Origin: Actinomycetes bacterium
GTDB taxonomy: Bacteria > Actinomycetota > Coriobacteriia > Anaerosomatales > Anaerosomataceae
Assembly: GCA_021373175.1 (NCBI GenBank)
Contig: JAJFTE010000096.1
Location: 1 to 64,000 of the forward strand
Length of the DNA stretch: 64,000 nt
Direction of reading: 5' to 3'
Numbering within the stretch: position 1 is the stretch's first letter; each line of letters starts with the position of its first letter. A model generated the notes under the pieces. That model saw only the letters and a program-made list of their open reading frames with translations, was not told where the DNA came from and did no database searches. Below, piece after piece: positions 1 to 64,000 of this stretch. The position numbers were made by a program, and so were the translations under genes.

Positions 1-273
1 GGCAACAGCGTCCACGCGTGGGCTGCGACCGATCGCCAATCCAAGCGGCGTCGCGGTGGCGGCACCGATCGTCATCGACGCCACGACGCGCCACGCGCTG
101 ATTCCCGCGTGCGGCAGCAGGTCCGAGATGAACAGCCGGAAGAAGTCCGCGAGCGCCGGCACCGGACCCGGAAGCGCCTGCGAACCGACAGCCATCGACA
201 GCAGCTGCCAGCCGACGAGCAGGATCACCGACGCCGCTGCATAGCCCGCCAAGCGGCGCATCCACACGCTCAT
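1..273 (-). CDS. ABC transporter permease, N-terminal part (runs off the window)
   Basis: This is the first 91 codons of an inner-membrane permease; the rest lies beyond base 1. The start reads MSVWMRRLAGYAAASVILLV, a short basic segment followed by a hydrophobic helix, then an LPGPVPALADFF stretch typical of SsuC/TauC/NitT permeases. The ATG at 273-271 overlaps the stop of the upstream ATPase gene as ATGA, so the two are translationally coupled. With the ATPase and the lipoprotein it forms a NitT/TauT-type importer. The substrate cannot be told from this fragment. Confidence 0.85.
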   Translation of the reverse strand, partial: MSVWMRRLAGYAAASVILLVGWQLLSMAVGSQALPGPVPALADFFRLFISDLLPHAGISAWRVVASMTIGAATATPLGLAIGRSPRVDAVA

Positions 274-1058
274 GACAAGCTCCCTGCCAGCGAGGTCTGC
301 GCGAACGCACCCTCGGCCGCAAGAATGCGCCTGAGCTCCACACAGCGCTCGAGGAATGCGGGCGTATCGCGGTACCCGTCCTCGCCCATCCCGACGTTGT
401 CGACGACGGCCGCGACGCGACCCGGCCGCGGCGACAGCACGACCACCCGTCTGCCGAGGAAGACCGCCTCCTCGATTGAGTGCGTCACCAGCACGGCGGT
501 GTGGCCGCGCTGTCGCCATATCTCAAGGAGCAGGTTCTGGAGGTCTTCACGCGTGAGAGCGTCGAGCGCCGAGAGGGGCTCATCCATCAACAGCAGGTCC
601 GCGTCGAGCGCCAGCGCGCGCGCAAGCGCGAGCCGCTGCCGCATACCGCCCGAGAGCTCGCCCGGGTACGCCTCGGCGAACTCGGCAAGGCCAAGACGCT
701 CGAGCGCTTCGGCCACGACCGCGCGCCGGGTGCCGGCATCCGCGCCGCGGATCTCAAGCCCGAGCCCGGCGTTGTGGGCAACCGTCTTCCAGGGCAGAAG
801 CCCGAAATCCTGCAGGATGAGCGCCGTGCGGCGTCGGGGTCCGGTGACCGGCTCGCCGCCTATGATGACCTTGCCACCGTCGGCGGGCAGCAGCCCGGCC
901 AGCGCGAGCAAGAGCGTGGACTTGCCGCAGCCGGAAGGCCCGATGATGGCGATGGGCTCGCCGTCGGCGACCTCAAGGCTCAATCCATCGAGCGCCCGGA
1001 CATCCCGGCCAACGCCCGCGTACGTGATGGCGAGGTCCCGGACTGATACGGCGGCCAC
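270..1058 (-). CDS. ABC transporter ATP-binding protein, NitT/TauT (SsuB/TauB) type
   Basis: 262-residue ATPase that powers the importer encoded with it. It shows Walker A GPSGCGKST, a Q-loop in LILQDFGLLPW, the signature LSGGMRQR, Walker B LLLMDEPLSALD and a switch His in VLVTHSIEEA. The order and spacing fit the SsuB/TauB/NrtD family of nitrate, sulfonate, taurine or thiamine-precursor importers. The GTG start lies 10 bases after the lipoprotein gene and is preceded by an AAGGG box. The stop overlaps the permease start. The family assignment is firm but the ligand is unknown. Confidence 0.93.
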   Translation of the reverse strand: MAAVSVRDLAITYAGVGRDVRALDGLSLEVADGEPIAIIGPSGCGKSTLLLALAGLLPADGGKVIIGGEPVTGPRRRTALILQDFGLLPWKTVAHNAGLGLEIRGADAGTRRAVVAEALERLGLAEFAEAYPGELSGGMRQRLALARALALDADLLLMDEPLSALDALTREDLQNLLLEIWRQRGHTAVLVTHSIEEAVFLGRRVVVLSPRPGRVAAVVDNVGMGEDGYRDTPAFLERCVELRRILAAEGAFAQTSLAGSLS

Positions 1059-1068
1059 AGGGATGCCC

Positions 1069-2067
1069 TTACTCGGGCAGTGCCTGAACGAGATCGGCGT
1101 AGGTCACGTTGGCCTTGAGCAGGTTCCTCGACTTCATCCACGCGAGCACCGCGTCGACCTCGGCCTTGGTGGGGGGCGCGGCCTTGGGGTACGTGTTGAC
1201 CGGGTACGCTTCCTTGAGCGCCTCGGGCAGGCGCGCCTTGTCCACGAGCAGGGCGCGGAACGAGTTCGGATCCGCGTTCACCAGGTCGACGCCCTCGTTC
1301 CAGACCTGCAGCAGCTTCTTCACGGTGAGCATGCCACCCGGCGTCGCCAGATACTTGTCCGACACGCCAAGCACGGTCTGCGTGAGGTTCGCACCCTTGG
1401 TGTCGTCGGCGATGAGCACGGCGCCCTGCGAGATGGCGAGCGTGAGGAACGGCTCCGGCAGCGCAGCGGCCTCGAGCCTACCGTTCATGAGGAGCTCGAA
1501 GCGAACGGGCACCTTCGCGACGACTTCCTTCTTCACCTTGCCCGCAGGGACCTTTGCCTCGGCCATAAGCCCGTCGAGCACGTACTCCTGGATGCTTGCC
1601 GAGGACGTGGCGATGGGAACGTTCGCGAGGTCCGCGAGCGTCTTGGCCTTGGAGCCGGGCTTGGCCACGATGCCGAAACGGCCCTCCTTCGCGGTCGCGC
1701 CGAGCATGACTGTCACCATCGAGACCGGCGAGCCGCCCGCTTCAAGCGCCGCTGAGGCGATGATGTCGCCCATGAACGCGTCGATGGCACCTGACGCGAA
1801 CGCCGCGTCACGCTCCTGCGCGGCCTGGAAGGTGACGATCTCCACTGTCAGGCCCGCCTTCTTGAACAGGCCTTTGTCCTCGGCAACCCACAGCGGCAGC
1901 GCGTCTTCGGTGGGAAGCGTGCCGATCTTGATCGGCTCGGGCGTGGTGCTGATCGACGTCGTGTCCGAGACGGGCGCTTCGGTCTTCTTCGCGCAGCCGA
2001 ACAACGCCCCGGCGGCCAGCGAGACGACAAGCGTCAGAGCGATCACGCCGGTGTGGGTGGTTCTCAT
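1069..2067 (-). CDS. ABC transporter substrate-binding lipoprotein (NMT1/SsuA-like)
   Basis: 332-residue extracytoplasmic solute receptor. A signal peptide ends in the lipobox LFGC, giving a lipid-anchored Cys near residue 25. The mature domain starts PIKIGTLPTEDALPLWVAED and KGLFKKAGLTVEIVTF, the usual opening of NMT1/SsuA/ThiY-like type 2 periplasmic-binding folds. The ATG is preceded by a strong GAGGAGG box. It is first of the three transporter genes and sits 33 bases after a GNAT gene that may share its transcript. The ligand (sulfonate, nitrate, pyrimidine and so on) cannot be read from sequence. Confidence 0.9.
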   Translation of the reverse strand: MRTTHTGVIALTLVVSLAAGALFGCAKKTEAPVSDTTSISTTPEPIKIGTLPTEDALPLWVAEDKGLFKKAGLTVEIVTFQAAQERDAAFASGAIDAFMGDIIASAALEAGGSPVSMVTVMLGATAKEGRFGIVAKPGSKAKTLADLANVPIATSSASIQEYVLDGLMAEAKVPAGKVKKEVVAKVPVRFELLMNGRLEAAALPEPFLTLAISQGAVLIADDTKGANLTQTVLGVSDKYLATPGGMLTVKKLLQVWNEGVDLVNADPNSFRALLVDKARLPEALKEAYPVNTYPKAAPPTKAEVDAVLAWMKSRNLLKANVTYADLVQALPE

Positions 2068-2100
2068 GGGTCCTCCTCGGTAGGGATGATACCGAAAGCG

Positions 2101-2718
2101 CTACGGGCACACCGGGCGGCGAAGTCGGATCTCGTCGCGCACCGGGATGCCTGCGAAGCCAGGGATCGCTTCGCCGTGATGGTCGATCAGGATGCCGGTC
2201 TCGATCTCGTAGATCGCGAAACCGTGCCGCTGGTAGAAGTGCAGGGACGGGATGTCGTCGTTGGTGGTAGCGGTCTTGAGCGCCGTCACACCCTTCTGGG
2301 CCGCGCGGCTAGCAGCAGCCTCGACAAGCGCCGAGCCAACGCCCGAACCCTGAAAGCCCGGGTAGACCGACAGCAGCACCAGCGCGAGCTCTCCGCGATC
2401 AAGCGCGAGCGACACCAGGCCGGCGAACGCGCCCTCACGCTCGGCGACAAGGTTCTCGGCAGAAAGCACGTCGAAGGTGCGGCCAAAAGCGTCGATGTCC
2501 GTCTCGCCCCAGGCGCGATCGCAGATCTCCTCGATGTCGTGCCGGTCTGCCGGAGTCGCGGGGCGGACCGTGTAGTCAACGTGGACGCGACCGGCACGAT
2601 GCTCCTGGCACGTGACGGTCAGGCGCGCCTCGGTAAGCGGCAGGTCCTTGTTGCAGACGGCGCACCGGTACTGCGGATACGGCATCTCAAGCGGCTCATC
2701 TGCCCGATCGGATGTCAT
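2101..2718 (-). CDS. GNAT-family N-acetyltransferase with N-terminal Cys pair
   Basis: 205-residue acyl-CoA-dependent acetyltransferase. The N-terminus holds CAVCNKDL followed by LTVTCQEH, a possible small zinc-binding segment. The GNAT core follows: VRPATPADRHDIEEI, the acetyl-CoA loop VYPGFQGSGVGSALV and SLHFYQRHGF. I chose the ATG at 2718 (MTSDRAD) because GGAGG sits 8 bases upstream and a TATAAT box lies just above; the longer GTG-started frame to 2763 would begin at or above the predicted transcription start. It may be first gene of the ABC transporter transcript. The substrate is unknown. Confidence 0.85.
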   Translation of the reverse strand: MTSDRADEPLEMPYPQYRCAVCNKDLPLTEARLTVTCQEHRAGRVHVDYTVRPATPADRHDIEEICDRAWGETDIDAFGRTFDVLSAENLVAEREGAFAGLVSLALDRGELALVLLSVYPGFQGSGVGSALVEAAASRAAQKGVTALKTATTNDDIPSLHFYQRHGFAIYEIETGILIDHHGEAIPGFAGIPVRDEIRLRRPVCP

Positions 2719-2763
2719 CGGGATCCCTCCATTGTGAAAGCGCCCGGCGGGCGCGCGGCTCAC

Positions 2764-2769
2764 ATTATA
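2764..2769 (-). promoter_or_regulatory. Perfect -10 box (TATAAT) of the GNAT/ABC transporter unit
   Basis: The minus strand reads TATAAT 46 bases upstream of the chosen GNAT start, with the predicted start of transcription near 2757. I see no good -35 hexamer 16-18 bases above it, so strength is uncertain. The same AT-rich patch lies in the short divergent gap to the HAD gene and could also serve the plus strand. Confidence 0.55.
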
Positions 2770-2815
2770 GAATAGTCGCGTGCCATGCGATGCACCCTAC
2801 CTGCCGAGGAGCGAA

Positions 2816-3733
2816 ATGTCCCGCGTTGTGCCCTACCTCGATGAGTCTCCGCTCGCCGCCGATGTGCTCTCGCACGCGAGGATCACGTTCACGGATCTTG
2901 ACGGCACCCTGCTGGGGCTTGGCGGGTCGGTGCTGATCGACGCCACCGGCGCGCCCGCGCTCACGACCGTCAACGCGATCGTTGACGTGAACCGCGCAGG
3001 GCTCGACGTGGTGGTGTGCACGGGTCGCAACCGCATCCAGACAGGCGAGGTGAGCCGCATCCTGGGGTGGGACTCCTTCATCGCCGAGCTCGGCTGCATC
3101 GTGATGTACGACAGGCGCAAGCCTGCCCAGTATCTGCTCGGCGAGTGGCCAGCCGGGGTGCTGCTTGCGGACGAGACGCCGCATCAGGCGATGACGCGCT
3201 ACGGCGCGCTGCGGGTGCTCACCGAGACGTTCCCCGGCAAGATCGAAGAACACGAGCCGTGGCACACGGACCGGGAAGTAACGCACGTGCTACGCGGGAG
3301 CATCGACCGCACGATCGCGCAAGAGGCGCTGGACACGCTCGAGGTGCCGATCGCGATCATCGATAACGGCATCATCCACCCGCCGCGCCACACGCTCGTG
3401 GATGTGGATGAGATCCACGTCTACCACCTCGTGCCGCGGGGAACCTCGAAGGAGCGCGCGATACGGGTGCTGCTCGAACGTCGCGGCATCACGCCTGCCG
3501 ACGCGGTCGCGATCGGCGATTCGGCCACGGACGTGGAGATGATGGGCGCCACCGCGCTGGGCGTCCTGGTCTGCAACGCGCTGCGCGATCCCAAGGTGCT
3601 TGCCGCGACCGAGGGGCTCGACACGATCGTCGCGACACGCGGCGAGCGGGGCGACGGCTGGGCCGAGTTCGCGCACGCGTGGCTGGCGGCGATGCGCTTG
3701 TCGTCACCGACCCCACGCGCACGTAGGGCGTAG
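2816..3733 (+). CDS. HAD-superfamily phosphatase (Cof/sucrose-phosphatase-like)
   Basis: 305-residue Mg-dependent phosphatase. Motif I is FTDLDGTLLG with the nucleophilic Asp, motif II lies in VVVCTGRN, and the motif III/IV region ends in IGDSATDVEMMG. The long insert between motifs II and III fits C2-cap Cof-type HAD enzymes, which act on sugar phosphates and similar small molecules. The ATG at 2816 has GAGGAGCG just upstream; a longer frame opens at 2780 without a ribosome site. It is divergent from the GNAT gene and followed by the Mg-sensing leader. The physiological substrate is unknown. Confidence 0.85.
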   Translation: MSRVVPYLDESPLAADVLSHARITFTDLDGTLLGLGGSVLIDATGAPALTTVNAIVDVNRAGLDVVVCTGRNRIQTGEVSRILGWDSFIAELGCIVMYDRRKPAQYLLGEWPAGVLLADETPHQAMTRYGALRVLTETFPGKIEEHEPWHTDREVTHVLRGSIDRTIAQEALDTLEVPIAIIDNGIIHPPRHTLVDVDEIHVYHLVPRGTSKERAIRVLLERRGITPADAVAIGDSATDVEMMGATALGVLVCNALRDPKVLAATEGLDTIVATRGERGDGWAEFAHAWLAAMRLSSPTPRARRA

Positions 3734-3749
3734 CCGCGACACGCAATCG

Positions 3750-3778
3750 TTGCATAACCGCTGCTCAAGGCATACAAT
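3750..3778 (+). promoter_or_regulatory. Sigma-70-type promoter of the M-box leader
   Basis: TTGCAT (3750-3755) and TACAAT (3773-3778) are separated by 17 bases. Transcription would begin near 3785, about 35 bases before the conserved riboswitch core. Confidence 0.7.
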
Positions 3779-3814
3779 CGTCGGTGCCCCTCGGGGACAT
3801 TGACAACGTGTTAG

Positions 3815-3985
3815 GCTCCGTTCCGTTAGGTGCGGCTCCTGTTCGAACAAAGGCCACTGCCCGGAAATGTCGAGAGACGCCAATGGGTAGAACAGCCCTC
3901 GCCGGCTTAAGGCGAAGGATAAGGTGGCTGGGCATCATCGGCCCTACGTCGGACAGTGCTCAAACCATGACGAGGGAAGGGACGC
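3815..3985 (+). promoter_or_regulatory. M-box (ykoK leader) magnesium riboswitch
   Basis: The leader carries the M-box signature blocks in order: CGTTAGGTGCGGCTCCTG (3825-3842), CTGCCCGGAAATGTCGAGAG, ACGCCAATGGGTAGAACAG, AAGGCGAAGGATAAGGTGGC, and the 3-prime block CCCTACGTCGGACAGTGCTC. These match, nearly base for base in the conserved parts, the ykoK leader of Bacillus subtilis as I remember it. M-box RNAs compact on Mg2+ and then allow a terminator to form, so genes downstream are expressed when Mg2+ is scarce. The terminator at 4043-4072 fits this. Outer boundaries are approximate. Confidence 0.95.
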
Positions 3986-4042
3986 ACCGGACGTGAACCA
4001 GCGCCCGGGCGACTCGCGCGGCTCCGTTATCGCGCTCCTACG

Positions 4043-4072
4043 CCCCTCGTCCAAGCGGATGCAGGGGTTTTT
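4043..4072 (+). terminator. Intrinsic terminator of the M-box expression platform
   Basis: CCCCTCGTCC and GGATGCAGGGG form a 10-bp stem with one bulged C and an AAGC loop, followed by TTTTT. It lies 138 bases before the first gene of the Mg operon, so it is an attenuator rather than a gene-end terminator. An alternative pairing with the riboswitch 3-prime strand is expected but was not worked out. Confidence 0.85.
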
Positions 4073-4209
4073 CATTGTCGTCAGACCTATAGCCGTGAGA
4101 CAAGGATCCTCGTGACTCCGTTTAGTCCGTAGGTCCCGGCTCCCGATCTCCGGGGGCGCGGGACCCCCGTGAGCACCTCTCGGACGCCGTCCGAAAGGAG
4201 GGAGCTAGC

Positions 4210-6051
4210 GTGTTCTACTTGACCCGCATGTTGGGCAGGCCGGTGGTCGACGCCGCAGGTGAGACCATCGGCCGCATCAGCGATGTGGCCATCGCCACCC
4301 GTGAGGTCTTCCCGCGAGTGACCTCGCTCGCGTTCCTCGGCCCCGAAAAGACGCCGTTCATGCTCTCGTGGCGCAAATTCGTGTCGGCCATCGACGACGA
4401 GCGGGTCACCCTCAACGTCACCCGCGATGCGCTTCGCTTCAGCTACCTGCAGCCCGACGAGATCCTGCTCGCGCGCGACCTGCTCAACCAGCAGATCGTC
4501 GACACGCAGGGAATGAAGGTCGTGCGCGTCAACGACCTCAAGCTCTCCGAGTCACGCAACCAGCTCCGTCTGCTCGGCGCCGAAGTGGGCATTCGCGGGA
4601 TCCTGCGCGGGATCCATCCGGCACTCGAGCGCATGGCCGAGCGCATCCTGAGGCTCTTCGGAGCCGAACTTCCCGAGGACCTCATCGCCTGGAACTACAT
4701 GGACTTGCTGGATCGCGATCTGTCGCATGTGCAGCTCTCGGTCACACACAAGCGGCTGCACGAGCTGCATCCCGCCGACATCGCCGACGTGCTCGAGCAG
4801 CTCTCGCCCGCACAGCGCGCGAAGATCTTCGAGCACCTCGACAACTCCCAGGCAGCCGACACCATCTCGGAACTGGAGGACGCGTTCCAGGCCGATGTTA
4901 TCGGCGACCTCGGCAGCCAGCGTGCCTCGGACATCCTCGAGATCATGGACCCGGACGACGCCGCCGACATCATCGGCGACCTCCCTTACGACAAGGCCGA
5001 GGCGCTCCTGCACCTGATGGGCGTGGAGGAGTCCGGTGCGGTTCGTAGCCTGCTGGGCTATCGCGAGAAGACCGCCGGCGGCATCATGACGCCGGAAGTC
5101 ACGACGGTGGCCGCTGGGATGACCGTGCAGCAGGTCATCGACCACCTGCGCGGCGAGGCCGCCGAGAACGAGAGCATCTACTACCTCTACGTGACCGATG
5201 AGGACGACCACCTCGACGGCGTCATATCGCTTCGCGACCTCGTGGTGAGCGACCCCGAGACGCTGGTGGCCGACATCGTCAAGAAGGACGTGATCACCGC
5301 ATACGTCGAAGACGACCAGGAAGACGTGGCCGAGACGATGAGCAAGTACGACCTTCTCGCGATGCCGGTGGTGGACGAGAACAACAAGCTGCTCGGCATC
5401 GTCACCGTCGATGATGCCCTCGACGTCCTCGAAGAGGAGTCGGCCGAGGACCTTGAGCTCGCGACGGGACAGCGAGCGAAGGCCGGCATCACGGGCATCT
5501 GGCGCTGGGTGTCACGCAACGGCTGGCTGGTGGTGTGGTCGATCCTGGCGGTTGCCGCGGCAGCGACTTCTTCGGCAACGCTCGTGCTGCTGCTAGCGGC
5601 CACCGTCATCCTCCGTATCGCCGAGGATATGGCCTCGCATGCGCTCTCACGCGTCATCGAGGCCGAGGACGAGGAGGAGAAGCTGCCCGCGTGGCGCCGC
5701 TTCGCCGGCGACGCGCTCGCCGGCGTGGGCCTGGGGCTCATCGTCGGTCTGGTGACGGCCGCGATCGCCTGGCTCGTGTCGAGCGAGCCCGGAGTGGGGA
5801 TCCCCGGAGTCGGGCTGGCGCCGCGCTTCGAGGTCGCCGTCGCCGTCGGACTCGTGTACGCGCTCTCCGTGCTGCTGCTCTCGCTTGCGAGCACCGTCAT
5901 CGCGCGCGTGGCCGAGCGGATCGCGGGCCGCGGGCATCGTGTCTCGGGCATGGTCGTGACCGTGAGCCTCATGGTGGTCGGTGCGGTCTCGTTCGCCGGG
6001 TTCGCATACATCGCATACAAGATCGTGCCCACGCTGAGCGTGGTCGGCTAG
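4210..6051 (+). CDS. MgtE-like protein: PRC-barrels, MgtE_N, CBS pair, divergent membrane domain
   Basis: 613 residues, against about 450 for ordinary MgtE. The order is: two PRC-barrel-like units (about 1-130), an MgtE_N helical repeat domain (about 170-290, with LHPADIADVLEQLS and EIMDPDDAADIIGDLP), a CBS pair (about 292-415, from GGIMTPEV), then some four or five membrane helices. By eye the membrane part aligns with the MgtE pore, but GGN.G.QS is replaced by AEDMASHALS (about 471-480) and the pore Asp before the last helix is not seen. It may sense Mg2+ for the transporter encoded next rather than conduct. GTG start after AAAGGAGGGAG. Under the M-box. Confidence 0.85.
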   Translation: MFYLTRMLGRPVVDAAGETIGRISDVAIATREVFPRVTSLAFLGPEKTPFMLSWRKFVSAIDDERVTLNVTRDALRFSYLQPDEILLARDLLNQQIVDTQGMKVVRVNDLKLSESRNQLRLLGAEVGIRGILRGIHPALERMAERILRLFGAELPEDLIAWNYMDLLDRDLSHVQLSVTHKRLHELHPADIADVLEQLSPAQRAKIFEHLDNSQAADTISELEDAFQADVIGDLGSQRASDILEIMDPDDAADIIGDLPYDKAEALLHLMGVEESGAVRSLLGYREKTAGGIMTPEVTTVAAGMTVQQVIDHLRGEAAENESIYYLYVTDEDDHLDGVISLRDLVVSDPETLVADIVKKDVITAYVEDDQEDVAETMSKYDLLAMPVVDENNKLLGIVTVDDALDVLEEESAEDLELATGQRAKAGITGIWRWVSRNGWLVVWSILAVAAAATSSATLVLLLAATVILRIAEDMASHALSRVIEAEDEEEKLPAWRRFAGDALAGVGLGLIVGLVTAAIAWLVSSEPGVGIPGVGLAPRFEVAVAVGLVYALSVLLLSLASTVIARVAERIAGRGHRVSGMVVTVSLMVVGAVSFAGFAYIAYKIVPTLSVVG

Positions 6052-6067
6052 AAGCGGGGCCGCGGCT

Positions 6068-7318
6068 GTGACCTCTACGACAGAGAAGCGGACGAAGACA
6101 GGCATCTTCGCGCTTTTCGCAGTCATCGGCCCGGGGATCATCGCGGCCTCGGCTGGCAACGACTCCGGCGGCATCTCCACGTACTCGGTGGCAGGCGCCA
6201 AGTACGGCTACACCATGCTGTGGATGATGCTTGCGATGACCCCGTCATTCGCCATCGTGCAGGAGATGGCCGGCCGCATGGGAGCCGTCACCGGCAAGGG
6301 ATTCTCGGCGCTCATCCGGGAGCGCTTCGGCGTGCGTCCGACATTCTTGGCGATGCTCCTGCTGCTGGCGAGCAATGCGGCGACCACCATCGCCGAGTTC
6401 GCCGGGATCGCCGCGGCGATGCAGCTCTTCGGCGTGTCGAAGTACCTCTCGGTGCCTATCGCGGCGGTCGTCGTGTGGCTGCTCGTGGTTCGCGGCTCGT
6501 ACCGCAATGTCGAGAAGGTGCTGCTTGCGCTTTCGTCGGTCTTCATCGCGTACGTGGTGGCGGCCTTCCTCGCAAAGCCAGATTGGGGCGCCGTAGCCGT
6601 CAGCTTCGTGGTGCCAAAGATCGTGCCCACGCAAGCGTTCATCGCACTGGCCATCGGCCTTACCGGTACCACCATCGCTCCGTGGATGCAGTTCCTCGTG
6701 CAGAGCAACATCGTCGACAAGGGCACGACCGTAAAGGAGTGGGCCCTCGCCCGCTGGGACGTCATCGTAGGCGCGATCGCGGCCAACGTGATCGCATGCT
6801 TCATCATCATCACCACCGCGACCGTGCTGCATCCCGCCGGCATCCAGGTCACAAGCGCCGGTGAAGCGGCGCGGGCACTCGCCCCGCTCGCCGGCCACTA
6901 CGCCGAGGCGCTCTTCGCGATCGGCCTGCTGTCGGCGTCAGTGCTGGCAGCGGCCGTGCTCCCGCTCACGGCAAGCTATGCGATCTGCGAGGCGTTCGGC
7001 TGGGAGTCGGGACTCGACCGCTCCTGGAGCGAGGCACCGCTGTTCAACGGCCTCTACACGTTCGTGATTCTCACGGGTGCGGCCGTGATCCTCCTGCCCG
7101 GGCTCAACCTCATCTCGATCATGCTGGTCTCGCAGGTCGTCAACGGCATGCTGCTGCCGTTCCTCCTGATCTTCATGATGATCATCGTGAACGACCGCAA
7201 GATCATGGGCCGTCACGTGAACGGCCGCATCAACAATCTCTTCGCGTGGACCACGATCGTGGTCGTGATCGCGCTCACGGCCTTGCTGCTGGGCATGACG
7301 CTGCTTGGGATAGGGTGA
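6068..7318 (+). CDS. NRAMP-related magnesium transporter (NRMT-type)
   Basis: 416-residue, 11-helix SLC11/NRAMP-fold transporter, 16 bases after the MgtE-like gene and under the same M-box. In metal NRAMPs helix 1 carries DPGN and helix 6 carries a Met before PH. Here helix 1 reads GNDSGG (D32, S33, G34, G35), so Asp is kept but Asn is Gly, and helix 6 reads GTTIAPWMQF, placing A204 where the transition-metal-selecting Met should be. Loss of that Met is the mark of the NRMT branch, shown in clostridia and Eggerthella to carry Mg2+. Together with the riboswitch this supports Mg2+ uptake, not Mn/Fe. GTG start. Confidence 0.9.
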   Translation: MTSTTEKRTKTGIFALFAVIGPGIIAASAGNDSGGISTYSVAGAKYGYTMLWMMLAMTPSFAIVQEMAGRMGAVTGKGFSALIRERFGVRPTFLAMLLLLASNAATTIAEFAGIAAAMQLFGVSKYLSVPIAAVVVWLLVVRGSYRNVEKVLLALSSVFIAYVVAAFLAKPDWGAVAVSFVVPKIVPTQAFIALAIGLTGTTIAPWMQFLVQSNIVDKGTTVKEWALARWDVIVGAIAANVIACFIIITTATVLHPAGIQVTSAGEAARALAPLAGHYAEALFAIGLLSASVLAAAVLPLTASYAICEAFGWESGLDRSWSEAPLFNGLYTFVILTGAAVILLPGLNLISIMLVSQVVNGMLLPFLLIFMMIIVNDRKIMGRHVNGRINNLFAWTTIVVVIALTALLLGMTLLGIG

Positions 7319-7370
7319 TCATTCACGCGATGCACATCCCGCAAGCGCGGGACGTGTCAGACAGCTGCGC

Positions 7371-7376
7371 TATACT
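7371..7376 (+). promoter_or_regulatory. Candidate -10 box upstream of the folate cyclo-ligase
   Basis: TATACT lies 27 bases before the ATG of the next gene. A short hairpin (TCCCGC, AAGC, GCGGGA; 7337-7352) between the Mg operon and this box has no T-run. No -35 match is evident. Confidence 0.35.
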
Positions 7377-7402
7377 TCCTACGTCGAGGGGAAGTCACCG
7401 GC

Positions 7403-7987
7403 ATGGCCGACAGCGAGAAGATCGCCTACCAGAAATCCGAGATGCGCCTTCGGGGGCGTGCCGCACGTCGGGCCGTCATGCCCGAGCAGCGAGCGGCGGC
7501 ATCGCATGCCGTTACCGAGGCGGTCCTGGGCCTACCGGAGATGGCGGTTGCGCGTGCGGTGCTGGTCTACGGCTCCATGCCTGAGGAGGTCGACACCACC
7601 GAGCTCATCGAAGCGCTCTGGAACCGTCACGTGCGTGTGGCGTTGCCCCGCGTACAGGCACGCGGTGAACTGCGGCTGCATTGGTACGAGCCGCACCACG
7701 AGTTGTGCACCGGCGCGTACGGGCTGACGGAGCCATCTCCGGAAGCGCCCGTCGCGCTCCCATCCCAGATGGACATCGTGGTCGTGCCCGGCGTTGCGTT
7801 CGACCTTCAATGTCATCGGCTCGGACTCGGCGGCGGGTACTACGACGCGCTGCTCGCGCACATGCGCGGCTCCGTCGTGACGGTCGGTGTGGCGTTCGAC
7901 GAGCAGGTAACCCCGCTCGTGCCATGCGGCGATCACGACGAGCCCGTGGACATTCTCGTCACGCCCACGCAGCTCGTTCGCCGGTAG
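7403..7987 (+). CDS. 5-formyltetrahydrofolate cyclo-ligase
   Basis: 194 residues, the normal length for MTHFS/YgfA. This enzyme converts 5-formyl-THF to 5,10-methenyl-THF with ATP. Diagnostic features are an N-terminal KSEMRLRGRAARR basic segment that contacts ATP, a VPGVAFD motif and RLGLGGGYYD, the phosphate-binding loop near the C-terminus. The ATG follows GAGGGGAAG. It stands alone: it is preceded by its own -10 candidate and its stop faces that of the polysaccharide deacetylase gene only two bases away. Confidence 0.93.
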   Translation: MADSEKIAYQKSEMRLRGRAARRAVMPEQRAAASHAVTEAVLGLPEMAVARAVLVYGSMPEEVDTTELIEALWNRHVRVALPRVQARGELRLHWYEPHHELCTGAYGLTEPSPEAPVALPSQMDIVVVPGVAFDLQCHRLGLGGGYYDALLAHMRGSVVTVGVAFDEQVTPLVPCGDHDEPVDILVTPTQLVRR

Positions 7988-7989
7988 CC

Positions 7990-9129
7990 CTACCAGCGAG
8001 ACTTCGGCGCGCTCGGCAAATCGTCGAGCAGCACGAACTCATACCCCTTCTTGCGCAACTCGTGGATGATCCACGGCAAGGCCTTGATGGTCTGGCTGCG
8101 GTCGCCGCCGCCGTCGTGTAACAGGATCACCGAACCGGGCTTGGCGGCCGCGATCACGGACTTCGCGATGTGGCTCGCCTCAGCGCCCTTGCGCCAGTCC
8201 TGAGGGTCCACGGTCCACAGCACGGGCCGAAGTCCTGCCGCTTTGATCGCGCTGTACGCGGGACCGTCGATCCTGCCCATCGGCGGACGGAACCACTTCG
8301 GCGTGGTGCCGGTGACCCAGCGGACCATGTCGTTCTCGCCACGTATCTCCCGACGCAGGACATCGGGCTTTGCGCCGGTCAGATCCATATGGTGGAAAGT
8401 GTGGTTGCCGATGGCGTTGCCTTCGGCCACGATGCGCTTGGCAAGCTCGGGCTCGCGCTTCACCCGCAGCCCCACCGTGAAGAACGTCGCGAGGGCCTTC
8501 TCGGCCTTCAAGATATCGAGGACCTTGCCGGTCTGATTCGGCCACGGACCGTCGTCAAAGGTCAGCGCGACGACCATCTTGCCGCCTCCGTTGGTGCGGC
8601 GCAGCACCATCGGAGTCGCAGGCAGCACGGTCTCGCTTGCTACAACGTCGCCGGAAACGGCTCCCACGACAAGGCGCTCGATACCCGCCGAACCGGGAGC
8701 CGCCATCGTGACCATCGCGCCGGTGCCGACGACCTCGGTGGGCACGGCGATCGCGCGAGTCTCTTCAATCGTCGGCTCCAGCGTGTCCGCACCGCGCGCG
8801 GTCTGGACCAGATCGCCCGGACGGACGCGGGCCGAGAGGGGCACGGAGCGCCCGTTCACGCGCACGCGCACCTCCTCGCCACCGCCAGGAACGATGACGT
8901 GCCGGTCAGACGCGGCAAGCAGATCTCCGGGGTGAGCGTCGTGTGGACGCTCGGCGACGATCTCCGCGATGCTGTCGCCCACGCCCACGACACGCGGGTG
9001 GCCGTCGATCTTCACGGGGACGCGGCCCAAGGCGGCCTGCGCGAGGAACACGAAGATGACAAAGGCCGCGGTGATCCAGACGGCTTTCGGCACGATACGA
9101 ACGGCGTGTGTGTCGCTCTCGGTTGTCAT
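7990..9129 (-). CDS. Membrane-anchored polysaccharide deacetylase (NodB fold)
   Basis: 379 residues. One N-terminal membrane helix (about 15-35) is followed by a linker domain of about 150 residues and a NodB deacetylase domain. The catalytic and metal motifs are TFDDGP, the metal His pair in NHTFHHMDLTG, RPPMGR, and the C-terminal VILLHDGGG. Such enzymes remove acetyl groups from peptidoglycan or surface glycans outside the membrane. The ATG at 9129 (MTTESD) is preferred over a TTG at 9180, which would overlap the previous gene by 41 bases. It is probably co-transcribed with the deacylase gene 10 bases upstream. Confidence 0.9.
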   Translation of the reverse strand: MTTESDTHAVRIVPKAVWITAAFVIFVFLAQAALGRVPVKIDGHPRVVGVGDSIAEIVAERPHDAHPGDLLAASDRHVIVPGGGEEVRVRVNGRSVPLSARVRPGDLVQTARGADTLEPTIEETRAIAVPTEVVGTGAMVTMAAPGSAGIERLVVGAVSGDVVASETVLPATPMVLRRTNGGGKMVVALTFDDGPWPNQTGKVLDILKAEKALATFFTVGLRVKREPELAKRIVAEGNAIGNHTFHHMDLTGAKPDVLRREIRGENDMVRWVTGTTPKWFRPPMGRIDGPAYSAIKAAGLRPVLWTVDPQDWRKGAEASHIAKSVIAAAKPGSVILLHDGGGDRSQTIKALPWIIHELRKKGYEFVLLDDLPSAPKSRW

Positions 9130-9139
9130 GGCCCAGCGA

Positions 9140-9640
9140 CTATCGCGCGATCGCGCCGAGCTGTCCACCCGTGACGGCAAGCAGTTGCGGAAGCGTCACA
9201 CGCACCATCGAGCTCGGCGTGCCACCGGCGGGATAGACGATGTCGAACCGCGTGAGTGACTCGTCGACGAAGACCGGCAGGTCCTCGGGCAGCGCGAAGG
9301 GCGAGACGCCGCCGATGGCGTACCCGGTCGCCGAGCGTACTGTCTCGGCGTCCGCGAAGACGGCGTCCTGCGCGCCCATGAGCCCGGCGATGGCGGCAGC
9401 GTCCCCGCGACGGTCGCCGGCAACGAGCGCCAACAGCGGCCGGTCGTCAGCGACGAAGACGAGCGACTTCACGATCTGGCCGAGCTGGCAGCCCATCGCG
9501 CCGGCCGCCATCTGGGCGGTCTTGGTGGACTGCTCGAAATGCACGACGCCGTCTGCAAGTCCGTGATCCTCGAGAAACGTGAGGACCCGTCCGGCCGAGC
9601 CCGTGCGCTTTGGTTCCACCCTGCCGCTTTGCCCGGTCAT
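9140..9640 (-). CDS. YbaK/ProX-type aminoacyl-tRNA deacylase
   Basis: 166 residues. The YbaK/EbsC fold is recognised by VVHFEQSTKTAQMAAGAMG near the start, QIVKSLVF with its conserved Lys, LVAGDRRGD and the C-terminal GGVSPFALP. Enzymes of this family edit mischarged tRNA, classically Cys-tRNA(Pro), in trans; the exact tRNA is not predictable here. The ATG at 9640 overlaps the stop of the preceding GNAT gene as ATGA and is preceded by an AGGGGCG box, so the longer upstream reading is rejected. Confidence 0.85.
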   Translation of the reverse strand: MTGQSGRVEPKRTGSAGRVLTFLEDHGLADGVVHFEQSTKTAQMAAGAMGCQLGQIVKSLVFVADDRPLLALVAGDRRGDAAAIAGLMGAQDAVFADAETVRSATGYAIGGVSPFALPEDLPVFVDESLTRFDIVYPAGGTPSSMVRVTLPQLLAVTGGQLGAIAR

Positions 9641-10281
9641 GCGTCGCCCCTCTGCCTCAGGTTCGGCACCGGCCTGCGCTGCGGCACGCGCAGCGGGAGT
9701 CTGAGTGTCTCCAGCATGCTCTCGAGGTTCTCGGTCCACACAGCGAGGGAGCGCAGGTCGAGCTGCATGAGCGGCATCGACGGGTGCGGCCGGGCGACGG
9801 TGAATCCCATCCTGAGCAGAAACTGCATCCCGGCGACCGGCGAGAGCGCGTAGTCACCGTACCCGGTCGTCGCATACGCCTGCACCGTGCGCTCGCCGCG
9901 GGTGACAAGATCGCGCCAAGCGGCCTGCATCAGCAGCTTGCCAAGACCATGCTGACGCGCTTCCGGCGTGATGTGCATACAGGTGATGAGCACGGCCTTG
10001 GGATCCGGCGGCCCGGCCGGCATCACCTGCGCCTGCGGCACGAGGGAGCCCGGCGCATACTTGATGAAGCCGAGGATCTCGCCATCGGCGACGGCGACGC
10101 GCCCGCAATCGCCCCACTCGGCGTTCACCCGCTTGAGCCATGCGCGCGCAAGCTCGATGTCGCAGCGCTCGCCACACCGCGGCGCCAGCGGCTCTGCGGT
10201 CTCCCAGAACGCGCACCCGGAGCACCCGGGCGGCAGCGTCTCGAGCAGGTCAACGGTCAGAGGCCGGAACTTTCGGACCAC
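9637..10281 (-). CDS. GNAT-family N-acetyltransferase with Cys-rich N-terminus
   Basis: 214 residues. The N-terminus contains GCSGCAFWE and a further Cys pair (RCGERCD), a short cysteine cluster seen in a clade of GNAT proteins that may bind metal. The acetyl-CoA core is visible in HITPEARQHGLGKLLMQAA and in MQFLLRMGFTV. It is the first gene of the group running into the deacylase and the deacetylase. Substrate unknown. It begins nine bases after the PRC-barrel-like gene ends, so that gene may share the transcript. Confidence 0.8.
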   Translation of the reverse strand: MVRKFRPLTVDLLETLPPGCSGCAFWETAEPLAPRCGERCDIELARAWLKRVNAEWGDCGRVAVADGEILGFIKYAPGSLVPQAQVMPAGPPDPKAVLITCMHITPEARQHGLGKLLMQAAWRDLVTRGERTVQAYATTGYGDYALSPVAGMQFLLRMGFTVARPHPSMPLMQLDLRSLAVWTENLESMLETLRLPLRVPQRRPVPNLRQRGDA

Positions 10282-10290
10282 CGTGGAGCC

Positions 10291-10980
10291 TCATTCCTTG
10301 TCTTCGCGCGTCATGTCCTTCAGCTTGTCGAGCATACGCCGTCCGGTGCCGCTCTTGAACGACTTCCCAACGGCGATCGCCGCCGACATGCCGGCATCGT
10401 ACGCCTGCTTCGCCACGCGAGCGCCGGTCTCCTTCGCCACAGCCGCCCCTTTTGCGGCCGCCTTCGCGGCACCGCCGGAGACCTCGAGGTCCGAATACGT
10501 GGCCGAGACGACCACCGCGTCGGTCACAAAGCCCTCCACAAGCTCGCCAGGTACCTCCAGACGCCCGACGGCCACGTCGCCCAGAATACCGGTCGAAACC
10601 CGCATGGATGACACGGCGCCGCCCTCGAAGTCAAACGTCACGTCATCCACCGCGCCAATCACCCCGCCGTCCGAAGAACGGACCGGCATGTGCGCCCAGT
10701 GCACGGTCACGTCCCAGCTGTAGCCGAGGAACTGCTCGGTGTCCTTCTCGGAAGGAAGCGACTTGCCATCGAAGACGAGGCCGTCGGCGCGCGCCGTGAG
10801 CGCGCCGAGCGGAACGTACACCGGCGGCCTGGCCACAACGCCGGCGGTCCTCGGGCGCTGGACCATCACGCCGATGGCGCGCGGCTCTGACGGGTGGAAC
10901 AGCACGGCGGCCACGCTGCCAAGGACCTTCCCCTGGCTGCCTGTAACGGCGGTTCCTTCAAGAGCGGACATGCGTGGCAC
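10291..10980 (-). CDS. PRC-barrel-like domain protein
   Basis: 229 residues with two PRC-barrel-like halves: one around VTGSQGKVLGSVAAVLFH to YVPLGALTARADGLVF, the second around VRSSDGGVIGAVDDVTFDF. The tail is Ala/Lys rich (GGAAKAAAKGAAVAKETGAR) and probably helical. PRC-barrels occur in photosynthetic reaction centre H subunits, RimM and many stress or cell-surface proteins; no enzymatic role is implied. I place the start at GTG 10980 because AGGGAG lies 7 bases upstream; ATG 10971 is the alternative. Function unknown. Confidence 0.7.
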   Translation of the reverse strand: MPRMSALEGTAVTGSQGKVLGSVAAVLFHPSEPRAIGVMVQRPRTAGVVARPPVYVPLGALTARADGLVFDGKSLPSEKDTEQFLGYSWDVTVHWAHMPVRSSDGGVIGAVDDVTFDFEGGAVSSMRVSTGILGDVAVGRLEVPGELVEGFVTDAVVVSATYSDLEVSGGAAKAAAKGAAVAKETGARVAKQAYDAGMSAAIAVGKSFKSGTGRRMLDKLKDMTREDKE

Positions 10981-11053
10981 GACGGCACTCCCTGTTCGCG
11001 GACGAGGCCGACCGCGTGGCGGCCGACCTCGGACAGCACGTGATATACAGAGT

Positions 11054-11533
11054 CTACTCGGGAAGGTCCACCCGGGGCTCGGATTCCTTCGTGCCGGTCC
11101 GCTCGGCCACCTTGTCCAGCAGGTCCTCGGCCTTGACCTCGGCGGTCTCAACGCCGGTCTTCACGGCTTCGCCGACCTTATGCACGGTCTCCTTTGCGGC
11201 CGGGGCGTACTCGACAACCTTGTCTTTGGCCTGGCCCGAAACGGTCTCGACTTGCTCGCGCAGGCGATCGCGCGCGCTGTCGATCTTCGCGCGGAGCTCC
11301 TCGGCGGTCTCGGTGGCCTTGTCCTTGCCGGTGCCGTAGACCTCGGAGACCTTCTCGCGACCACTCTCGTAGACGTCCTTGCTTTCGCCCCAGTACTCCT
11401 TCGCCTTCTCGGCGATCAGGTCGCGGTTCTCCTTGCCGGGACGCGGCGCGAACAGCAGTCCGAGGACAGCACCAAGCATGCCGCCGAACAGGAACGCCCC
11501 GAGGATGCTCTCACCTCTGCGATTGTCGTACAT
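11054..11533 (-). CDS. YtxH-domain stress-type protein
   Basis: 159 residues. A single N-terminal membrane helix with the YtxH signature (GAFLFGGMLGAVLGLLFAPRPGKENRD) is followed by a long charged amphipathic helical region with 11-mer-like repeats (AKEYWGESKDVYESGREK), resembling LEA or apolipoprotein-type helices. In Firmicutes such proteins belong to the general stress response. The ATG at 11533 has GGAGG 6 bases upstream; a GTG three bases earlier is too close to it. Its C-terminal tail (VDLPE) resembles that of the 150-residue protein at 21428-21880 (DRLPE). Confidence 0.8.
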   Translation of the reverse strand: MYDNRRGESILGAFLFGGMLGAVLGLLFAPRPGKENRDLIAEKAKEYWGESKDVYESGREKVSEVYGTGKDKATETAEELRAKIDSARDRLREQVETVSGQAKDKVVEYAPAAKETVHKVGEAVKTGVETAEVKAEDLLDKVAERTGTKESEPRVDLPE

Positions 11534-11599
11534 CACACACCTCCGTCATCGGGCAATCATGCGGGAACGAAGTCGTTTCCGTACCTAGTGCTATACCCA

Positions 11600-12550
11600 T
11601 CACTCTATCCCATCGAGCGCCGCGCGAGCCAGAAGCTCTACCAACTCTTGGAAAGTGATGTCCACCGCGGCTGCGGCCATCGGAAGGAGCGAGGTCTCGG
11701 TCATGCCTGGCGACGTGTTGCATTCCAGCACCTGCGGCGCGCCGTTGGCGCCTACCACCATGTCGACGCGGCTCACGTGTCGACAGCCGAGCAACAGGTG
11801 CACGTCGGCCGCGAGGCGGATGACCTCGGCCATGACGGCCTCGTCAAGCCGCGCCGGAACGTAGTAGTCGGTCTCCCCCGGCGTGTACATCGCCGAGAAG
11901 TCGAAGAGGCCCGAGAGCGCGACCATCTCGACCGGCGGCAGCACGCGCGGACCTTCGGGCCCGTCGAGCACCGAGACGGCCAGCTCGACGCCGTCGATCC
12001 AACGCTCCACGATCGCCTTGTCGCCGTACGAGAGCGCGTTCATGAGCGCGCCGGGAAGCTCGGCGGGCGCCGTGACCCGTGTGAGCCCGAGCGCCGAGCC
12101 CTGCTCGGCGGGCTTGACCACAAGCGGGAAACCGCCGAGAACACCGGGCAGCAGGTCGAGCGCGGTCGCGGCACCCATCTCCTTGAATGCCGAGGCGGTG
12201 AAGGTCACCCACGTGGGCGTGGGGATGCCATTCTCGCGGAACAGCCGCTTGGAGACCGCCTTGTCCCACGCAAGCGCCGAGGCGACAACCCCGGGCCCGG
12301 TGTACGCGATCCCGAGGAACTCGAGCAGCTCCTGCACGGTGCCGTCCTCGCCATCCTTGCCGTGAAGCGCGATATAGACCGCGTCGGGACGCTCAGAGCG
12401 AAGCGTCGCCACAAGTTCGGGCGTGACGTCGAGCGGCACCACTCGGTAGCCGAGCTCTGCCAGCGCATCGCAAACGCGCTTGCCGCTGGCAAGCGACACC
12501 TCGCGCTCGAGCGAGCGTCCGCCCATGAGGACCGCGATCTTCTCTTTCAT
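11600..12550 (-). CDS. ddl: D-alanine--D-alanine ligase
   Basis: 316-residue ATP-grasp ligase joining two D-Ala for peptidoglycan precursors. It shows MGGRSLEREVSLASGK at the N-terminus, ALHGKDGEDGTVQELLEFLG, YTGPGVVASALAWDK, the ATP-grasp VVKPAEQGSALGLTRV and the metal-binding ECNTSPGMTETSLLP. All core Ddl motifs appear intact. The ATG at 12550 overlaps the stop of the upstream aminotransferase as ATGA, so both are translated from one T-box-controlled transcript. Whether it makes D-Ala-D-Ala or D-Ala-D-Lac cannot be read reliably. Confidence 0.93.
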   Translation of the reverse strand: MKEKIAVLMGGRSLEREVSLASGKRVCDALAELGYRVVPLDVTPELVATLRSERPDAVYIALHGKDGEDGTVQELLEFLGIAYTGPGVVASALAWDKAVSKRLFRENGIPTPTWVTFTASAFKEMGAATALDLLPGVLGGFPLVVKPAEQGSALGLTRVTAPAELPGALMNALSYGDKAIVERWIDGVELAVSVLDGPEGPRVLPPVEMVALSGLFDFSAMYTPGETDYYVPARLDEAVMAEVIRLAADVHLLLGCRHVSRVDMVVGANGAPQVLECNTSPGMTETSLLPMAAAAVDITFQELVELLARAALDGIE

Positions 12551-13815
12551 GCGGACATGACCTCCTCGTTCAGCACGCCGGCCGCCTGGAAGGCGCGGTA
12601 GAGCTCCAGCCTGTCTTCGAGCACCTCCGCCAGACGGCGTACGCCCTCGCGCAAATCGTCGGGCTCCGCGAAGCAGAACGCCAGCCGCATGCAATTGCGG
12701 CCGCGCCCGTCGGGATAAAACGCGTCGCCGGGCACGTACGTGACGCCCGCTTCGACCGCCTCGGCAAGAAGCGGCTTCACATCGAGGAACTCGGGCAGCT
12801 CGACCCACACGAAGAAGCCGCCTTCGGGGCGCGTGTAGCGCACTTCCGGCGGGAGGTGCTCGGCGAGCGCTTCGAGCATCGCATCGCGGCGCTCGGCGTA
12901 CGTGCGCGTGAGGTCCTGCAGCACGCGACGCCACCGTGTGCCGCTGAAGTACTTCTCGGCGGTGACCTGCGCGTAGGCGCTGCCGCACAGGTCGGCCGCC
13001 TGCTTCGCCAGGAGCAGCTTGCCAAGGATCGGCGCCGGCGCCGCCACCCACCCAAGGCGCAGCCCCGGCGCGAAGATCTTGCTCATCGTGCCGAGATAGA
13101 TGACGTCGTCGTCGAGCGCGCGCAGCGGCTTGGCGTGCCCGCCCTCGAAGCGCAGGCGCCCGTACGGGTCGTCCTCCACGAGCGGGATGTCGTATTCGCG
13201 CGAGAGCTCGACGAGGCGTCGGCGGCGCTCCGGCGTGAGCGTCACGCCCGCCGGGTTCTGGAAGTTGGGAATGGTGTAGATGAACTTCGCGCCGCGCGGG
13301 CCGAGCCGTTTGAGCTCGGCTTCCAGCGCATCGACGCGCATGCCGTCATCGTCCATCGGGATGCACACCACGTTGGGCTGATATGCCGAGAACGCCTGGA
13401 GCGCGCCCAAGTACGTGGGTCCCTCGGTGATGATCGTGTCGCCCGGGTCGATGAAGATCTTCGCGAGGAGATCGAGCGCCTGCTGCGCGCCGGCGGTCAC
13501 GATGAGGTCCTCAGCTTTGAGGCGCACGCCGTTCTCGGCCATGAGCTCCACGATAATCGCGCGCAGCTGCACGCGACCTTCCGAGGAGCCGTACTGCAGC
13601 GCCTCGGCGCCATGCTCGCGGATGGCGGCGGATGCGGCTCGGGCGACGGCCTCGGCGGGCACGCGCGCGACGTCCGGCATGCCGCCCGAAAGCGAGATGA
13701 TGTCAGGGCGCGACGCGGCGGCGAACAGGTCGCGCACTGCCGAGGAGCGCACGGCCTCCATGCGCTTTGCGTAACGGTCGTCCCACCGGTCGAAGACCAC
13801 TCTCGCGGTACCCAT
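12547..13815 (-). CDS. PLP-dependent aminotransferase (LysN / Aro8-like class I)
   Basis: 422 residues, fold type I. Visible are IISLSGGMPD, the LQYGSSEGRVQLR segment, NFQNPAGVTL with the conserved Asn/Pro, VEDDPYGRLRF, and the PLP lysine in TMSKIFAPGLRLGWV. This matches the MocR-like stand-alone aminotransferases (2-aminoadipate/LysN, aromatic Aro8), which are broad in substrate. It is the first gene after the T-box leader and is coupled to ddl. ATG 13815 follows GAGGG by nine bases. The amino group donor or acceptor is not predictable without resolving the T-box specifier. Confidence 0.88.
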   Translation of the reverse strand: MGTARVVFDRWDDRYAKRMEAVRSSAVRDLFAAASRPDIISLSGGMPDVARVPAEAVARAASAAIREHGAEALQYGSSEGRVQLRAIIVELMAENGVRLKAEDLIVTAGAQQALDLLAKIFIDPGDTIITEGPTYLGALQAFSAYQPNVVCIPMDDDGMRVDALEAELKRLGPRGAKFIYTIPNFQNPAGVTLTPERRRRLVELSREYDIPLVEDDPYGRLRFEGGHAKPLRALDDDVIYLGTMSKIFAPGLRLGWVAAPAPILGKLLLAKQAADLCGSAYAQVTAEKYFSGTRWRRVLQDLTRTYAERRDAMLEALAEHLPPEVRYTRPEGGFFVWVELPEFLDVKPLLAEAVEAGVTYVPGDAFYPDGRGRNCMRLAFCFAEPDDLREGVRRLAEVLEDRLELYRAFQAAGVLNEEVMSA

Positions 13816-13850
13816 CGCGATCACCCTCACCCGGAACTGTCTCCGGAAAC

Positions 13851-13887
13851 GAAGAAACGGCCTCCCCTGGGAACAGGGCGAGGGCCG
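13851..13887 (-). terminator. T-box attenuator terminator
   Basis: On the minus strand CGGCCCTCGCCCTG and CAGGGGAGGCCG form a long stem with two single-base bulges and a TTCC loop, followed by TTTCTTCGTTT. It lies just 3-prime of the T-box core and overlaps where an antiterminator would compete. It sits 35 bases before the aminotransferase ATG. Confidence 0.75.
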
Positions 13888-14096
13888 CTCACGGTACCAC
13901 CTGTCTTCACCGGGCGCCGCTAGCGCGCCTGGTCTCGAATCCGGGGATAACGGCTCAGGAGAGCACCGTCCGCTTCCTTCGACTCCCGGGAGTCGCCCTG
14001 GCGGAGAACCTGTGGAGGGGTGGCCGGGCCGATGATGCCCTCTTCCCTCACGTTCACGAGCTGTGATCGGCGGCAAGGCGCCGAGTGTTGGGGGAC
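13858..14096 (-). promoter_or_regulatory. T-box leader upstream of the aminotransferase-ddl operon
   Basis: The minus strand carries AGGTGGTACCGTG (core GGTGGTACCG at 13892-13901), the tRNA acceptor-binding bulge of T-box riboswitches. Upstream is a stem III-like hairpin ending in GAGCCGTTATCC, the usual pre-antiterminator element, then a perfect CGACTCCCGGGAGTCG hairpin, then GTGAGGGAAGAGGGC resembling the stem I kink-turn/specifier strand. Uncharged tRNA would stabilise an antiterminator. The specifier codon could not be fixed: TTC, GCC and ATC are all possible in candidate loops. Limits follow the predicted transcript start and terminator. Confidence 0.8.
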
Positions 14097-14126
14097 AGAG
14101 TAGCGCGGAAGGTGAGCGGAGGTCAA
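14097..14126 (-). promoter_or_regulatory. Promoter of the T-box leader
   Basis: TTGACC (14126-14121) and TACTCT (14102-14097) on the minus strand are 18 bases apart. Together with the leader this accounts for the gap 13816-14149, which has no gene. Confidence 0.6.
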
Positions 14127-14149
14127 CCGCCCGAGAGCGAGCAGGGCTG

Positions 14150-14929
14150 CTACGCCCGGCGTGGCGGGTAATACACGCCAATCGCGCTGAACTGATCCTG
14201 GTGCTCGAAGTGAGTGCCGACAAATAGGTGAATATCACGCGTCTCCACACCGAGCTGAACATTGAAATGCTGCTCGACATCGTGCGCCGCAGCAGCAGCA
14301 TCGCCGCGCTTGTCTAGTTGACGACGATAAAGCGCGTACGCCTCCCAATCGAAGAGCTGAACCTTATGCCCCCGACACGACTCCTGACAGTAGAACTCGT
14401 ACATGAACTTGACCGGCACTCGTTCAAGCGGCCGGCACTTCTCGTCGAAGAGACTCTCTTGTGTAATTGCCAACCTTTGCCGCTCTGTCCACTCGCCAGG
14501 AGATGAGACGACACGCAGGCGCGCCGGAGCGTGCACCTTCACAATCCCGAGCGAGCAGCTGCGATTTCGAGCCTGAATCTCGAGGTCCTCGATTGTCGAC
14601 ACAAGCGGGAGAATCACCGCGTTCCGTTTCGCCCAGCTGGGCGGCTTCCCGGGCTTAGTGTCAATGTGTCCTACCGTCTCAAAGTCCCCCTGCGGCGTCC
14701 ATGTGTCGCCACGAACGTCGGAGGACTTATGGAAGGCGTCGAACTCAAGAATGTCCCACTTCTTGAATTGAGATGCGTACGGCAGATGTCGGAATCTCAC
14801 CGGATACAGCCGGATGAACCTCCCGGTATCGAGGTCGACTCCAGCCGTGCACACGGTCTCCTTGTACTTGGTGCTCGGGTTGGGATACGTCTTTACGGTG
14901 ACGAGAACCCGTTTACGGACAGACAGCAT
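14150..14929 (-). CDS. Uncharacterised protein coupled to DUF488
   Basis: 259 residues, not assigned to an enzyme family. It begins MLSVRKRVLVTVKTYPNPST, then KYKETVCTAGVDLDTGRFIRLYPVRF: an Arg/Lys-rich beta-strand pattern suggesting a small beta-barrel, possibly the dual-OB type often found beside DUF488. A Cys pair, FYCQESCRGHK, lies near the C-terminus and could bind metal. The ATG at 14929 lies inside the end of the DUF488 gene, a 17-base overlap. Base composition is visibly less GC-rich than flanking core genes, which suggests acquisition. Function unknown. Confidence 0.6.
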   Translation of the reverse strand: MLSVRKRVLVTVKTYPNPSTKYKETVCTAGVDLDTGRFIRLYPVRFRHLPYASQFKKWDILEFDAFHKSSDVRGDTWTPQGDFETVGHIDTKPGKPPSWAKRNAVILPLVSTIEDLEIQARNRSCSLGIVKVHAPARLRVVSSPGEWTERQRLAITQESLFDEKCRPLERVPVKFMYEFYCQESCRGHKVQLFDWEAYALYRRQLDKRGDAAAAAHDVEQHFNVQLGVETRDIHLFVGTHFEHQDQFSAIGVYYPPRRA

Positions 14930-15371
14930 GGCGGAGGTGTTCCACCGTGAGGGCAGCGTCGGATGCACCGACAACGAACTCCGCGACGATGCTCCGGTGA
15001 CAAGTCGTCGGATCCTCTTCGAAGCAGACTAGACAGATGCGGCTACTCTCTGCGAGGGCAGCCAGCTCCAGCAGTTCGTCATGCCGATGGCTCAGAAGTT
15101 CGCGGAACTGCGGAGCGAAGTCGCGGAACTCGAGCGACCCGTCCTTCAGCGCATGTCGAAGGTCGCGCGGGTTCCCAAGCGACCGTATGTGGCGGTATTC
15201 GATGCCGTCAGCAGCAAGACGCTGTGACAGCGCCGTTTTCGAAAACCCTCTACGCCTGCTAATCGGAACGTCCCGAACATCAACAACCACCTGGACCCTG
15301 GCGTGGACCAAGGCCTCGACCCACTCGTCGAGTCCTCGTCCCTCATAGCCGAGCGTGCAGACCGCGCTCAA
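14913..15371 (-). CDS. DUF488 family protein
   Basis: 152 residues with all usual DUF488 landmarks: TLGYEGR at the start, VVDVRDVPISRRRGFSKTAL, SLGNPRDLR and the C-terminal VCFEEDPTTCHRSIVAEF. The conserved Cys/His/Arg set suggests nucleic-acid or nucleotide chemistry, but no activity is established to my knowledge. The start is TTG (15371) after GGGGAGAG; that ribosome site forms one arm of an 8-bp inverted repeat, ATGCTCTC ... GAGAGCAT (15371-15406). It is first of a two-gene unit next to a restriction island. Confidence 0.85.
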   Translation of the reverse strand: MSAVCTLGYEGRGLDEWVEALVHARVQVVVDVRDVPISRRRGFSKTALSQRLAADGIEYRHIRSLGNPRDLRHALKDGSLEFRDFAPQFRELLSHRHDELLELAALAESSRICLVCFEEDPTTCHRSIVAEFVVGASDAALTVEHLRHAVCP

Positions 15372-15499
15372 TGCTCTCCCCTAATCCTGTTGCCCTTCGA
15401 GAGCATACCGCACGCACATAACCAGAGTCTTGCCGTACTCCAACCTTGATGCGCTAAGGCCGCCTGCGGGCGAGTCGACGACGCAGTTAGTGCGCTCGG

Positions 15500-16063
15500 T
15501 CACCACCCGCTACGCGTGTTCATCTCGATTTGACCGAGCGTTATCATGCCTTCAGCCAATGAGCGCAACACGAGCGTGCCGAGGTAGCTGAATAGCAAGG
15601 CAGCCCCGACTGCGAGGAACGGGAGGATAATGGCGGGAGCCGTGCTCCCGACTAATGCGCTCAAGGCCGATCCCAAAATCAAACCGGCCACCGCGGCCCC
15701 TATCGTACTCAGAACAATGAAGACAACAGCGATGCCCTTCGGTGTCCCGGCGAGCCGCACGATTCTGTTCGGGTCATAGCCTGAGACGATTGGGCGCATG
15801 TGTCTGGCGGCTTCGGTCTGCTGGTCAGCCACTTCACGCGCGGTGCGTGCTTGTGCCTCGCGAATCTCGGCCGTCCACTTCTGGCGGTCTTCGCCGAACG
15901 ACTGCGCCCACACGCGAATCTCGTCGCTCGCCCAGTTCACCTGGGCGCCTCGATCGTAAGCCACGAGTCTCTCGATTGGCGTGGCGATCCCGCCAATGGT
16001 GAAGTTGCCAGCGGTCTCGTGGTAGACAATCTCGCGGCCGTCCATGTCAGAACCGATATGCAT
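15500..16063 (-). CDS. Hypothetical protein with two C-terminal membrane helices
   Basis: 187 residues. A soluble N-terminal half (MHIGSDMDGREIVYHETAGN, with a Gln/Glu/Arg-rich helix EIREAQARTAREVADQQTEAAR) is followed by two hydrophobic helices (about 110-130 and 140-165) and a short tail ALGQIEMNTRSGW-like segment. Such a tail resembles membrane-anchored proteins of unknown role. It begins about 140 bases downstream of the HNH gene and may belong to the same accessory island. No catalytic motif is seen. Confidence 0.6.
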   Translation of the reverse strand: MHIGSDMDGREIVYHETAGNFTIGGIATPIERLVAYDRGAQVNWASDEIRVWAQSFGEDRQKWTAEIREAQARTAREVADQQTEAARHMRPIVSGYDPNRIVRLAGTPKGIAVVFIVLSTIGAAVAGLILGSALSALVGSTAPAIILPFLAVGAALLFSYLGTLVLRSLAEGMITLGQIEMNTRSGW

Positions 16064-16164
16064 GCGACGCCTCCCCCCTCAGATGGATTCCAAATAGTCG
16101 TACTGCGCATCAACCGCGCCCTTTCGCCTCGGCGGCGACTAGCGACCTTAACTATCTCACTCCT

Positions 16165-16187
16165 CCGTGGACAAGCGTTGTCCACGG
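16165..16187 (-). terminator. Perfect 10-bp inverted repeat after the HNH gene
   Basis: CCGTGGACAA, GCG, TTGTCCACGG: a perfect hairpin 15 bases past the HNH stop codon. It has no T-run, so it may be a Rho-assisted terminator or a binding site for the gene at 15500-16063. Confidence 0.45.
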
Positions 16188-16201
16188 TCGTTGGACGATG
16201 G

Positions 16202-17758
16202 TTAACCCATCAGCAGCCCCCTCAGTTGTTCCACCGACAGCCATGGTCGCCTCAAATGAAGCATTCGGTGGCAGTTTGCGCAGACAAGCCGTAAGTCCGA
16301 AATCGATGTGACCTGACCGGGCATGTAGGTGCTGATCGGCACGTCGTGGTGACACTCTATGAACTCCTCTGAGCCTGCAATGTCGTACCGCTGTCCAAAA
16401 TCGAAGTCGCACGCTTCGCAGGCCAGTCGTCCATTCTTCTTGCGCGCGTCGGCCTTCTTCCGTCGTACGGCCTCTTGATTGCGCTCGCGTGACGCGTGGA
16501 GTCGAAGCACAACCCGGCCCTCGGCGAACTCGACCGGTAGTTCGGCGGTGCTGGCGGCGCTACGAGTGGGGATGTCGGCTCGGATTTCGCGAGCAAGCGC
16601 CTGGACCGCTTCCGAGTTTGGCGCGAACTCACTGAACACCTCTTTGTCCACGTCCGCTGCAGCCAAGAATCCCTGCCGTCCGTCCGTCGCCAAGTACTCG
16701 AATTCGCGCAACTGGAGCCAAACGGCATGGACACTCCGAAAGGCCGGGTTAGCAGCCTGATCTGGGCGTGCGTCCCGCAGTAGTTCGCTGAGCGCGCCAA
16801 CTTCGTCGCTAGCCTCGCGAGGGACTCCGCCGTGCTGCAAGTACAGATCGAGAGCGAGCAGCAACTCCTCTCGGGTCCAATCGCGGCCGCGAGTCATCCG
16901 TTCTCCAGAGATGGCTTGCCCAGAACCTCCTGTGGAATCCACGCCGCGACGGAGCCGCTCCTCAAGGCTCGCAATCGCCTTCCTCACAGTCCGTGCCGCT
17001 CTTTCGTTTTCGATATACGACAACGCGTCGCGGAGAGCCGTCAGCCCGAGTTGATCGCCTTCAGCTGCAAGAGCTTGTGCGGCGGCAACTTGGTTCGAAG
17101 GACGCTCCGACCTAAGGAGATCGAATAGTTGCTTTCGCCGCGATTCTTCCATCGGAAGTGGCAGGTCCCACCCTGCCTTCCGCCCCACGAATGGATACTC
17201 CTCGGCCACAGAGAAGATATCGTCAAGCTGTTCCCCGGGGTCGATCCACCAAACGGTCCAATGGCGCCCCTCAAAGAGGTGGGCGGCAGAGCGCAGGGCT
17301 TTCCTCGGCATCCGAGCTCGCCACTCAACGCGCCGGAAATGATGGTAGGGGTCAGTGCCGGCAGGACCGGACCCCGGCAGGAGGTCTGGGTGGTATTCGT
17401 AAGGTCCAACGACTTCGCCGAGCAGAACCTCTGCGTCAGGGCCAGACGCGCTACAGGTGAGAACCGTGCGCGGAGGATCCATCTGGAACAGAAAGTCCGC
17501 TACTTGTCGAATCCCGAAATCCTGAGCCTCGGTAGTCCAGGACTCCCCATTCTTCTCGGGCCTGGGCGTACCCAACCTGGACGTGGCCCGAAAGCGTGCG
17601 TCAAGGGCCTCCAGATCCCACGCGGACATATCTTGGCCCTGGAACCAGCCGATCGTAATGTAGCCCTGATCGCGACACCACTCATAGAGAAAGGCTCCCT
17701 CGCCCGGCCAGACCACGCCGATAGAGTCATCGCCTTTCGACCTGAGCGAGAAGGTCAC
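16202..17758 (-). CDS. HNH endonuclease with EVE/PUA-like N-terminal domain
   Basis: 518 residues. The N-terminus (about 1-175; GVVWPGEGAFLYEWCRDQGY, EVLLGEVVGPYEYHPD, VEWRARMPRKAL) resembles the EVE/PUA-like reader domain found on Mrr-type restriction enzymes. A HEAT-like helical stretch (about 225-275) and an RDWTREELLLALDLYL segment follow. The C-terminus is an HNH nuclease with zinc Cys pairs: CEACDF, then ECHHDVPIS, then DLRLVCANCHRMLH. The architecture suggests a modification-dependent (type IV) nuclease. GTG starts directly after the TAG of the nuclease-methylase gene, so the two are coupled. Target modification unknown. Confidence 0.8.
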   Translation of the reverse strand: MTFSLRSKGDDSIGVVWPGEGAFLYEWCRDQGYITIGWFQGQDMSAWDLEALDARFRATSRLGTPRPEKNGESWTTEAQDFGIRQVADFLFQMDPPRTVLTCSASGPDAEVLLGEVVGPYEYHPDLLPGSGPAGTDPYHHFRRVEWRARMPRKALRSAAHLFEGRHWTVWWIDPGEQLDDIFSVAEEYPFVGRKAGWDLPLPMEESRRKQLFDLLRSERPSNQVAAAQALAAEGDQLGLTALRDALSYIENERAARTVRKAIASLEERLRRGVDSTGGSGQAISGERMTRGRDWTREELLLALDLYLQHGGVPREASDEVGALSELLRDARPDQAANPAFRSVHAVWLQLREFEYLATDGRQGFLAAADVDKEVFSEFAPNSEAVQALAREIRADIPTRSAASTAELPVEFAEGRVVLRLHASRERNQEAVRRKKADARKKNGRLACEACDFDFGQRYDIAGSEEFIECHHDVPISTYMPGQVTSISDLRLVCANCHRMLHLRRPWLSVEQLRGLLMG

Positions 17759-20700
17759 CTACGTCCCCCACTCCCACACATCGGCCTTCACGCGCTCGTA
17801 GTTGGCGTCGAGTTCGGGCTGCATGAGCACAAGCGCGGCGATGCGGCGCACCATCTCGGTGAAGTAGCGCGCCTCCTCGGGCTTGAGGTCGCGGCCGAGC
17901 AGCGCGCGCTCGCGGTAGCTCAGCCACTTCTTGATGACCTGGTAGCCGCCGATGGTGTAGCGCCACACGTTGGCCGGCACGCAGCGCCAGTACGCGACGT
18001 CATTGAGGTAGACGTCGAAGCACGTCTCGCCGAGAAGGGAGATCGCCTGCTCGGTCGACATGCCGAGCGACTCGGCGTGAGCAGCGATGCTAGCGAGCTC
18101 GTCGGCAGCGTAGCCGCGCTCGGCGACCTTCCCGGTGGAGGGCATCGTGACGCCCTTCTGACCCGCGATCGCCCATCGGGCGGTAACTGCAAGATCGACA
18201 GCGGGGTTGAGTGTTCCGCTTGCGGAGGAAAGACCGCCGAGGTCTCGCATGTGCGGAAGCTCATGTGGCGAGACAAACTCGGACGCCCTTGGATCGAGCA
18301 GTTTTGCGACTGTGGCGCCGAGGGCAGCTGAGGACTTGAGGGTATCGGGATCGCTTGGGAGCGGGATTCTGAGCCAGTCGCGCTTCACGCCATCGGTGTT
18401 CTGCTGCAGATACTCGAGCGAATAGCTGATCGCGAGCGCATGTTGCCAAACGAGACCCGCTTGCGTGCGTTCATCGGATCCCGACAAGCCGATTTCGGAG
18501 ACGTACCTTTGAGCTGTCGCTGACAGGTTCGCTGTGGCTTCGCCGGTTCCAAGATCGAGCTGTCCATCGCTCGAGGGAGGGAGCATGAAGCTGAAGTAAT
18601 AGGCGTGGCCGCGAAGTGCATCGTTGTCGCCAAGCGCAGCGGTGAACGCCAACGGCAGTCCCTCAGGACTGGCTACGCACGCTGGCCGGGAGTAGAGGAA
18701 TGCGTTGCGCTCCCCGATTTGTGCGAACAGCGCCGGACGTGGCTCGTTCCATAATGGTCGTACACCTGTGAAGTACGCCCAGCGATCCTCAAGTGGCCGC
18801 ACCGCGTAGCGCACCAGCCGCCCTGGTCGATACGACTCTGCAGCAAGCACCTTCGACCTCGACGCGCGCGCGTCGAAGCGCGCGGCATCTCTCGTTAACC
18901 CTGTCCCCATCGCTTCAAGTTCAGCCCACTCCACGGTCGGGTCGAAGTAGGCGCGCATTCGCTTCTCGAGTCGGTCGGCGTCGATGTCGAAGAGTGCGCC
19001 GCCACGTTTCTCCATAAGACCGTTGATGGGTGCCACGGCGCACAGGTCGGTGAGCTTAGGCCACTCCAGGTAGTGGGCCGCGACACTGCTCGGCCGAAGT
19101 GAGTAGCGCGATTCCGGCGTCGGCGTCACGCTCGAGTAAGCACTCTCGGGCTTCGGCTCTCCCAGAGAGGCTACAAGGTCTGCTCGCTTTGTCGCTCCCC
19201 AGAAGTCCCTGAACCGCACGTCTGGCTTCGATCGGCGCTGCGCCCTCCGCGCCATTAGGGTAATCGCCGTACCCACGCGAATGCCCTCACGATTACGATC
19301 GGTGGAGAAGATGCTCGGATCAGGCGCACCTTCTGGCGTCAGCTTGCCGGTCTCGCGGCTGTCACCGTTGAGACTGTCGACCCAGATGGAGTCGAATTCT
19401 TCTAGGAACCGTTTGCGCATGACTACGTACGACGCGTCGCCCGTCCAGGAGAAGTTGGAGATGAAGCAGACAACGCCACTGCCGGTCCGCTCCGTGATCT
19501 GACGCTCCGCAAGGCGAAAGAATCGAACGTACAGGTCGTCGAGATTGAACTTCTTGACGCCCCAGTCGCGGGCAAGCCCCTGCTTGTAGGCGTCAACCAG
19601 CCCGTCCTCATCCGCTGGGCTCGTGCCCGCGTAGGAGTTATACGGCGGATTCCCAATCACCACGAGGATCTGCTCTTCGCGCTTGATGCGGTCGGCGGCG
19701 TCGCGCTCCTCGGCGAATTCGGGGAAGAGCAGCGTCGAGTGAAGCTGACCGACCACGCCGCGCTTCTCCTTGGGTGGCGTCACATCGCGGTTCCAGCCCG
19801 TAAGGGCGTTGGTGAGGTAGATAGCCGCACGCTCGTCTGCGTCGCGGAGCGGCACGCCAAGTTCGGCGAGCAGAATGCCCAGCTGCAGGTGCGCCACCAC
19901 GAACGGCGCCGGCATGATCTCAAAGCCGATCACACGCTCCATGGCCGCGCGCTTCACGTCCTGCCGTGTGAGCGCATCGGCGCCTTTGGCCTGGAGCGTC
20001 TCGTCGATCTTGCGCAGGACCTCCACGAGGTAGGCGCCGGTGCCGCAGCACGGGTCGAGCACGACCACGCTCGGGTCGGCGAGGCCGTCGGCGATGCCGA
20101 GTTCCTCGCGAAGCGCCCAGTCCACGCGGGCGACCATATATTTCACGACCTCGTCGGGCGTGTACCAGACTCCGAGCTCCTTGCGGAGCTCCGGGTCGAA
20201 CGCCTCGAGGAAGGGCTCGTAGAAGTACTGGACGGCGTGCTCTTCGCGGAACTTCTCGAAGAACGCCTTGCGGTCGACCCGCCAGAGTATCTCCTCGGCC
20301 CATTCGAGGACCTCGGAGATGCCGAGCGCGCCGAGCTGGCGCACATCGGCGAACTGGCGAAAGAGCTCGTAGACCATCGGCACGTGAAGGGTGGCCGTGG
20401 CCGTCTCCCACTGGAAGCGGCGGTCCCACGGGATCGCCTCGGTGTGGTCCATGTCGCGCGCCCAGAGCACCCATGACGCGAACATGCCGTAGAAGAGCGT
20501 CTGGACGAGGGTGGAGCGGAAGAAGTGGTCGCCGCGCTCGCCCTCGAACTTGAGGCCGAGCGCGTCTTCGAGCTGCGAGCGCAGCGCGTCGAGCGCGGGA
20601 AGTTCGTGCTTCTGCTCCAGGCGCAGGCGCGCGGTGCGCGCGTAGCTCGCGAGGAACCAGGCGAGGTCCTTCGGATCGGAGAGCGGCGCGTTGTGCAGGA

Positions 20701-21235
20701 GCACGCGGCGCAGGAACTCGGTGAGTCCCTCGCCCGCGCTCTCGGCGTACTTGCGCGGCTGCTGCGCCATACCCCAGAAGACGGTCTCGCTCTTGGCCAG
20801 GCTGCACGTCTCGAGCGTGCGCACGCCGACGCCATCTGGGTTGCGGCCCACAAGAGCGAAGTCGCGGAGGTTCGTCACGAGCACGAGGCCGTAGCGGTCA
20901 ACGTAGCGGGCGACCTGCTCGGAGCCGGCGACCGCGAAGACGTCGTCGGAGGTGCCTTTGACCTCGATGGCGCCGCGCGCCGGAAGCTGCCCGAGGAGCA
21001 GATCAGCCCCCGGATCCGTGTTCTTGAGCTGGTTGGCGGTGAAGAGGCCGCCGTCTGGGATGCCGGCGCCCGTGTTGCGCAGGTTGATGATCGCCGTGAC
21101 TTTGGGTTTGAGCTTGGCGCCCACGGCGCTCAGCAGCGCAGCGAGCGGCCCGTAGTAGCTGGTCTCGGCAACTCCGGCACCCGAGTTGTGGATGTCGCGC
21201 AGCTCGCTGAAGTAGCTTTCGACAGGGTCCGACAC
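17759..21235 (-). CDS. Single-chain restriction-modification enzyme (nuclease-N6 methylase, ISP-like)
   Basis: 1158 residues. An N-terminal PD-(D/E)XK nuclease is seen: D61 in GIPDGG, then E91-V-K93 in AIEVKG. A helical coupler (about 140-370) leads to an adenine-N6 methylase with motif I DPCCGTGAYLVE (about 394-405) and motif IV NPPYNSY (about 528-534), then a long C-terminal target-recognition region. Type ISP enzymes such as LlaGI carry an SF2 helicase between nuclease and methylase; here only about 260 residues separate them and no Walker A is visible, so it works more like type IIG. GTG start after GGGGGG. First gene of the island operon. Confidence 0.88.
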   Translation of the reverse strand: MSDPVESYFSELRDIHNSGAGVAETSYYGPLAALLSAVGAKLKPKVTAIINLRNTGAGIPDGGLFTANQLKNTDPGADLLLGQLPARGAIEVKGTSDDVFAVAGSEQVARYVDRYGLVLVTNLRDFALVGRNPDGVGVRTLETCSLAKSETVFWGMAQQPRKYAESAGEGLTEFLRRVLLHNAPLSDPKDLAWFLASYARTARLRLEQKHELPALDALRSQLEDALGLKFEGERGDHFFRSTLVQTLFYGMFASWVLWARDMDHTEAIPWDRRFQWETATATLHVPMVYELFRQFADVRQLGALGISEVLEWAEEILWRVDRKAFFEKFREEHAVQYFYEPFLEAFDPELRKELGVWYTPDEVVKYMVARVDWALREELGIADGLADPSVVVLDPCCGTGAYLVEVLRKIDETLQAKGADALTRQDVKRAAMERVIGFEIMPAPFVVAHLQLGILLAELGVPLRDADERAAIYLTNALTGWNRDVTPPKEKRGVVGQLHSTLLFPEFAEERDAADRIKREEQILVVIGNPPYNSYAGTSPADEDGLVDAYKQGLARDWGVKKFNLDDLYVRFFRLAERQITERTGSGVVCFISNFSWTGDASYVVMRKRFLEEFDSIWVDSLNGDSRETGKLTPEGAPDPSIFSTDRNREGIRVGTAITLMARRAQRRSKPDVRFRDFWGATKRADLVASLGEPKPESAYSSVTPTPESRYSLRPSSVAAHYLEWPKLTDLCAVAPINGLMEKRGGALFDIDADRLEKRMRAYFDPTVEWAELEAMGTGLTRDAARFDARASRSKVLAAESYRPGRLVRYAVRPLEDRWAYFTGVRPLWNEPRPALFAQIGERNAFLYSRPACVASPEGLPLAFTAALGDNDALRGHAYYFSFMLPPSSDGQLDLGTGEATANLSATAQRYVSEIGLSGSDERTQAGLVWQHALAISYSLEYLQQNTDGVKRDWLRIPLPSDPDTLKSSAALGATVAKLLDPRASEFVSPHELPHMRDLGGLSSASGTLNPAVDLAVTARWAIAGQKGVTMPSTGKVAERGYAADELASIAAHAESLGMSTEQAISLLGETCFDVYLNDVAYWRCVPANVWRYTIGGYQVIKKWLSYRERALLGRDLKPEEARYFTEMVRRIAALVLMQPELDANYERVKADVWEWGT

Positions 21236-21427
21236 GCGCGCCCCCCGGCGTTGTTGGTGATGGTAAGAACAGGATACCAGGTGGGGACAACAGGAGGGCG
21301 GGCAGAGCGTCAGAGACGGCAGCGCTTAACGCACTCGGTGACCATGCGGACGACGCAGGTTGCGTGTCGCTCCACAGGCATCTGTGTCCCCTCCCGTCAC
21401 ATGAGACACGTGAGGTAGCACACAGCG

Positions 21428-21880
21428 CTATTCCGGCAGCCTATCCTCGGGCTGTGGGTCCGCCTGGGGCGCGTCGGCCTTCTGCTCCATCTTGCCGGCT
21501 GCTTCGCGCAGCCTCTCGGACGCGGACCTGAATGCGCCCGCAAGGTGCGGTCCGACCTCGCTGTTGAACTTTTGACCGGCCACCTTGAACGCATCGCCGG
21601 TCTTCTCGGCGGCATCTTTGAACGACTGGCCGACCTCGCTGCCGGTGGCCTTATCGGTCGCATCGCCAACCGATGAGAGCATCTTCTCTATCCCCTGCTT
21701 GAGTTCTTCCGCGTGGCGCTTGTTGTCGGGGTCGTTCACCGCGACTCTTGCCCATCGAGCGACAGCATCGCCGAGCGCCCCAAGCTGCGCTACGACGTCG
21801 CTCCATGCGTCGCGCACACTCCCGCCGGTGCCCGGTGCCACCTGCTCGCTCGTGTGTGGGACGTCCTGTTCGTCACTCAT
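21428..21880 (-). CDS. Small hydrophilic helical protein
   Basis: 150 residues, no signal or membrane segment. The sequence is Ala/Lys/Glu/Asp rich with amphipathic helices (KQGIEKMLSSVGDATDKATG, SFKDAAEKTGDAFKVAGQK, SASERLREAAGKMEQKA) and ends PEDRLPE. It resembles the helical half of the YtxH-like protein at 11054-11533. The ATG at 21880 has GGGAGG 7 bases upstream. It probably belongs to stress or envelope-associated proteins, but nothing in it fixes a function. A decayed Fic gene lies just upstream. Confidence 0.65.
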   Translation of the reverse strand: MSDEQDVPHTSEQVAPGTGGSVRDAWSDVVAQLGALGDAVARWARVAVNDPDNKRHAEELKQGIEKMLSSVGDATDKATGSEVGQSFKDAAEKTGDAFKVAGQKFNSEVGPHLAGAFRSASERLREAAGKMEQKADAPQADPQPEDRLPE

Positions 21881-21904
21881 CGGTGGTCCTCCCTTGGTCG
21901 TGAC

Positions 21905-22265
21905 ATTCTCCGCACGGAATATGCCCGCACGCCGATGTGATGCACCACGGTGGCACGTCCCGACTCGAGCGGTCGCTCCAGGATCTCCATAACGCGACGC
22001 GCGATCCAGACCCTGCCCCCGAACGTCCACTGTACTCCTCGCGGTAATGTTCTCGCATCGAAGTGAACTCCGCGGCTTGCTCGGCGGGGTGACTCGACAC
22101 CTCAGCGCCCCGTGAGAAAGAACAGGAGCCAGCCACGCCACTCCGCGTGAGTGCGCACGGCCTGCAGTGTGTCGTAGTACTGGCTTCTGTTCGCCTCGAA
22201 GTAGGCCGAGAGGTACAGCAGCCGCCCGATGCGGCCATTGCCGTCGAGAAACGAGTGAATCGCCC
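21905..22265 (-). pseudogene. Decayed Fic-family AMPylase gene
   Basis: The Fic motif survives as HSFLDGNGRIGRLL (normally HPFxDGNGRxGR), followed at once by YLSAYFEANRSQYYDTLQAVR. In intact Fic proteins about 15 residues lie between these blocks, so an in-frame deletion has occurred at the LL. Frame 1 stops after GWLLFFLTGR at 22102; the family's next block continues in another frame (AEVSSHPAEQAAEFTSMREH), and a third frame carries RVMEILERPLESG. The N-terminal domain is missing. Limits are approximate. No function is expected. Confidence 0.75.
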
Positions 22266-22277
22266 CGGCAGACCGCG

Positions 22278-22745
22278 CTACGCTCCCACCGCGACCTCGC
22301 GCAGCGTTCGCAGCCGGGCGGTCTCCGCCTTGGTATCGGGAGCGGGTTCCCCGCCAGTGAGGTACCCCATCACTCTGCTTGCCGCCTTGATCGCGCCGAG
22401 ACAGACGAGATCGTCGTCGTATTCGAACGAAACCCGGAAGATGCCGTGGCCGTCCCGCTTGAAGTCCCACGAGGTCTCGCCCTTGAGCGAGCGTGGCGAG
22501 CCCGCTAACGCCATCAGCTCCATGACCACGTGTTCGAACAGGTGCGGCACCTCGGTGTCCGAAATCTCCTCGGAGAAGGTCCTGTCGCCGCCATTCCGGC
22601 AAGCGTGATTGTCCAGGCCGGGCAGAAGCGCGACGGCCCGCTCGGCGATGGCGCTGTCCGACGTCGTCCGCAATGCTTCCGCGTCCCCCACGTCGACGAT
22701 CACGTCAACGCGGTCGGCGCACACGGTGACACTATGCACCCGCAT
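22278..22745 (-). CDS. Uncharacterised protein similar to the cyanophycin synthetase N-domain
   Basis: 155 residues. Residues about 60-135 (EVPHLFEHVVMELMALAGSP, then GIFRVSFEYDDDLVCLGAIK) follow the pattern EHV..EL..LAG ... GIYRVVFEY of the N-terminal domain of cyanophycin synthetase, but the ATP-grasp and ligase parts are absent. It may be a stand-alone relative of that domain. ATG 22745 follows GGGGGG by four bases; a TTG 12 bases earlier is less likely. It lies 12 bases before the Fic remnant and 21 bases after a small membrane protein gene. Function unknown. Confidence 0.6.
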   Translation of the reverse strand: MRVHSVTVCADRVDVIVDVGDAEALRTTSDSAIAERAVALLPGLDNHACRNGGDRTFSEEISDTEVPHLFEHVVMELMALAGSPRSLKGETSWDFKRDGHGIFRVSFEYDDDLVCLGAIKAASRVMGYLTGGEPAPDTKAETARLRTLREVAVGA

Positions 22746-22766
22746 GAGACCCCCCAACGACTGCTG

Positions 22767-22961
22767 CTAGCCGCAGCTTCGACGACTCCCCAGGTAGTAC
22801 GCGAGCGAGACCGCCGCACATACCACGACAACGCCAGCAACGACGAGTTGCGTTCCCCGCGACTGCCGCACCTCGCGTACTTCTGACTCCGCCATGTCCT
22901 TGATGCGCATGGCTTTGCGACGCAAGTCATCAACGCTGATGGGCTGCTCGGCTGAGGTCAT
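22767..22961 (-). CDS. Small single-span membrane protein
   Basis: 64 residues: a charged N-terminal half (ISVDDLRRKAMRIKDMAESE) and one membrane helix (about 39-58, LVVAGVVVVCAAVSLAYYLG) with a basic tail SRRSCG. It overlaps the upstream holin-like gene by ATGA, so the two are made together, in the pattern of phage-holin-family/DUF3618-like envelope pairs of actinobacteria. Assignment of DUF3618-type is only by resemblance of the layout. Confidence 0.65.
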   Translation of the reverse strand: MTSAEQPISVDDLRRKAMRIKDMAESEVREVRQSRGTQLVVAGVVVVCAAVSLAYYLGSRRSCG

Positions 22962-23308
22962 TTCTGCATCATCCTTACCTTGATGACGATGAACACAAGC
23001 GCGCCGAGCAGGTACACGCCGCCGATCGCGAGGAGCGCGCCGGGATACGTGAGCCACCGGGCAAGCCAGAGAAAGGCGGCGACGGCGATGAAGAGTAGCC
23101 CGATGACCGCGAGCAACCCGGCCGCCAATGCCGACGCGAGCGTCAGGCCCAGCTTCTGTACAGGCAGCACGACCTTGTCGTGGACGACCGCTCCGGCTTC
23201 CTGGCGGACCCAATCGGTTGCGGTCTGCAGCAGATCCGCGATCGAGTCGATGATTTCGCCGACGGCGTCCTTCTTGGGCTCGGCGGTGTTCTTGCCGTCG
23301 TCCGGCAT
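22958..23308 (-). CDS. Phage-holin-superfamily-like membrane protein
   Basis: 116 residues. A charged N-terminus (about 1-55) is followed by two membrane helices (LGLTLASALAAGLLAVIGLL and TYPGALLAIGGVYLLGALVF) and a short basic tail KVRMMQK. This matches actinobacterial DUF1469/'phage holin family' proteins, which are chromosomal envelope proteins rather than lysis factors. ATG 23308 follows AGGAGG by nine bases. It is first of the unit continuing into the 64-residue protein. Confidence 0.7.
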   Translation of the reverse strand: MPDDGKNTAEPKKDAVGEIIDSIADLLQTATDWVRQEAGAVVHDKVVLPVQKLGLTLASALAAGLLAVIGLLFIAVAAFLWLARWLTYPGALLAIGGVYLLGALVFIVIKVRMMQK

Positions 23309-23396
23309 ACGGGGCGACCTCCTCGGGCAGATGCAACGATTCCTACATACCCTAACCGAAGCGGACCCGTGCGACACCTCCTGAACGCAATGACGA

Positions 23397-23428
23397 GCGG
23401 CGCCGGGAGTTTTTGCTCCCGACGCCGC
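23397..23428 (-). terminator. GC-rich hairpin after the RlpA-like gene
   Basis: GCGGCGTCGGGAG and CTCCCGGCGCCGC (minus strand) form a 13-bp stem with one G-U pair and a short A-rich loop, 23 bases past the stop codon. There is no T-run after it. Confidence 0.5.
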
Positions 23429-23450
23429 CGGATGGTGCCTGATGAACGTA

Positions 23451-24089
23451 CTACTTCACGACCCGCCACCTAATGGTGCCAACGCCCGAGAAGCCGAGCG
23501 CGTGTGCCGTGCCGGGGCCGAGGTCGAACGTGCGACCGGCCACGTACGGCCCGCGGTCTCTGACCACCGCGACGACGGTCTTGCCGTTGTATGAGATCTG
23601 AACTCTCGTGCCGAACTTCATCGTGCGATGCGCCACGACCATACTCGTGGGGGTAAGAGTGCCGCCACCTGCCATGGTGTGGCCGTAGAAGCCGGGACCG
23701 TACCACGACACCCTGGCCGACTTCCACGAAGCGTGGGCCACGATCGCGGGCTTCTCGGCGGCAGCACCCTTTCGAGCGGCCCGAATCGCCTTGGACGCCG
23801 AGAGCCGGGCGACCCTGCTCTGCACGGTCTCGGTCTTAGCGGCGAGGCGCACACCTGCGGAGGCGCCAACTTCGGGAGTGCTCTCTATCGAGCTGGTCTT
23901 GTCTTGCATGACCCGGGTCGCGCTCGTACTGACGAGCCGGACGCGAGCGCCCGTTTCGCTCAGGGCTGCGGTTGCCGCGCTTGCGCGCTCCACGGGAACA
24001 AGACCGGTACCCGTCGAGACAGCGAGGGTTGCCAAGAGCACGCTCGCGATCGTCGTTGCGGGTTTTGAGAACAAGCTTTGAACGTTCAC
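23451..24089 (-). CDS. Secreted RlpA-like double-psi beta-barrel protein
   Basis: 212 residues. A signal peptide (FSKPATTIASVLLATLAVST..., cleavage near ERASA) is followed by about 100 low-complexity residues, then a C-terminal barrel: ARVSWYGPGFYGHTMAGGGT, VVAHRTMKFGTRVQISYNGK, VVAVVRDRGPYVAGRTFDL and the conserved Asp in this block. RlpA/expansin-type barrels bind or cleave peptidoglycan glycans. GTG 24089 has GGAGG 6 bases upstream. A 400-base non-coding leader precedes it. Confidence 0.85.
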   Translation of the reverse strand: MNVQSLFSKPATTIASVLLATLAVSTGTGLVPVERASAATAALSETGARVRLVSTSATRVMQDKTSSIESTPEVGASAGVRLAAKTETVQSRVARLSASKAIRAARKGAAAEKPAIVAHASWKSARVSWYGPGFYGHTMAGGGTLTPTSMVVAHRTMKFGTRVQISYNGKTVVAVVRDRGPYVAGRTFDLGPGTAHALGFSGVGTIRWRVVK

Positions 24090-24442
24090 ACATGACCTCC
24101 GGGTCCGGTTACAGGACAGGCGGCGAACCCGGGGCATGGACAGACTACGAGTGTAGAAGGTGGGGTTGGAGCAGAGGAGCTAGCTGTCTCGGCCCGGTCG
24201 CGCGGATCGGCACTACACCGCCTTACGACCTAACAAGCACAAGCTATGCTGTTGGCGTTTGGACCGTGATCCGACTCCCGGCCGGCTTCGATGCCAGCGC
24301 ACGGAGCCCTCTCTTTTCAGGGCGTCGACACCCTCAGCGCCGGTCCGGTGGGATCCGCGCGGAGCAGATCACACACGCTAAGTGGCATCCTTCAAGCACA
24401 ACAGGGACGTACGATAGCACAGTTCATGCCATCAGCGCCAAC
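24090..24442 (-). other. Non-coding region, possibly a structured leader of the RlpA-like gene
   Basis: About 350 bases without a credible ORF. The minus strand holds a perfect 7-bp long-range pairing, GATGCCA (24389-24383) with TGGCATC (24296-24290), enclosing about 86 bases that contain an AGGG/CCCT hairpin and a GAAAAGAGAGGGC run. I looked for c-di-AMP (ydaO) and c-di-GMP riboswitch blocks, expected near RlpA genes, and did not find them. Confidence 0.35.
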
Positions 24443-24479
24443 GCGCGGGGCTCGCGACCGTTGGCCCGGAGCCCCGCGC
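24443..24479 (-). terminator. Strong hairpin after the UPF0182 gene
   Basis: GCGCGGGGCTC and GAGCCCCGCGC form a perfect 11-bp stem 14 bases past the stop codon, with a 15-base loop. There is no T-run, as is common in high-GC genomes. Confidence 0.6.
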
Positions 24480-24492
24480 TGCACGCTTCGGA

Positions 24493-27219
24493 CTACGGCG
24501 TAGCGGTCGTCGCTGAGCTCCCGGAGAGCTGCTCGAGAGCCTTGCCGAGCTCAGCGATCGCCTTGCCGTACGCGGCCCAATCGCCCGCCTTCTGCGCTTC
24601 GATCGCCTTGAGATACAGGTCGCGGGCGGCGCTGACCGTGAGCGCCGCCTCACCACCCGTTCCAGCCGCGGGTGCCGCACCGAAGACTGCGGCAAGCGCG
24701 CTTGTGAGGTCAGGCTGCATCGCGACCGAATCACCATATGCCACAATCACGCGGGTGAGCTGCGGCATCGCTGTTTGCTCGGCTTGAAGGTAGAGCGGCT
24801 GGATGTACACGATGGAGTTCTGGATGGGGATGACGAGCATGTTGCCGAACAGCACGCCGCTCCCCCGCTGGTTCCACAGCGTGAGCTGCTGGCTGATGAT
24901 CGGGTCCTGGTTCACACGCGCGCTCACCTGCTGCGGGCCGAGCACCAGCTTCTGCTTGGGGAATGTGTAGACAATGCGGCGGCCGTAGTTCGCTGGATCA
25001 GAGGATGCCGACATCCAGCCGATCATGTTGTCCTTGGTCCTCGGCGTGAACGGGAGCATGAGCATGAAGTCCTCGGCAGGCTCCTGCGGGAGCTTCATGA
25101 GCACGTAGAACGGGTCCATCGGTGCGTTGTCACCCTCGCCTGGCAGGGCCCATTGGTCTTCCTTGTTGTAGAACACCAGCGGGTCCAGCATGTGGTACGT
25201 CTTGTAGACCTCAGCCTGCACCCGGAAGAGATCCTCGGGGTAGCGCAGGTGCGCACGCACGCCCTCGGGCATCGTGGAGGCATCGACGATGAGGCTCGGG
25301 AAGACCTTCCGATAGGCGGCAAGCAACGGGTCGGCCGGGTCGAACGCGTACATCGTGACGGTCCCGTCATAGGCGTCGATCGTGATCTTCACCGAGTTGC
25401 GCATGTAGTTGACGCCGCCGATACGCTGGGAGTACGGGTATCGGTCCGACGTGGTGTACGCATCGATGATCCATACGAGCCTTCCGTCGATGATCGTGGC
25501 ATAGGGATCCTGGTCGAGCGTGAGCCACGGCGCTAGCGCGCCGATCCGCTCGGTCAGCGTACGCCGGAAGAGCACCTTGCTATCCGGCGTGATGTAGCTG
25601 CTGAAGAGCATCTGCGGTGCCGAGAAGCGCAGCGCGAACGCGGCTCGCCGGACGAGACTGCCGATTGCCACGCCCGTCTCGCCGGCATACGACGTGGTCG
25701 CATTCTGGTCGCCCACCGGATAGTCGAACTCCTTGATCTGCGTGGCTGCGACAACGTAGTTGGTCGTGAGCTCTCCGAAATAGACCGCCGGCCGCTCGAC
25801 CTTCAGATCCGTCGAGCCCGTTGGCGGTATGTCCCTCACCATGAACTTCGGCAAGCCCTGCCCGCTCGACTCGTTCACCGGGCTCACGACAGCGCCGTAT
25901 CCGTGCGTGTAGACGAGGTGTTGGTTCACCCATGTCTTGGCCTGCTCGGCAAGTTGGCCGACGTTCATCTCGCGGAGCGACACAAGAACCTGGCGGCGGT
26001 CGCCGTCGATCGTGTAGCGGTCGACGTCCACATCGATGAAGTCGTAGTACGGCCGAATGCCCTGCAGCTGCTGGAACGACTGCGAGGCGATCTTGGGGTC
26101 CCAGAGCCGCACGTTCCTGATGGTGTCGCTGTCACCGGCGACCGCCGTCGCGGTGAGGCTCTCGTCGGCAGGGAACGCACGCACGATGACGTCCTCGATC
26201 TTGAACGCCTTGCGGGTCATAGCGATGTTGCGCTCGATGTACGGCGTTTCGGTGGCGACCTCGTTTGGTGAGACGCGGAACTGCTGGACGAGCGCCGGAT
26301 ACACGCCGCCGACGATGATCGAAGCGCCCACCCACACGCCCAGCGCGATGGCGGGAAGTTTCCATCCCTTGAAGCGGATGTTGAGGAGCAGCGCGATGCC
26401 TGATATCACGGCAATCACTATGAGGATCTGGAACGCAGGGATCTGCGCATGCACGTCGGTGTACGACGCGCCAAGGACCTGTCCTCTCGGCGAGAAGCTG
26501 AGTTCGAAGATGTCCAGCCAGTAGCGGAAGCCCTGAACGACGATCATGAGCCCGCCGAGCACCGAAAGGTGCGCCTTCACATGCGGATCGAAGCCCTTCA
26601 GGCGCGCCCACGGACGGATCGACCCGGTGAGAACATGCACGGCGGCGGTAAGCACCAGCGTGACCGCCAGCGTGCCCATAAGCCAATCGGCAACGGTTCG
26701 CAGCGCGGGCAACGTGAAGAAGAAGAACGAAAGGTCACGCCCGAACTGGGGGTCGGTCTGACCGAACGGCACGGCTACGAACGCAAGCCGGAACACCGGC
26801 CACTTTGCCGCCATCGCCGCGCCCGAGATGAGGGCCGCTACCGCACTGAGGGCGACGAGTCCGATGCCCGAGAAGCGCCGCAGGGCATCCCGCACCTGCT
26901 GCAGCGCCATCTCGAAACGGAAGCCCGCCTCATCGGTGGCGCGAAGCACAGCCAAAGGCGCCATCCGGCCAGCGATGAACACGTTCACATACAAGATCAC
27001 GAAGAAGAGCGCGAAGAAGACCAGGCCCGTCACCCAACTTGAGGTCACCCGTGTCCAGAAGACCGTCAATTGGCCCAGGTCGGCGTACCACAATGCGTCG
27101 GTGTAAAAGGTCGCCGCGCCCCCGGAGATCGCGAGCAACAGCACCACGACACCGACGATGATCGGCACCGTCGGTCGGCCACGCTTACCAGAACGAGAAG
27201 TCGCGGACACACCAGGCAT
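24493..27219 (-). CDS. UPF0182 family membrane protein
   Basis: 908 residues. Seven or so membrane helices occupy the first third (from PTVPIIVGVVVLLLAISGGA to FKGWKLPAIALGVWVGASII). A large outward-facing domain follows, with family landmarks YIERNIAMTRKAF, DYPVGDQNATTSYAGETGV, RIGALAPWLTLDQDPYATI, FPKQKLVLGPQQVSARVNQD and QPLYLQAEQ. The C-terminal tail is Ala rich. UPF0182 is widespread in actinobacteria and its function is unknown. ATG follows GGAGG by five bases. It stands alone, with a hairpin downstream and the HD-GYP gene ending 37 bases upstream. Confidence 0.92.
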   Translation of the reverse strand: MPGVSATSRSGKRGRPTVPIIVGVVVLLLAISGGAATFYTDALWYADLGQLTVFWTRVTSSWVTGLVFFALFFVILYVNVFIAGRMAPLAVLRATDEAGFRFEMALQQVRDALRRFSGIGLVALSAVAALISGAAMAAKWPVFRLAFVAVPFGQTDPQFGRDLSFFFFTLPALRTVADWLMGTLAVTLVLTAAVHVLTGSIRPWARLKGFDPHVKAHLSVLGGLMIVVQGFRYWLDIFELSFSPRGQVLGASYTDVHAQIPAFQILIVIAVISGIALLLNIRFKGWKLPAIALGVWVGASIIVGGVYPALVQQFRVSPNEVATETPYIERNIAMTRKAFKIEDVIVRAFPADESLTATAVAGDSDTIRNVRLWDPKIASQSFQQLQGIRPYYDFIDVDVDRYTIDGDRRQVLVSLREMNVGQLAEQAKTWVNQHLVYTHGYGAVVSPVNESSGQGLPKFMVRDIPPTGSTDLKVERPAVYFGELTTNYVVAATQIKEFDYPVGDQNATTSYAGETGVAIGSLVRRAAFALRFSAPQMLFSSYITPDSKVLFRRTLTERIGALAPWLTLDQDPYATIIDGRLVWIIDAYTTSDRYPYSQRIGGVNYMRNSVKITIDAYDGTVTMYAFDPADPLLAAYRKVFPSLIVDASTMPEGVRAHLRYPEDLFRVQAEVYKTYHMLDPLVFYNKEDQWALPGEGDNAPMDPFYVLMKLPQEPAEDFMLMLPFTPRTKDNMIGWMSASSDPANYGRRIVYTFPKQKLVLGPQQVSARVNQDPIISQQLTLWNQRGSGVLFGNMLVIPIQNSIVYIQPLYLQAEQTAMPQLTRVIVAYGDSVAMQPDLTSALAAVFGAAPAAGTGGEAALTVSAARDLYLKAIEAQKAGDWAAYGKAIAELGKALEQLSGSSATTATP

Positions 27220-27256
27220 GAAGTCCTCCGTTCAGATCACGCCGCCAGCGGCGGCA

Positions 27257-28744
27257 TCACAAGAAATCCGAGACCTCCACGTTCAGACCAGCCGGATCGA
27301 GGCAACGCTCTATACTACGCCCCTCCGGGTCATCGGACAGATCGATATCAACCGGCGCGATCATCGCACCGTCGGCGGCAGCGATGACCCGCACGCGCGG
27401 CAGTGCGACATCGTGCGGATTGGGCGACACGACGATCCCGGTCTCCCCCGAACTCAACATCACGACCGATCGGGGCGGATACAGCCCCATCAGGCCGACG
27501 AACAGCCGAACGAGCGTGGGGTCCAGTGCGCTGCCGGCGTTTCTCACGAGCGTCAGGATCGCATCGTCCTGCGCTCGCGCGGCGCTATACGTGCGGCGCG
27601 ACGTCATCGCGTCATAGGCATCGGCGACCGCGACGATCCTGCTTGCCAAGTGCTGCTTTCGCGGCGGCATGCGCTGAGGATAGCCGGTGAGGTCGTAGCG
27701 CATGTGGTGCTCGAGGACGATCACGGTAGCTGCCTTGTCGAGTCCGGGCGTAAGTGCGGTGTTCTCGGCCCCGAAGATCGGATGCTGCCGGACCTGCTCC
27801 CACTCATCGGACGTCAGCGGTCCCGGCTTGTTCAGCACCTCGAGGTCGACGACCATCTTGCCGACGTCGTGCAGGAGCGCTCCCGCGCCGAGCGTCGACA
27901 AGAAGCGGTAGTCGTGTGTGATCATGGAGCCGAGCGCAAGCGACAGGATCGCGACGTTCACCATATGGTAGAACGTGTACTCGTCGAAGCTCTTGAGACC
28001 GGCCAGCTCGAGCGTGGCATGGCGGTTGTTGAGCACGTTGTCGACCAGGCTGCGAACCGTTCCTCTCACGCGGGGAACGTTGATCGCCTGGCCCGACCGG
28101 ATGAGCCGCTCAAGATCGCGCATGAGGTCGAGCGCGTTGGCGTACGCCTCGCGCGCGAGCTGGTGCGCGTCAGCGTCCTCCCGCACGGCCGGCTCCCGGT
28201 AGACGGCCACACCGGTTATCGCGATGTGTCCGAGGCGTGCCTCAGCTGCCATTGCCGTTACGCCGCCGTGTTCTGTGACCGTCTCGGGATCGGCGCTGAT
28301 GATCTTCGCGAACCGCTGGATCTCGCTTTCGGACACGCCGCGACCGAACACCACGCTGCCGGCCCCTATCGCCGTCATGTCGCGGATCAGCTGGTCGAAA
28401 AGAACACTGTCTTCAGCGAGAAGCTGCTCACCGAGGAGGAGTTCGTCCTCATAAAACGTGATGGGAACGTCCACACCTTCTTCATGGAACTGGGAGAGCA
28501 CTTTCGCGAACTCCTCCACCGCCTGTGCCACTGCGGGATGCTCTTGCGGGTAGAAGCGCTCGGCGCGACGCAGCGCATAGAGCCTGGCCAGGAGGTCGCG
28601 CGCACGGCGCATCTGTTTGGCCGAGAAGACGGACGTGGGGCCCAAGGGCTTCGCATTCTCGCCCTTGATGACATCGCCTCGCTCGTCGCTGCCAAGGGCG
28701 CCGGCCGCCGCGCGTACGATATCGGCGTAGCCCTCCTCGGTCAC
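27257..28744 (-). CDS. HD-GYP-type phosphohydrolase
   Basis: 495 residues. The N-terminal region (about 45-175; RFYPQEHPAVAQAVEEF, ITFYEDELLLGEQLL, GVSESEIQRFAKIISADPE) resembles the start of the upstream protein. The C-terminal domain carries LLHDVGK, EHHMRYDLTGYP and IVAVADAYDAMTSRRTY, the HD-GYP set for c-di-GMP hydrolysis; the QHP segment (RQHPIFGAENT) is also present. Metal ligands look complete. GTG 28744 overlaps the stop of the HEAT protein gene as GTGA. It is likely an effector of nucleotide signalling together with that partner. Confidence 0.87.
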   Translation of the reverse strand: MTEEGYADIVRAAAGALGSDERGDVIKGENAKPLGPTSVFSAKQMRRARDLLARLYALRRAERFYPQEHPAVAQAVEEFAKVLSQFHEEGVDVPITFYEDELLLGEQLLAEDSVLFDQLIRDMTAIGAGSVVFGRGVSESEIQRFAKIISADPETVTEHGGVTAMAAEARLGHIAITGVAVYREPAVREDADAHQLAREAYANALDLMRDLERLIRSGQAINVPRVRGTVRSLVDNVLNNRHATLELAGLKSFDEYTFYHMVNVAILSLALGSMITHDYRFLSTLGAGALLHDVGKMVVDLEVLNKPGPLTSDEWEQVRQHPIFGAENTALTPGLDKAATVIVLEHHMRYDLTGYPQRMPPRKQHLASRIVAVADAYDAMTSRRTYSAARAQDDAILTLVRNAGSALDPTLVRLFVGLMGLYPPRSVVMLSSGETGIVVSPNPHDVALPRVRVIAAADGAMIAPVDIDLSDDPEGRSIERCLDPAGLNVEVSDFL

Positions 28745-30927
28745 GATGCATCCCCCTTCGTGGCGGAACCGAGGGTGGCAAGAGCCGACTGGGCCGCCGC
28801 GCGTATCTCTCTCGCGCGTCCCGAGCGGATGATCGACCGGCGGTTGGCGAGTTCGCTCAGTGCCGGGGTGGCCTCGGTAGCGCCGATGCGCCCGAGCGCC
28901 TCGATAGCCTCGACGCGCGGGCCGACATCGCGATTCCCGCGACCCTCGCCGCGCGCTACCGCCAGCAACGCCTTTGTGGCGCCCCGCACTCCGGCACTGC
29001 CAAGATACCGCGCAGCCAACTGCACGTTTTGGGGGTCATCATCCGCAAGTGACGCAGCAAGCATCTCCTCGGCACGAGGATCGCGGATGTTCGAAAGCGC
29101 CCTGATCGTCTCTCGGCGAACACGCGGGTCAGCGTGCCGCATCGTCCGGTCCAGGTACGGCAACGTATCGGAGCCCCGCGTCGACCCGAGGATGCTCACG
29201 ACGTTGCGCACGAAGTACCAGCGCGGGTCGCTCACCCTGTCTCCGAGCCCCTGGACGTGCCCGGGTGCAAGGTCGGTCACCAGATCGACGAGCGCCTTCC
29301 TGGCAGCCATGTCGGGCTCGTCGGCCAGCACTTCGAGCAGCGGGTCGATGGTACGCGCGCCGAGGAGACCCAGAAGCCGTCGGCAGATAACGTACTCAGG
29401 AGACCCGCTCTCGAACACCCGCATCGCCATAGCGATCGACCCGATCTGCCTGGGTTGCGCGAGGCCTTGCAGGACCTCGGCCACGCGGGCGCGCTGCGCT
29501 TCTCCCAGGGCCTCATCGCGAGCGAGCGCGTCCAGCGCCGTTGCCGCGTCTGCCGCGATCTCGAAGTCGCCCCATTCGATCAGCATACCAAGGCCGGCCT
29601 CGAGCGTTGCCATGATCGAGCCGAAGACATCGGGCCTGCGTTCGAGAGTCGCGAGCGTCACCAGACTCGCGATGACCTCTCCGTCAGAGACGTTTGCGAG
29701 CGCCTCAGCGCGCAACGCCATGAGATCGGGGTCCGCCTCGCCGCTCAAGAGCTCGCGGGAGGGGGCGAGATCGATGAGCTTGAGCGCGCCGTCGACCGCG
29801 CCGTCGAGCTGGCTGTGGATCCTTTCGGTCACCTGCAGGTACGTCGGCAGTGCGTGTTCCATCATCGCTGTCGCTTCGGCCTCGTCAGCTCCGGCGCCCA
29901 GAAGCGCGGATCGCGCCGCTGCGGAGACGTCATCCTTGCTCGCTCGTGAGATGAGCGCGAGATTGCGCAGCGCCCGGGAGATGCCGTCCCGGCTGACGGG
30001 GTCGGGTCTGAGACCGTCCGCCAGGGCGCGACACACTTCGTCCAGATCAAGCTGCCTGACGACCTCGGCGACCGCATCGTCGATGCGCGCATCCGCAAGC
30101 AGCCGGTCGACCAGGAGTCGATGACGGCTTTCGGCGTCGAGCCCCATCACGGCCTCCGCGATCGAGCGGAAGAGCGCGTTGCGGTCCTCGGCCAGCTCTC
30201 CGTTCGCGAGCCTTGCAAACGTTGAGACACGTTCGGCAAGTGCGCCTATCGCGCCGGCCGCGGCGCGGGAGAGCGCAACATCCGCCAGATAGCGCTGCAC
30301 GAGCTTAGGACTTGCGATGAAGCGGATGAGCAGCCGCCGATCGCGCGGCTTGAGCGCCGAGCGGGCGTCAAGGAGCGCATCGATCCGCTCGCTTTTGGGA
30401 GGCCACGGCTCGCCCGCCAGCGGCGCCTGCTCGAACTCTTCGGAGATCTCGGCGTCCACGATCTTGGTGGCGACGGTGCTCACGGTGATGCCGTCGACCT
30501 GGCGTTCCCAGAGGCGGGCCTCAAAGCCGCCTGCCGCATCGATCTCCTCGGGGCTCTCAAGCAGAATGCCGAGAAACGCAGTGACCTGCTCCTCGGTCAC
30601 GCCGACGTGGAAGCGCACGTCCGAAAGGTTGCGCGAGTACAACTCGCGCGCGAACGACGCGAAGGCCGGCTGACCAGCCAGGATCGGCAATGAGTCGAAC
30701 AGCAACCCGTCTTTCGTTACCACGATGCGAATGCTCGAGCACTGCCGCAGCTGCTGGCGGAGCACTGCCACGACCTCGCGCGCGTTCTCACGGGGGATGG
30801 TGCTGGTGGGCGGATAGAGCTTCACCGCCTTGAAGGTGACAAGTAGCTGCTTGATCAGGCCCTCGATGGCGGCGGGAGCACGTTCGGCCGATGTATCGCT
30901 TTGTGCCACGTTCAGGGTCCACCCCAT
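28741..30927 (-). CDS. HEAT-repeat protein partnered with HD-GYP
   Basis: 728 residues, no membrane segment. Residues about 20-165 (FKAVKLYPPTSTIPRENARE, VVTKDGLLFDSLPILAG, VGVTEEQVTAFLGILLESPE) match the layout of the N-terminal region of the HD-GYP protein encoded next. The remainder is helical; the C-terminal part is clearly HEAT-like (RHADPRVRRETIRALSNIRD, VEAIEALGRIGATEATPAL). HEAT arrays bind proteins, so it may scaffold the phosphodiesterase. ATG 30927 is preferred; ribosome site GGTGGGTGG is rather distant. Divergent from maf. Confidence 0.75.
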   Translation of the reverse strand: MGWTLNVAQSDTSAERAPAAIEGLIKQLLVTFKAVKLYPPTSTIPRENAREVVAVLRQQLRQCSSIRIVVTKDGLLFDSLPILAGQPAFASFARELYSRNLSDVRFHVGVTEEQVTAFLGILLESPEEIDAAGGFEARLWERQVDGITVSTVATKIVDAEISEEFEQAPLAGEPWPPKSERIDALLDARSALKPRDRRLLIRFIASPKLVQRYLADVALSRAAAGAIGALAERVSTFARLANGELAEDRNALFRSIAEAVMGLDAESRHRLLVDRLLADARIDDAVAEVVRQLDLDEVCRALADGLRPDPVSRDGISRALRNLALISRASKDDVSAAARSALLGAGADEAEATAMMEHALPTYLQVTERIHSQLDGAVDGALKLIDLAPSRELLSGEADPDLMALRAEALANVSDGEVIASLVTLATLERRPDVFGSIMATLEAGLGMLIEWGDFEIAADAATALDALARDEALGEAQRARVAEVLQGLAQPRQIGSIAMAMRVFESGSPEYVICRRLLGLLGARTIDPLLEVLADEPDMAARKALVDLVTDLAPGHVQGLGDRVSDPRWYFVRNVVSILGSTRGSDTLPYLDRTMRHADPRVRRETIRALSNIRDPRAEEMLAASLADDDPQNVQLAARYLGSAGVRGATKALLAVARGEGRGNRDVGPRVEAIEALGRIGATEATPALSELANRRSIIRSGRAREIRAAAQSALATLGSATKGDAS

Positions 30928-30997
30928 CACAACATCTCGCCACCCACCCTCGCCCCGATTATGCCCCCTAGCGGGCCACGGTGCTATCATCGCGCGC

Positions 30998-31669
30998 ATG
31001 GAATCCTCGGCAACAAGCGTTCTGCTCGCCTCGGCATCGCCGCGAAGACGCCGCCTCGTGGCATGGCTCGGACTGGATGCGGACCTCACCGCTGTCGACA
31101 CGCCCGAGGACCTGACATCGCCGCTGGCGGCCGTCCCCGCGCAACTGGCCGCTGCCATCGCTGCCGAGAAGGCGCGTGCGGCGAGAAGCGCTGGCGAGAC
31201 CGCCCGCCTGGTGCTGGCGTTCGACACCATCGTGGTGGCCGAAGGAGAAGTCCTCGGCAAGCCGCGCGACCTTGACGACGCGTACCGGATGCTCCGCGCG
31301 CTGTCTGGCCGCGCGCATCGCGTCGTCACGGGTGTGGCGCTGCTCGAGCCGGGTACCGGCACGCCCCGCACGTTCGCGGTCACCACGAGGGTGGAGATGC
31401 GCGACCTTTCGGACGCCGATATCGCGGAGTGGGCCGCCAAAGGCGAGTTCATGGGATGCGCGGGAGCGTACAACATCGAGCATCACCTGGCGTCGGTGTC
31501 GCTTGGTGAGTGCTACCAGAATGTGGCTGGCTTGCCGCTGTGCCACCTTTACGCGGCGCTCGCGTCGGGGGCAGTCGCGGGCGTGCCCGCGGGCCTCACG
31601 TCGCCGCTCGGCGCTTGCGATGCCGCCCTCGGACGGCGCTGCGCCCTCGGCCGAACGCTCGCGACTTAG
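30998..31669 (+). CDS. maf: Maf-like nucleotide pyrophosphatase
   Basis: 223 residues, about 25 longer than typical Maf because of a C-terminal extension (ASGAVAGVPAGLTSPLGACD). The core is intact: LLASASPRRRRLVAWLG, the catalytic Asp in AFDTIVV, GKPRDLDDAYRMLRALSG, RVVTGVAL and FMGCAGAYNIE. Maf proteins hydrolyse dTTP/UTP or modified nucleotides and can affect division. The sequence does not settle which subfamily. It is divergent from the HEAT protein gene; its stop overlaps the 3-prime end of the methyltransferase on the other strand. Confidence 0.9.
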   Translation: MESSATSVLLASASPRRRRLVAWLGLDADLTAVDTPEDLTSPLAAVPAQLAAAIAAEKARAARSAGETARLVLAFDTIVVAEGEVLGKPRDLDDAYRMLRALSGRAHRVVTGVALLEPGTGTPRTFAVTTRVEMRDLSDADIAEWAAKGEFMGCAGAYNIEHHLASVSLGECYQNVAGLPLCHLYAALASGAVAGVPAGLTSPLGACDAALGRRCALGRTLAT

Positions 31670-32493
31670 GCGCGAAGCGCGGTCACGATCATCGACTCGT
31701 CCCTGGTGACATCAAGCTCCCTGCCGGCGTGATCGCCAAGAAAGCGGACGTCGGCAAAGCCGGCGCGAGCAAGCTCCGCGCCGATAAGCGCGGGCGGCAT
31801 CGCGAGATGGAGCGAGCGCCGCGTGCGGAGCGACCACCCACCGGTCCGGTCCGCTGCAAGCGTCCGGGGCCAGTCCTCGATCGTGTGGGGGCTTTCTCGA
31901 ACGGCCGCGTCGCGCATAAGTGTCACGAAATCGAAGAGCACCCCGTCGCCCGACGGCGTGTAGTCGAGCAGACGCAAGAAGAACTTGTCCCCGCCCGGCG
32001 TCTCTCGGAAGACGGGATTCATCGTCCGGATGCGCTGCGTGACCAGCCGCTCGTGGTTGAGGTAGTGCAGCACCAGCACGCCGCCCGGCCTGAGCGCTGC
32101 CGAGAAGTCATCGAGCGCCTCGCGCAGCCCCGCGAGAGAGCGCACATGCGGAAGCGCGTTGCCCGTGCACGTGAGCGCGTCGACCTGTCCGCCGAGCAGC
32201 GCCGCGACCCCGCCAAACCCGCCCTCGACGATGCGCACGTCGCTGCCGGCCGCCTCGGCGTTCTCACGGGCGAGCGCGAGCATGTCCGCGCTTGGGTCGA
32301 TGGCGGTCACGTCGAGTCCCCACGAGCGGAACATGATCGCGTGACGTGCGCTTCCTGAGCCCACATCCGCCACCGAGTGCGCGCCGTGCGCCTCGAACAG
32401 CTTGCGGAAGAATGGCGCCTCGCGCGTCAGACGGCGATCCCAGTCGACGAGCTCGTCGTACTCGCGCTCCTCGTTGTGCTTCGCGTCGAACAT
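31666..32493 (-). CDS. Class I SAM-dependent methyltransferase
   Basis: 275 residues. SAM motif I is VADVGSGSARHAIMFRSWG, motif II ends ...VTAIDPSADMLALAREN, and a post-motif LTCTGNALPHVRSLAG follows. It belongs to the small-molecule methyltransferase group (similar to glycine/sarcosine or ubiquinone-type folds). The ATG is separated by a single base from the TAG of the amidohydrolase gene, so they are co-translated. The substrate is unknown. Confidence 0.85.
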   Translation of the reverse strand: MFDAKHNEEREYDELVDWDRRLTREAPFFRKLFEAHGAHSVADVGSGSARHAIMFRSWGLDVTAIDPSADMLALARENAEAAGSDVRIVEGGFGGVAALLGGQVDALTCTGNALPHVRSLAGLREALDDFSAALRPGGVLVLHYLNHERLVTQRIRTMNPVFRETPGGDKFFLRLLDYTPSGDGVLFDFVTLMRDAAVRESPHTIEDWPRTLAADRTGGWSLRTRRSLHLAMPPALIGAELARAGFADVRFLGDHAGRELDVTRDESMIVTALRA

Positions 32494-32494
32494 G

Positions 32495-33421
32495 CTACTC
32501 GTCCAATCTGAAGATGCGCACGGCGTTACCACGCAGCACCAGATCGCGATCCCGCTCCGAGAGCCCCAGCTCCTCAAGCGTGCGAATCTGCTGGAACTTG
32601 ATCCATTTCCGGTACGGAGCGGTGGTCCCCGAGTCGGTACCGAACAGCACTCGCTCGGGGCCGAACGCCGTGAGCGCGCGGTCGAAGACCTGCGGCAGCG
32701 TGTAGCCGTGCGGGTCGTAATCCATCCAGTTGTTCGTGCCCGAGGAGTCGAACGACACGTTCTTGCACTGATAGCCGAGACGGAGCGCTTCGTGCAGGTA
32801 GCCGGCACCGAAGTGCGCGATCACAAACGGCATGTCCGGGTAGTCTCGGGCCACGGGCGAGAGATCGGTTGGGTCCGCGTAACGTAGGTCGCCGGTAGGA
32901 TCCACCGTCACGCCGTAGTGGATGGTGATCGCAGCGCCCAACTCAGCGGCTTTCTCGAAGAACGGCCGGCACGCCGGGTCCGACAGATGGAAGCAGCGGT
33001 TCACGGGGAAGAGCTTCACGCCCTTGAACCCCGCCGCCATCTCCCGTTCCACGAGCGCGGGCGCCCCCGGCGTACGCGGGTCCACGTTACAGAGCGCGGC
33101 CACCCGGCCCGCCGATGCGGTGATGAAGTCCCGCATGTACTGAATGTCTGGCATGGTCGAGACCACAAGCGCCTTGGCGACCCCGGCGTCCTTCAGGCGT
33201 GCCGCATACCACTCCGCCATCTTAGCGGCGTCCAGGTCGGGAAGCGTCTCGTCGCGTCGGCCCCACTTCCCTTCTTCAAGCGCCTTGCGCCATCGGGGCG
33301 GAACGTTCGGTTCGCGCTCCACGAACTCGCGGAAGAGCGGGAGCGAGAACAGATGGACGTGTGCGTCGACGACATCTCCGGGATGCGTCGAAGGAGCGGT
33401 GCCGAGCGGTTCCGTTGTCAT
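32495..33421 (-). CDS. Amidohydrolase-family (amidohydrolase_2) metalloenzyme
   Basis: 308-residue TIM-barrel hydrolase or decarboxylase of the ACMSD/amidohydrolase_2 type. It shows the metal HxH in VDAHVHLF, a GFKGVKLFP strand with the Lys, ITIHYG and VIAHFGAGYLHEA with metal His residues, and the barrel Asp in VLFGTDSGTTAPY. The HYG His and terminal Asp are in place, so it looks active. ATG 33421 lies seven bases after the PspC gene stop; no strong ribosome site is visible. Substrate unknown. Confidence 0.82.
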   Translation of the reverse strand: MTTEPLGTAPSTHPGDVVDAHVHLFSLPLFREFVEREPNVPPRWRKALEEGKWGRRDETLPDLDAAKMAEWYAARLKDAGVAKALVVSTMPDIQYMRDFITASAGRVAALCNVDPRTPGAPALVEREMAAGFKGVKLFPVNRCFHLSDPACRPFFEKAAELGAAITIHYGVTVDPTGDLRYADPTDLSPVARDYPDMPFVIAHFGAGYLHEALRLGYQCKNVSFDSSGTNNWMDYDPHGYTLPQVFDRALTAFGPERVLFGTDSGTTAPYRKWIKFQQIRTLEELGLSERDRDLVLRGNAVRIFRLDE

Positions 33422-33428
33422 GGGGGTT

Positions 33429-33878
33429 CTATCCAACCTTCGTCGGCGAAGCCTGCATCGGCTTCGGTTCTTCAGGCATAACGATCGATAGGATGATATA
33501 GGCGACGATCGCGGTCCCGAGCTCCGTGAGCAACGCCAGCGCAAGGAACGCGACTCGCAGCGCAACGGCATCGATGCCGAAGTACTTCGCAAGGCCGCCC
33601 AGGACGCCGGAGATCCACCGGTCGTCGCGCGAACGATACAGCCGCTTCCCCTTCTCGGGCAGGGCGGCCTTCCCGCCTCGACCAGCCATGACGATCACTG
33701 CGACGCCAATGAGGACCAGCGCCAACGCACCTCGAGCGTCACGGGCGATCGCCCAAACTCGCAGCACCGGCTCGGGAACCAGGCCGAACTGGCGAATCAT
33801 CAGCCACGCGCCGATGACGATGAGCAGCGCGCCGATGACGAGCAATGGCGAACCATGTTCGTTTCGCTCCTCGGACAT
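33429..33878 (-). CDS. PspC-domain membrane protein
   Basis: 149 residues. Two membrane helices (SPLLVIGALLIVIGAWLMI and ALALVLIGVAVIVMAG) precede a C-terminal PspC domain: RLYRSRDDRWISGVLGGLAKYFGIDAV and a third helix ending IILSIVMPEEP. The PspC order is reversed relative to the other PspC gene of this cluster, where the domain is N-terminal. AGGAGG is one base from the first ATG and four from the second, so I take 33878. The upstream stop overlaps both. Confidence 0.85.
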   Translation of the reverse strand: MSEERNEHGSPLLVIGALLIVIGAWLMIRQFGLVPEPVLRVWAIARDARGALALVLIGVAVIVMAGRGGKAALPEKGKRLYRSRDDRWISGVLGGLAKYFGIDAVALRVAFLALALLTELGTAIVAYIILSIVMPEEPKPMQASPTKVG

Positions 33879-34837
33879 CATGCCTCCTCGTAGGACTCGA
33901 CGCGCACGTGACTCACGCCTGCATCCAGCGTGATGTCCCAGAACCCGTGGGCTTGCGAGAAACCGCGGGTTGTGTACGTCTGCTTGCCTGCATCGTCTCC
34001 GGAAGACTCGAACCCGACGGGCACGTCGATGGTGCTCAAGCCCCTATCCACCCGAAGCCGAACGGCCTCACCGTTCTTGATCCGCAGCGTGAAGTCCGAG
34101 ATGCCCGTGTCGAGCTTCACCGGCACGCCGCCGCTGGCGACGGCTCTGTCGACGGCGCCCAGGGTAAGCGTTCCTTTCGAAACCCCCGCCTTCACCTCAA
34201 GGACGCTCAACGATAGTTGGCTGAGATCCGCGTCGATCTGGCTGACGCCGGCATCGATCGCAAGGTCCCAGGCCACCGCCCGGTCGAGCTTCACGTCAAG
34301 CCGGGCGTGATCGCGCGGAGCGACCCATTGGCCGTTGCCCATGCCGACCGTCACGTCCGCGCGACTCCCGGACACCGACGCGTCGAAGACCGGCCGCAAC
34401 GGGCTTTCGCCGGAAGCCGACACGAGGCCGGTCCCATCTGTGACCGTGAGCGTCCCCACGCCGCCGCTCACCTGCGCCTTCCCGGTCTTCACGCCCGGAT
34501 CGTGCGGCCTGCTCCGTTCGAACGGCCCGGCGTTTGCCGTCGACGTCGCCGGCACCCGGGCGAACGGATCCCACGGGCCCCAGCTCGCACCGCTCGTGGG
34601 CATGACGAAGACGCCGTATGCGAGGCCCGTGATCACGAGCACGCTCGAGAGCGCGCGCACCCACGTGTTGCCGATCCCCCGGCCGATGATGTCAATCCCC
34701 GCAGCGATGAGCAGAAGCGGCCATAACGAGATGATGTTCCACCACACGCTCCACGGGATCAAACCAAGCGTGTTGCCGAGAAAGATCAGCCCGACCGCGA
34801 CAACGGTCAGGCCCTCGGCGATCCGCTTGAGTTCCAT
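33878..34837 (-). CDS. LiaF-like membrane stress protein (DUF5668 plus beta-rich domain)
   Basis: 319 residues. The N-terminus has three or four helices (EGLTVVAVGLIFLGNTLGLI, SLWPLLLIAAGIDIIGRGIG, SSVLVITGLAYGVFVM), the DUF5668/LiaF transmembrane pattern. The C-terminal half is a repeated beta structure (DLAIDAGVSQIDADLSQLSL, VEVKAGVSKGTLTLG-like, LDTGISDFTLRIKNGEA), as in LiaF/toastrack domains. It sits between two PspC genes, overlapping the upstream one as TGATG. It likely works in membrane-stress sensing or signalling. Confidence 0.82.
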   Translation of the reverse strand: MELKRIAEGLTVVAVGLIFLGNTLGLIPWSVWWNIISLWPLLLIAAGIDIIGRGIGNTWVRALSSVLVITGLAYGVFVMPTSGASWGPWDPFARVPATSTANAGPFERSRPHDPGVKTGKAQVSGGVGTLTVTDGTGLVSASGESPLRPVFDASVSGSRADVTVGMGNGQWVAPRDHARLDVKLDRAVAWDLAIDAGVSQIDADLSQLSLSVLEVKAGVSKGTLTLGAVDRAVASGGVPVKLDTGISDFTLRIKNGEAVRLRVDRGLSTIDVPVGFESSGDDAGKQTYTTRGFSQAHGFWDITLDAGVSHVRVESYEEA

Positions 34838-35307
34838 CAGCGCCGCGCCCCTCTGATGATCGCGCTCACACCGGCTGCGACGATAATGAGCGGCCAGAAG
34901 CGCCACAGGTCCACCGTTGGCAGGAACTCGTTGGCCAGCAGTAAGCCGCCTACGACGATGAGGGCGACGCCGAATCCAACACCGCGGCCGCCGCGACCGG
35001 CCGGCGCGACGGGCGAAACCGGCGCCTGTGGAACCTGTGTCTCCTGCGGTGCTGATGCACCCTTCTCGCTCACGCTGACCCCTCCTTGTTCGCTCGCGGC
35101 GGCACCCGCCGCATCAGCGATCGGCTCCTCCGGGACGACGATCGCCATCACCAGGTAGGCAATCGCGATCCCTCCCCGGGTGAGTATCCCCAGCAGCACG
35201 GCGCCCACCCGCACCAGCGTGGGATCCACCGAGAAGTACTCGGCCAGCCCGCCGCAGACGCCGGCTACCATGCGATCGCTACGACTCCGGTACAACGTCC
35301 GTTCCAT
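34837..35307 (-). CDS. PspC-domain membrane protein
   Basis: 156 residues. The PspC domain is N-terminal: LYRSRSDRMVAGVCGGLAEYFSVDPTLV and helix IAIAYLVMAIVVPEEP. A linker rich in Ala/Pro/Gln follows, then two helices with LLANEFLPTVDLWRFWPLII. ATG 35307 has GGAGG five bases upstream. It heads the PspC-LiaF-like-PspC unit, and its start lies inside the end of the CNNM gene, a 29-base overlap. Confidence 0.87.
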   Translation of the reverse strand: MERTLYRSRSDRMVAGVCGGLAEYFSVDPTLVRVGAVLLGILTRGGIAIAYLVMAIVVPEEPIADAAGAAASEQGGVSVSEKGASAPQETQVPQAPVSPVAPAGRGGRGVGFGVALIVVGGLLLANEFLPTVDLWRFWPLIIVAAGVSAIIRGARR

Positions 35308-36625
35308 GTGTTCCTCCGTGATCTGTCTGGTCGTCGTGCGCACGCGTGACGAGGACTCTGGCGATCCTGCGTCGGCGCACCGCCTCGACCTTCAGCTTCA
35401 GCAATCCGTGCACGACGACTTCGCCCGGTTCGGGAATATGCCCGAGCTTCATAAGAACCCACCCCGCCACCGTCTCGTATTCCTCGGACTCCGGCAGGTC
35501 CAGGCCGAGCAATTCCCGCGCCTCTTCGATCGACAGTTGCCCATCGACAGCCCACTCGTCAGGGCCCAGCGTCGTGATGTAGCGACGCTCTTGATCGAAC
35601 TCGTCAGCCACTTCGCCGATGATCTCTTCGACGATGTCCTCGATAGTCACGAGCCCTGCCGTCCCACCGTATTCGTCAACAACGACCGCGAGGTGGTTAC
35701 GCGCGCGTTGCATGTCCGAGAGCATCGCCAGGATCGGCTTGGTCTGCGGCACGAACACAGCCGGGCGCATGAACCGCGTCACCGGCGCGCCGACGTTTCC
35801 CGCCGAAGCCGGACCTACCAGGTCCTTCAGCAAGACGATCCCGATGACCGAATCATGGTCGCCGTGGTACACCGGCAAGCGGGAGTACCCCGACTGCTGG
35901 AACATCGCGATGGCGTCATGCACGTTCGTGGTGTCCTCAAGCATCGCCGCGTCGACCCGCGGGACCATGATCTCCTTGGCAACTGTGTCGCCGAGTTCGA
36001 AGATCTCGTGGATCATCCGCTTCTCCTCATCAAGCAACGTGCCCTGCTCGGTCACCAGAAGCTTGATCTCTTCTTCGGTCACACCCGGCCGAACGGCCCC
36101 CGGCTTCACGCCAAGGAGCCGCGCCGCGGCGTCGGTGGAGCGGGACAGTATCCACATGAGCGGCGACGTCAGATTCTCCAGCAGCGTGATCGGACCCACG
36201 ACCGATGTGGCGACGGCCTCCGCTCGCTGCAATCCGAGGCGTTTGGGTGCCAGCTCGCCGAAGACGAGCGTGAGATATGAGATCACCAGTGTCACAAGGA
36301 AGATGGAAAGGCCGCCCGCGATACTAGTGATCCACCCCAGACCGAGACCCCGCAACCAGGTCGCCAGCGGTGCCGCAAGCGTGGCGGCAGCGGTCGCCGA
36401 GGCGCCGAAGCCAACGAGCGTGATACCGACTTGCGTCGCCGCCAGGAACCGCGAAGGGTCGCTCGTGAGCTTGAGCACGCTCTTCGCTTTGGCCGAACCC
36501 TCCTCGGCCTGGGCCTGCAGGGCAGCGCGTCGCGCGCTCACCAGCGCTATCTCGGCGGCGGCGAAGTAACCGTTCAGCACGACCAGCACTGCAATGAGGA
36601 GCATCTCGCCAATGTATCTGTCCAT
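35279..36625 (-). CDS. CNNM/HlyC-CorC family membrane protein
   Basis: 448 residues in the usual order: a DUF21/CNNM membrane domain (MLLIAVLVVLNGYFAAAEIALVSARR, FGELAPKRLGLQRAE), a CBS pair (EIMVPRVDAAMLEDTTNVHD and VDEYGGTAGLVTIEDIVEEI) and a CorC_HlyC transporter-associated domain (about 365-430). Such proteins move or regulate Mg2+ (or Co2+) at the membrane. A second Mg-related gene in the window, but it is not under the M-box. The start ATG 36625 lacks a clear ribosome site. Confidence 0.9.
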   Translation of the reverse strand: MDRYIGEMLLIAVLVVLNGYFAAAEIALVSARRAALQAQAEEGSAKAKSVLKLTSDPSRFLAATQVGITLVGFGASATAAATLAAPLATWLRGLGLGWITSIAGGLSIFLVTLVISYLTLVFGELAPKRLGLQRAEAVATSVVGPITLLENLTSPLMWILSRSTDAAARLLGVKPGAVRPGVTEEEIKLLVTEQGTLLDEEKRMIHEIFELGDTVAKEIMVPRVDAAMLEDTTNVHDAIAMFQQSGYSRLPVYHGDHDSVIGIVLLKDLVGPASAGNVGAPVTRFMRPAVFVPQTKPILAMLSDMQRARNHLAVVVDEYGGTAGLVTIEDIVEEIIGEVADEFDQERRYITTLGPDEWAVDGQLSIEEARELLGLDLPESEEYETVAGWVLMKLGHIPEPGEVVVHGLLKLKVEAVRRRRIARVLVTRAHDDQTDHGGTHGTDVVPES

Positions 36626-37025
36626 GCCGATAAGGTTACCGCAAGTCGACCGCCGCAAACGATGCCTTATCACAGAGTCTCGGCGCCATCGGCGGCAGGT
36701 TCACGCATGCCTGGCATCGCTCTCCTCGGCGTTCATGCGACAACAGCCCGAGGGCCGAGATGCGCTCATGGGGCTCTCGGCCAAAGACGGATCACGATAT
36801 GGCGTTTCTCGAGCACATGCATGGCCGACGGCCTGTTCACGCTGAACGTCAATCTCGGCAGGCTTTACCAGGGCAGCCGGGTTGGTAGGCGTGATGTACG
36901 ACGCTGACGGTCTTGCGCTCGAACCCCCGCGCGAAATGGACACGGCACAGGCCGATGTGAGTATCGTCGAGATCGTGGATCCGGAGAGCCTTGCGGTGAC
37001 GGTCTCGGACCGCCTGTAAGCGCGG
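36626..37025. other. 400-base gap with one small candidate ORF
   Basis: No long gene is convincing. On the plus strand ATG 36894 opens a 41-codon frame to 37019 (MYDADGLALEPPREMDTAQA, then DVSIVEIVDPESLAVTVSDR), preceded by GGTAGGCG. In the frame just upstream, GLFTLNVNLGRLYQGSRVG would join it if one base were skipped, so this may be the end of a frameshifted beta-rich protein gene. I do not recognise the family. Confidence 0.3.
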
Positions 37026-37382
37026 TCACACCCCGGCGCGCGGATTGATCTTGTGCAATACCAGAGCGATGAGCGCAAGCCGACGTCCTCGATCCTGGCA
37101 GCTGTCGACGAAAGCGCTCACGGTCTCGCGCATAGCCGATGACGGCTTGTAGCGGATCAGCCCGCCAGCCACAGCGAGGATGCGACCCTCTACCAGGGCA
37201 TCGATCTCTGGTTCAAGCTCTTCGACACGCCGACCCAGGCGCGAAGCGAGACCTTCTATGTCAAGGACGGCGTCAGGATTGCGATGGAAGAAGACCAGGA
37301 TGTCCCACGTCAGCAGCGAGCGGACGTGTTGATCCACAAATGCAATGACCGAGGGCCCGAGAACCCCTTCCAGGTCGTACAC
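37026..37382 (-). CDS. Small winged-helix-like putative regulator
   Basis: 118 residues, VYDLEGVLGPSVIAFVDQHV at the start. The central part (LLTWDILVFFHRNPDAVLDI, EGLASRLGRRVEELEPEIDAL, VEGRILAVAGGLIRYKPS) follows the helix-turn-helix plus wing spacing of small winged-helix proteins. No ligand domain is present. GTG 37382 has GGAAGG six bases upstream. Its upstream region contains clustered repeats (37571-37612) that could be its own operator. Confidence 0.55.
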   Translation of the reverse strand: MYDLEGVLGPSVIAFVDQHVRSLLTWDILVFFHRNPDAVLDIEGLASRLGRRVEELEPEIDALVEGRILAVAGGLIRYKPSSAMRETVSAFVDSCQDRGRRLALIALVLHKINPRAGV

Positions 37383-37570
37383 CCGTCGCCTTCCTCGATG
37401 AAGGACAAGACCTCGTTCGTTCGGACATCGCATGCGTTACCGAACGCTGACGGTGGGTCCCCTCCTCGTTGCGCGTGATCTCCGATCGATCTCACGAGCA
37501 CCCCGGTGCCAGTGTATCGCATGTTGCAGAATCCGCTATGTTGTCGGTGTCGGCGGACTTTCGGGAGCTT

Positions 37571-37612
37571 TGAACGGCAGTTCATCCGGATGAACGGTCG
37601 GATGAACGGAAT
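37571..37612. repeat. Repeat cluster, possible operator
   Basis: TTCATCCGGATGAA (37581-37594) is a perfect 14-base palindrome. The heptamer TGAACGG occurs three times here (from 37571, 37591 and 37603), and GGATGAACGG occurs twice in tandem 12 bases apart. The cluster lies in the gap 37383-37617, upstream of the small winged-helix gene and just past the stop of the membrane protein gene. Confidence 0.5.
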
Positions 37613-37617
37613 CCTGT

Positions 37618-38016
37618 CTACCCCTGCAACTCACAGATGCGCTGCATCCTGGCGGCAAGGAAAAAGAGCAGTGCGGAAATCGCCATGGGTCCGATGAGGA
37701 CGCCGGCCATCACCCACCAAACGCCTGCTTCCCAGCCCGCAATGACCCCCCAGGCCACACCGGCAACGACCCCGGCGAGCAACAACACAGCGGCCAGGTT
37801 CTCAAAGAACCACCCCACACCCAGAGCAACGACCACCGCGATGAGCGGAACGAGCGCGCTTTGTGCCGACGCGAGTACGCCCTTGTCACGGTAGCCGAAG
37901 TCCATACCGAAGACCGCCGCGATCCAGAAGACGCCGCCAAACGCCACAAAGATCCTGGCGGCAAGTCGCTCGTAATTCATCGTCTCTGACTTGCAGACCC
38001 TCGCCATGAGTTCCAT
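37618..38016 (-). CDS. Small four-helix membrane protein
   Basis: 132 residues with four hydrophobic helices (RLAARIFVAFGGVFWIAAVF, SAQSALVPLIAVVVALGVGW, LAAVLLLAGVVAGVAWGVI, WWVMAGVLIGPMAISALLFF) and short charged ends. No motif beyond this. ATG 38016 has GGGGAG upstream; an internal ATG at 37980 is the alternative. Unknown function; it stands alone between the repeat cluster and the flavin reductase. Confidence 0.6.
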   Translation of the reverse strand: MELMARVCKSETMNYERLAARIFVAFGGVFWIAAVFGMDFGYRDKGVLASAQSALVPLIAVVVALGVGWFFENLAAVLLLAGVVAGVAWGVIAGWEAGVWWVMAGVLIGPMAISALLFFLAARMQRICELQG

Positions 38017-38075
38017 GTGATCTCCCCTCCAGGCGGCTTGACCGTGATCACGATCACACCAGCTATCTACCCGTT

Positions 38076-38777
38076 CTACGCGTACCCCGAAAACAGCTCG
38101 TAGGAAACCGTGCCGGGCAGCAGACCAAGATCTGCGACCACGCTCTTCATCGCGTCGACCATGGGCGGGGGACCGGCCACGATCCAGTGTCTGGCGGCCG
38201 GATCGGGCAGGTACCGTCGGACGAGGTCCGCGGTGATGAAACCAGCCTCCCCACGCCAGTTCGCCGATGGGCGATCGAGCGTCTCAACGAAGCGTAGCCG
38301 CTTGTCGGCGGCGTAGGTGCGGAACTCCTCGGCATACAGAACGCATGCCTCGTCACGGTTGCCATAGAAAAGCGCGATATCCAGCCCGGTGTTGCGCTGC
38401 ACCGCGTCACGGATGATGCTTCTGGCGGGGGTGATCCCCACGCCGCCGGAGAGGAATCCTATGGCATTGACACCTGAAGGAACCCCGAGTCGGCCCTTTG
38501 GCCCGGCGAAACGCACCGTGCTTCCCGGCGTAAGATCCGCCAGCACGCGCTTGAACGATGAGTCGCTGAGCCTGGTCGAGAGCTCCACGACTGCGTCATC
38601 CGGAGCGTCAGCATGCGAGAAGTGCTTCGAGACCTCACCCTCGCTCGTCATGAGCGTGAGGGTGAAGAACTGCCCGGGAGTGAATGAATAGCCAGCCGGC
38701 CGCGAGAAGTGAAAGGATACCACGCCCTCAGCGCACGGCTGGCTGCCAAGATAGATGACTTCGAATTCCTCTGCCAT
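38076..38777 (-). CDS. Ferredoxin-NADP(+) reductase-like flavoprotein
   Basis: 233 residues. The FAD domain reads SFTPGQFFTLTLM with KHFSHADAP where RxYS is usual; the NAD(P) domain has GFLSGGVGITPARSIIRD, FYGNRDEACVLY and WIVAGPPPMVDAMK. It lacks a [2Fe-2S] domain, so it resembles the stand-alone FNR/oxygenase-reductase family. The replaced RxYS may weaken FAD phosphate contact. ATG 38777 overlaps the stop of the GGDEF-EAL gene. Partner unknown. Confidence 0.85.
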   Translation of the reverse strand: MAEEFEVIYLGSQPCAEGVVSFHFSRPAGYSFTPGQFFTLTLMTSEGEVSKHFSHADAPDDAVVELSTRLSDSSFKRVLADLTPGSTVRFAGPKGRLGVPSGVNAIGFLSGGVGITPARSIIRDAVQRNTGLDIALFYGNRDEACVLYAEEFRTYAADKRLRFVETLDRPSANWRGEAGFITADLVRRYLPDPAARHWIVAGPPPMVDAMKSVVADLGLLPGTVSYELFSGYA

Positions 38778-40468
38778 CACGTGAGTCCTCTCCAGGGTGC
38801 GCCTCGACGCATGATGGCGGCCAAGTCATCAGAGGGTATCGGCTTGCTGAACAGAAAGCCTTGCGCCATGTCGCACTTCAGCAGCCGCAGATAGCGCAAC
38901 TGCTCCGGAGTCTCGACGCCCTCGCCGACCGCTCGCGTCCTGAAGCTGTGCGCAAGTGCGATGACTGCGGCGACGAGGGCGGCATCACCTGCGTTGCTAT
39001 CGATTCCTTCAATGAACGAGCGGTCTATCTTCAGAGAATCGAAGCTGAACCGTTTGAGGTAGCTGAGCGAGGAGTAGCCTGTCCCGAAGTCATCCATCGC
39101 AAGTCCCACGCCCATCGAGCTCATCTCGGTCATGGCGTCGATCGAGGCCTCGGGGTCTTCCATGACGGCGCTCTCCGTCAGTTCCGCGGTCAAATACCGC
39201 GCCTCGATGCCCGCGTCTGCGAGCGCGTCCCGGAACGACGCGCATAGGTTCCCGTCTCGGAACTGTCGTGCGCTCACATTGATCGCGACCGACATCTCAG
39301 GCAGACCGGCGTCCCTCCACACGCGGATCTGGTGACACGCTTCCTGGATGACCCAGTCCCCGAGGGGAGTGATCAGCCCGCTTTCCTCGGCCACCGAGAT
39401 GAAGGCGCCGGGGGTAAGCACGCCTTCCTCGGGATGCAGCCAGCGCAGCAGCGCTTCGGCACTGTGCATATCCCCACCGGGGATGGTCACGATTGGCTGG
39501 TAGTAGAGCGCGAATTCATCACGATCCAGCCCGCGCTTGAGTTCGGCCTCGGTTCGAGCGTACTGCACCGCCTGCTTGCGAAGAGTCTCGTCGAACAGCT
39601 CGTAGCGGCCGCGCCCCTGTTGCTTTGCGCGATGCATCGCCGCATCCGCGTTGCGCACGATCGCGTCCGCTTGCAACGCGGGCGGACCGCCGCCGATCAC
39701 CACGCCGATGCTCGCCGAGAGCGAGATCGCGGCTCCTGCCGGCCCGAACGGCTCGTCCAGAGCACGAAGCATTCGCTCCGCAAGCTCAAGCGGACCGCCG
39801 CCGGTCGTGTCGATATCTGAAAGCACGCCGAACTCGTCGCCGCCGATACGCGCGACCACGTCTCCCGGTCGCGACGCGGCCGCAAGTCGCGTACCAGCAT
39901 CTGCAAGAACCTTGTCCGCGGCGATATGGCCGAGCTGTTCGTTCGCTTCCCGAAAATGGTCAAGGCCCAGATAGAGCACTACGAACCGGTATTCCGGCTC
40001 GTGTGCCGCCCGGCTCACTGCAATATGTAAGCGGTCAAGGAAATGCGCGCTGTTCGTCAATCCCGTGAGCGAATCGCGCATCGCTCCCTCCGCAAGCGCG
40101 CGCTGCCGGGCCACGTCATCGGTCAGGTCGACGATGACGAGCAGCAAGGCGTCGGAACCCTCCCACTCAAGGGCGGAGCAATAGATCCCCACATCGTGCT
40201 TGTTGCCGGTATCGTCGATGTGCGCCCACGGACCGGAGCGATGATGCACCGCCGCCGCCTCGGCAAGAAGGTCGTCAAGACCAGGACGCTCGGCTTCGGG
40301 CCAGAGGCGTGCGGCCGACCATCCTGTCAGACCGCCTGGAACACCGTACATCCGCTCAGCGCGCTCGTTCGCAGCTAGGACGCCGAGACCCTGCCGCTCG
40401 ACGACCAGCATCGGCAGCGGATTGGCTTCGAATAGGTTCTTGGTGTCGTCAGGCGTCATAGATGCCAT
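38777..40468 (-). CDS. PAS-GGDEF-EAL cyclic-di-GMP signalling protein
   Basis: 563 residues. A PAS domain (about 10-125; ANPLPMLVVERQGLGVLAAN) is followed by GGDEF (RDSLTGLTNSAHFLDR; RIGGDEFGVL intact) and EAL (SAEALLRWLHPEEG; LTAELTESAVMED; AMDDFGTGYSSLSYLKRF; LKIDRSFI). Both catalytic signatures look complete, so it may both make and break c-di-GMP or be switched by the PAS input. Start taken at ATG 40468 after GGGGCGGG; ATG 40495 would sit at or above a TACAAT -10 candidate. There is no membrane helix. Confidence 0.88.
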   Translation of the reverse strand: MASMTPDDTKNLFEANPLPMLVVERQGLGVLAANERAERMYGVPGGLTGWSAARLWPEAERPGLDDLLAEAAAVHHRSGPWAHIDDTGNKHDVGIYCSALEWEGSDALLLVIVDLTDDVARQRALAEGAMRDSLTGLTNSAHFLDRLHIAVSRAAHEPEYRFVVLYLGLDHFREANEQLGHIAADKVLADAGTRLAAASRPGDVVARIGGDEFGVLSDIDTTGGGPLELAERMLRALDEPFGPAGAAISLSASIGVVIGGGPPALQADAIVRNADAAMHRAKQQGRGRYELFDETLRKQAVQYARTEAELKRGLDRDEFALYYQPIVTIPGGDMHSAEALLRWLHPEEGVLTPGAFISVAEESGLITPLGDWVIQEACHQIRVWRDAGLPEMSVAINVSARQFRDGNLCASFRDALADAGIEARYLTAELTESAVMEDPEASIDAMTEMSSMGVGLAMDDFGTGYSSLSYLKRFSFDSLKIDRSFIEGIDSNAGDAALVAAVIALAHSFRTRAVGEGVETPEQLRYLRLLKCDMAQGFLFSKPIPSDDLAAIMRRGAPWRGLT

Positions 40469-40555
40469 CCCGCCCCGTCGTGAGACCGCGTCCATGGGAT
40501 TGTACCCGCACACGCCGCTGCCGCGCGCTGGGTACAGACTCTTCGGAGGTACATC

Positions 40556-41248
40556 ATGCGAATTCGATGGATGGCACTGGGTGCCACGATGCTCGCAGTC
40601 GCGCTTGCGGGATGCGGCTACTCTGGAACCGGCGGAGGGCCGACAAACGCGCCGCCGGCTGGAGCGATCCGGCTCGACGGAGTGGAGGTTCGGCAGTATA
40701 AAGGCGAGAAGCTCGGCTCGGTCAATGACTTCCGGGAAAACTCCATCAAAGGGCCGCAGCATGTGGATATCGCCTCGTACCATCTCGTCGTGAACGGTCT
40801 CGTCGATTCTGCCCGTGAGTACACGTACTCCGAAGTCACCAGCGGTCACGCCTCCTACGAGAAGGTGGTGCAGCTCGACTGCGTTGAGGGCTGGAGCGTC
40901 AAAGTCCTGTGGCAGGGAGTGCGCCTGAGCGATCTCATCAAGGAGGCTGGCCCGAAGCGCGGCGCAAACACGGTCGTCTTCCGCGCCGCAGACGGGTACA
41001 CCACGTCACTTCCCCTCTCCTACATCCAGGACAACGATATCCTGCTCGCCTATAGGATGAACGGCGTGACGCTCCCTGCCGAGCGAGGATTCCCCTTCCA
41101 GCTCGTGGCCGAGAACAAATGGGGCTACAAGTGGATCAAGTGGGTGACCACGATCGAACTCTCGAACGACACCTCGTATCGAGGCTACTGGGAAAGCCGG
41201 GGCTACACCAACTCAGGCGACCGGAACAAGAGCTCGTTCGGCGAGTAG
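40556..41248 (+). CDS. Molybdopterin-binding (sulfite oxidase-like) lipoprotein
   Basis: 230 residues. A lipobox (VALAGC, Cys19) anchors it outside the membrane. The rest is an Oxidored_molyb domain of about 175 residues: HLVVNGLV, the Mo-ligand Cys in LDCVEGWSVK, FRAADGYTTSLPL, LAYRMNGVTLPAERGFPFQL and the closing KWIKWVTTIEL. There is no heme or dimerisation domain, so an electron partner is needed; the small c-type heme protein at 41928-42149 on the other strand is a candidate by proximity only. ATG follows GGAGG. Substrate unknown. Confidence 0.88.
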   Translation: MRIRWMALGATMLAVALAGCGYSGTGGGPTNAPPAGAIRLDGVEVRQYKGEKLGSVNDFRENSIKGPQHVDIASYHLVVNGLVDSAREYTYSEVTSGHASYEKVVQLDCVEGWSVKVLWQGVRLSDLIKEAGPKRGANTVVFRAADGYTTSLPLSYIQDNDILLAYRMNGVTLPAERGFPFQLVAENKWGYKWIKWVTTIELSNDTSYRGYWESRGYTNSGDRNKSSFGE

Positions 41249-41254
41249 CAACGT

Positions 41255-41947
41255 CTAGGGGCTCGGCAGCACGAACAGCGTGACGGCCAGGAAGTGACAG
41301 ACGCTGCCCGCGAGAACGAACAGGTGCCACACCGCATGGGTGTACGGGACCTTCTTGAGCAGGTAGAACACCGTCCCAAGCGTGTAGGCCAACCCACCGG
41401 CCACGAGCAGCCATATACCCGCCGGAGGCAGATTCGACATGAGCGGATTGATCGCCACCACGACGAGCCAGCCCATGCCAAGATACACGAGCGTCGAGAG
41501 CCACTTGGGCCGGTAGACCCAGAACGCCTCGAATGCGATGCCGATGATGGCCAGACCCCACACGATGCCGAAGAGCCACCAGCCGCCGGATTCCCTGAGC
41601 GTGACCAGCGTGAATGGCGTGTAGGTGCCCGCGATGAGCAGGTAGATGCTCGAGTGGTCCAAGATCTTGAAGACGTGCCTGGCCTTGTCGCCGGGAATGC
41701 TGTGATACAGCGTCGAGGATCCGTAGAGGAGCACCATCGTGACCCCATAGACGATCGCGCTTGCCAGATGCCAACCGTTGCCCCATAGCGCGGCAAAGAC
41801 CACAAGCAGCGTCAGCGCGGCAATGCTCAATCCCACGCCGAGTCCGTGAGTAACGGCATTCGCGATCTCTTCGCCTAGAGAATACGAACGCTTCTTCACG
41901 TTGGAATCGTCTGTGTTGTTCGCGGCCCTAGTCGACGGGGACGACAT
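41255..41947 (-). CDS. Hemolysin III / PAQR-family membrane protein
   Basis: 230 residues with seven membrane helices. The HlyIII/PAQR marks are EEIANAVTHGLGVGLS at the N-terminus, STLYHSIP and RHVFKILDHSSIYLLIAGTY, and the metal-binding His pair in THAVWHLFVLAGSVCHFLAV. These form a putative hydrolase zinc site. ATG 41947 has GGAGG six bases upstream and overlaps the end of the monoheme protein gene by 20 bases, so the two are co-transcribed. The bacterial role is unclear. Confidence 0.9.
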   Translation of the reverse strand: MSSPSTRAANNTDDSNVKKRSYSLGEEIANAVTHGLGVGLSIAALTLLVVFAALWGNGWHLASAIVYGVTMVLLYGSSTLYHSIPGDKARHVFKILDHSSIYLLIAGTYTPFTLVTLRESGGWWLFGIVWGLAIIGIAFEAFWVYRPKWLSTLVYLGMGWLVVVAINPLMSNLPPAGIWLLVAGGLAYTLGTVFYLLKKVPYTHAVWHLFVLAGSVCHFLAVTLFVLPSP

Positions 41948-42149
41948 CGGCACCCTCCGATACGAAGTGACAAGCCACGCAGGCTCCGCCGAAGTGTCCG
42001 GCCGGTGCGTGCTGCATAGGTGAGACGGGCCTGATAAAGACGTGCAGTACAAGCACCAGGGCGACAGCGACGCCGATGGCCGCAGCCAGCCAGCCAAGTG
42101 CTCGCAGCCAGGGCGCGGGCACGCGAGGTGCTGTTGACGACGCGGGCAT
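41928..42149 (-). CDS. Tiny membrane-anchored monoheme c-type protein
   Basis: 73 residues: one membrane helix (about 17-37, LGWLAAAIGVAVALVLVLHV) followed by SPMQHAPAGHFGGACVACH, a c-type heme site CVACH with an upstream His cluster that could supply the distal ligand. This pattern recalls magnetochrome-like minimal heme modules (PxH...CxxCH), here attached directly to an anchor. ATG 42149 has AGGAGG six bases upstream. It is co-transcribed with the HlyIII gene and convergent with the Mo-cofactor lipoprotein. Confidence 0.7.
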   Translation of the reverse strand: MPASSTAPRVPAPWLRALGWLAAAIGVAVALVLVLHVFIRPVSPMQHAPAGHFGGACVACHFVSEGADVVPVD

Positions 42150-42495
42150 GGGCATCCTCCTCGGCAAGACGCTCACTGTGTACTGTACCATCGGAGCTTC
42201 GCGCTCGCAGCCGCTCGACTACGCGACGGTGGCATCGGGCGTCTCCATCGGGTCTCGAGAATAGGCGGCCAGCACGCCGACTCGGTGCCTGTCTACATCG
42301 CTGGTGTCCCGGGAAGCGACCATTCGTAGCCCTCAAGCCGCTGCCCGTCTTGGACCACAGCGAGGCGTGACGGCTCCCGGCCGTACGGATGCATCATCGA
42401 GTTCACTCACGCTGCCATCCTTCGGGATGCGTTAGAGAAACAAGCGTATTGTTGATGATGACGTGTGACGGAAACCTGCGCGACGAGGGGGCGAG
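42150..42495. other. Intergenic region, no gene seen
   Basis: About 345 bases between divergent genes. It has a small CATCC-TTCG-GGATG hairpin (42416-42429) on the plus strand and a TACAGT -10 candidate reading leftward near 42186-42191. No ORF with a ribosome site or family motif is convincing. Confidence 0.3.
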
Positions 42496-42771
42496 ATGAC
42501 GGAGCGTGTGCGGGGCCACGTGATCGTCGCCGGAGTAGTGCAAGGCGTGTACTTCCGGGCGGCGACAGCGCGAATGGCAGCCAGGCTCACGCTTGACGGC
42601 TGGGTCCTCAATCTGCCCGACGGACGCGTAGAGGCAACCTTCGAGGGGCCTGCCGGCGACGTGGCCGAGGCAATCGACTGGATGCGAAACGGGCCATCGC
42701 GCGCCGTGGTGGACTCGGCGGACATCGAGTTCGAGGATCCACGCAACGAACGCGGCTTCCGGATACTCTAG
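42496..42771 (+). CDS. Acylphosphatase
   Basis: 91 residues, the standard length. It shows GVVQGVYFR with the catalytic Arg and the following GWVLNLPDGRVEATFEG with the catalytic Asn. Acylphosphatase hydrolyses carboxyl-phosphate bonds such as in acetyl phosphate. ATG follows GAGGGGGCGAG. Its TAG stop and that of the convergent DMT gene share the tetramer CTAG. Confidence 0.93.
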   Translation: MTERVRGHVIVAGVVQGVYFRAATARMAARLTLDGWVLNLPDGRVEATFEGPAGDVAEAIDWMRNGPSRAVVDSADIEFEDPRNERGFRIL

Positions 42772-43655
42772 CTCTTCACGGGCAGCCTGCCGCGGGTCGA
42801 GACAAGCGCCACGCCCACAAGCGCCAGTGCGCCCCCGACGAGCGTGACAAGCGACGGGACTTCACGGATCCAGACCCAGGCGATGATCGTGGCGGTCACC
42901 GGTTGCACGTACAGAAAGCTCGACGCGATCGAGGCGGGAAGCTTCGAGAGTACCCCCGAGTAGAGCGCATACGCGATGGCTCCGGGGAAGACGCCCAGGT
43001 AGATGACCGAGATGGTTGCCGAGAGGGGCGCGTGCGGCAACTCTGAGAGCAGACCGGGGCTGAAGACCAGCATGGGCACCGTTCCCAGCCAGATCGCGTA
43101 GGACGTGAACTCGAGCGGCGCGTACTTCCGAAGCAGCGGCTTGGAGGCCACAAAGTAAGCCGCCGTCGAGACTGCTGCGACCAGCACGAGCATCGCCGCC
43201 GGCTGGAAGGCAAGGCCGCCCGTCCCCTCGCCAAGCGTGATAAGCGCGACCCCGGAGAACGCGACCGCGATGCCCGCCCAACCCCACGCCGTCAGCCGCT
43301 CCTTGAGGAAGAGCATCGCCAACAGCGCCGTGAAGATCGGTCCCGAGGCGATGATCAGGCTCGCGGCGCCCGCCGTGACGGTCGTTTCACCGAAGTTGAG
43401 GCACAGGTGGTAGATCGTGATGCCTAGCACGCTCGCAAAGCCGATCTTCGGGATGTCCGCCAGGTCCGGCAGTCGCATGCGCGTGACGAGTGCGAACACC
43501 GCGAGCACGAGCGACGCGGTCCCGAACCGCAGGAGCGCGAGCTCACCCGGGCCGAAGCCCTTGAGGCCCGCCTTGATGCCGGCGAACGCGGACGCCCACA
43601 GCACCAGTGCGACGGCCGCGGAGATCGCGGTGCTCGTCTCAAGCTTCTTCGGCAC
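42768..43655 (-). CDS. EamA/DMT-family exporter
   Basis: 295 residues with ten membrane helices in two EamA repeats (ALVLWASAFAGIKAGLKGFG and AAVSTAAYFVASKPLLRKYA starts). The helix content and the FLKERLTAWGWAGIAVAFSG segment fit DMT metabolite exporters. GTG start at 43655 after GGTGGAG. Substrate unknown. It ends four bases into the acylphosphatase gene on the other strand. Confidence 0.88.
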   Translation of the reverse strand: MPKKLETSTAISAAVALVLWASAFAGIKAGLKGFGPGELALLRFGTASLVLAVFALVTRMRLPDLADIPKIGFASVLGITIYHLCLNFGETTVTAGAASLIIASGPIFTALLAMLFLKERLTAWGWAGIAVAFSGVALITLGEGTGGLAFQPAAMLVLVAAVSTAAYFVASKPLLRKYAPLEFTSYAIWLGTVPMLVFSPGLLSELPHAPLSATISVIYLGVFPGAIAYALYSGVLSKLPASIASSFLYVQPVTATIIAWVWIREVPSLVTLVGGALALVGVALVSTRGRLPVKS

Positions 43656-43700
43656 GCTACTCCACCTTCGGCAGATGCGGGACGTCGTACGGCGCCAGTA

Positions 43701-44402
43701 TCATTCTCGCACACCGGTCATCGCGTCGAGCAGCGCGTACAACGCCGTCCGCGCTGACACGCCATGCTCGGCCTCGCCGGCGATGAACCCCTCCGCCGTC
43801 ACAACATGCATGCCCGGTACCAGATCGGCCGAGCAGTGCTCGACGAGTGCCTGGGCACCCTGGGCAGTCCACTCCAGGTGGAACTGCACGCCGACGACGC
43901 GGCCCTCATCGTACTCGAACGCCTGATTCGCGCACGCCTCGCTTCCTGCGATGCGAACGGCACCCTCCGGAAGCGCGAAGATGTCGCTGTGCCAGTGACC
44001 GGCCACAAGCGAGTTTGGCAGCGAGCCGAACACCCGCGACGTCCGGCCGGCCGACGTGAGCGTCACGGGGAACCACCCGATCTCCGGCTCCGGATTCCGC
44101 GTGACGGCCGCGCCGAGCACGCTCGCGACGATCTGCGCGCCAAGGCACACGCCGAGAACACGCTTGCCCGCATCGATGCCGGCGCGCACGGCGGTCTTCT
44201 CGGCGGCGAGCCATGCGAAGCGCGCCTCATCATTCGCGCTCATGGGGCCGCCCATCACCACGAGCAGGTCGTAGTCGGCTGGTGCCGGGAACGCGCCGGT
44301 GGCAGCCATCGTGGTCGCGAACCCGTGCCCGCGGTCGACCGCCCACGCGGCGATCGCGCCCGCGCCCTCGAACGGTGCGTGCCGGATGGTCGCGACGCGC
44401 AT
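43701..44402 (-). CDS. Type 1 glutamine amidotransferase
   Basis: 233 residues. The class I triad is present: Cys in VLGVCLGAQIVASVLG, His and Glu in VVGVQFHLEWTAQGA; the oxyanion Gly pair lies in VVMGGPMSANDEARF. It lacks a fused synthetase domain, so it resembles GMP synthase-like stand-alone amidotransferases (YfeJ/GuaA-N type). The start overlaps the stop of the KimA-like gene as TGATG. Acceptor enzyme unknown. Confidence 0.9.
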   Translation of the reverse strand: MRVATIRHAPFEGAGAIAAWAVDRGHGFATTMAATGAFPAPADYDLLVVMGGPMSANDEARFAWLAAEKTAVRAGIDAGKRVLGVCLGAQIVASVLGAAVTRNPEPEIGWFPVTLTSAGRTSRVFGSLPNSLVAGHWHSDIFALPEGAVRIAGSEACANQAFEYDEGRVVGVQFHLEWTAQGAQALVEHCSADLVPGMHVVTAEGFIAGEAEHGVSARTALYALLDAMTGVRE

Positions 44403-46273
44403 CAGGCGGTCTCGCTCGAGGGCACGGTCTTGGGCCGCAGGTGGTATGGCACGTCAGTGACGATCACGCCGGGTTCCGAGAACAGCGTGCGCTTGAGCCA
44501 GAACGACGTCTGGTCGTGCAAGATGTTGTCGGCCCAGCCCTCGGGCACGAACTCCGGAACGATGACCGTGATAACGGAGTCCTCCACCTCATGGGGGATA
44601 GAACGGATGTAGCGCAGGATAGGCGAAATGATCTCGCGATACGGGGAGTCGATGATGGTGAGCGGGATGTCAATGCGCGCCCGCTCCCACTCGGCACGCA
44701 TGAAGTCGGCCTTGTCACCGGTGACGTCCACGAAGACCGCCTCGACGTAGTCCGCCTGGATGGTGTGCGCGTAGCGTACTGCTCGCACGATGCGACGGTC
44801 GATGCCCGAGACAAGCAGGATGACGCGATTGCAGAAGTGCGTCTCGGGCAGCCAGTCGGCTGTCTCGTCGCGCTCCTGCTCCTCAAGCGCGAGTCGCCGG
44901 TCTGCATCGTCGTAGTGCGTCTTGACCCACTTGAAGTACATGACGAGGATCGGCGCGAGCAAGAGCACGATCCACGCGCCCTGCGAGAACTTCGCGGCCG
45001 CGATGACAAAGAAGACCACGCCGGTCGTGACCGCTCCAACGCCGTTGACGACGATGCTCCAATGCCAGTTCTCGCCGCGGTTCTTGAGCCAGTGGACGAC
45101 CATGCCGGTCTGCGACATCGTGAACGACGCGAACACACCGAGCGCGTACAGCGGGATGAGCCTGTTCGTGTTGCCGCCGAAGATGACAAGCAGCAGCACC
45201 GCGACCGCGGTCAGGAGCATGATGCCGTTGCTATAGACCAGCCGGTAGCCGCGCTGTTTGAGCTGCTTGGGCAAGAAGCCGTCGGCGGCGATGAACGAGC
45301 CAAGCCGGGGGAAGTCGGCGTAGCTCGTGTTCGCCGCGAGCACGAGGATGGCGGCGGTCGCCGCCTGCAAGAGGTAGTACAGGACACCGGTGCCGAACAC
45401 GCCCCGGGCAAGCTGGCTCACCACAGTCTCGCCGCCCTCGGTGGGGCGCACGCCCGAATACGTCGCAAGCGCCGTTATACCCAGGAACATGAAGAGCAGG
45501 ATGCCCGCCATCCAGGTGAGCGTCTTGGCCGCGTTCTTGGCGGCCGGCTCCTTGAACGCCTGCACCCCGTTCGCGATCGCCTCCACGCCCGTCATGGCCG
45601 TGCACCCCGACGCGAATGCTTTCAAGATGATGAAGAGCGACAGCGCGCTCGTGGTCTCGATCTCGTGCGGCGTGACCACGATGGGTTGACCAAGCGCTGC
45701 CTTCACGAGTCCGACCACGATAAGCAGGGCGAGCATCGCCACGAAGAAGTACGTCGGCCCCGCGAAGGCCCTGCCGGACTCCTTCACGCCGCGGAGGTTC
45801 GCGATAGCGAGCACGATCGTGAAGGCCACGGCGATCTCCACCCGATACTGTCCCAGCACGGGAAACGCAGAGGTCACCGCCGCGGTGCCTGCCGAGATGG
45901 ACACCGCGACCGTGAGGACGTAATCGATGAGAAGCGACGCCCCCGCGGCGAGTCCGACGTTCGTGCCCAGGTTCTCTTTGGCAACGATGTACGCACCGCC
46001 GCCGCCCGGGTACGCCTTGATGGTCTGCCGATACGACGTCGCCACGATGATAAGCAGGACGCCAATCGCTGCTGCGACCGGCATGGCCAGGCTCAGCGCG
46101 GCGCTGCCGGCCAGCACAAGCATGAGCAGGATCTCCTCAGTGGCATACGCGACTGAGGAGAGCGCATCGCTCGAGAACACCGCAAGCGCGACGGGGTTGC
46201 TCAGCCGCTGATGTTGCGACTCGGCGTTGTCGAGCGGATCGCCCAGCAGGATCGTCTTCCATTGTCCGGGCAT
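44402..46273 (-). CDS. APC-superfamily permease, KimA-like
   Basis: 623 residues, close to the 607 of Bacillus KimA. Eleven or twelve helices begin with FSSDALSSVAYATEEILLML and ATSYRQTIKAYPGGGGAYIV, the APC core of the KUP/KimA branch. A cytosolic C-terminal domain of about 160 residues follows (LVSGIDRRIVRAVRYAHTIQ, ITVIVPEFVPEGWADNILHD), typical of KimA-type K+ importers. The ATG has AGGGGAG four bases upstream. In firmicutes kimA is often under a c-di-AMP riboswitch; none is seen here, but a promoter lies at 46309-46337. Confidence 0.85.
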   Translation of the reverse strand: MPGQWKTILLGDPLDNAESQHQRLSNPVALAVFSSDALSSVAYATEEILLMLVLAGSAALSLAMPVAAAIGVLLIIVATSYRQTIKAYPGGGGAYIVAKENLGTNVGLAAGASLLIDYVLTVAVSISAGTAAVTSAFPVLGQYRVEIAVAFTIVLAIANLRGVKESGRAFAGPTYFFVAMLALLIVVGLVKAALGQPIVVTPHEIETTSALSLFIILKAFASGCTAMTGVEAIANGVQAFKEPAAKNAAKTLTWMAGILLFMFLGITALATYSGVRPTEGGETVVSQLARGVFGTGVLYYLLQAATAAILVLAANTSYADFPRLGSFIAADGFLPKQLKQRGYRLVYSNGIMLLTAVAVLLLVIFGGNTNRLIPLYALGVFASFTMSQTGMVVHWLKNRGENWHWSIVVNGVGAVTTGVVFFVIAAAKFSQGAWIVLLLAPILVMYFKWVKTHYDDADRRLALEEQERDETADWLPETHFCNRVILLVSGIDRRIVRAVRYAHTIQADYVEAVFVDVTGDKADFMRAEWERARIDIPLTIIDSPYREIISPILRYIRSIPHEVEDSVITVIVPEFVPEGWADNILHDQTSFWLKRTLFSEPGVIVTDVPYHLRPKTVPSSETA

Positions 46274-46308
46274 ACGGCTCCCCTGTTTGTGTCGTGATGT
46301 GCTGTTCT

Positions 46309-46337
46309 AGCCTAACGATGAGCCGCGAGTGCGGCAA
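46309..46337 (-). promoter_or_regulatory. Promoter of the KimA-like gene
   Basis: Minus strand TTGCCG (46337-46332) and TAGGCT (46314-46309) with a 17-base spacer, 36 bases before the start codon. Confidence 0.5.
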
Positions 46338-46386
46338 CCGGGCGCGACAGCGACCGGCGCTCGTACACCGGCCGCTGAGTGTTCAT

Positions 46387-46462
46387 TGGTGGAGACGAAG
46401 GGGCTCGAACCCTCGACCTCAGGCTTGCAAAGCCCGCGCTCTCCCAGCTGAGCTACGTCCCC
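46387..46462 (-). tRNA. tRNA-Ala (UGC)
   Basis: A full cloverleaf on the minus strand: acceptor GGGGACG/CGTCTCC, D arm GCTC...GAGC, anticodon stem CGGGC/GCCTG with loop TTTGCAA (anticodon TGC), T arm GAGGG-TTCGAGC-CCCTT, discriminator A and encoded CCA. It decodes GCA/GCN Ala. Confidence 0.97.
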
Positions 46463-46472
46463 GCAGCGCAAA

Positions 46473-46478
46473 AGTATA
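46473..46478 (-). promoter_or_regulatory. -10 box of the tRNA-Ala gene
   Basis: Minus strand TATACT eleven bases above the mature tRNA 5-prime end. The best -35, TTGGGT, is 19 bases away. The rest of 46479-46682 holds no gene. Confidence 0.55.
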
Positions 46479-46682
46479 GCACCCAGCACGAACGTGTACC
46501 CAACCCGAGCCTGCCAGGCTTGCGTTCCTGTTCATCGAGCTTTCTTCGGGTTGAAACGAGCGCGAAACCGCGACCGCCTACCGTTGGTCACGAGGGGCCT
46601 CGCTCGCCGCTTCCCGCACCGCGCGTTCGGCCGGCGGTGACGTCTCCTCAGGAAGGTCATCGGACATCGGGAGGTGTGGCTC

Positions 46683-48302
46683 ATGGCTCCACGCACGAAG
46701 CCCGCTTGCGAGCGGCTCACCTGGCGGGATATCGCGGTGCGCGCGGGCGTGCGCACGCTCATCCTCGCCGTTCTCACGGTCGTGCTCATGACCGGGATCG
46801 CGTACGCGGCAGGCGACCCCACCGGGCCTGCCACCGGCGGTATCGGCAACGTGACGGCTGCGACTCCCGGCGCGCCAACGCTGCAGGAGGTCGCCGGTGA
46901 TCTCGGCCATCTGTCGATCGCCACCAACCTGTTCTTCGTGACCGTGGGCATGGCGCTCATCTTCTTCATGCAAGCGGGTTTCATGCTCGTTGAGACCGGC
47001 TTGTGCCGAGGCAAGAACGCGGCGCATGTGGCGATGACCAACTTCGTCATCTTCGCCATCGGCGCGCTCGCCTACTGGGCGGTCGGCTTCGCGCTGCAGT
47101 TCGGCTCGTTCGGACCTATCGGGCTGCTCGGCGGCGCACAAGGCGTGCTCGATGGCAACGCCTTCAAGCTCTTCGGCCAGGCCGTCGCCGGAACCAAGGG
47201 CTTCTTCCTCGGCTCGCTCGGTGACGGGACGCTCGACGTAGGGGCCTTCGCGTTCTTCTTGTTCCAGATGGTCTTCATGGACACGGCGGCAACCATCGTC
47301 ACGGGCGGCATGGCCGAGCGCTGGAAGTTCTCGGCGTTCATCCCGTTCGGCGTGTACATGGCGGCCTTCACGTACCCGCTCTACGGCATGTGGATCTGGG
47401 GCGGCGGCTGGCTCGCGCAGCTTGGCGCGAACTTCGGGCTGGGGCATGGCGCCGTGGACTTCGCGGGATCGAGCGCGGTGCACGCGATCGGCGGGTTCTC
47501 GGCATTGGCGGGCGCGCTTGTGATCGGCCCGCGCATCGGCAAGTTCAAGGCCGACGGCACGCCGGTCGCCATTCCCGGCCATCACATACCGATGGCGATC
47601 CTCGGCACGATCATCCTGGTGTTCGGCTGGATGGGCTTCAACGGCATGAGCACGCTTTCCGTCGGCGACCTGCGCTTCCCGATCATCATCGCGAACACGA
47701 TGCTGGCAGGCGCCGCCGGCTGTCTTGCCGCGATGTTCCTGGTGTGGAAGCTCTGGGGTCGTCCCGACCCCTCGATGACCGCGAACGGCATGCTTGCCGG
47801 GCTTGTGGCCATAACCGCCCCGTGCGCGTTCGTCACCCCGTGGGCCGCGGTCATCATTGGCACGGTCGCCGGTCTGCTCGTGGTCGGCTCGGTCATCTTC
47901 TGGGAGCGTGTCGCCAAGATCGATGACCCGGTGGGTGCTGTCTCGGTCCATGGCGTGAACGGCCTGTGGGGCATGCTCGCGCTCGGCTTGTTCGCTGACG
48001 GCACGTACGGGGCCGGTTGGAACGGCGTGAAGGGCGCGGTCACTGGTCTGTTCTACGGCGACGCGGGGCAGTTCGCGTCCCAACTCATCGCATGCGTTGT
48101 TGTGGCCGCATGGGCGTTCGGTACGATGTATGCGTTCTTCAAGGTCCAGGCGAAGACCACCGGGCTCCGCTCAAGCGAGGCTGACGAGCTTGCCGGACTT
48201 GATGCAAGCGAAATGGGCGTGCTTGCGTACCCGGACTTCGCGGGCAGCGGCGCGCTCGGCGCCGGTTCGTACACCGAGACACCTGTTGGGAGTGAGGCAT
48301 AG
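46683..48302 (+). CDS. amt: Ammonium transporter
   Basis: 539 residues, longer than usual Amt (about 400-450) because of an N-terminal signal-like segment (TLILAVLTVVLMTGIAYA) and a C-terminal tail. The pore set is present: FFMQAGFMLVETGLCRGKNA, GGMAERWKFSAF, the pore His in SSAVHAIGGFSAL and in SVHGVNGLWGML, and FGWMGFNGMSTL. ATG 46683 lies 8 bases after GGGAGG; a GTG at 46674 overlaps that box. It is followed by the PII gene, the classic amtB-glnK pair. Confidence 0.95.
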   Translation: MAPRTKPACERLTWRDIAVRAGVRTLILAVLTVVLMTGIAYAAGDPTGPATGGIGNVTAATPGAPTLQEVAGDLGHLSIATNLFFVTVGMALIFFMQAGFMLVETGLCRGKNAAHVAMTNFVIFAIGALAYWAVGFALQFGSFGPIGLLGGAQGVLDGNAFKLFGQAVAGTKGFFLGSLGDGTLDVGAFAFFLFQMVFMDTAATIVTGGMAERWKFSAFIPFGVYMAAFTYPLYGMWIWGGGWLAQLGANFGLGHGAVDFAGSSAVHAIGGFSALAGALVIGPRIGKFKADGTPVAIPGHHIPMAILGTIILVFGWMGFNGMSTLSVGDLRFPIIIANTMLAGAAGCLAAMFLVWKLWGRPDPSMTANGMLAGLVAITAPCAFVTPWAAVIIGTVAGLLVVGSVIFWERVAKIDDPVGAVSVHGVNGLWGMLALGLFADGTYGAGWNGVKGAVTGLFYGDAGQFASQLIACVVVAAWAFGTMYAFFKVQAKTTGLRSSEADELAGLDASEMGVLAYPDFAGSGALGAGSYTETPVGSEA

Positions 48303-48641
48303 ATGAAGAAGATCGAAGCCATCGTCCGTCCGGAGCGGCTCGAGGCGGTCAAAGAAGCGCTCATCACGCTGGGACATGCCGGCCTCACCGTGAGCGAGGT
48401 TAAAGGCCACGGTATCCAGAAAGGCATCACACAGCAGTGGCGCGGTCAGGAGTACTGCATCGACCTGCTTCCGAAGGTCATGATCATGGCCGTGGTGCAC
48501 GATCATGAGGTGACCGACGTTCTTGAGGCGATCACCGCGGCCGCGCGCACGGGCATGATCGGCGACGGCAAGATCTTCGTGAGCGCCGTGGAAGAGGTCG
48601 TCAGGATCCGAACCGGAGAGCGCGGGACCGAAGCGGTCTGA
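48303..48641 (+). CDS. glnK: PII nitrogen regulatory protein
   Basis: 112 residues. PII signatures are MKKIEAIVRPERLEAVKEAL, the T-loop region GHGIQKGITQQWRGQEYCID with the conserved Tyr in RGQEY, LPKVMIMAVV and TGMIGDGKIFV for ATP/2-oxoglutarate. It presumably gates the Amt channel next to it. It starts directly at the amt stop codon. Whether the T-loop Tyr is modified here is not known. Confidence 0.95.
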   Translation: MKKIEAIVRPERLEAVKEALITLGHAGLTVSEVKGHGIQKGITQQWRGQEYCIDLLPKVMIMAVVHDHEVTDVLEAITAAARTGMIGDGKIFVSAVEEVVRIRTGERGTEAV

Positions 48642-48672
48642 CTGCGACAGCCTTCGCCTTGACCGCAACAAA

Positions 48673-48702
48673 CAAGGGCGGATGCGCGCGCATCCGCCCT
48701 TG
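48673..48702 (+). terminator. Terminator of the amt-glnK unit
   Basis: CAAGGGCGGATGC, GCGC, GCATCCGCCCTTG is a perfect 13-bp hairpin 31 bases after glnK, followed by TGTGTCCGTTT. Confidence 0.8.
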
Positions 48703-49088
48703 TGTCCGTTTCACGCCGGGGCGACCTTCGCACCGCCCGAGTCGCCCCTCCAAAGGGCCATCCTAGGGAGCTCTTGGCCAAGTGAGAGGTCCCTCTCGGC
48801 CGCACTCCCGGAATCTCCAGAGGCTTATGCCCGATGTCCCGCCCACCGTGCCCCTTCACGTACCTGCAGAGCTACGCACGAGGTGCCGCCTCCCGGCGGC
48901 CTGACACGATCACGAACGAACTCACACAACAGCTAAGCGGGAATCTTCCTCTGTCACCCCGGCCAAAACCTGAGATTCGATCGCCATCAGAACGGCCTCA
49001 CCTCCGATGCGTGCATCATTCCCCGTAGACCTTTCGGCCTCCGCTATCAGACATATACCCCTCACGCAAGAACCAAACACGCGACAAA
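48703..49088. other. Non-coding region with several hairpins
   Basis: No gene is evident in about 385 bases. The first part is folded: GGGGCGAC/GTCGCCCC (48718-48725 with 48741-48748), GGCCA/TGGCC around 48757-48780, and GAGAGGTCCCTCTC (about 48785-48798). This could be a small RNA or simply palindromic sequence. The remainder has only short frames without ribosome sites. Confidence 0.35.
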
Positions 49089-49090
49089 CG

Positions 49091-49122
49091 CACCGGCGAG
49101 CACCTGGTACCTGCTCGCCGGT
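49091..49122 (-). terminator. Terminator of the selenoprotein gene
   Basis: CACCGGCGAGCA and TGCTCGCCGGTG form a 12-bp stem with a short loop, 25 bases past the TAG stop; on the minus strand it is followed by CGTTTGTCG. Confidence 0.7.
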
Positions 49123-49147
49123 GAGAGGGTGGTCTGCCACATGAACG

Positions 49148-49885
49148 CTACTGCAGCGCGTCCAACTGCTGGCGCAACTGCGACTCAGACGCCTCGCCCA
49201 CGATCTCTTTGGCGATCGTCCCGTCGGCGTTCACGAACTCGAACGTGGGCACGAACTGCGCGCCCAGCTGATTCGCCAGCTTCGCGCCGGTGGCGTCCTT
49301 CTCCACGTTGTAGAGCTTGAACTCGACTCTGCCCTCGTACGCTTTCTTGAGCCCGTCGACCACGGGCTTCATCTTCTGGCACGAAGGTCACCAATCGGTG
49401 TAGAACTCGTAGAGCACCGGTAGCCCGCTTGCCGAGGGACTCAGTGTGCCCGCTGTCTTGCTGCCGCCGGATCCCGAGGTCACGTCACCGTCCCACGCGA
49501 CGATGCCGCCCTGCAGGTTGTACACGGTCTTGAACCCCGCCGAGGTGAGCATGCGCATCGCCTCGACAGAGCGGTCGCCAACGGCGCAGTATACGAGGAC
49601 CGGTTTGCCGGAGTCCCACGATCCTATCGCGGCGCCCAGCTGATCGAGCGGCACGTTCTCGGCTTGAGGGATGTGCCCCGCCTCGTACTCAGAGGCCGTG
49701 CGAACATCGATGATACGCACGCCCTTGCTCGCAAGCGACTTCGCTGCGGCGTTGTCCACGTTGCCCGCGGGGGGCAGACTATCGCCGCATCCCGCCGTGA
49801 CCAGGATCGCGGTCACGGCAAGCGCAGCGAGAACCGCACGCGCCCGGCGGTGTCCACCGGCCGGATTCTGTCTCAAGAGACGCAC
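49148..49885 (-). CDS. Rhodanese-thioredoxin fusion lipoprotein, selenoprotein (UGA as Sec)
   Basis: 245 residues if the in-frame TGA at 49390-49388 is selenocysteine. The order is a signal peptide with lipobox VTAGC (Cys33), a rhodanese domain (DVRTASEYEAGHIPQAENVP; active loop VYCAVGDRS, Cys100), a short Ser/Gly linker, then a thioredoxin fold whose active site reads FYTDW-U-PSCQKMKP, that is UPSC where CPxC is usual (Sec166, Cys169). The C-terminal part (YNVEKDATGAKLANQLGAQF, cis-Pro VPTFEFV) is a complete thioredoxin end. A SECIS-like hairpin follows the UGA. GTG 49885 has AGGAGG five bases upstream. Read as two genes, the second would lack its ribosome site and active site. Confidence 0.88.
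49350..49368 (-). promoter_or_regulatory. Bacterial SECIS-like hairpin
   Basis: AGCCCGT and ACGGGCT form a perfect 7-bp stem with apical loop GGTCG. The loop starts 27 bases after the UGA. Bacterial SECIS elements have a G or GU at the loop top 16-37 bases after UGA, and the well-known fdhF loop contains GGUC, as here. Confidence 0.8.
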
Positions 49886-49906
49886 AAGAACCTCCTCCAC
49901 GGTAGA

Positions 49907-49935
49907 GCTATACCCTGCCAGGTATCATGCAGCAA
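49907..49935 (-). promoter_or_regulatory. Promoter of the selenoprotein gene
   Basis: Minus strand TTGCTG (49935-49930) and TATAGC (49912-49907), spacer 17 bases; start codon 22 bases below the -10. Confidence 0.6.
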
Positions 49936-50051
49936 CCTTCGTGCCGTGAGAAGAAGGCTGAGGTGAGTGGTTTCGTGGCACAATGAGACATTGAGGCCCT
50001 CCCGGTGCGCGCCGCCACGCGGGGGCCGGACGCCGGACCGAGAGCGTGGAC

Positions 50052-53000
50052 ATGGCACAGGCCGATTCTCCTCAACGCTGGAGTCTTCCCTCCGGCGACG
50101 ATCCGCTCCGCGGAGAACTGCTCAGCGCCGAGCGGCTCGCTGAAGCCGCACGCGACCTCGCCTCGGCACAGCGGTGGACCTCCGCCGAGACGCTTCGTGC
50201 AACGCCGCTGCTGCCGCTCTTAGAGCGCGCCGAAGAGTCGCTCCACGCGGTCTACGGACGCCTCGCCTCGGCAGCACGCCTGCAAACGCAGGTTTCTGTG
50301 GCCGCCGAGTGGCTCCTGGACAACTTCTACCTCGTCGAAGAGCAGATCAGAGCTGTCCGAGACGATCTGCCCAACGATTACGGCTCCGAACTGCCACGGT
50401 TGCTCGACGGCGAGCTCACGGAGTACCCACGCGTCTTCGAGGCGGTCTCGCTGCTCGTTACCGCGACCGACGCGCGCCTGGACCGCGACCACCTGGAGCA
50501 CTTCATCATGGCGTTCCAGGACATCTCCCCGCTCACGATCGGCGAGGTCTGGGCAACCCCGATCATGCTGCGGGTATGCTTGGTCGAGGACCTGCGGCGG
50601 CTTGCGCTGCGCGTGCTCGCCTCGCACGACCAGAGCGCCGCCGCGGACGATTGGGCCAACCGCATCCTCGAGGCGGCGCAGACACCGGGCGCCGATGTGA
50701 CCGCGCTCGCCGCCGAGCTCACGCACTCGCTCCCCCATCCGGGTCCGACGTTCCTCATCCGCCTCGCCCAGCGGCTGCAGGACCAGGACCCAAGCGTCGA
50801 GCCGGCGATCGCCTGGCTCGAGGCTGCGATGCGCGCCCGAGGCGAGGCGTTCGATCAGCTCACGCTTGCCGAGCATCAGTCCCAGGCGGCGGACCAGGTC
50901 TCGGTCGCGAACGCGATCACCAGCATCCGCTTCCTCGGCGCGCTTGAATGGCGCGAGTTCTTCGAGGACTGCTCCCTCGTTGAACGCGTGCTACGCGAAG
51001 ACCCCTCCGGGGTGTATTCGCGCATGGACTTCATATCACGCGACCGCTATCGCCACGCCGTGGAGCGGATCGCCGCGCGGTCTGCGCACACCGAGATCGA
51101 AGTGGCCGAAGCGGTCGTCAGCTATGCGCTTGATGCGCTGCGACGCGACGCCGCCGACCCGGTCGGCGGACATGTGGGGTACTACCTCATCAGCGGCGGC
51201 CGCTACGCCCTGGAGCGAAGCCTTGCGTACCACCCGAGCGCCCGCGAGCACATCTATCGCGGGCCGCTCGCCAGAAAGGGCGTCATCTTCTGGGGGCTGC
51301 TCGGGTCGCTCACGGCTTTCCTCGCGATCGGCATGGCCGTATACGTGCGGAGCCGGGGCGTCGGGCTGTGGTGGACGATCGCGCTCGTCGTGCTGTCGGT
51401 CGTGCCCCTTTCCGACCTCGCCGTGAACGTCGTCAACCGGATCGCGTCCACGATCTGGCCGCCACGGACGCTTTCAAAGCTCGACTACCTTCAGCCGGTC
51501 GCCACGGCGCACCGCACAATGGTGGTCATCCCTGCGCTCCTCACGTCGCCTGCCGGCACGCAGGCGGTCATCGACAACCTGGAACTCGCCTACCTGGCGA
51601 ACCGCGATGACAACGTGCGCTACGGGCTGCTCGGCGATCTTAAGGGTGGAGCCGAGGAGACCCTGCCCGACGACGAGACCGTGATCGACGCCGCGCGCCA
51701 CGGCATCGCGACGCTTAACGCAACCTACAGCGAGAACGGCGCCCGTCCCTTCCACCTGTTCATCCGCGCCCGGCGGTACAACCAGGCTGACGGCGTGTGG
51801 ATGGGTTGGGAGCGCAAACGCGGGGCGCTCCACGAGTTCGCGCGGTGGCTGCGCGGCGCAGCCGATACGAGCTTCTCGGTGATCGAAGGCGACTCGGCGG
51901 TCCTGCCCACCGTCACCTTCGTCATCACGCTCGACACCGACACCGTCTTGCCAAGAGACGCGGCCCGCAAACTCATCTCCACTATCGCGCACCCGCTCAA
52001 CCGCGCGCAACTTGACGCCTCAAGACGCCGCGTCATCCGTGGCTACGGCCTCGTGCAGCCGAGAGTGGCGATGTCGCTTGAAGGCGCGGAGCGCTCGCCG
52101 TTCGCCTGGCTGTACTCGGGCGTGACCGGCGTCGACCCGTATGCCGGCGCGGTCTCCGACACGTACCAGGACGTCTTCGGGGAGGGGTCGTTCACCGGCA
52201 AGGGCATCTTCGAGGTCGACGTCATGAACGCAGTGCTCGAAGACCGCTTCCCCGAGAACACCCTCCTGAGCCACGACCTCCTGGAAGGCAACCTCCTGCG
52301 CACCGCACTTGCAAGCGACATCGAAGTGCTCGACGACCAGCCCGCGAGCTACATCAGCCATGTAGCGCGGCTGCACCGCTGGGTGCGCGGTGACTGGCAG
52401 ACGCTCCCCTGGCTGGGCCTGAGCGTGCCCACCGCGAAGGGACGGGAGCGCAATCCCTTCTCGGCACTGCACCGCTGGAAGATCGTCGACAACCTGCGCC
52501 GCAGCTTGCTCGCGCCCACGATGATGCTCTTTGCCGGCGCCGGCTGGGTCGCGCTGCGCGGACCCGACTGGCTGTGGCTTGCGGCGATCCTCGCCATCGT
52601 GTTCTTCCCGGTATACTTCGGCATCGCCGACTCGCTGCTGTTCAGGCCGAGAGGCGCCGACGTAAGCGGCGACACGCACTCGATCATCAGCGACTTCTGG
52701 CGCGATTCGGCGCGCGCGCTGCTGAACCTGGCCGTGCTGCCGCATCAGGCGGTCGTGATGCTCGACGCCATCGTGCGCGCGCTGTGGCGCATGACGGTCT
52801 CGCACAACAAGATGCTGGAGTGGGAGACGGCGGCAGAAGCCGAGCGGCGGCTTGGCTCCACCTCGGCGGGCTTCCTTCGGCGCATGTGGACCGGCGAGGC
52901 GGCACTTGTGGCGGTCACCCTGCCGGCCGCTATCGCGGACCCGGCGTCGCTCGTCTCGGCGGCTCCGCTTCTGGCGCTGTGGGGGGCGTCGCCGCTCATC

Positions 53001-56000
53001 GCCTGGCGCGTGAGCACACCCACACGGCACGAGCCGCCTGCGCTCAGGCCCGGCGACGTCGCGGCCATGCGTCGCATCGCCCGCAAGACCTGGCGGTTCT
53101 TCGAGACGTTCGTGACCGCCGAAGACCACTGGCTGGCGCCCGACAACTTCCAGGAGGACCCCGGCGGCATGGTGGCGCACCGAACGTCGCCGACGAACAT
53201 GGGGTTGCAGCTTATCTCGGCGCTGACGGCGTACGACCTTGGCTACGTGAGCGTGCGCGGCCTGGTGGACCGGACGTCGCAGACGCTCTCCACGATGGCC
53301 GGCATGGAACGCTTCCGCGGCCACCTGTACAACTGGTACGACACCACGACGCTGCAGCCGCTCAGGCCCGGCTACGTCTCGACGGTGGACAGCGGGAACC
53401 TCGCCGGCCACCTGGTCGCGCTGCGGGTCGGCCTGACGGAGATCGCCGAACGGCCGCTGATGGACGCGCAGGTGCTCGACGGCATCGCCGATACCGTGCT
53501 GCTCGCGCTTGAGGAGCTGCTCGGCCAGCGCGAGAAGCTGGGACCCGTTGCGACCACGGTGGAGCTGCGCACCTCGCTTGAGGAGCTTCTGCGCAGGATC
53601 CGCCTCGACCGGCCGCCCGGGGAGCTGGCCGAGTGGCGCTCGCTCCTTGAGGGCCTCGCCGCGCTTGCTAACGCGCTGCCCGCCCGGCTCGCCGGGCTGC
53701 GGGGCGACCCGCTCGCGCTCGATGTCGTGCGCGACGCGGTGGGCGCGGTGGGCACGTGCCTGCGCGAACACCTCTCGGACCTCGATACGTACGCGCCCTG
53801 GGCCCACCTTGTCGGCAACGTCCCGGACGCGTTCGCTACCGGAGAGCGCGGCGTGGCGCTTGCGCCCGTGACGCGCCATGTGCCAAGCCTCGTGGGGCTT
53901 GCCGAGCGCCTCGACGGTGTCCTCGTGAGCCTCGAGGACACCTCGGGCCTCGATGAGCCCGCGCTTGCGTGGGCCGAGAAGCTCGCAAGCGGCATCCGCG
54001 AGCGTCGAGGCGCGGCGGTCCAGCTGCTCGCGGAGCTGCGGCTCTCGACCCAGATCGCCCACGAGATGTGGGAGCACACGGACTTCGAGATGCTGTTCGA
54101 CCACAGCCGGATGGTCTTCTCCATCGGCTTCAATACCGCCGAGGGGCGTCTCGACGACTCCTTCTACGACATGCTCGCAAGCGAGTGCCGGCTGGCGAGC
54201 TACCTTGCGATCGCGAAGGGCGATGTGCCACAGGAGCACTGGTTCCGCCTCGGCAGGCCTATCGCGCGAACCGAGGGCGGACGGGCGCTGGTGTCGTGGA
54301 GCGCCAGCATGTTCGAGTACCTGATGCCGCTTCTGGTGATGCACGATTGGCCGGACACGCTGCTCGACCAGACGTACCGCAACGTCGTCAAGCGGCAGAT
54401 CCAGTACGGCAAACAGCGCGGCGTGCCGTGGGGCGTCTCGGAAAGCGCGTTCAACGCGAAAGACGTGGACCTCACGTACCAGTATCAGGCGTTCGGCGTG
54501 CCCGGGCTCGGACTCAAGCGTGGCCTGTCGGACGATGTGGTGGTCGCGCCCTACGCCACGGTGCTGGCGCTGCCTATCGATCCGCGCGCCGCGCTTGACA
54601 ATCTCGACGTGCTCACGAGGCAAGGTGCCGAAGGACGCTACGGCTACTTCGAGGCTGTCGACTACACGCCCGGCCGCGTCCCCGCTGGCAAGGAGCGCGC
54701 GGTCGTGAAGGCGTACATGGCGCACCACCAGGGCATGAGCCTGGTCGCCCTCGGCAATATGCTCACGCACGAACGGATGCAGGAGCGTTTTCATGCGGAC
54801 CCGGTGATCCGCTCGGCGGAGCTGCTTCTGCAAGAGCGCGTGCCGAGACGGACCCAGCTGGCGCAGCCGCATGTTGAGGAGGTCAAGTTCGTGCGAGCGC
54901 TGCGCGACATCGCGCCGCCAGTGCACCGTTCGTACCCGCTCGCCGGCACGCCGATCCCGGCCACGCACTTCCTGTCGAACGGGTCGTACTCGGTGATGGT
55001 CACCAACGGCGGTGGCGGGTACAGCCGCTGGCGCGACCGCACCGTGACCCGCTACCGCGAGGACGTCACACGCGACTGCTGGGGCCAGTTCTTCTACCTC
55101 AAGGACGTGCAGAGCGGCGAGGTCTGGTCGTCCGCATACCAGCCCACGCTCGCCGAACCCGACGAGTACCACGTGACCTTCTCGGCGGATAAAGCCGAGT
55201 TCCGCCGGCTTGACGGCGAGGTCGAGACGCACACCGAAGTGGTGGTCTCGCCCGAAGACGATGTCGAAGTCCGGCGCATCACGGTCACGAACCGGCGGCG
55301 CACGCCGCTTCTGCTCGAGGTCACCTCGTACTTCGAGGTGACGCTCGCGCAGGGCGAGTCCGACCACGCGCACAAGGCGTTCAGCAACCTGTTCGTGCAG
55401 ACCGAGGCCGTCGACGAGCTCGACGCGCTGCTCTTTTCGCGCAGGCCCCGCTCGGCGGACGAGAAGCGCCCCTGGGGCATGCACGTGCTCGCGTGCGACC
55501 TGGGGGATACGTGCAACTGGAGCTTCGAGACGGACCGCGAGGCGTTTCTTGGCAGACTGCACACGCCGGGCGACGCCCGTGCGATCTGGGGCGGCGGCAG
55601 GCTTTCGGGCTCGACGGGCGCGGTGCTCGACCCGATCTGCTCGATACGCCAAACGCTTGCGATCGACCCTGGCGAAACGGCGCACCTGGCGTTCACGACC
55701 GGTGCCGCCGAGACCCGCGAGGACGCCATCGCGCTTGCCGAGCGGTACCACGACATCCGCAGCGCGCAGCGAGCGCTCGACCTGGCGTGGTCCACCAGCC
55801 AGATCGAGCTGCGCGACCTCGGGATCACACCAGAAGAAGCGGTGACGTTCCAGCGGCTGGCCTCGCGACTGCTGCTCACGGACCCACGGTCACGGCTCAA
55901 GGTGCTCACAAAGCTCGAGAACCGGCTGCCCATCTCAGGACTGTGGTCTATCGGCATCTCGAGCGACTACCCGATCCTGCTCGTGAAGATCGAAAGGCTC

Positions 56001-58802
56001 GAGGAGACACGGCTGGTCCGACAGGTGCTGCTCGCCCATCAGTACTGGCGCTCGAAAGGCTTCGAGTGCGACCTCGTCATCTTGAACACCAAGCCGAGCG
56101 CGTACGCCTCGGAGTTGGACGGGCGCCTGCGAATGCTGCTGCGAACCGGTCACGCGCTGCAGCTGCAGGACCGTCCCGGTGGCGTGCACCTGCGCGTCGC
56201 CGACCAGGTGCCCGCCGATGTCCGCAACCTGCTCGACAGCGTGGCGCGCGCCGTGCTCACGGGCGACGGCGGCCCGATCGGGCTGCACCTCAACCTGCGC
56301 GCCACCCACGAGGCGCAGCCCGACCCGCTCGTCCCCACTGCGCCGGTGGCAAGCGACCCGGCTCCCGCGTTCAAGCGGCCCGCGCTCGTCAACGATAACG
56401 GCTACGGCGGCTTCGACCCGGAGACCGGCGAGTACGTGATCGTGCTTGAGGACGACACCGCGACCCCGGCGCCGTGGGTGAACGTCATCGCGAATCCGCG
56501 GTTCGGCGCGCTCGTCTCGGAGGCTGGCATCGGCTGCAGCTGGGCCGAGAACAGCCACGAAAACCGTATTACCACCTGGAACAACGACCCGGTGAGCGAC
56601 GGGACCGGCGAAACGTTCTACGTTCGCGACGAAGAGACCGGCGAGTTCTGGAGCCCTACGCTTCTGCCCGTGCGCGACGCGGCGCCGCACATCATCCGCC
56701 ACGGCCGCGGCTACACCAGCTTCGAGCACACGTGCCACGGCGTGCGCCACGAACTCGACTGGTTCGTGGCCGCCGACGACCCGGTGCGCATCGTGCGCGT
56801 GCGGCTCACGAACGTTTCCGAGCGCCATCGGCGTCTCTCGGTGACGCACTTCATCGAATGGGCGCTCGGGGACTCGCGCAGCAAGGCGCAGCAACAGGTG
56901 GTGACCTGGTGGGACGAGTCCGCCCGGATGCTCATGGCCCACAATTGGTTCAACCTCGACTTCCCGGGCCGTCCGGCGTTTCTCGCGTGCGACTGCGATG
57001 TGGACTCGTTCACGGCGAGCCGCACGGAGTTCCTCGGCAGGAACGGCGATCCGCGAGACCCGGCGGCCATGCATCGCCGCGCGCTCGGCGGCTCCACCGG
57101 ACGCTTCCTGGACAACTGCGGCGCGCTCATGCGCACGGTCTCGCTCGAGCCGGGTGCGTCGGCCCAGATCGCCTTCTTCCTCGGCCAGACCGAAAGCGCC
57201 GAGGAAGCGCATGCGCTCATCGCGCGGCTGCGCGAGCACGGCGCGCCGGAGGCGGAGCTGGCCGAGGTACGCCGGCGCTGGGAGGCCACGCTCGGCACGA
57301 TCGAGGCACGCACCCCCGACGCGGAACTCGACCGCATGGTGAACGGCGCCGCGCTCTACCAGACGCTCGCGTGCCGGTTCTGGGGCCGCACCGCCACGTA
57401 CCAGTCAAGCGGCGCGTTCGGCTTCCGCGACCAGCTGCAGGACTGCCTCGCGCTTATGTACGCGCGCCCCGACCTCGTGCGCGAGCACATCGTGGAAGCA
57501 GCTCGCCGTCAGTTTCCGGAAGGCGACGTGCTGCACTGGTGGCAGCCGGTCTCGGGCCGGGGCGTGCGCACACGCTTCGTCGATGACCGCCTGTGGCTGC
57601 CGTTCGTGACCGCCGAGTACATCGAGACGACCGGCGACGCATCGGTCCTCGAAGTCGAGGTGCCGTACCTCGAAGGCCCGCCGGTGCCCGAGGGCCGCGA
57701 GGACCTCTACCTTCAGGTGCAGCCGTCGGTCCGTCTCGGCAGTATCTACGAGCATTGCCGAGCAGCCATCGATATCAGCCTCGCTACCGGTGCCCACGAC
57801 CTGCCGCTCATGGGCGGCGGCGACTGGAATGACGGAATGAACCGCGTGGGCATCGGCGGCAGCGGCGAGAGCGTGTGGATGGCGTGGTTCCTCGACGTGG
57901 TCCTGCGCGCCTTCGCTCCGATCGCCGAGAAGCACGGCGAGGCCGACGCCGCGACGCGGATGCGCGAACACGCCGGCGCGCTCATCGTGGCGGTGGAACG
58001 CGAAGCATGGGACGGCGCGTGGTACCGGCGCGCGTTCTTCGATGACGGCACGCCCCTTGGCACGCACACCGCTGACGAATGCCGCATCGACGCCATCGCG
58101 CAGGCCTGGGCGATAATCGCCGGCACCGGCGACCGGGGCCGGGCGCAGCGCGCGCTCGCGAGCGTGGAAGAGAAGCTCGTGCGCTGGGATGACGGGCTCA
58201 TAGCGCTCCTCTCCCCACCGTTCGATCGCATGGAGCGCGACCCCGGCTACATCAAGGGCTACGTCCCCGGCGTTCGCGAGAACGGCGGGCAGTACACGCA
58301 TGCGGCGATCTGGGTGGCCCTCGCGTACGCACTCATAGGCGACGGCGACGAGGCGGTCGCACTGCTCGATCTCATCAATCCCGCGAGCCACACGCTCGAT
58401 CGCGAAGCCGCCGACCGGTACCGCGTGGAGCCGTACGTGGTGGCCGCCGACGTCTATGCGATAGAACCGCACGTGGGCCGCGGAGGCTGGACCTGGTACA
58501 CCGGCTCGGCAAGTTGGTATTACCGGGTGGCGGTGCAAGACATTCTCGGCTTGCATCTGGAGGCCCAGGATGGCGAGCGGTACCTGCGTATCGACCCGTG
58601 CGTCCCAAAGACGTGGACGTCGTGGTCGGTGACGTTCCGGGACGCCGACGCCGTCTACAACATCACCGTCGAGAACCCGCGCGGCGTCAACAGGGGCGTC
58701 GCCCGCGTCATCGTCGACGGCGTCGGACAAGACGACCTGCGGGTTACGCTTTGCAAAGCGGCCGGCACACATGACGTCCATGTTGATATGCTCGGCGGAT
58801 AG
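50052..58802 (+). CDS. Cyclic beta-glucan synthase-like protein (GT84-GH94, NdvB/ChvB type)
   Basis: 2916 residues, close to the 2832 of NdvB. The N-terminal part contains two membrane helices (about 415-460) before a GT84 glycosyltransferase: FVITLDTDTVLP with DxD at about 627-629, SHDLLEG, and the QxxRW-like RLHRWVRGDWQ. More helices follow (about 815-860 and 950-990). Then a glycoamylase-like domain (about 1010-1600) and tandem GH94 halves: LSNGSYSVMVTNGGGGYSRW, and C-terminal GGGDWNDGMNRVG (about 2592) with the phosphorylase Asp. The family makes and trims cyclic beta-1,2-glucans at the membrane. ATG 50052 is chosen; GTG 50046 is in frame. No partner exporter gene (ndvA) is seen nearby. 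Confidence 0.9.
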   Translation: MAQADSPQRWSLPSGDDPLRGELLSAERLAEAARDLASAQRWTSAETLRATPLLPLLERAEESLHAVYGRLASAARLQTQVSVAAEWLLDNFYLVEEQIRAVRDDLPNDYGSELPRLLDGELTEYPRVFEAVSLLVTATDARLDRDHLEHFIMAFQDISPLTIGEVWATPIMLRVCLVEDLRRLALRVLASHDQSAAADDWANRILEAAQTPGADVTALAAELTHSLPHPGPTFLIRLAQRLQDQDPSVEPAIAWLEAAMRARGEAFDQLTLAEHQSQAADQVSVANAITSIRFLGALEWREFFEDCSLVERVLREDPSGVYSRMDFISRDRYRHAVERIAARSAHTEIEVAEAVVSYALDALRRDAADPVGGHVGYYLISGGRYALERSLAYHPSAREHIYRGPLARKGVIFWGLLGSLTAFLAIGMAVYVRSRGVGLWWTIALVVLSVVPLSDLAVNVVNRIASTIWPPRTLSKLDYLQPVATAHRTMVVIPALLTSPAGTQAVIDNLELAYLANRDDNVRYGLLGDLKGGAEETLPDDETVIDAARHGIATLNATYSENGARPFHLFIRARRYNQADGVWMGWERKRGALHEFARWLRGAADTSFSVIEGDSAVLPTVTFVITLDTDTVLPRDAARKLISTIAHPLNRAQLDASRRRVIRGYGLVQPRVAMSLEGAERSPFAWLYSGVTGVDPYAGAVSDTYQDVFGEGSFTGKGIFEVDVMNAVLEDRFPENTLLSHDLLEGNLLRTALASDIEVLDDQPASYISHVARLHRWVRGDWQTLPWLGLSVPTAKGRERNPFSALHRWKIVDNLRRSLLAPTMMLFAGAGWVALRGPDWLWLAAILAIVFFPVYFGIADSLLFRPRGADVSGDTHSIISDFWRDSARALLNLAVLPHQAVVMLDAIVRALWRMTVSHNKMLEWETAAEAERRLGSTSAGFLRRMWTGEAALVAVTLPAAIADPASLVSAAPLLALWGASPLIAWRVSTPTRHEPPALRPGDVAAMRRIARKTWRFFETFVTAEDHWLAPDNFQEDPGGMVAHRTSPTNMGLQLISALTAYDLGYVSVRGLVDRTSQTLSTMAGMERFRGHLYNWYDTTTLQPLRPGYVSTVDSGNLAGHLVALRVGLTEIAERPLMDAQVLDGIADTVLLALEELLGQREKLGPVATTVELRTSLEELLRRIRLDRPPGELAEWRSLLEGLAALANALPARLAGLRGDPLALDVVRDAVGAVGTCLREHLSDLDTYAPWAHLVGNVPDAFATGERGVALAPVTRHVPSLVGLAERLDGVLVSLEDTSGLDEPALAWAEKLASGIRERRGAAVQLLAELRLSTQIAHEMWEHTDFEMLFDHSRMVFSIGFNTAEGRLDDSFYDMLASECRLASYLAIAKGDVPQEHWFRLGRPIARTEGGRALVSWSASMFEYLMPLLVMHDWPDTLLDQTYRNVVKRQIQYGKQRGVPWGVSESAFNAKDVDLTYQYQAFGVPGLGLKRGLSDDVVVAPYATVLALPIDPRAALDNLDVLTRQGAEGRYGYFEAVDYTPGRVPAGKERAVVKAYMAHHQGMSLVALGNMLTHERMQERFHADPVIRSAELLLQERVPRRTQLAQPHVEEVKFVRALRDIAPPVHRSYPLAGTPIPATHFLSNGSYSVMVTNGGGGYSRWRDRTVTRYREDVTRDCWGQFFYLKDVQSGEVWSSAYQPTLAEPDEYHVTFSADKAEFRRLDGEVETHTEVVVSPEDDVEVRRITVTNRRRTPLLLEVTSYFEVTLAQGESDHAHKAFSNLFVQTEAVDELDALLFSRRPRSADEKRPWGMHVLACDLGDTCNWSFETDREAFLGRLHTPGDARAIWGGGRLSGSTGAVLDPICSIRQTLAIDPGETAHLAFTTGAAETREDAIALAERYHDIRSAQRALDLAWSTSQIELRDLGITPEEAVTFQRLASRLLLTDPRSRLKVLTKLENRLPISGLWSIGISSDYPILLVKIERLEETRLVRQVLLAHQYWRSKGFECDLVILNTKPSAYASELDGRLRMLLRTGHALQLQDRPGGVHLRVADQVPADVRNLLDSVARAVLTGDGGPIGLHLNLRATHEAQPDPLVPTAPVASDPAPAFKRPALVNDNGYGGFDPETGEYVIVLEDDTATPAPWVNVIANPRFGALVSEAGIGCSWAENSHENRITTWNNDPVSDGTGETFYVRDEETGEFWSPTLLPVRDAAPHIIRHGRGYTSFEHTCHGVRHELDWFVAADDPVRIVRVRLTNVSERHRRLSVTHFIEWALGDSRSKAQQQVVTWWDESARMLMAHNWFNLDFPGRPAFLACDCDVDSFTASRTEFLGRNGDPRDPAAMHRRALGGSTGRFLDNCGALMRTVSLEPGASAQIAFFLGQTESAEEAHALIARLREHGAPEAELAEVRRRWEATLGTIEARTPDAELDRMVNGAALYQTLACRFWGRTATYQSSGAFGFRDQLQDCLALMYARPDLVREHIVEAARRQFPEGDVLHWWQPVSGRGVRTRFVDDRLWLPFVTAEYIETTGDASVLEVEVPYLEGPPVPEGREDLYLQVQPSVRLGSIYEHCRAAIDISLATGAHDLPLMGGGDWNDGMNRVGIGGSGESVWMAWFLDVVLRAFAPIAEKHGEADAATRMREHAGALIVAVEREAWDGAWYRRAFFDDGTPLGTHTADECRIDAIAQAWAIIAGTGDRGRAQRALASVEEKLVRWDDGLIALLSPPFDRMERDPGYIKGYVPGVRENGGQYTHAAIWVALAYALIGDGDEAVALLDLINPASHTLDREAADRYRVEPYVVAADVYAIEPHVGRGGWTWYTGSASWYYRVAVQDILGLHLEAQDGERYLRIDPCVPKTWTSWSVTFRDADAVYNITVENPRGVNRGVARVIVDGVGQDDLRVTLCKAAGTHDVHVDMLGG

Positions 58803-58810
58803 CCCCTTCC

Positions 58811-58845
58811 GCGGACCGGCGATGATACCCTAGAGCATGGTCCGC
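58811..58845. repeat. Inverted repeat between the glucan synthase and the oxidoreductase genes
   Basis: GCGGACC (58811-58817) and GGTCCGC (58839-58845) are perfect complements with a 21-base spacer, ending before the GAGAGGAG ribosome site of the next gene. It may end the long transcript or be an operator. Confidence 0.35.
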
Positions 58846-58862
58846 ACTTGAGAGGAGTCGCA

Positions 58863-59825
58863 GTGACACAGATTCGAGCAGCAGTCATCGGCGCAGGCAA
58901 CATGGGCCGACATCACGTGCGAATCCTCGATCGCTTCGATGACGTGGACCTCGTCGGCGTCGTCGACCCCGGTATCGACCCAGCGGCGTCGTCGCTTCCC
59001 ATCGAGGCGGCCCGGCACTTCGCGTCCATAGACGACCTGCCGAGGATCGACTTCGCGGTCATCGCAACGCCAACGCAGATGCACACCGAGCTGGCGTGCG
59101 CGCTAGCGCAGCGCGGCGCGCACCTCCTCGTGGAGAAGCCGCTTGCCGAGTCCCCGGAGGACGCGAGGCGTATCGTCGATGCCGCCGAGAAGGCGGGCGT
59201 GATCCTGGCCGTCGGACATGTTGAGCGTTTCAACCCTGCTGTACGCATGCTCGCCGCCATGGCGAGCGATCCTCGCCTCGTGCAGTTCGAACGCCTGTCG
59301 CCTTTCACGCCGCGCATCCGGGACAGCGTGGTCTTCGACCTCATGGTGCACGACCTTGACCTGGCGTGCTGGATATGCGGCGGCACGCCGGTGTGCGTTC
59401 AGGCATCCGGCGCAAAGGTCTTCTCGGATAGCGTAGACGTCGCTGCCGCCGTGCTTGAGTTCGAGAACGGTCGCATCGCGTCACTCGAGACGTCGCGCGC
59501 CACGCAGGACAAAGTCCGCCGCATCGCGATCACGGAACCCGAACGCTACCTCGTCGCGGACTCGATCCGCCAGGACCTCAGCATGCGTCGGCAGACCACC
59601 GTCGAGTTCGAGAAGACGGAGCCGCCTATCTACCGGCAGGCCAGCGTCGTGGAAATCCCGTACGTCGACCGCAGCGGAGAGCCGCTCGCGGCCGAACTGC
59701 GCGATGTCATCGACGCCATCCGCGCATCGGGCACACCAATGGTGACCGGCCGCGATGGATTGCGCGCTGTGGAGTTGGCGTTCGCCGTAGAGGCCGCTAT
59801 CGGGAAATCGTCCGCCGCTCAGTAG
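58863..59825 (+). CDS. Gfo/Idh/MocA-family oxidoreductase
   Basis: 320 residues. The Rossmann domain shows AAVIGAGNMGRHHVRILDR, VIATPTQMHTELACALAQRG and the sugar-binding LLVEKPLAES (EKP motif). The C-terminal domain contains GHVERFNPAVRMLAAM and VFDLMVHDLDLACW, with the catalytic Asp/His region. These enzymes oxidise or epimerise sugars or inositols with NAD(P). GTG 58863 has AGGAG five bases upstream. It may follow the glucan synthase functionally, but its substrate is unknown. Confidence 0.9.
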   Translation: MTQIRAAVIGAGNMGRHHVRILDRFDDVDLVGVVDPGIDPAASSLPIEAARHFASIDDLPRIDFAVIATPTQMHTELACALAQRGAHLLVEKPLAESPEDARRIVDAAEKAGVILAVGHVERFNPAVRMLAAMASDPRLVQFERLSPFTPRIRDSVVFDLMVHDLDLACWICGGTPVCVQASGAKVFSDSVDVAAAVLEFENGRIASLETSRATQDKVRRIAITEPERYLVADSIRQDLSMRRQTTVEFEKTEPPIYRQASVVEIPYVDRSGEPLAAELRDVIDAIRASGTPMVTGRDGLRAVELAFAVEAAIGKSSAAQ

Positions 59826-62002
59826 CGGATGCGCATGAGCTCGCCCTCAACAACCTTCGAGATCGCGCTCGTGCTGCCGTAGATCGCCACACGCGCCCCG
59901 TCATGACCGAGCTCCTGAACCACCCCGCGAGCGCTCGCAGACAGCTTCAGCGGATTCGTGAGCAGCACGACGCCCCTCTCGCGCGCCGCGAGCACGCCTC
60001 CGGCGAGCCCTTCGGGAAAGTTCGCGCCCGTCGCCACGCCGAAGTAGCTGCCTGTTGCCCAGCCACGCCCGATGCCCTCGCGTGCGACGTCTGCGGCGGT
60101 CTCATACCGGTCGAGCCCTTGCCATCGCGTCACGTCTACCCCGGGCAGCGCGCTTACCGCCGAGGCGACCGCCGTGCCGACCGCTGTGGTGCTGCCGGCG
60201 ATGATCACCTCGGTGGCGCCGATGCTCTGAAGGCTCGCGCGGCTCGCGTCTGGCAGGACGTTCGGCCGCGTGAGCAGCACCGGGGTCGCGTTGCCGGCCG
60301 CAAATGGCGACACCGCGAGCGCGTCAGGGTACAAGTCTCCGCGAACGAGGAACGTGCGCGGCAGCGACGCTGCGCCCGTCACTACCTGAAGTTCTTCCGC
60401 TGCGGCCGCAGCCGTCGCATAACGGTCCGGACCCCACACCGGCTGAACCTCGAGCCCGGCCGACACGAGCGCGTCGGTCACCGGAAGGCCGACCGCAGCC
60501 GGGCCTCCGATCACCACGACTTTGCGCGCACCCAGGCGCTTGATCTCCGCAAGTAACCCACCCGGAAGCGACCCGCTGCGAGTCAGCAGCAGCGGACTCC
60601 CGTATGCTCCGGCAAGCGACGAGCCGACGAGCGCGTCGGCAAACTCCTCCCCGCTGACCAGGACTGTTGTGGTGACGGTGTCGCTCGCGAATCCAAAGCG
60701 CGACTGCGCGATCGCTGTGGCGTAGCGATCGGCGCCCTGGATGCGGAACACGCCGGGTGCGGGCGCAAGGATCGCGTCAAGCGCATCTCGCATCTGCAGC
60801 ATCCCGTGGCCGTACTTGGAATCCCACCCGGCCTCACCCATGTCCTTTGCCGAGGAAAACAGTGCCGTCTCTACCTCGGCAGGTGTCGCCGTGGGCACGT
60901 GCGAGCGCAACAGAGCGGCTCCCGCCGCGACGAATGGCGAGGCCATCGAGGTCCCGAACAGGTACTCGTAGGTGTGTGATCCGAAGATGGTGTACGTCGA
61001 AAGGATCCCGGTCCCGCTAGCAGCCCCGCCGCCCGGCGCCGCGATGTCGATGGCCGATCCGTAGTTCGAGTACGCCGCCAGCATATCCGTGGGATCTGTT
61101 GCGCTTACAGAGATGACGTGATCGCACGCACCCGGGTAGTAGCTGTCACTGCTGCTGTCATTGCCAGCTGCAGCGACCATGACAATGCCGTTCGAGTACG
61201 CATAATCGACGGCGTCCTGCATGAGCGCGATCCCCCCGGCGCCAAGGTCACCCGCCGTGGTCCCGACGCTCATGTTGATCACATCAACCCCGAGGTCGGC
61301 CGCGTACCAGAGCCCCTCCACGAAATCCGCGTTTGAGCCGCCTGCCGTGCCAATCACTTTGATCGGCACGGTCTTCACCCCCGGCGCTGTCCCCACCACG
61401 CCGATGGCGTTGTTGCTCGCCGCAGCGATGATACCGGCGACGTGCGTGCCATGACCGTTCACGTCGTCCGCGGTGTCATCATCGTTCACGAAGTCCCAAT
61501 CCCGTGTGAGGTCAAGCGCCGGTATAAGTTCCGGGTGTGTCAGGTCCGCACCGGTATCGATGATTGCTACGGTCACGAACGCGTCCCCGCGCTCGACGTC
61601 CCACGCGCTCGCTCCCTGGATGTGCCGGTATGCCCACTGCGCCGAGAAGAGAGGGTCGTTCGGCGTCCAGAGCGGCCGCATCACCTGCCGGTTCTCCGCA
61701 GCGATCTTAACGCCTGGCATCGCCGAGAGGGACGTGGTGAGCGCCGCGGCATCCACGCCGTTTGGTATCGACACGACAGCGCCACGATTGCCGTAGAGCG
61801 TTCGCTGGACGCGCAAGCCACGGCGGGAGAGTGCAGTGCGGACCCGAGTGGCCGAGCCGGCCTCCCACGCCACGATGATCCCGGTTGCGGGCGCGTGTGC
61901 GCCGACGTGCGCCGATGTGCTGGCCCACGCGGGCGCGGACAGCACAAACAGCAACGCGGTGGACACGGCGAAGGCTAGAGCGCGGTGTAAGGCGCGGCGC
62001 AT
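59819..62002 (-). CDS. Secreted subtilisin-like protease with three CWB2 cell-wall repeats
   Basis: 727 residues. A signal peptide (RALAFAVSTALLFVLSAPAWA) precedes an inhibitor-like propeptide and an S8 domain with the full triad: Asp in VAIIDTGADLTHPEL, His in NGHGTHVAG, Ser in FGTSMASPFVAAG, and oxyanion Asn in VAAAGNDSSSD. Three CWB2 repeats follow (FRIQGADRYATAIAQ, VWGPDRYATAAAAAE, RWQGLDRYETAADVA), which anchor proteins to the Gram-positive cell wall polymer. ATG 62002 lies six bases after GAGGAG. The 3-prime end overlaps the oxidoreductase gene by seven bases. Confidence 0.93.
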   Translation of the reverse strand: MRRALHRALAFAVSTALLFVLSAPAWASTSAHVGAHAPATGIIVAWEAGSATRVRTALSRRGLRVQRTLYGNRGAVVSIPNGVDAAALTTSLSAMPGVKIAAENRQVMRPLWTPNDPLFSAQWAYRHIQGASAWDVERGDAFVTVAIIDTGADLTHPELIPALDLTRDWDFVNDDDTADDVNGHGTHVAGIIAAASNNAIGVVGTAPGVKTVPIKVIGTAGGSNADFVEGLWYAADLGVDVINMSVGTTAGDLGAGGIALMQDAVDYAYSNGIVMVAAAGNDSSSDSYYPGACDHVISVSATDPTDMLAAYSNYGSAIDIAAPGGGAASGTGILSTYTIFGSHTYEYLFGTSMASPFVAAGAALLRSHVPTATPAEVETALFSSAKDMGEAGWDSKYGHGMLQMRDALDAILAPAPGVFRIQGADRYATAIAQSRFGFASDTVTTTVLVSGEEFADALVGSSLAGAYGSPLLLTRSGSLPGGLLAEIKRLGARKVVVIGGPAAVGLPVTDALVSAGLEVQPVWGPDRYATAAAAAEELQVVTGAASLPRTFLVRGDLYPDALAVSPFAAGNATPVLLTRPNVLPDASRASLQSIGATEVIIAGSTTAVGTAVASAVSALPGVDVTRWQGLDRYETAADVAREGIGRGWATGSYFGVATGANFPEGLAGGVLAARERGVVLLTNPLKLSASARGVVQELGHDGARVAIYGSTSAISKVVEGELMRIRY

Positions 62003-62160
62003 CACGATCTCCTCGGCGATCGGTGTAGTCCGGAGTCTACCCAGAGTGCCACGTCCCGCGCGTCGCGCCAAGTCCGGCCGCTTCCGCGTCGACCACGTGA
62101 ACCGGTCCCCATCCTTGTGGGTATGTATACGGTGTCGCGGCGCCATAGAAGGGGGCGGAT

Positions 62161-62787
62161 GTGACAGGTCAAAGATCGTGCGTTGTATGTCTGGCCTGTC
62201 TCCTCGCGCTCGTAGGTATTGCTCCCTCCGGTTGTTCCAGATCCAACACCGCCGCCCCCGGTGCCGTGACAGATGCCAGCGGGACACTCACCGCTCCGAA
62301 TGGAGGCGCACCCGGTATGCTCACCGTCACCTCGACGGCATTCGCCAACAGCGGAAAGATACCCGCCATCTACTGCGCGATTGGCGTTGATGGCGGATCA
62401 AACGTCTCTCCGCAACTCTCGTGGACTCCCCCTCCCGAAGGCACGCGTTCGGTTCTTGTGGCGATCGTCGACCACCACCCCGTCGCCCATCTTTGGGTGC
62501 ACTGGGTCGTTATCGGCCTGTCCCCCTCGGCAGACACGCTTGCCGAGGGGATCTCGGGAAGCGTGCGGCCTCCGGCGCGCGAGCTTAAGAACACGTCGGG
62601 GCGGCCCGGCTACAGCGGTCCAAGGCCGCCTGTCGGCTCGGGCGACCACGACTACGTGGTGAGCGTCTATGCGCTCGATGTCGAAAGACCGGACCTCCCG
62701 GAGCAGCCCGGCTCGGCTGATATCGAGCGTGCCGTCAGCGGTCACACGCTCGCGTCGGGAACCATCACCGGATTCTTTGGTCGCTAG
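62161..62787 (+). CDS. PEBP/YbhB-family lipoprotein
   Basis: 208 residues. Lipobox PSGC (Cys25) follows a hydrophobic segment. The PEBP fold is seen in LTVTSTAFANSGKIPAIYC, NVSPQLSWTPPPEGTRS, VAHLWVHWVVIGL and RPGYSGPRPPVGSGDHDYVV, and FEP-like HDYVVSVYALD. The phosphate-site Asp (VAIVDHHP) and His are kept. Bacterial relatives of Raf kinase inhibitor protein have no agreed substrate. GTG 62161 after AAGGGGGCGG. Confidence 0.87.
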   Translation: MTGQRSCVVCLACLLALVGIAPSGCSRSNTAAPGAVTDASGTLTAPNGGAPGMLTVTSTAFANSGKIPAIYCAIGVDGGSNVSPQLSWTPPPEGTRSVLVAIVDHHPVAHLWVHWVVIGLSPSADTLAEGISGSVRPPARELKNTSGRPGYSGPRPPVGSGDHDYVVSVYALDVERPDLPEQPGSADIERAVSGHTLASGTITGFFGR

Positions 62788-62820
62788 AGCGTGGCCTCTT
62801 CACGGAAGAAAGGACCTCTC

Positions 62821-63975
62821 ATGGACGTACTGTCACTTCCCGACCTCAAGGAACTCTCCCGGCACGGCGGCGGTCCGCTCGTGTCGTTGTATATGCGGAC
62901 ACAACCCTTCGGACCCGACAGCCAGCTTGAGAATGTCGGGCGACTGAAGAACCTCCTGCGAGAAGCGGCTAGCCGGCTCGAGGAGCTCGGCCTGAGATCC
63001 GGCGAGATCTACACGCTGCTCGACCCCGTGCGCAAGCTTGCAGACGATCGCCCGTTCTGGCTTCGTGCCGACAAAGGGCTTGCGATTTTCGCTGATGGCG
63101 CCATGCGCGTCTACCGGCTTCCGGCCGCGCCACCCGAAAGCGTGACCGTCGGTTCGCGCTTTCACCTGCGACCGCTCCTCACGCTTCTCGGCGGCGATCG
63201 TCACTACTACCTGCTCGCACTCTCGCAGAAGCGTGCGAGATTGCTGCGCGGCTCGGCCAACGGTCTTGAGGAGTTGACGCTTGGCGACGCGCCTTCCAGC
63301 CTGGCCGACGAGCTCAAGTGGGACGACTTCGAGAAGCGATCGTTGCAGTACCATAGCGGCATGTCGAACGCACCGGGCGGACGAAGGCCGGCTGTCTTCC
63401 ACAGCTCCGGCGAGCCCGAGCCCAAAGATGAGATCCTGCGGTACTTCCGCGACATCGACCGGGCCATCGTGGAGCGCCTTCGCGACGGTGCACCGCTCGT
63501 GCTTGCCGCTGTGGATTTCGTGCTGCCGCTTTACCGGGAAGTCAACACATACCGCGCGCTCGCCGCTGACGCCGTTTCCGGCAGTCCCGACTCCCTCACC
63601 GACGAGATCCTCCACGCGCGGTCTCTGGCGATTGCCACCGCTGCGTTCCATCAAGACCGCCGCGAGGCCGCCAGTCGTGTCGAGGAGCTCTGGGCGACAC
63701 CACGCACCACATCGGATCCCTCAACGCTGCTCCCCGCCGTGTTTCGCGGCCGGGTGGAGACGCTCTTCGTCAACAACGACGCCGCATTGTGGGGGATCAT
63801 GGATGAGTCTACCGAGAACGTCGAGGTGCACACGGTCCGCCAACCCGACGACCAGGATCTGCTCGAACTGGCGGCGCTTCGCACCATCGTGGCGGGTGGC
63901 GTGGTTTACCCGGTCACAGCCAGCGAGATGCCCAGAGATCCGGAAGCGCCCGCTGTCGCCCTGCTGCGATACTAG
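62821..63975 (+). CDS. baeRF-type (bacterial eRF1-like) protein
   Basis: 384 residues, no signal or membrane helix. It starts MDVLSLPDLKELSRHGGGPL with VSLYMRTQPF, the usual opening of baeRF3/7 proteins, and the central LLGGDRHYYLLALSQKRARL is the eRF1 domain 2-like strand-turn. The C-terminal VYPVTASEMPRDPEAPAVAL resembles the L7Ae-like end. The GGQ loop of true release factors is not seen. Such proteins are thought to act on stalled or hibernating ribosomes. ATG 62821 has AAAGGA upstream. 33 bases separate it from the PEBP gene. Confidence 0.8.
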   Translation: MDVLSLPDLKELSRHGGGPLVSLYMRTQPFGPDSQLENVGRLKNLLREAASRLEELGLRSGEIYTLLDPVRKLADDRPFWLRADKGLAIFADGAMRVYRLPAAPPESVTVGSRFHLRPLLTLLGGDRHYYLLALSQKRARLLRGSANGLEELTLGDAPSSLADELKWDDFEKRSLQYHSGMSNAPGGRRPAVFHSSGEPEPKDEILRYFRDIDRAIVERLRDGAPLVLAAVDFVLPLYREVNTYRALAADAVSGSPDSLTDEILHARSLAIATAAFHQDRREAASRVEELWATPRTTSDPSTLLPAVFRGRVETLFVNNDAALWGIMDESTENVEVHTVRQPDDQDLLELAALRTIVAGGVVYPVTASEMPRDPEAPAVALLRY

Positions 63976-64000
63976 TCCCGAGCCGGAGGCTCCCCGTTGC

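Follow-up and report, generated by a model that had tools for sequence, protein, structure and literature searches.

A gene on the minus strand of the window (the whole stretch of DNA that was analysed, 64,000 nucleotides) is predicted with near certainty to encode a selenoprotein, in which a rhodanese domain is followed by a thioredoxin domain carrying selenocysteine (Sec) at the first redox position. Taken as a whole, the analysis makes it fairly probable that this is a selenoprotein shared by an entire order of deep-branching anaerobic actinobacteria, an exported and tethered fusion that acts as a persulfide/disulfide reductase. Sec thioredoxins and Sec rhodaneses are already known; what is new is the Sec form of the rhodanese–thioredoxin fusion, fixed across an order. 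The gene runs from a GTG at 49885-49883 to a TAG at 49150-49148, and residues are counted from the GTG at 49885. Its parts and its neighbours are the following:

49148–49885, minus strand: rhodanese–selenothioredoxin gene, 245 codons plus TAG (translation with TGA as U, Pfam, 53 full-length homologous loci)
49891–49896 (read 49896-49891), minus strand: Shine-Dalgarno sequence AGGAGG, 5-nt spacer to the GTG
49787–49885, minus strand: N-terminal signal or anchor with a lipobox-like VTAGC (Cys33 at 49789-49787), weak in its own sequence
49490–49744, minus strand: rhodanese domain PF00581, Pfam E = 4e-20, preceding the TGA
49586–49588, minus strand: rhodanese active-site Cys100 (YC-AVGDRS), kept in 52 of 53 full-length homologues
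49160–49420, minus strand: thioredoxin domain PF00085, Pfam E = 3.4e-14, spanning the TGA, with the redox motif UPSC and the invariant cis-Pro213
49388–49390, minus strand: in-frame TGA, predicted selenocysteine 166
49379–49381, minus strand: Cys169, the resolving cysteine of UxxC, without variation in the homologue alignment
49350–49368, minus strand: predicted bSECIS hairpin, 7-bp stem, loop GGUCG at 49361-49357 (covariation, published bSECIS model, stem codon bias)
48303–48641, plus strand: glnK (P-II), named by inspection
46674–48302: amt, before glnK, named by inspection
50046–58802, plus strand: NdvB-like giant open reading frame of 2918 aa, divergent neighbour of the fusion gene, named by inspection only

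With TGA read as Sec, the product has 245 residues and begins with a hydrophobic N-terminus, followed by the rhodanese domain and, after some 20 linker residues, by the thioredoxin domain. The rhodanese match (72.6 bits, curated cut-off 22.2) includes the catalytic cysteine in a CxxGxRS loop, and the thioredoxin match (53.1 bits, cut-off 23.5) includes a CxxC-type motif, here UPSC, together with the cis-proline. According to the preliminary description, one gene combines a rhodanese with a thioredoxin whose first redox Cys is replaced by Sec, and the frame continues past the TGA through a whole thioredoxin C-terminus; the domain matches clearly bear out this layout, the TGA at 49390-49388 standing in the context YTDW-U-PSC-QKMKP. 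Directly 3' of the gene, a perfect 12-bp inverted repeat with a 9-nt loop (49091-49123) resembles a terminator with a weak T run.

The distribution of the gene was investigated in 398 genomes of the class, about 69 of which belong to the order of the window. Matches were obtained in 57 genomes, all of them within this order. The full fusion was found at 53 loci in 51 genomes, representing 14 family codes, while the other matching genomes contained a Sec-thioredoxin without rhodanese or, in one case, apparently a split gene. At the aligned Sec site the codon was TGA in 74 of 74 loci, fusions and Sec-thioredoxin-only relatives together, and never a Cys codon; the count includes four records with names, of which three or more duplicate genomes of the set. 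Named members of the family are Actinobacteria bacterium 1MN72D_65_13, Actinomycetes bacterium LH_M22, Actinomycetota bacterium KR13_S3.mb.94 and Coriobacteriia bacterium E2_metabat.bin.6. The Sec position, the resolving cysteine and the cis-proline were invariant in an alignment of 37 sequences. No Cys orthologue was found within the order. The one full-length match free of TGA, L213 (genome G101), was rejected as such, having lost both the rhodanese cysteine and the Sec/Cys site, and is a degenerate or non-catalytic member. When 396 genomes drawn from the phylum were searched, full-length matches to the fusion were confined to the window's own family; none was obtained among 80 fetched GTDB loci except for four Sec relatives, and none on viral contigs.

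The machinery for Sec insertion was searched for in the genome to which the window belongs (2.15 Mb, 98.9% complete, 144 contigs). A tRNA-Sec with UCA anticodon (68.1 bits), SelB, SelA and SelD were all detected above their curated cut-offs, thus passing the check for selA, selB, selC and selD that had been proposed, and the SelD gene itself contains a TGA near its N-terminus (SGUAAK). SelB scored above cut-off in 32 of the 38 fusion genomes examined, and tRNA-Sec was found in two more. Neither was detected in G115 and G099 (86-90% complete) nor in G047 and G051 (96-98%). The latter two, both near-complete MAGs, count against the favoured explanation. An assembly gap is perhaps responsible, and a single one could cover both genes, as in related genomes only a few kb separate selB from selC. 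Two near-complete genomes, G022 and G073, lack SelB, tRNA-Sec and any Sec form, as expected. A genome-wide reassignment of TGA was rejected: this codon closes 14 other long open reading frames among the 35 in the window (a fifteenth in the count being the fusion gene itself, cut at its Sec codon), and several members of the family also end at TGA. As TGA is an ordinary stop in the window, Sec recoding and not an altered genetic code is indicated.

A hairpin, AGCCCGU-GGUCG-ACGGGCU, is located 20-38 nt after the TGA, with its loop beginning about 26-27 nt downstream, at 49361. The published model of the bacterial SECIS comprises a loop of 3-9 nt with G in one of its first two positions, a stem of 4-16 bp, a distance of 16-37 nt from UGA to loop and a minimum free energy of at most -7.5 (PMC13188914). 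The hairpin has a 5-nt loop GGUCG, 7 bp, a distance of 26 nt and, folded alone, -12.0 kcal/mol, values that lie within every limit of the model. The 7-bp element with a GGTC-type loop had been noticed beforehand at this spacing; its covariation, along with the invariant TGA, rules out a chance occurrence. Loops read N-G-U in 70 of 70 aligned loci. Overall, 93.9% of the cells were paired and 45 carried a double change, compared to 12.9 +/- 3.4 in shuffles, none of which (0/500) reached as high a value; sliding the partner by one base lowered the pairing from 94% to 37-48%. Changes on both sides were seen in three of the seven stem pairs. Pair 27-37 is U-A in 39 rows, C-G in 28 and G-C in one, and pair 28-36 occurs as five pair types, with no broken pair at either. 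Mapped on a tree from which the stem residues had been left out, the two core pairs that vary require 7 and 5 changes (about 12 in total), every one of which preserves pairing. A test on independent pairs agreed in four of four cases for pair 27-37, too few supported pairs for significance alone. Conservation does not extend to the outermost pair, 23-41, which was unformed in 28 of 68 rows.

Arginine was encoded by AGG in 34 of 36 cases at the stem vs 55 of 491 (11%) elsewhere, proline by CCT in 34 of 53 vs 51 of 527 (10%), and glycine by GGG in 17 of 17 vs 191 of 1144 (17%); the p-values for this bias are pooled and inflated by relatedness. The stem dictates codon choice, including rare Pro and Arg codons. 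A search of Rfam returned no SECIS family, only chance matches. On the sequence evidence, UGA is recoded to Sec via a predicted SECIS inside the coding sequence.

Regarding its cellular location, the protein is probably exported and membrane-tethered, usually through an N-terminal helix. The exported location proposed in the preliminary description is consistent with the hydrophobic export or anchor segment present in nearly all of the proteins. The lipoprotein signal proposed with it held for the genus of the window and a few others, but not for the family. About 10 of the 53 homologues, mostly from this genus, match a loose lipobox pattern, while about 43 do not, nearly all of them having a hydrophobic N-terminal anchor, and lipidation was rejected as a family trait. 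In the lipobox of the gene itself, V-T-A-G-C, position -3 is occupied by a non-canonical T (test pattern [LVI][ASTG][GA]C), whereas relatives of the same genus display the canonical LAGC, LTGC or VAGC. In the genome, the order amt-glnK, fusion gene, ndvB recurs across families: of the 15 full-length loci examined with wide flanks, 14 have the NdvB-like frame beside the fusion gene in divergent orientation, often with glnK-amt on the opposite side. No sulfur or functional link to these neighbours was seen. At this same locus, G019 and G028 carry a Sec-thioredoxin without rhodanese (L186 and L188), so the gain or loss of the rhodanese took place at a fixed position.

The architecture had been thought undescribed. 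In the literature searched, mostly outside subscription journals, no description of a rhodanese–thioredoxin selenoprotein was found, and no model of such a fusion was among the matches in NCBIfam 20.0. An exported Cys fusion does exist, however, on megaplasmids of Persicobacter (Bacteroidota), where it surfaced only in a plasmid protein search (L242, 1351-2109; L244, 1405-2109) and is without annotation in the gene table used. Both proteins (253 and 235 aa) share the domain order and the N-terminal signal and score above both Pfam cut-offs, with rhodanese loops CHSGGRS and CYSGGRS, but they belong to another phylum, are 26-27% identical and have Cys in place of Sec (WCGSC, WCATC). The architecture is thus not confined to selenoproteins, and the alignment with Cys homologues that had been suggested as a check yields precisely the Cys/Sec pair sought in selenoprotein identification. 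Elsewhere, in Paenarthrobacter and Deinococcus, single matches covered rhodanese and trxA/TlpA genes lying side by side.

Among the prokaryotic selenoproteins inventoried in 2026 (PMC13188914) are Sec thioredoxins, Sec rhodaneses and TsoB, a rhodanese/DsbD protein. The known Sec-containing thioredoxin (PF00085, UxxC; PMC13188914) has the same fold, motif and downstream bSECIS, while the thioredoxin described here is predicted to be exported and membrane-anchored, is fused to the C-terminal side of a rhodanese and has Sec in every intact member of the order found. TsoB (NF045694; PMC13188914), a rhodanese/DsbD fusion-like selenoprotein, likewise couples rhodanese to a thiol-redox module, but has the Sec motif UxxxxU, a DsbD-like membrane part and a model of 572 positions, against which our protein scored 30.7 bits (cut-off 805). 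In the Sec-containing rhodaneses (forms 1-4, including NF041203 rhodanese_LYCAU; PMC13188914), rhodanese and selenium also occur together; there Sec is in the rhodanese, whereas here the rhodanese keeps its Cys and the thioredoxin carries the Sec. Cys homologues are reported for nearly every selenoprotein (PMC13188914), and the lack of a close Cys orthologue across 14 families is unusual. Gene callers that treat TGA as a stop would shorten the product to its rhodanese.

As for the reaction, Cys100 of the rhodanese would form a persulfide by collecting sulfane sulfur, whether from thiosulfate, polysulfide or persulfidated thiols. The tethered Sec166-Cys169 pair would attack this persulfide, freeing sulfide; alternatively, the pair may serve general reduction of protein disulfides and persulfides. 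A CcdA/DsbD-type membrane thiol exporter would return the resulting Se-S bridge to its reduced form from the cytoplasmic side; three matches to such exporters exceeded the cut-off in the genome. Selenocysteine would offer a fast nucleophile of low pKa, resistant to dead-end oxidation. The chances of the persulfide-reductase mechanism are judged to be about even. Coupling of the two sites is favoured by L213, in which the rhodanese Cys was lost along with the Sec/Cys site. Against it stand several genomes in which a Sec-thioredoxin occurs with no rhodanese; in two of these it occupies the same locus, so that the rhodanese partner is dispensable. The AlphaFold2 model, computed from five sequences, was too poor (mean pLDDT 59.8) to judge whether the two sites can meet. 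With both partners in one chain, the chemistry is directly testable in vitro, and the protein lends itself well to the question of which tasks in persulfide handling outside the membrane selenium can perform and sulfur cannot. It seems rather unlikely that the enzyme is an obligate-selenium exported persulfide reductase with an order-wide extracytoplasmic role in sulfane-sulfur metabolism, tolerating no Cys-only orthologue and possibly yielding a rhodanese-only product when selenium is scarce.

The main rival is a general extracytoplasmic disulfide reductase, since Sec-thioredoxin alone survives in some genomes. The selenoprotein would then carry out ordinary thiol-disulfide reduction, e.g. 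in a ResA/TlpA-like manner to mature cytochrome c, or to repair exported proteins that have been oxidised, with the rhodanese accessory or regulatory. The genes L186 and L188, as well as separate Sec-thioredoxin paralogues, point to a thioredoxin that works alone, and multiheme cytochromes c are present in cultured relatives (PMC9686372). Retention of the rhodanese cysteine in nearly all fusions argues against this role, as does the separate Cys thioredoxin already located beside the best CcdA of the genome; the possibility is a real one, held to be distinctly less probable than persulfide reduction.

The remaining alternatives concern the reading of the TGA. If it were a true stop, as TGA normally is in the window, translation would yield a rhodanese lipoprotein, leaving the thioredoxin part as a pseudogene or a remnant that is never translated. 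This is highly improbable and was refuted on sequence: the downstream protein is conserved, including cis-proline and resolving cysteine, behind a TGA that is invariant in 74 loci, with a covarying SECIS and selABCD present. A sequencing or assembly error turning TGC or TGT into TGA has a negligible probability and is refuted by the recurrence of TGA at this place in all 74 of those loci, which come from dozens of different assemblies. Of the observations that could have overturned the original proposal, namely missing selB or selC, homologues with TGA-free frames and no Cys at the site, or reads with TGC or TGT in its place, none was made. Decoding and termination at UGA compete in bacteria. 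With scarce selenium, translation could stop at the UGA, which in the fusions follows a complete rhodanese domain, and release a rhodanese lipoprotein, the Sec-thioredoxin being added when selenium is available. Such dual output is considered improbable, and the unfinished first thioredoxin strand left on the short form could destabilise it.

Beyond the class of the window, Sec thioredoxins seem widespread in the phylum. Thioredoxin-domain matches with one TGA were observed in G563, G717, G631, G621, G495, G475 and G520, all of the same phylum. Within G101, a second and distant group of membrane-anchored thioredoxins (FHSLTCxPC) is represented by L231, in which TGA occupies the position of the first Cys (FHSLSURSC). 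Its Cys relatives are L214, L215, L228, L233, L234 and L235, the last of which belongs to the genome of the window and adjoins a CcdA gene.
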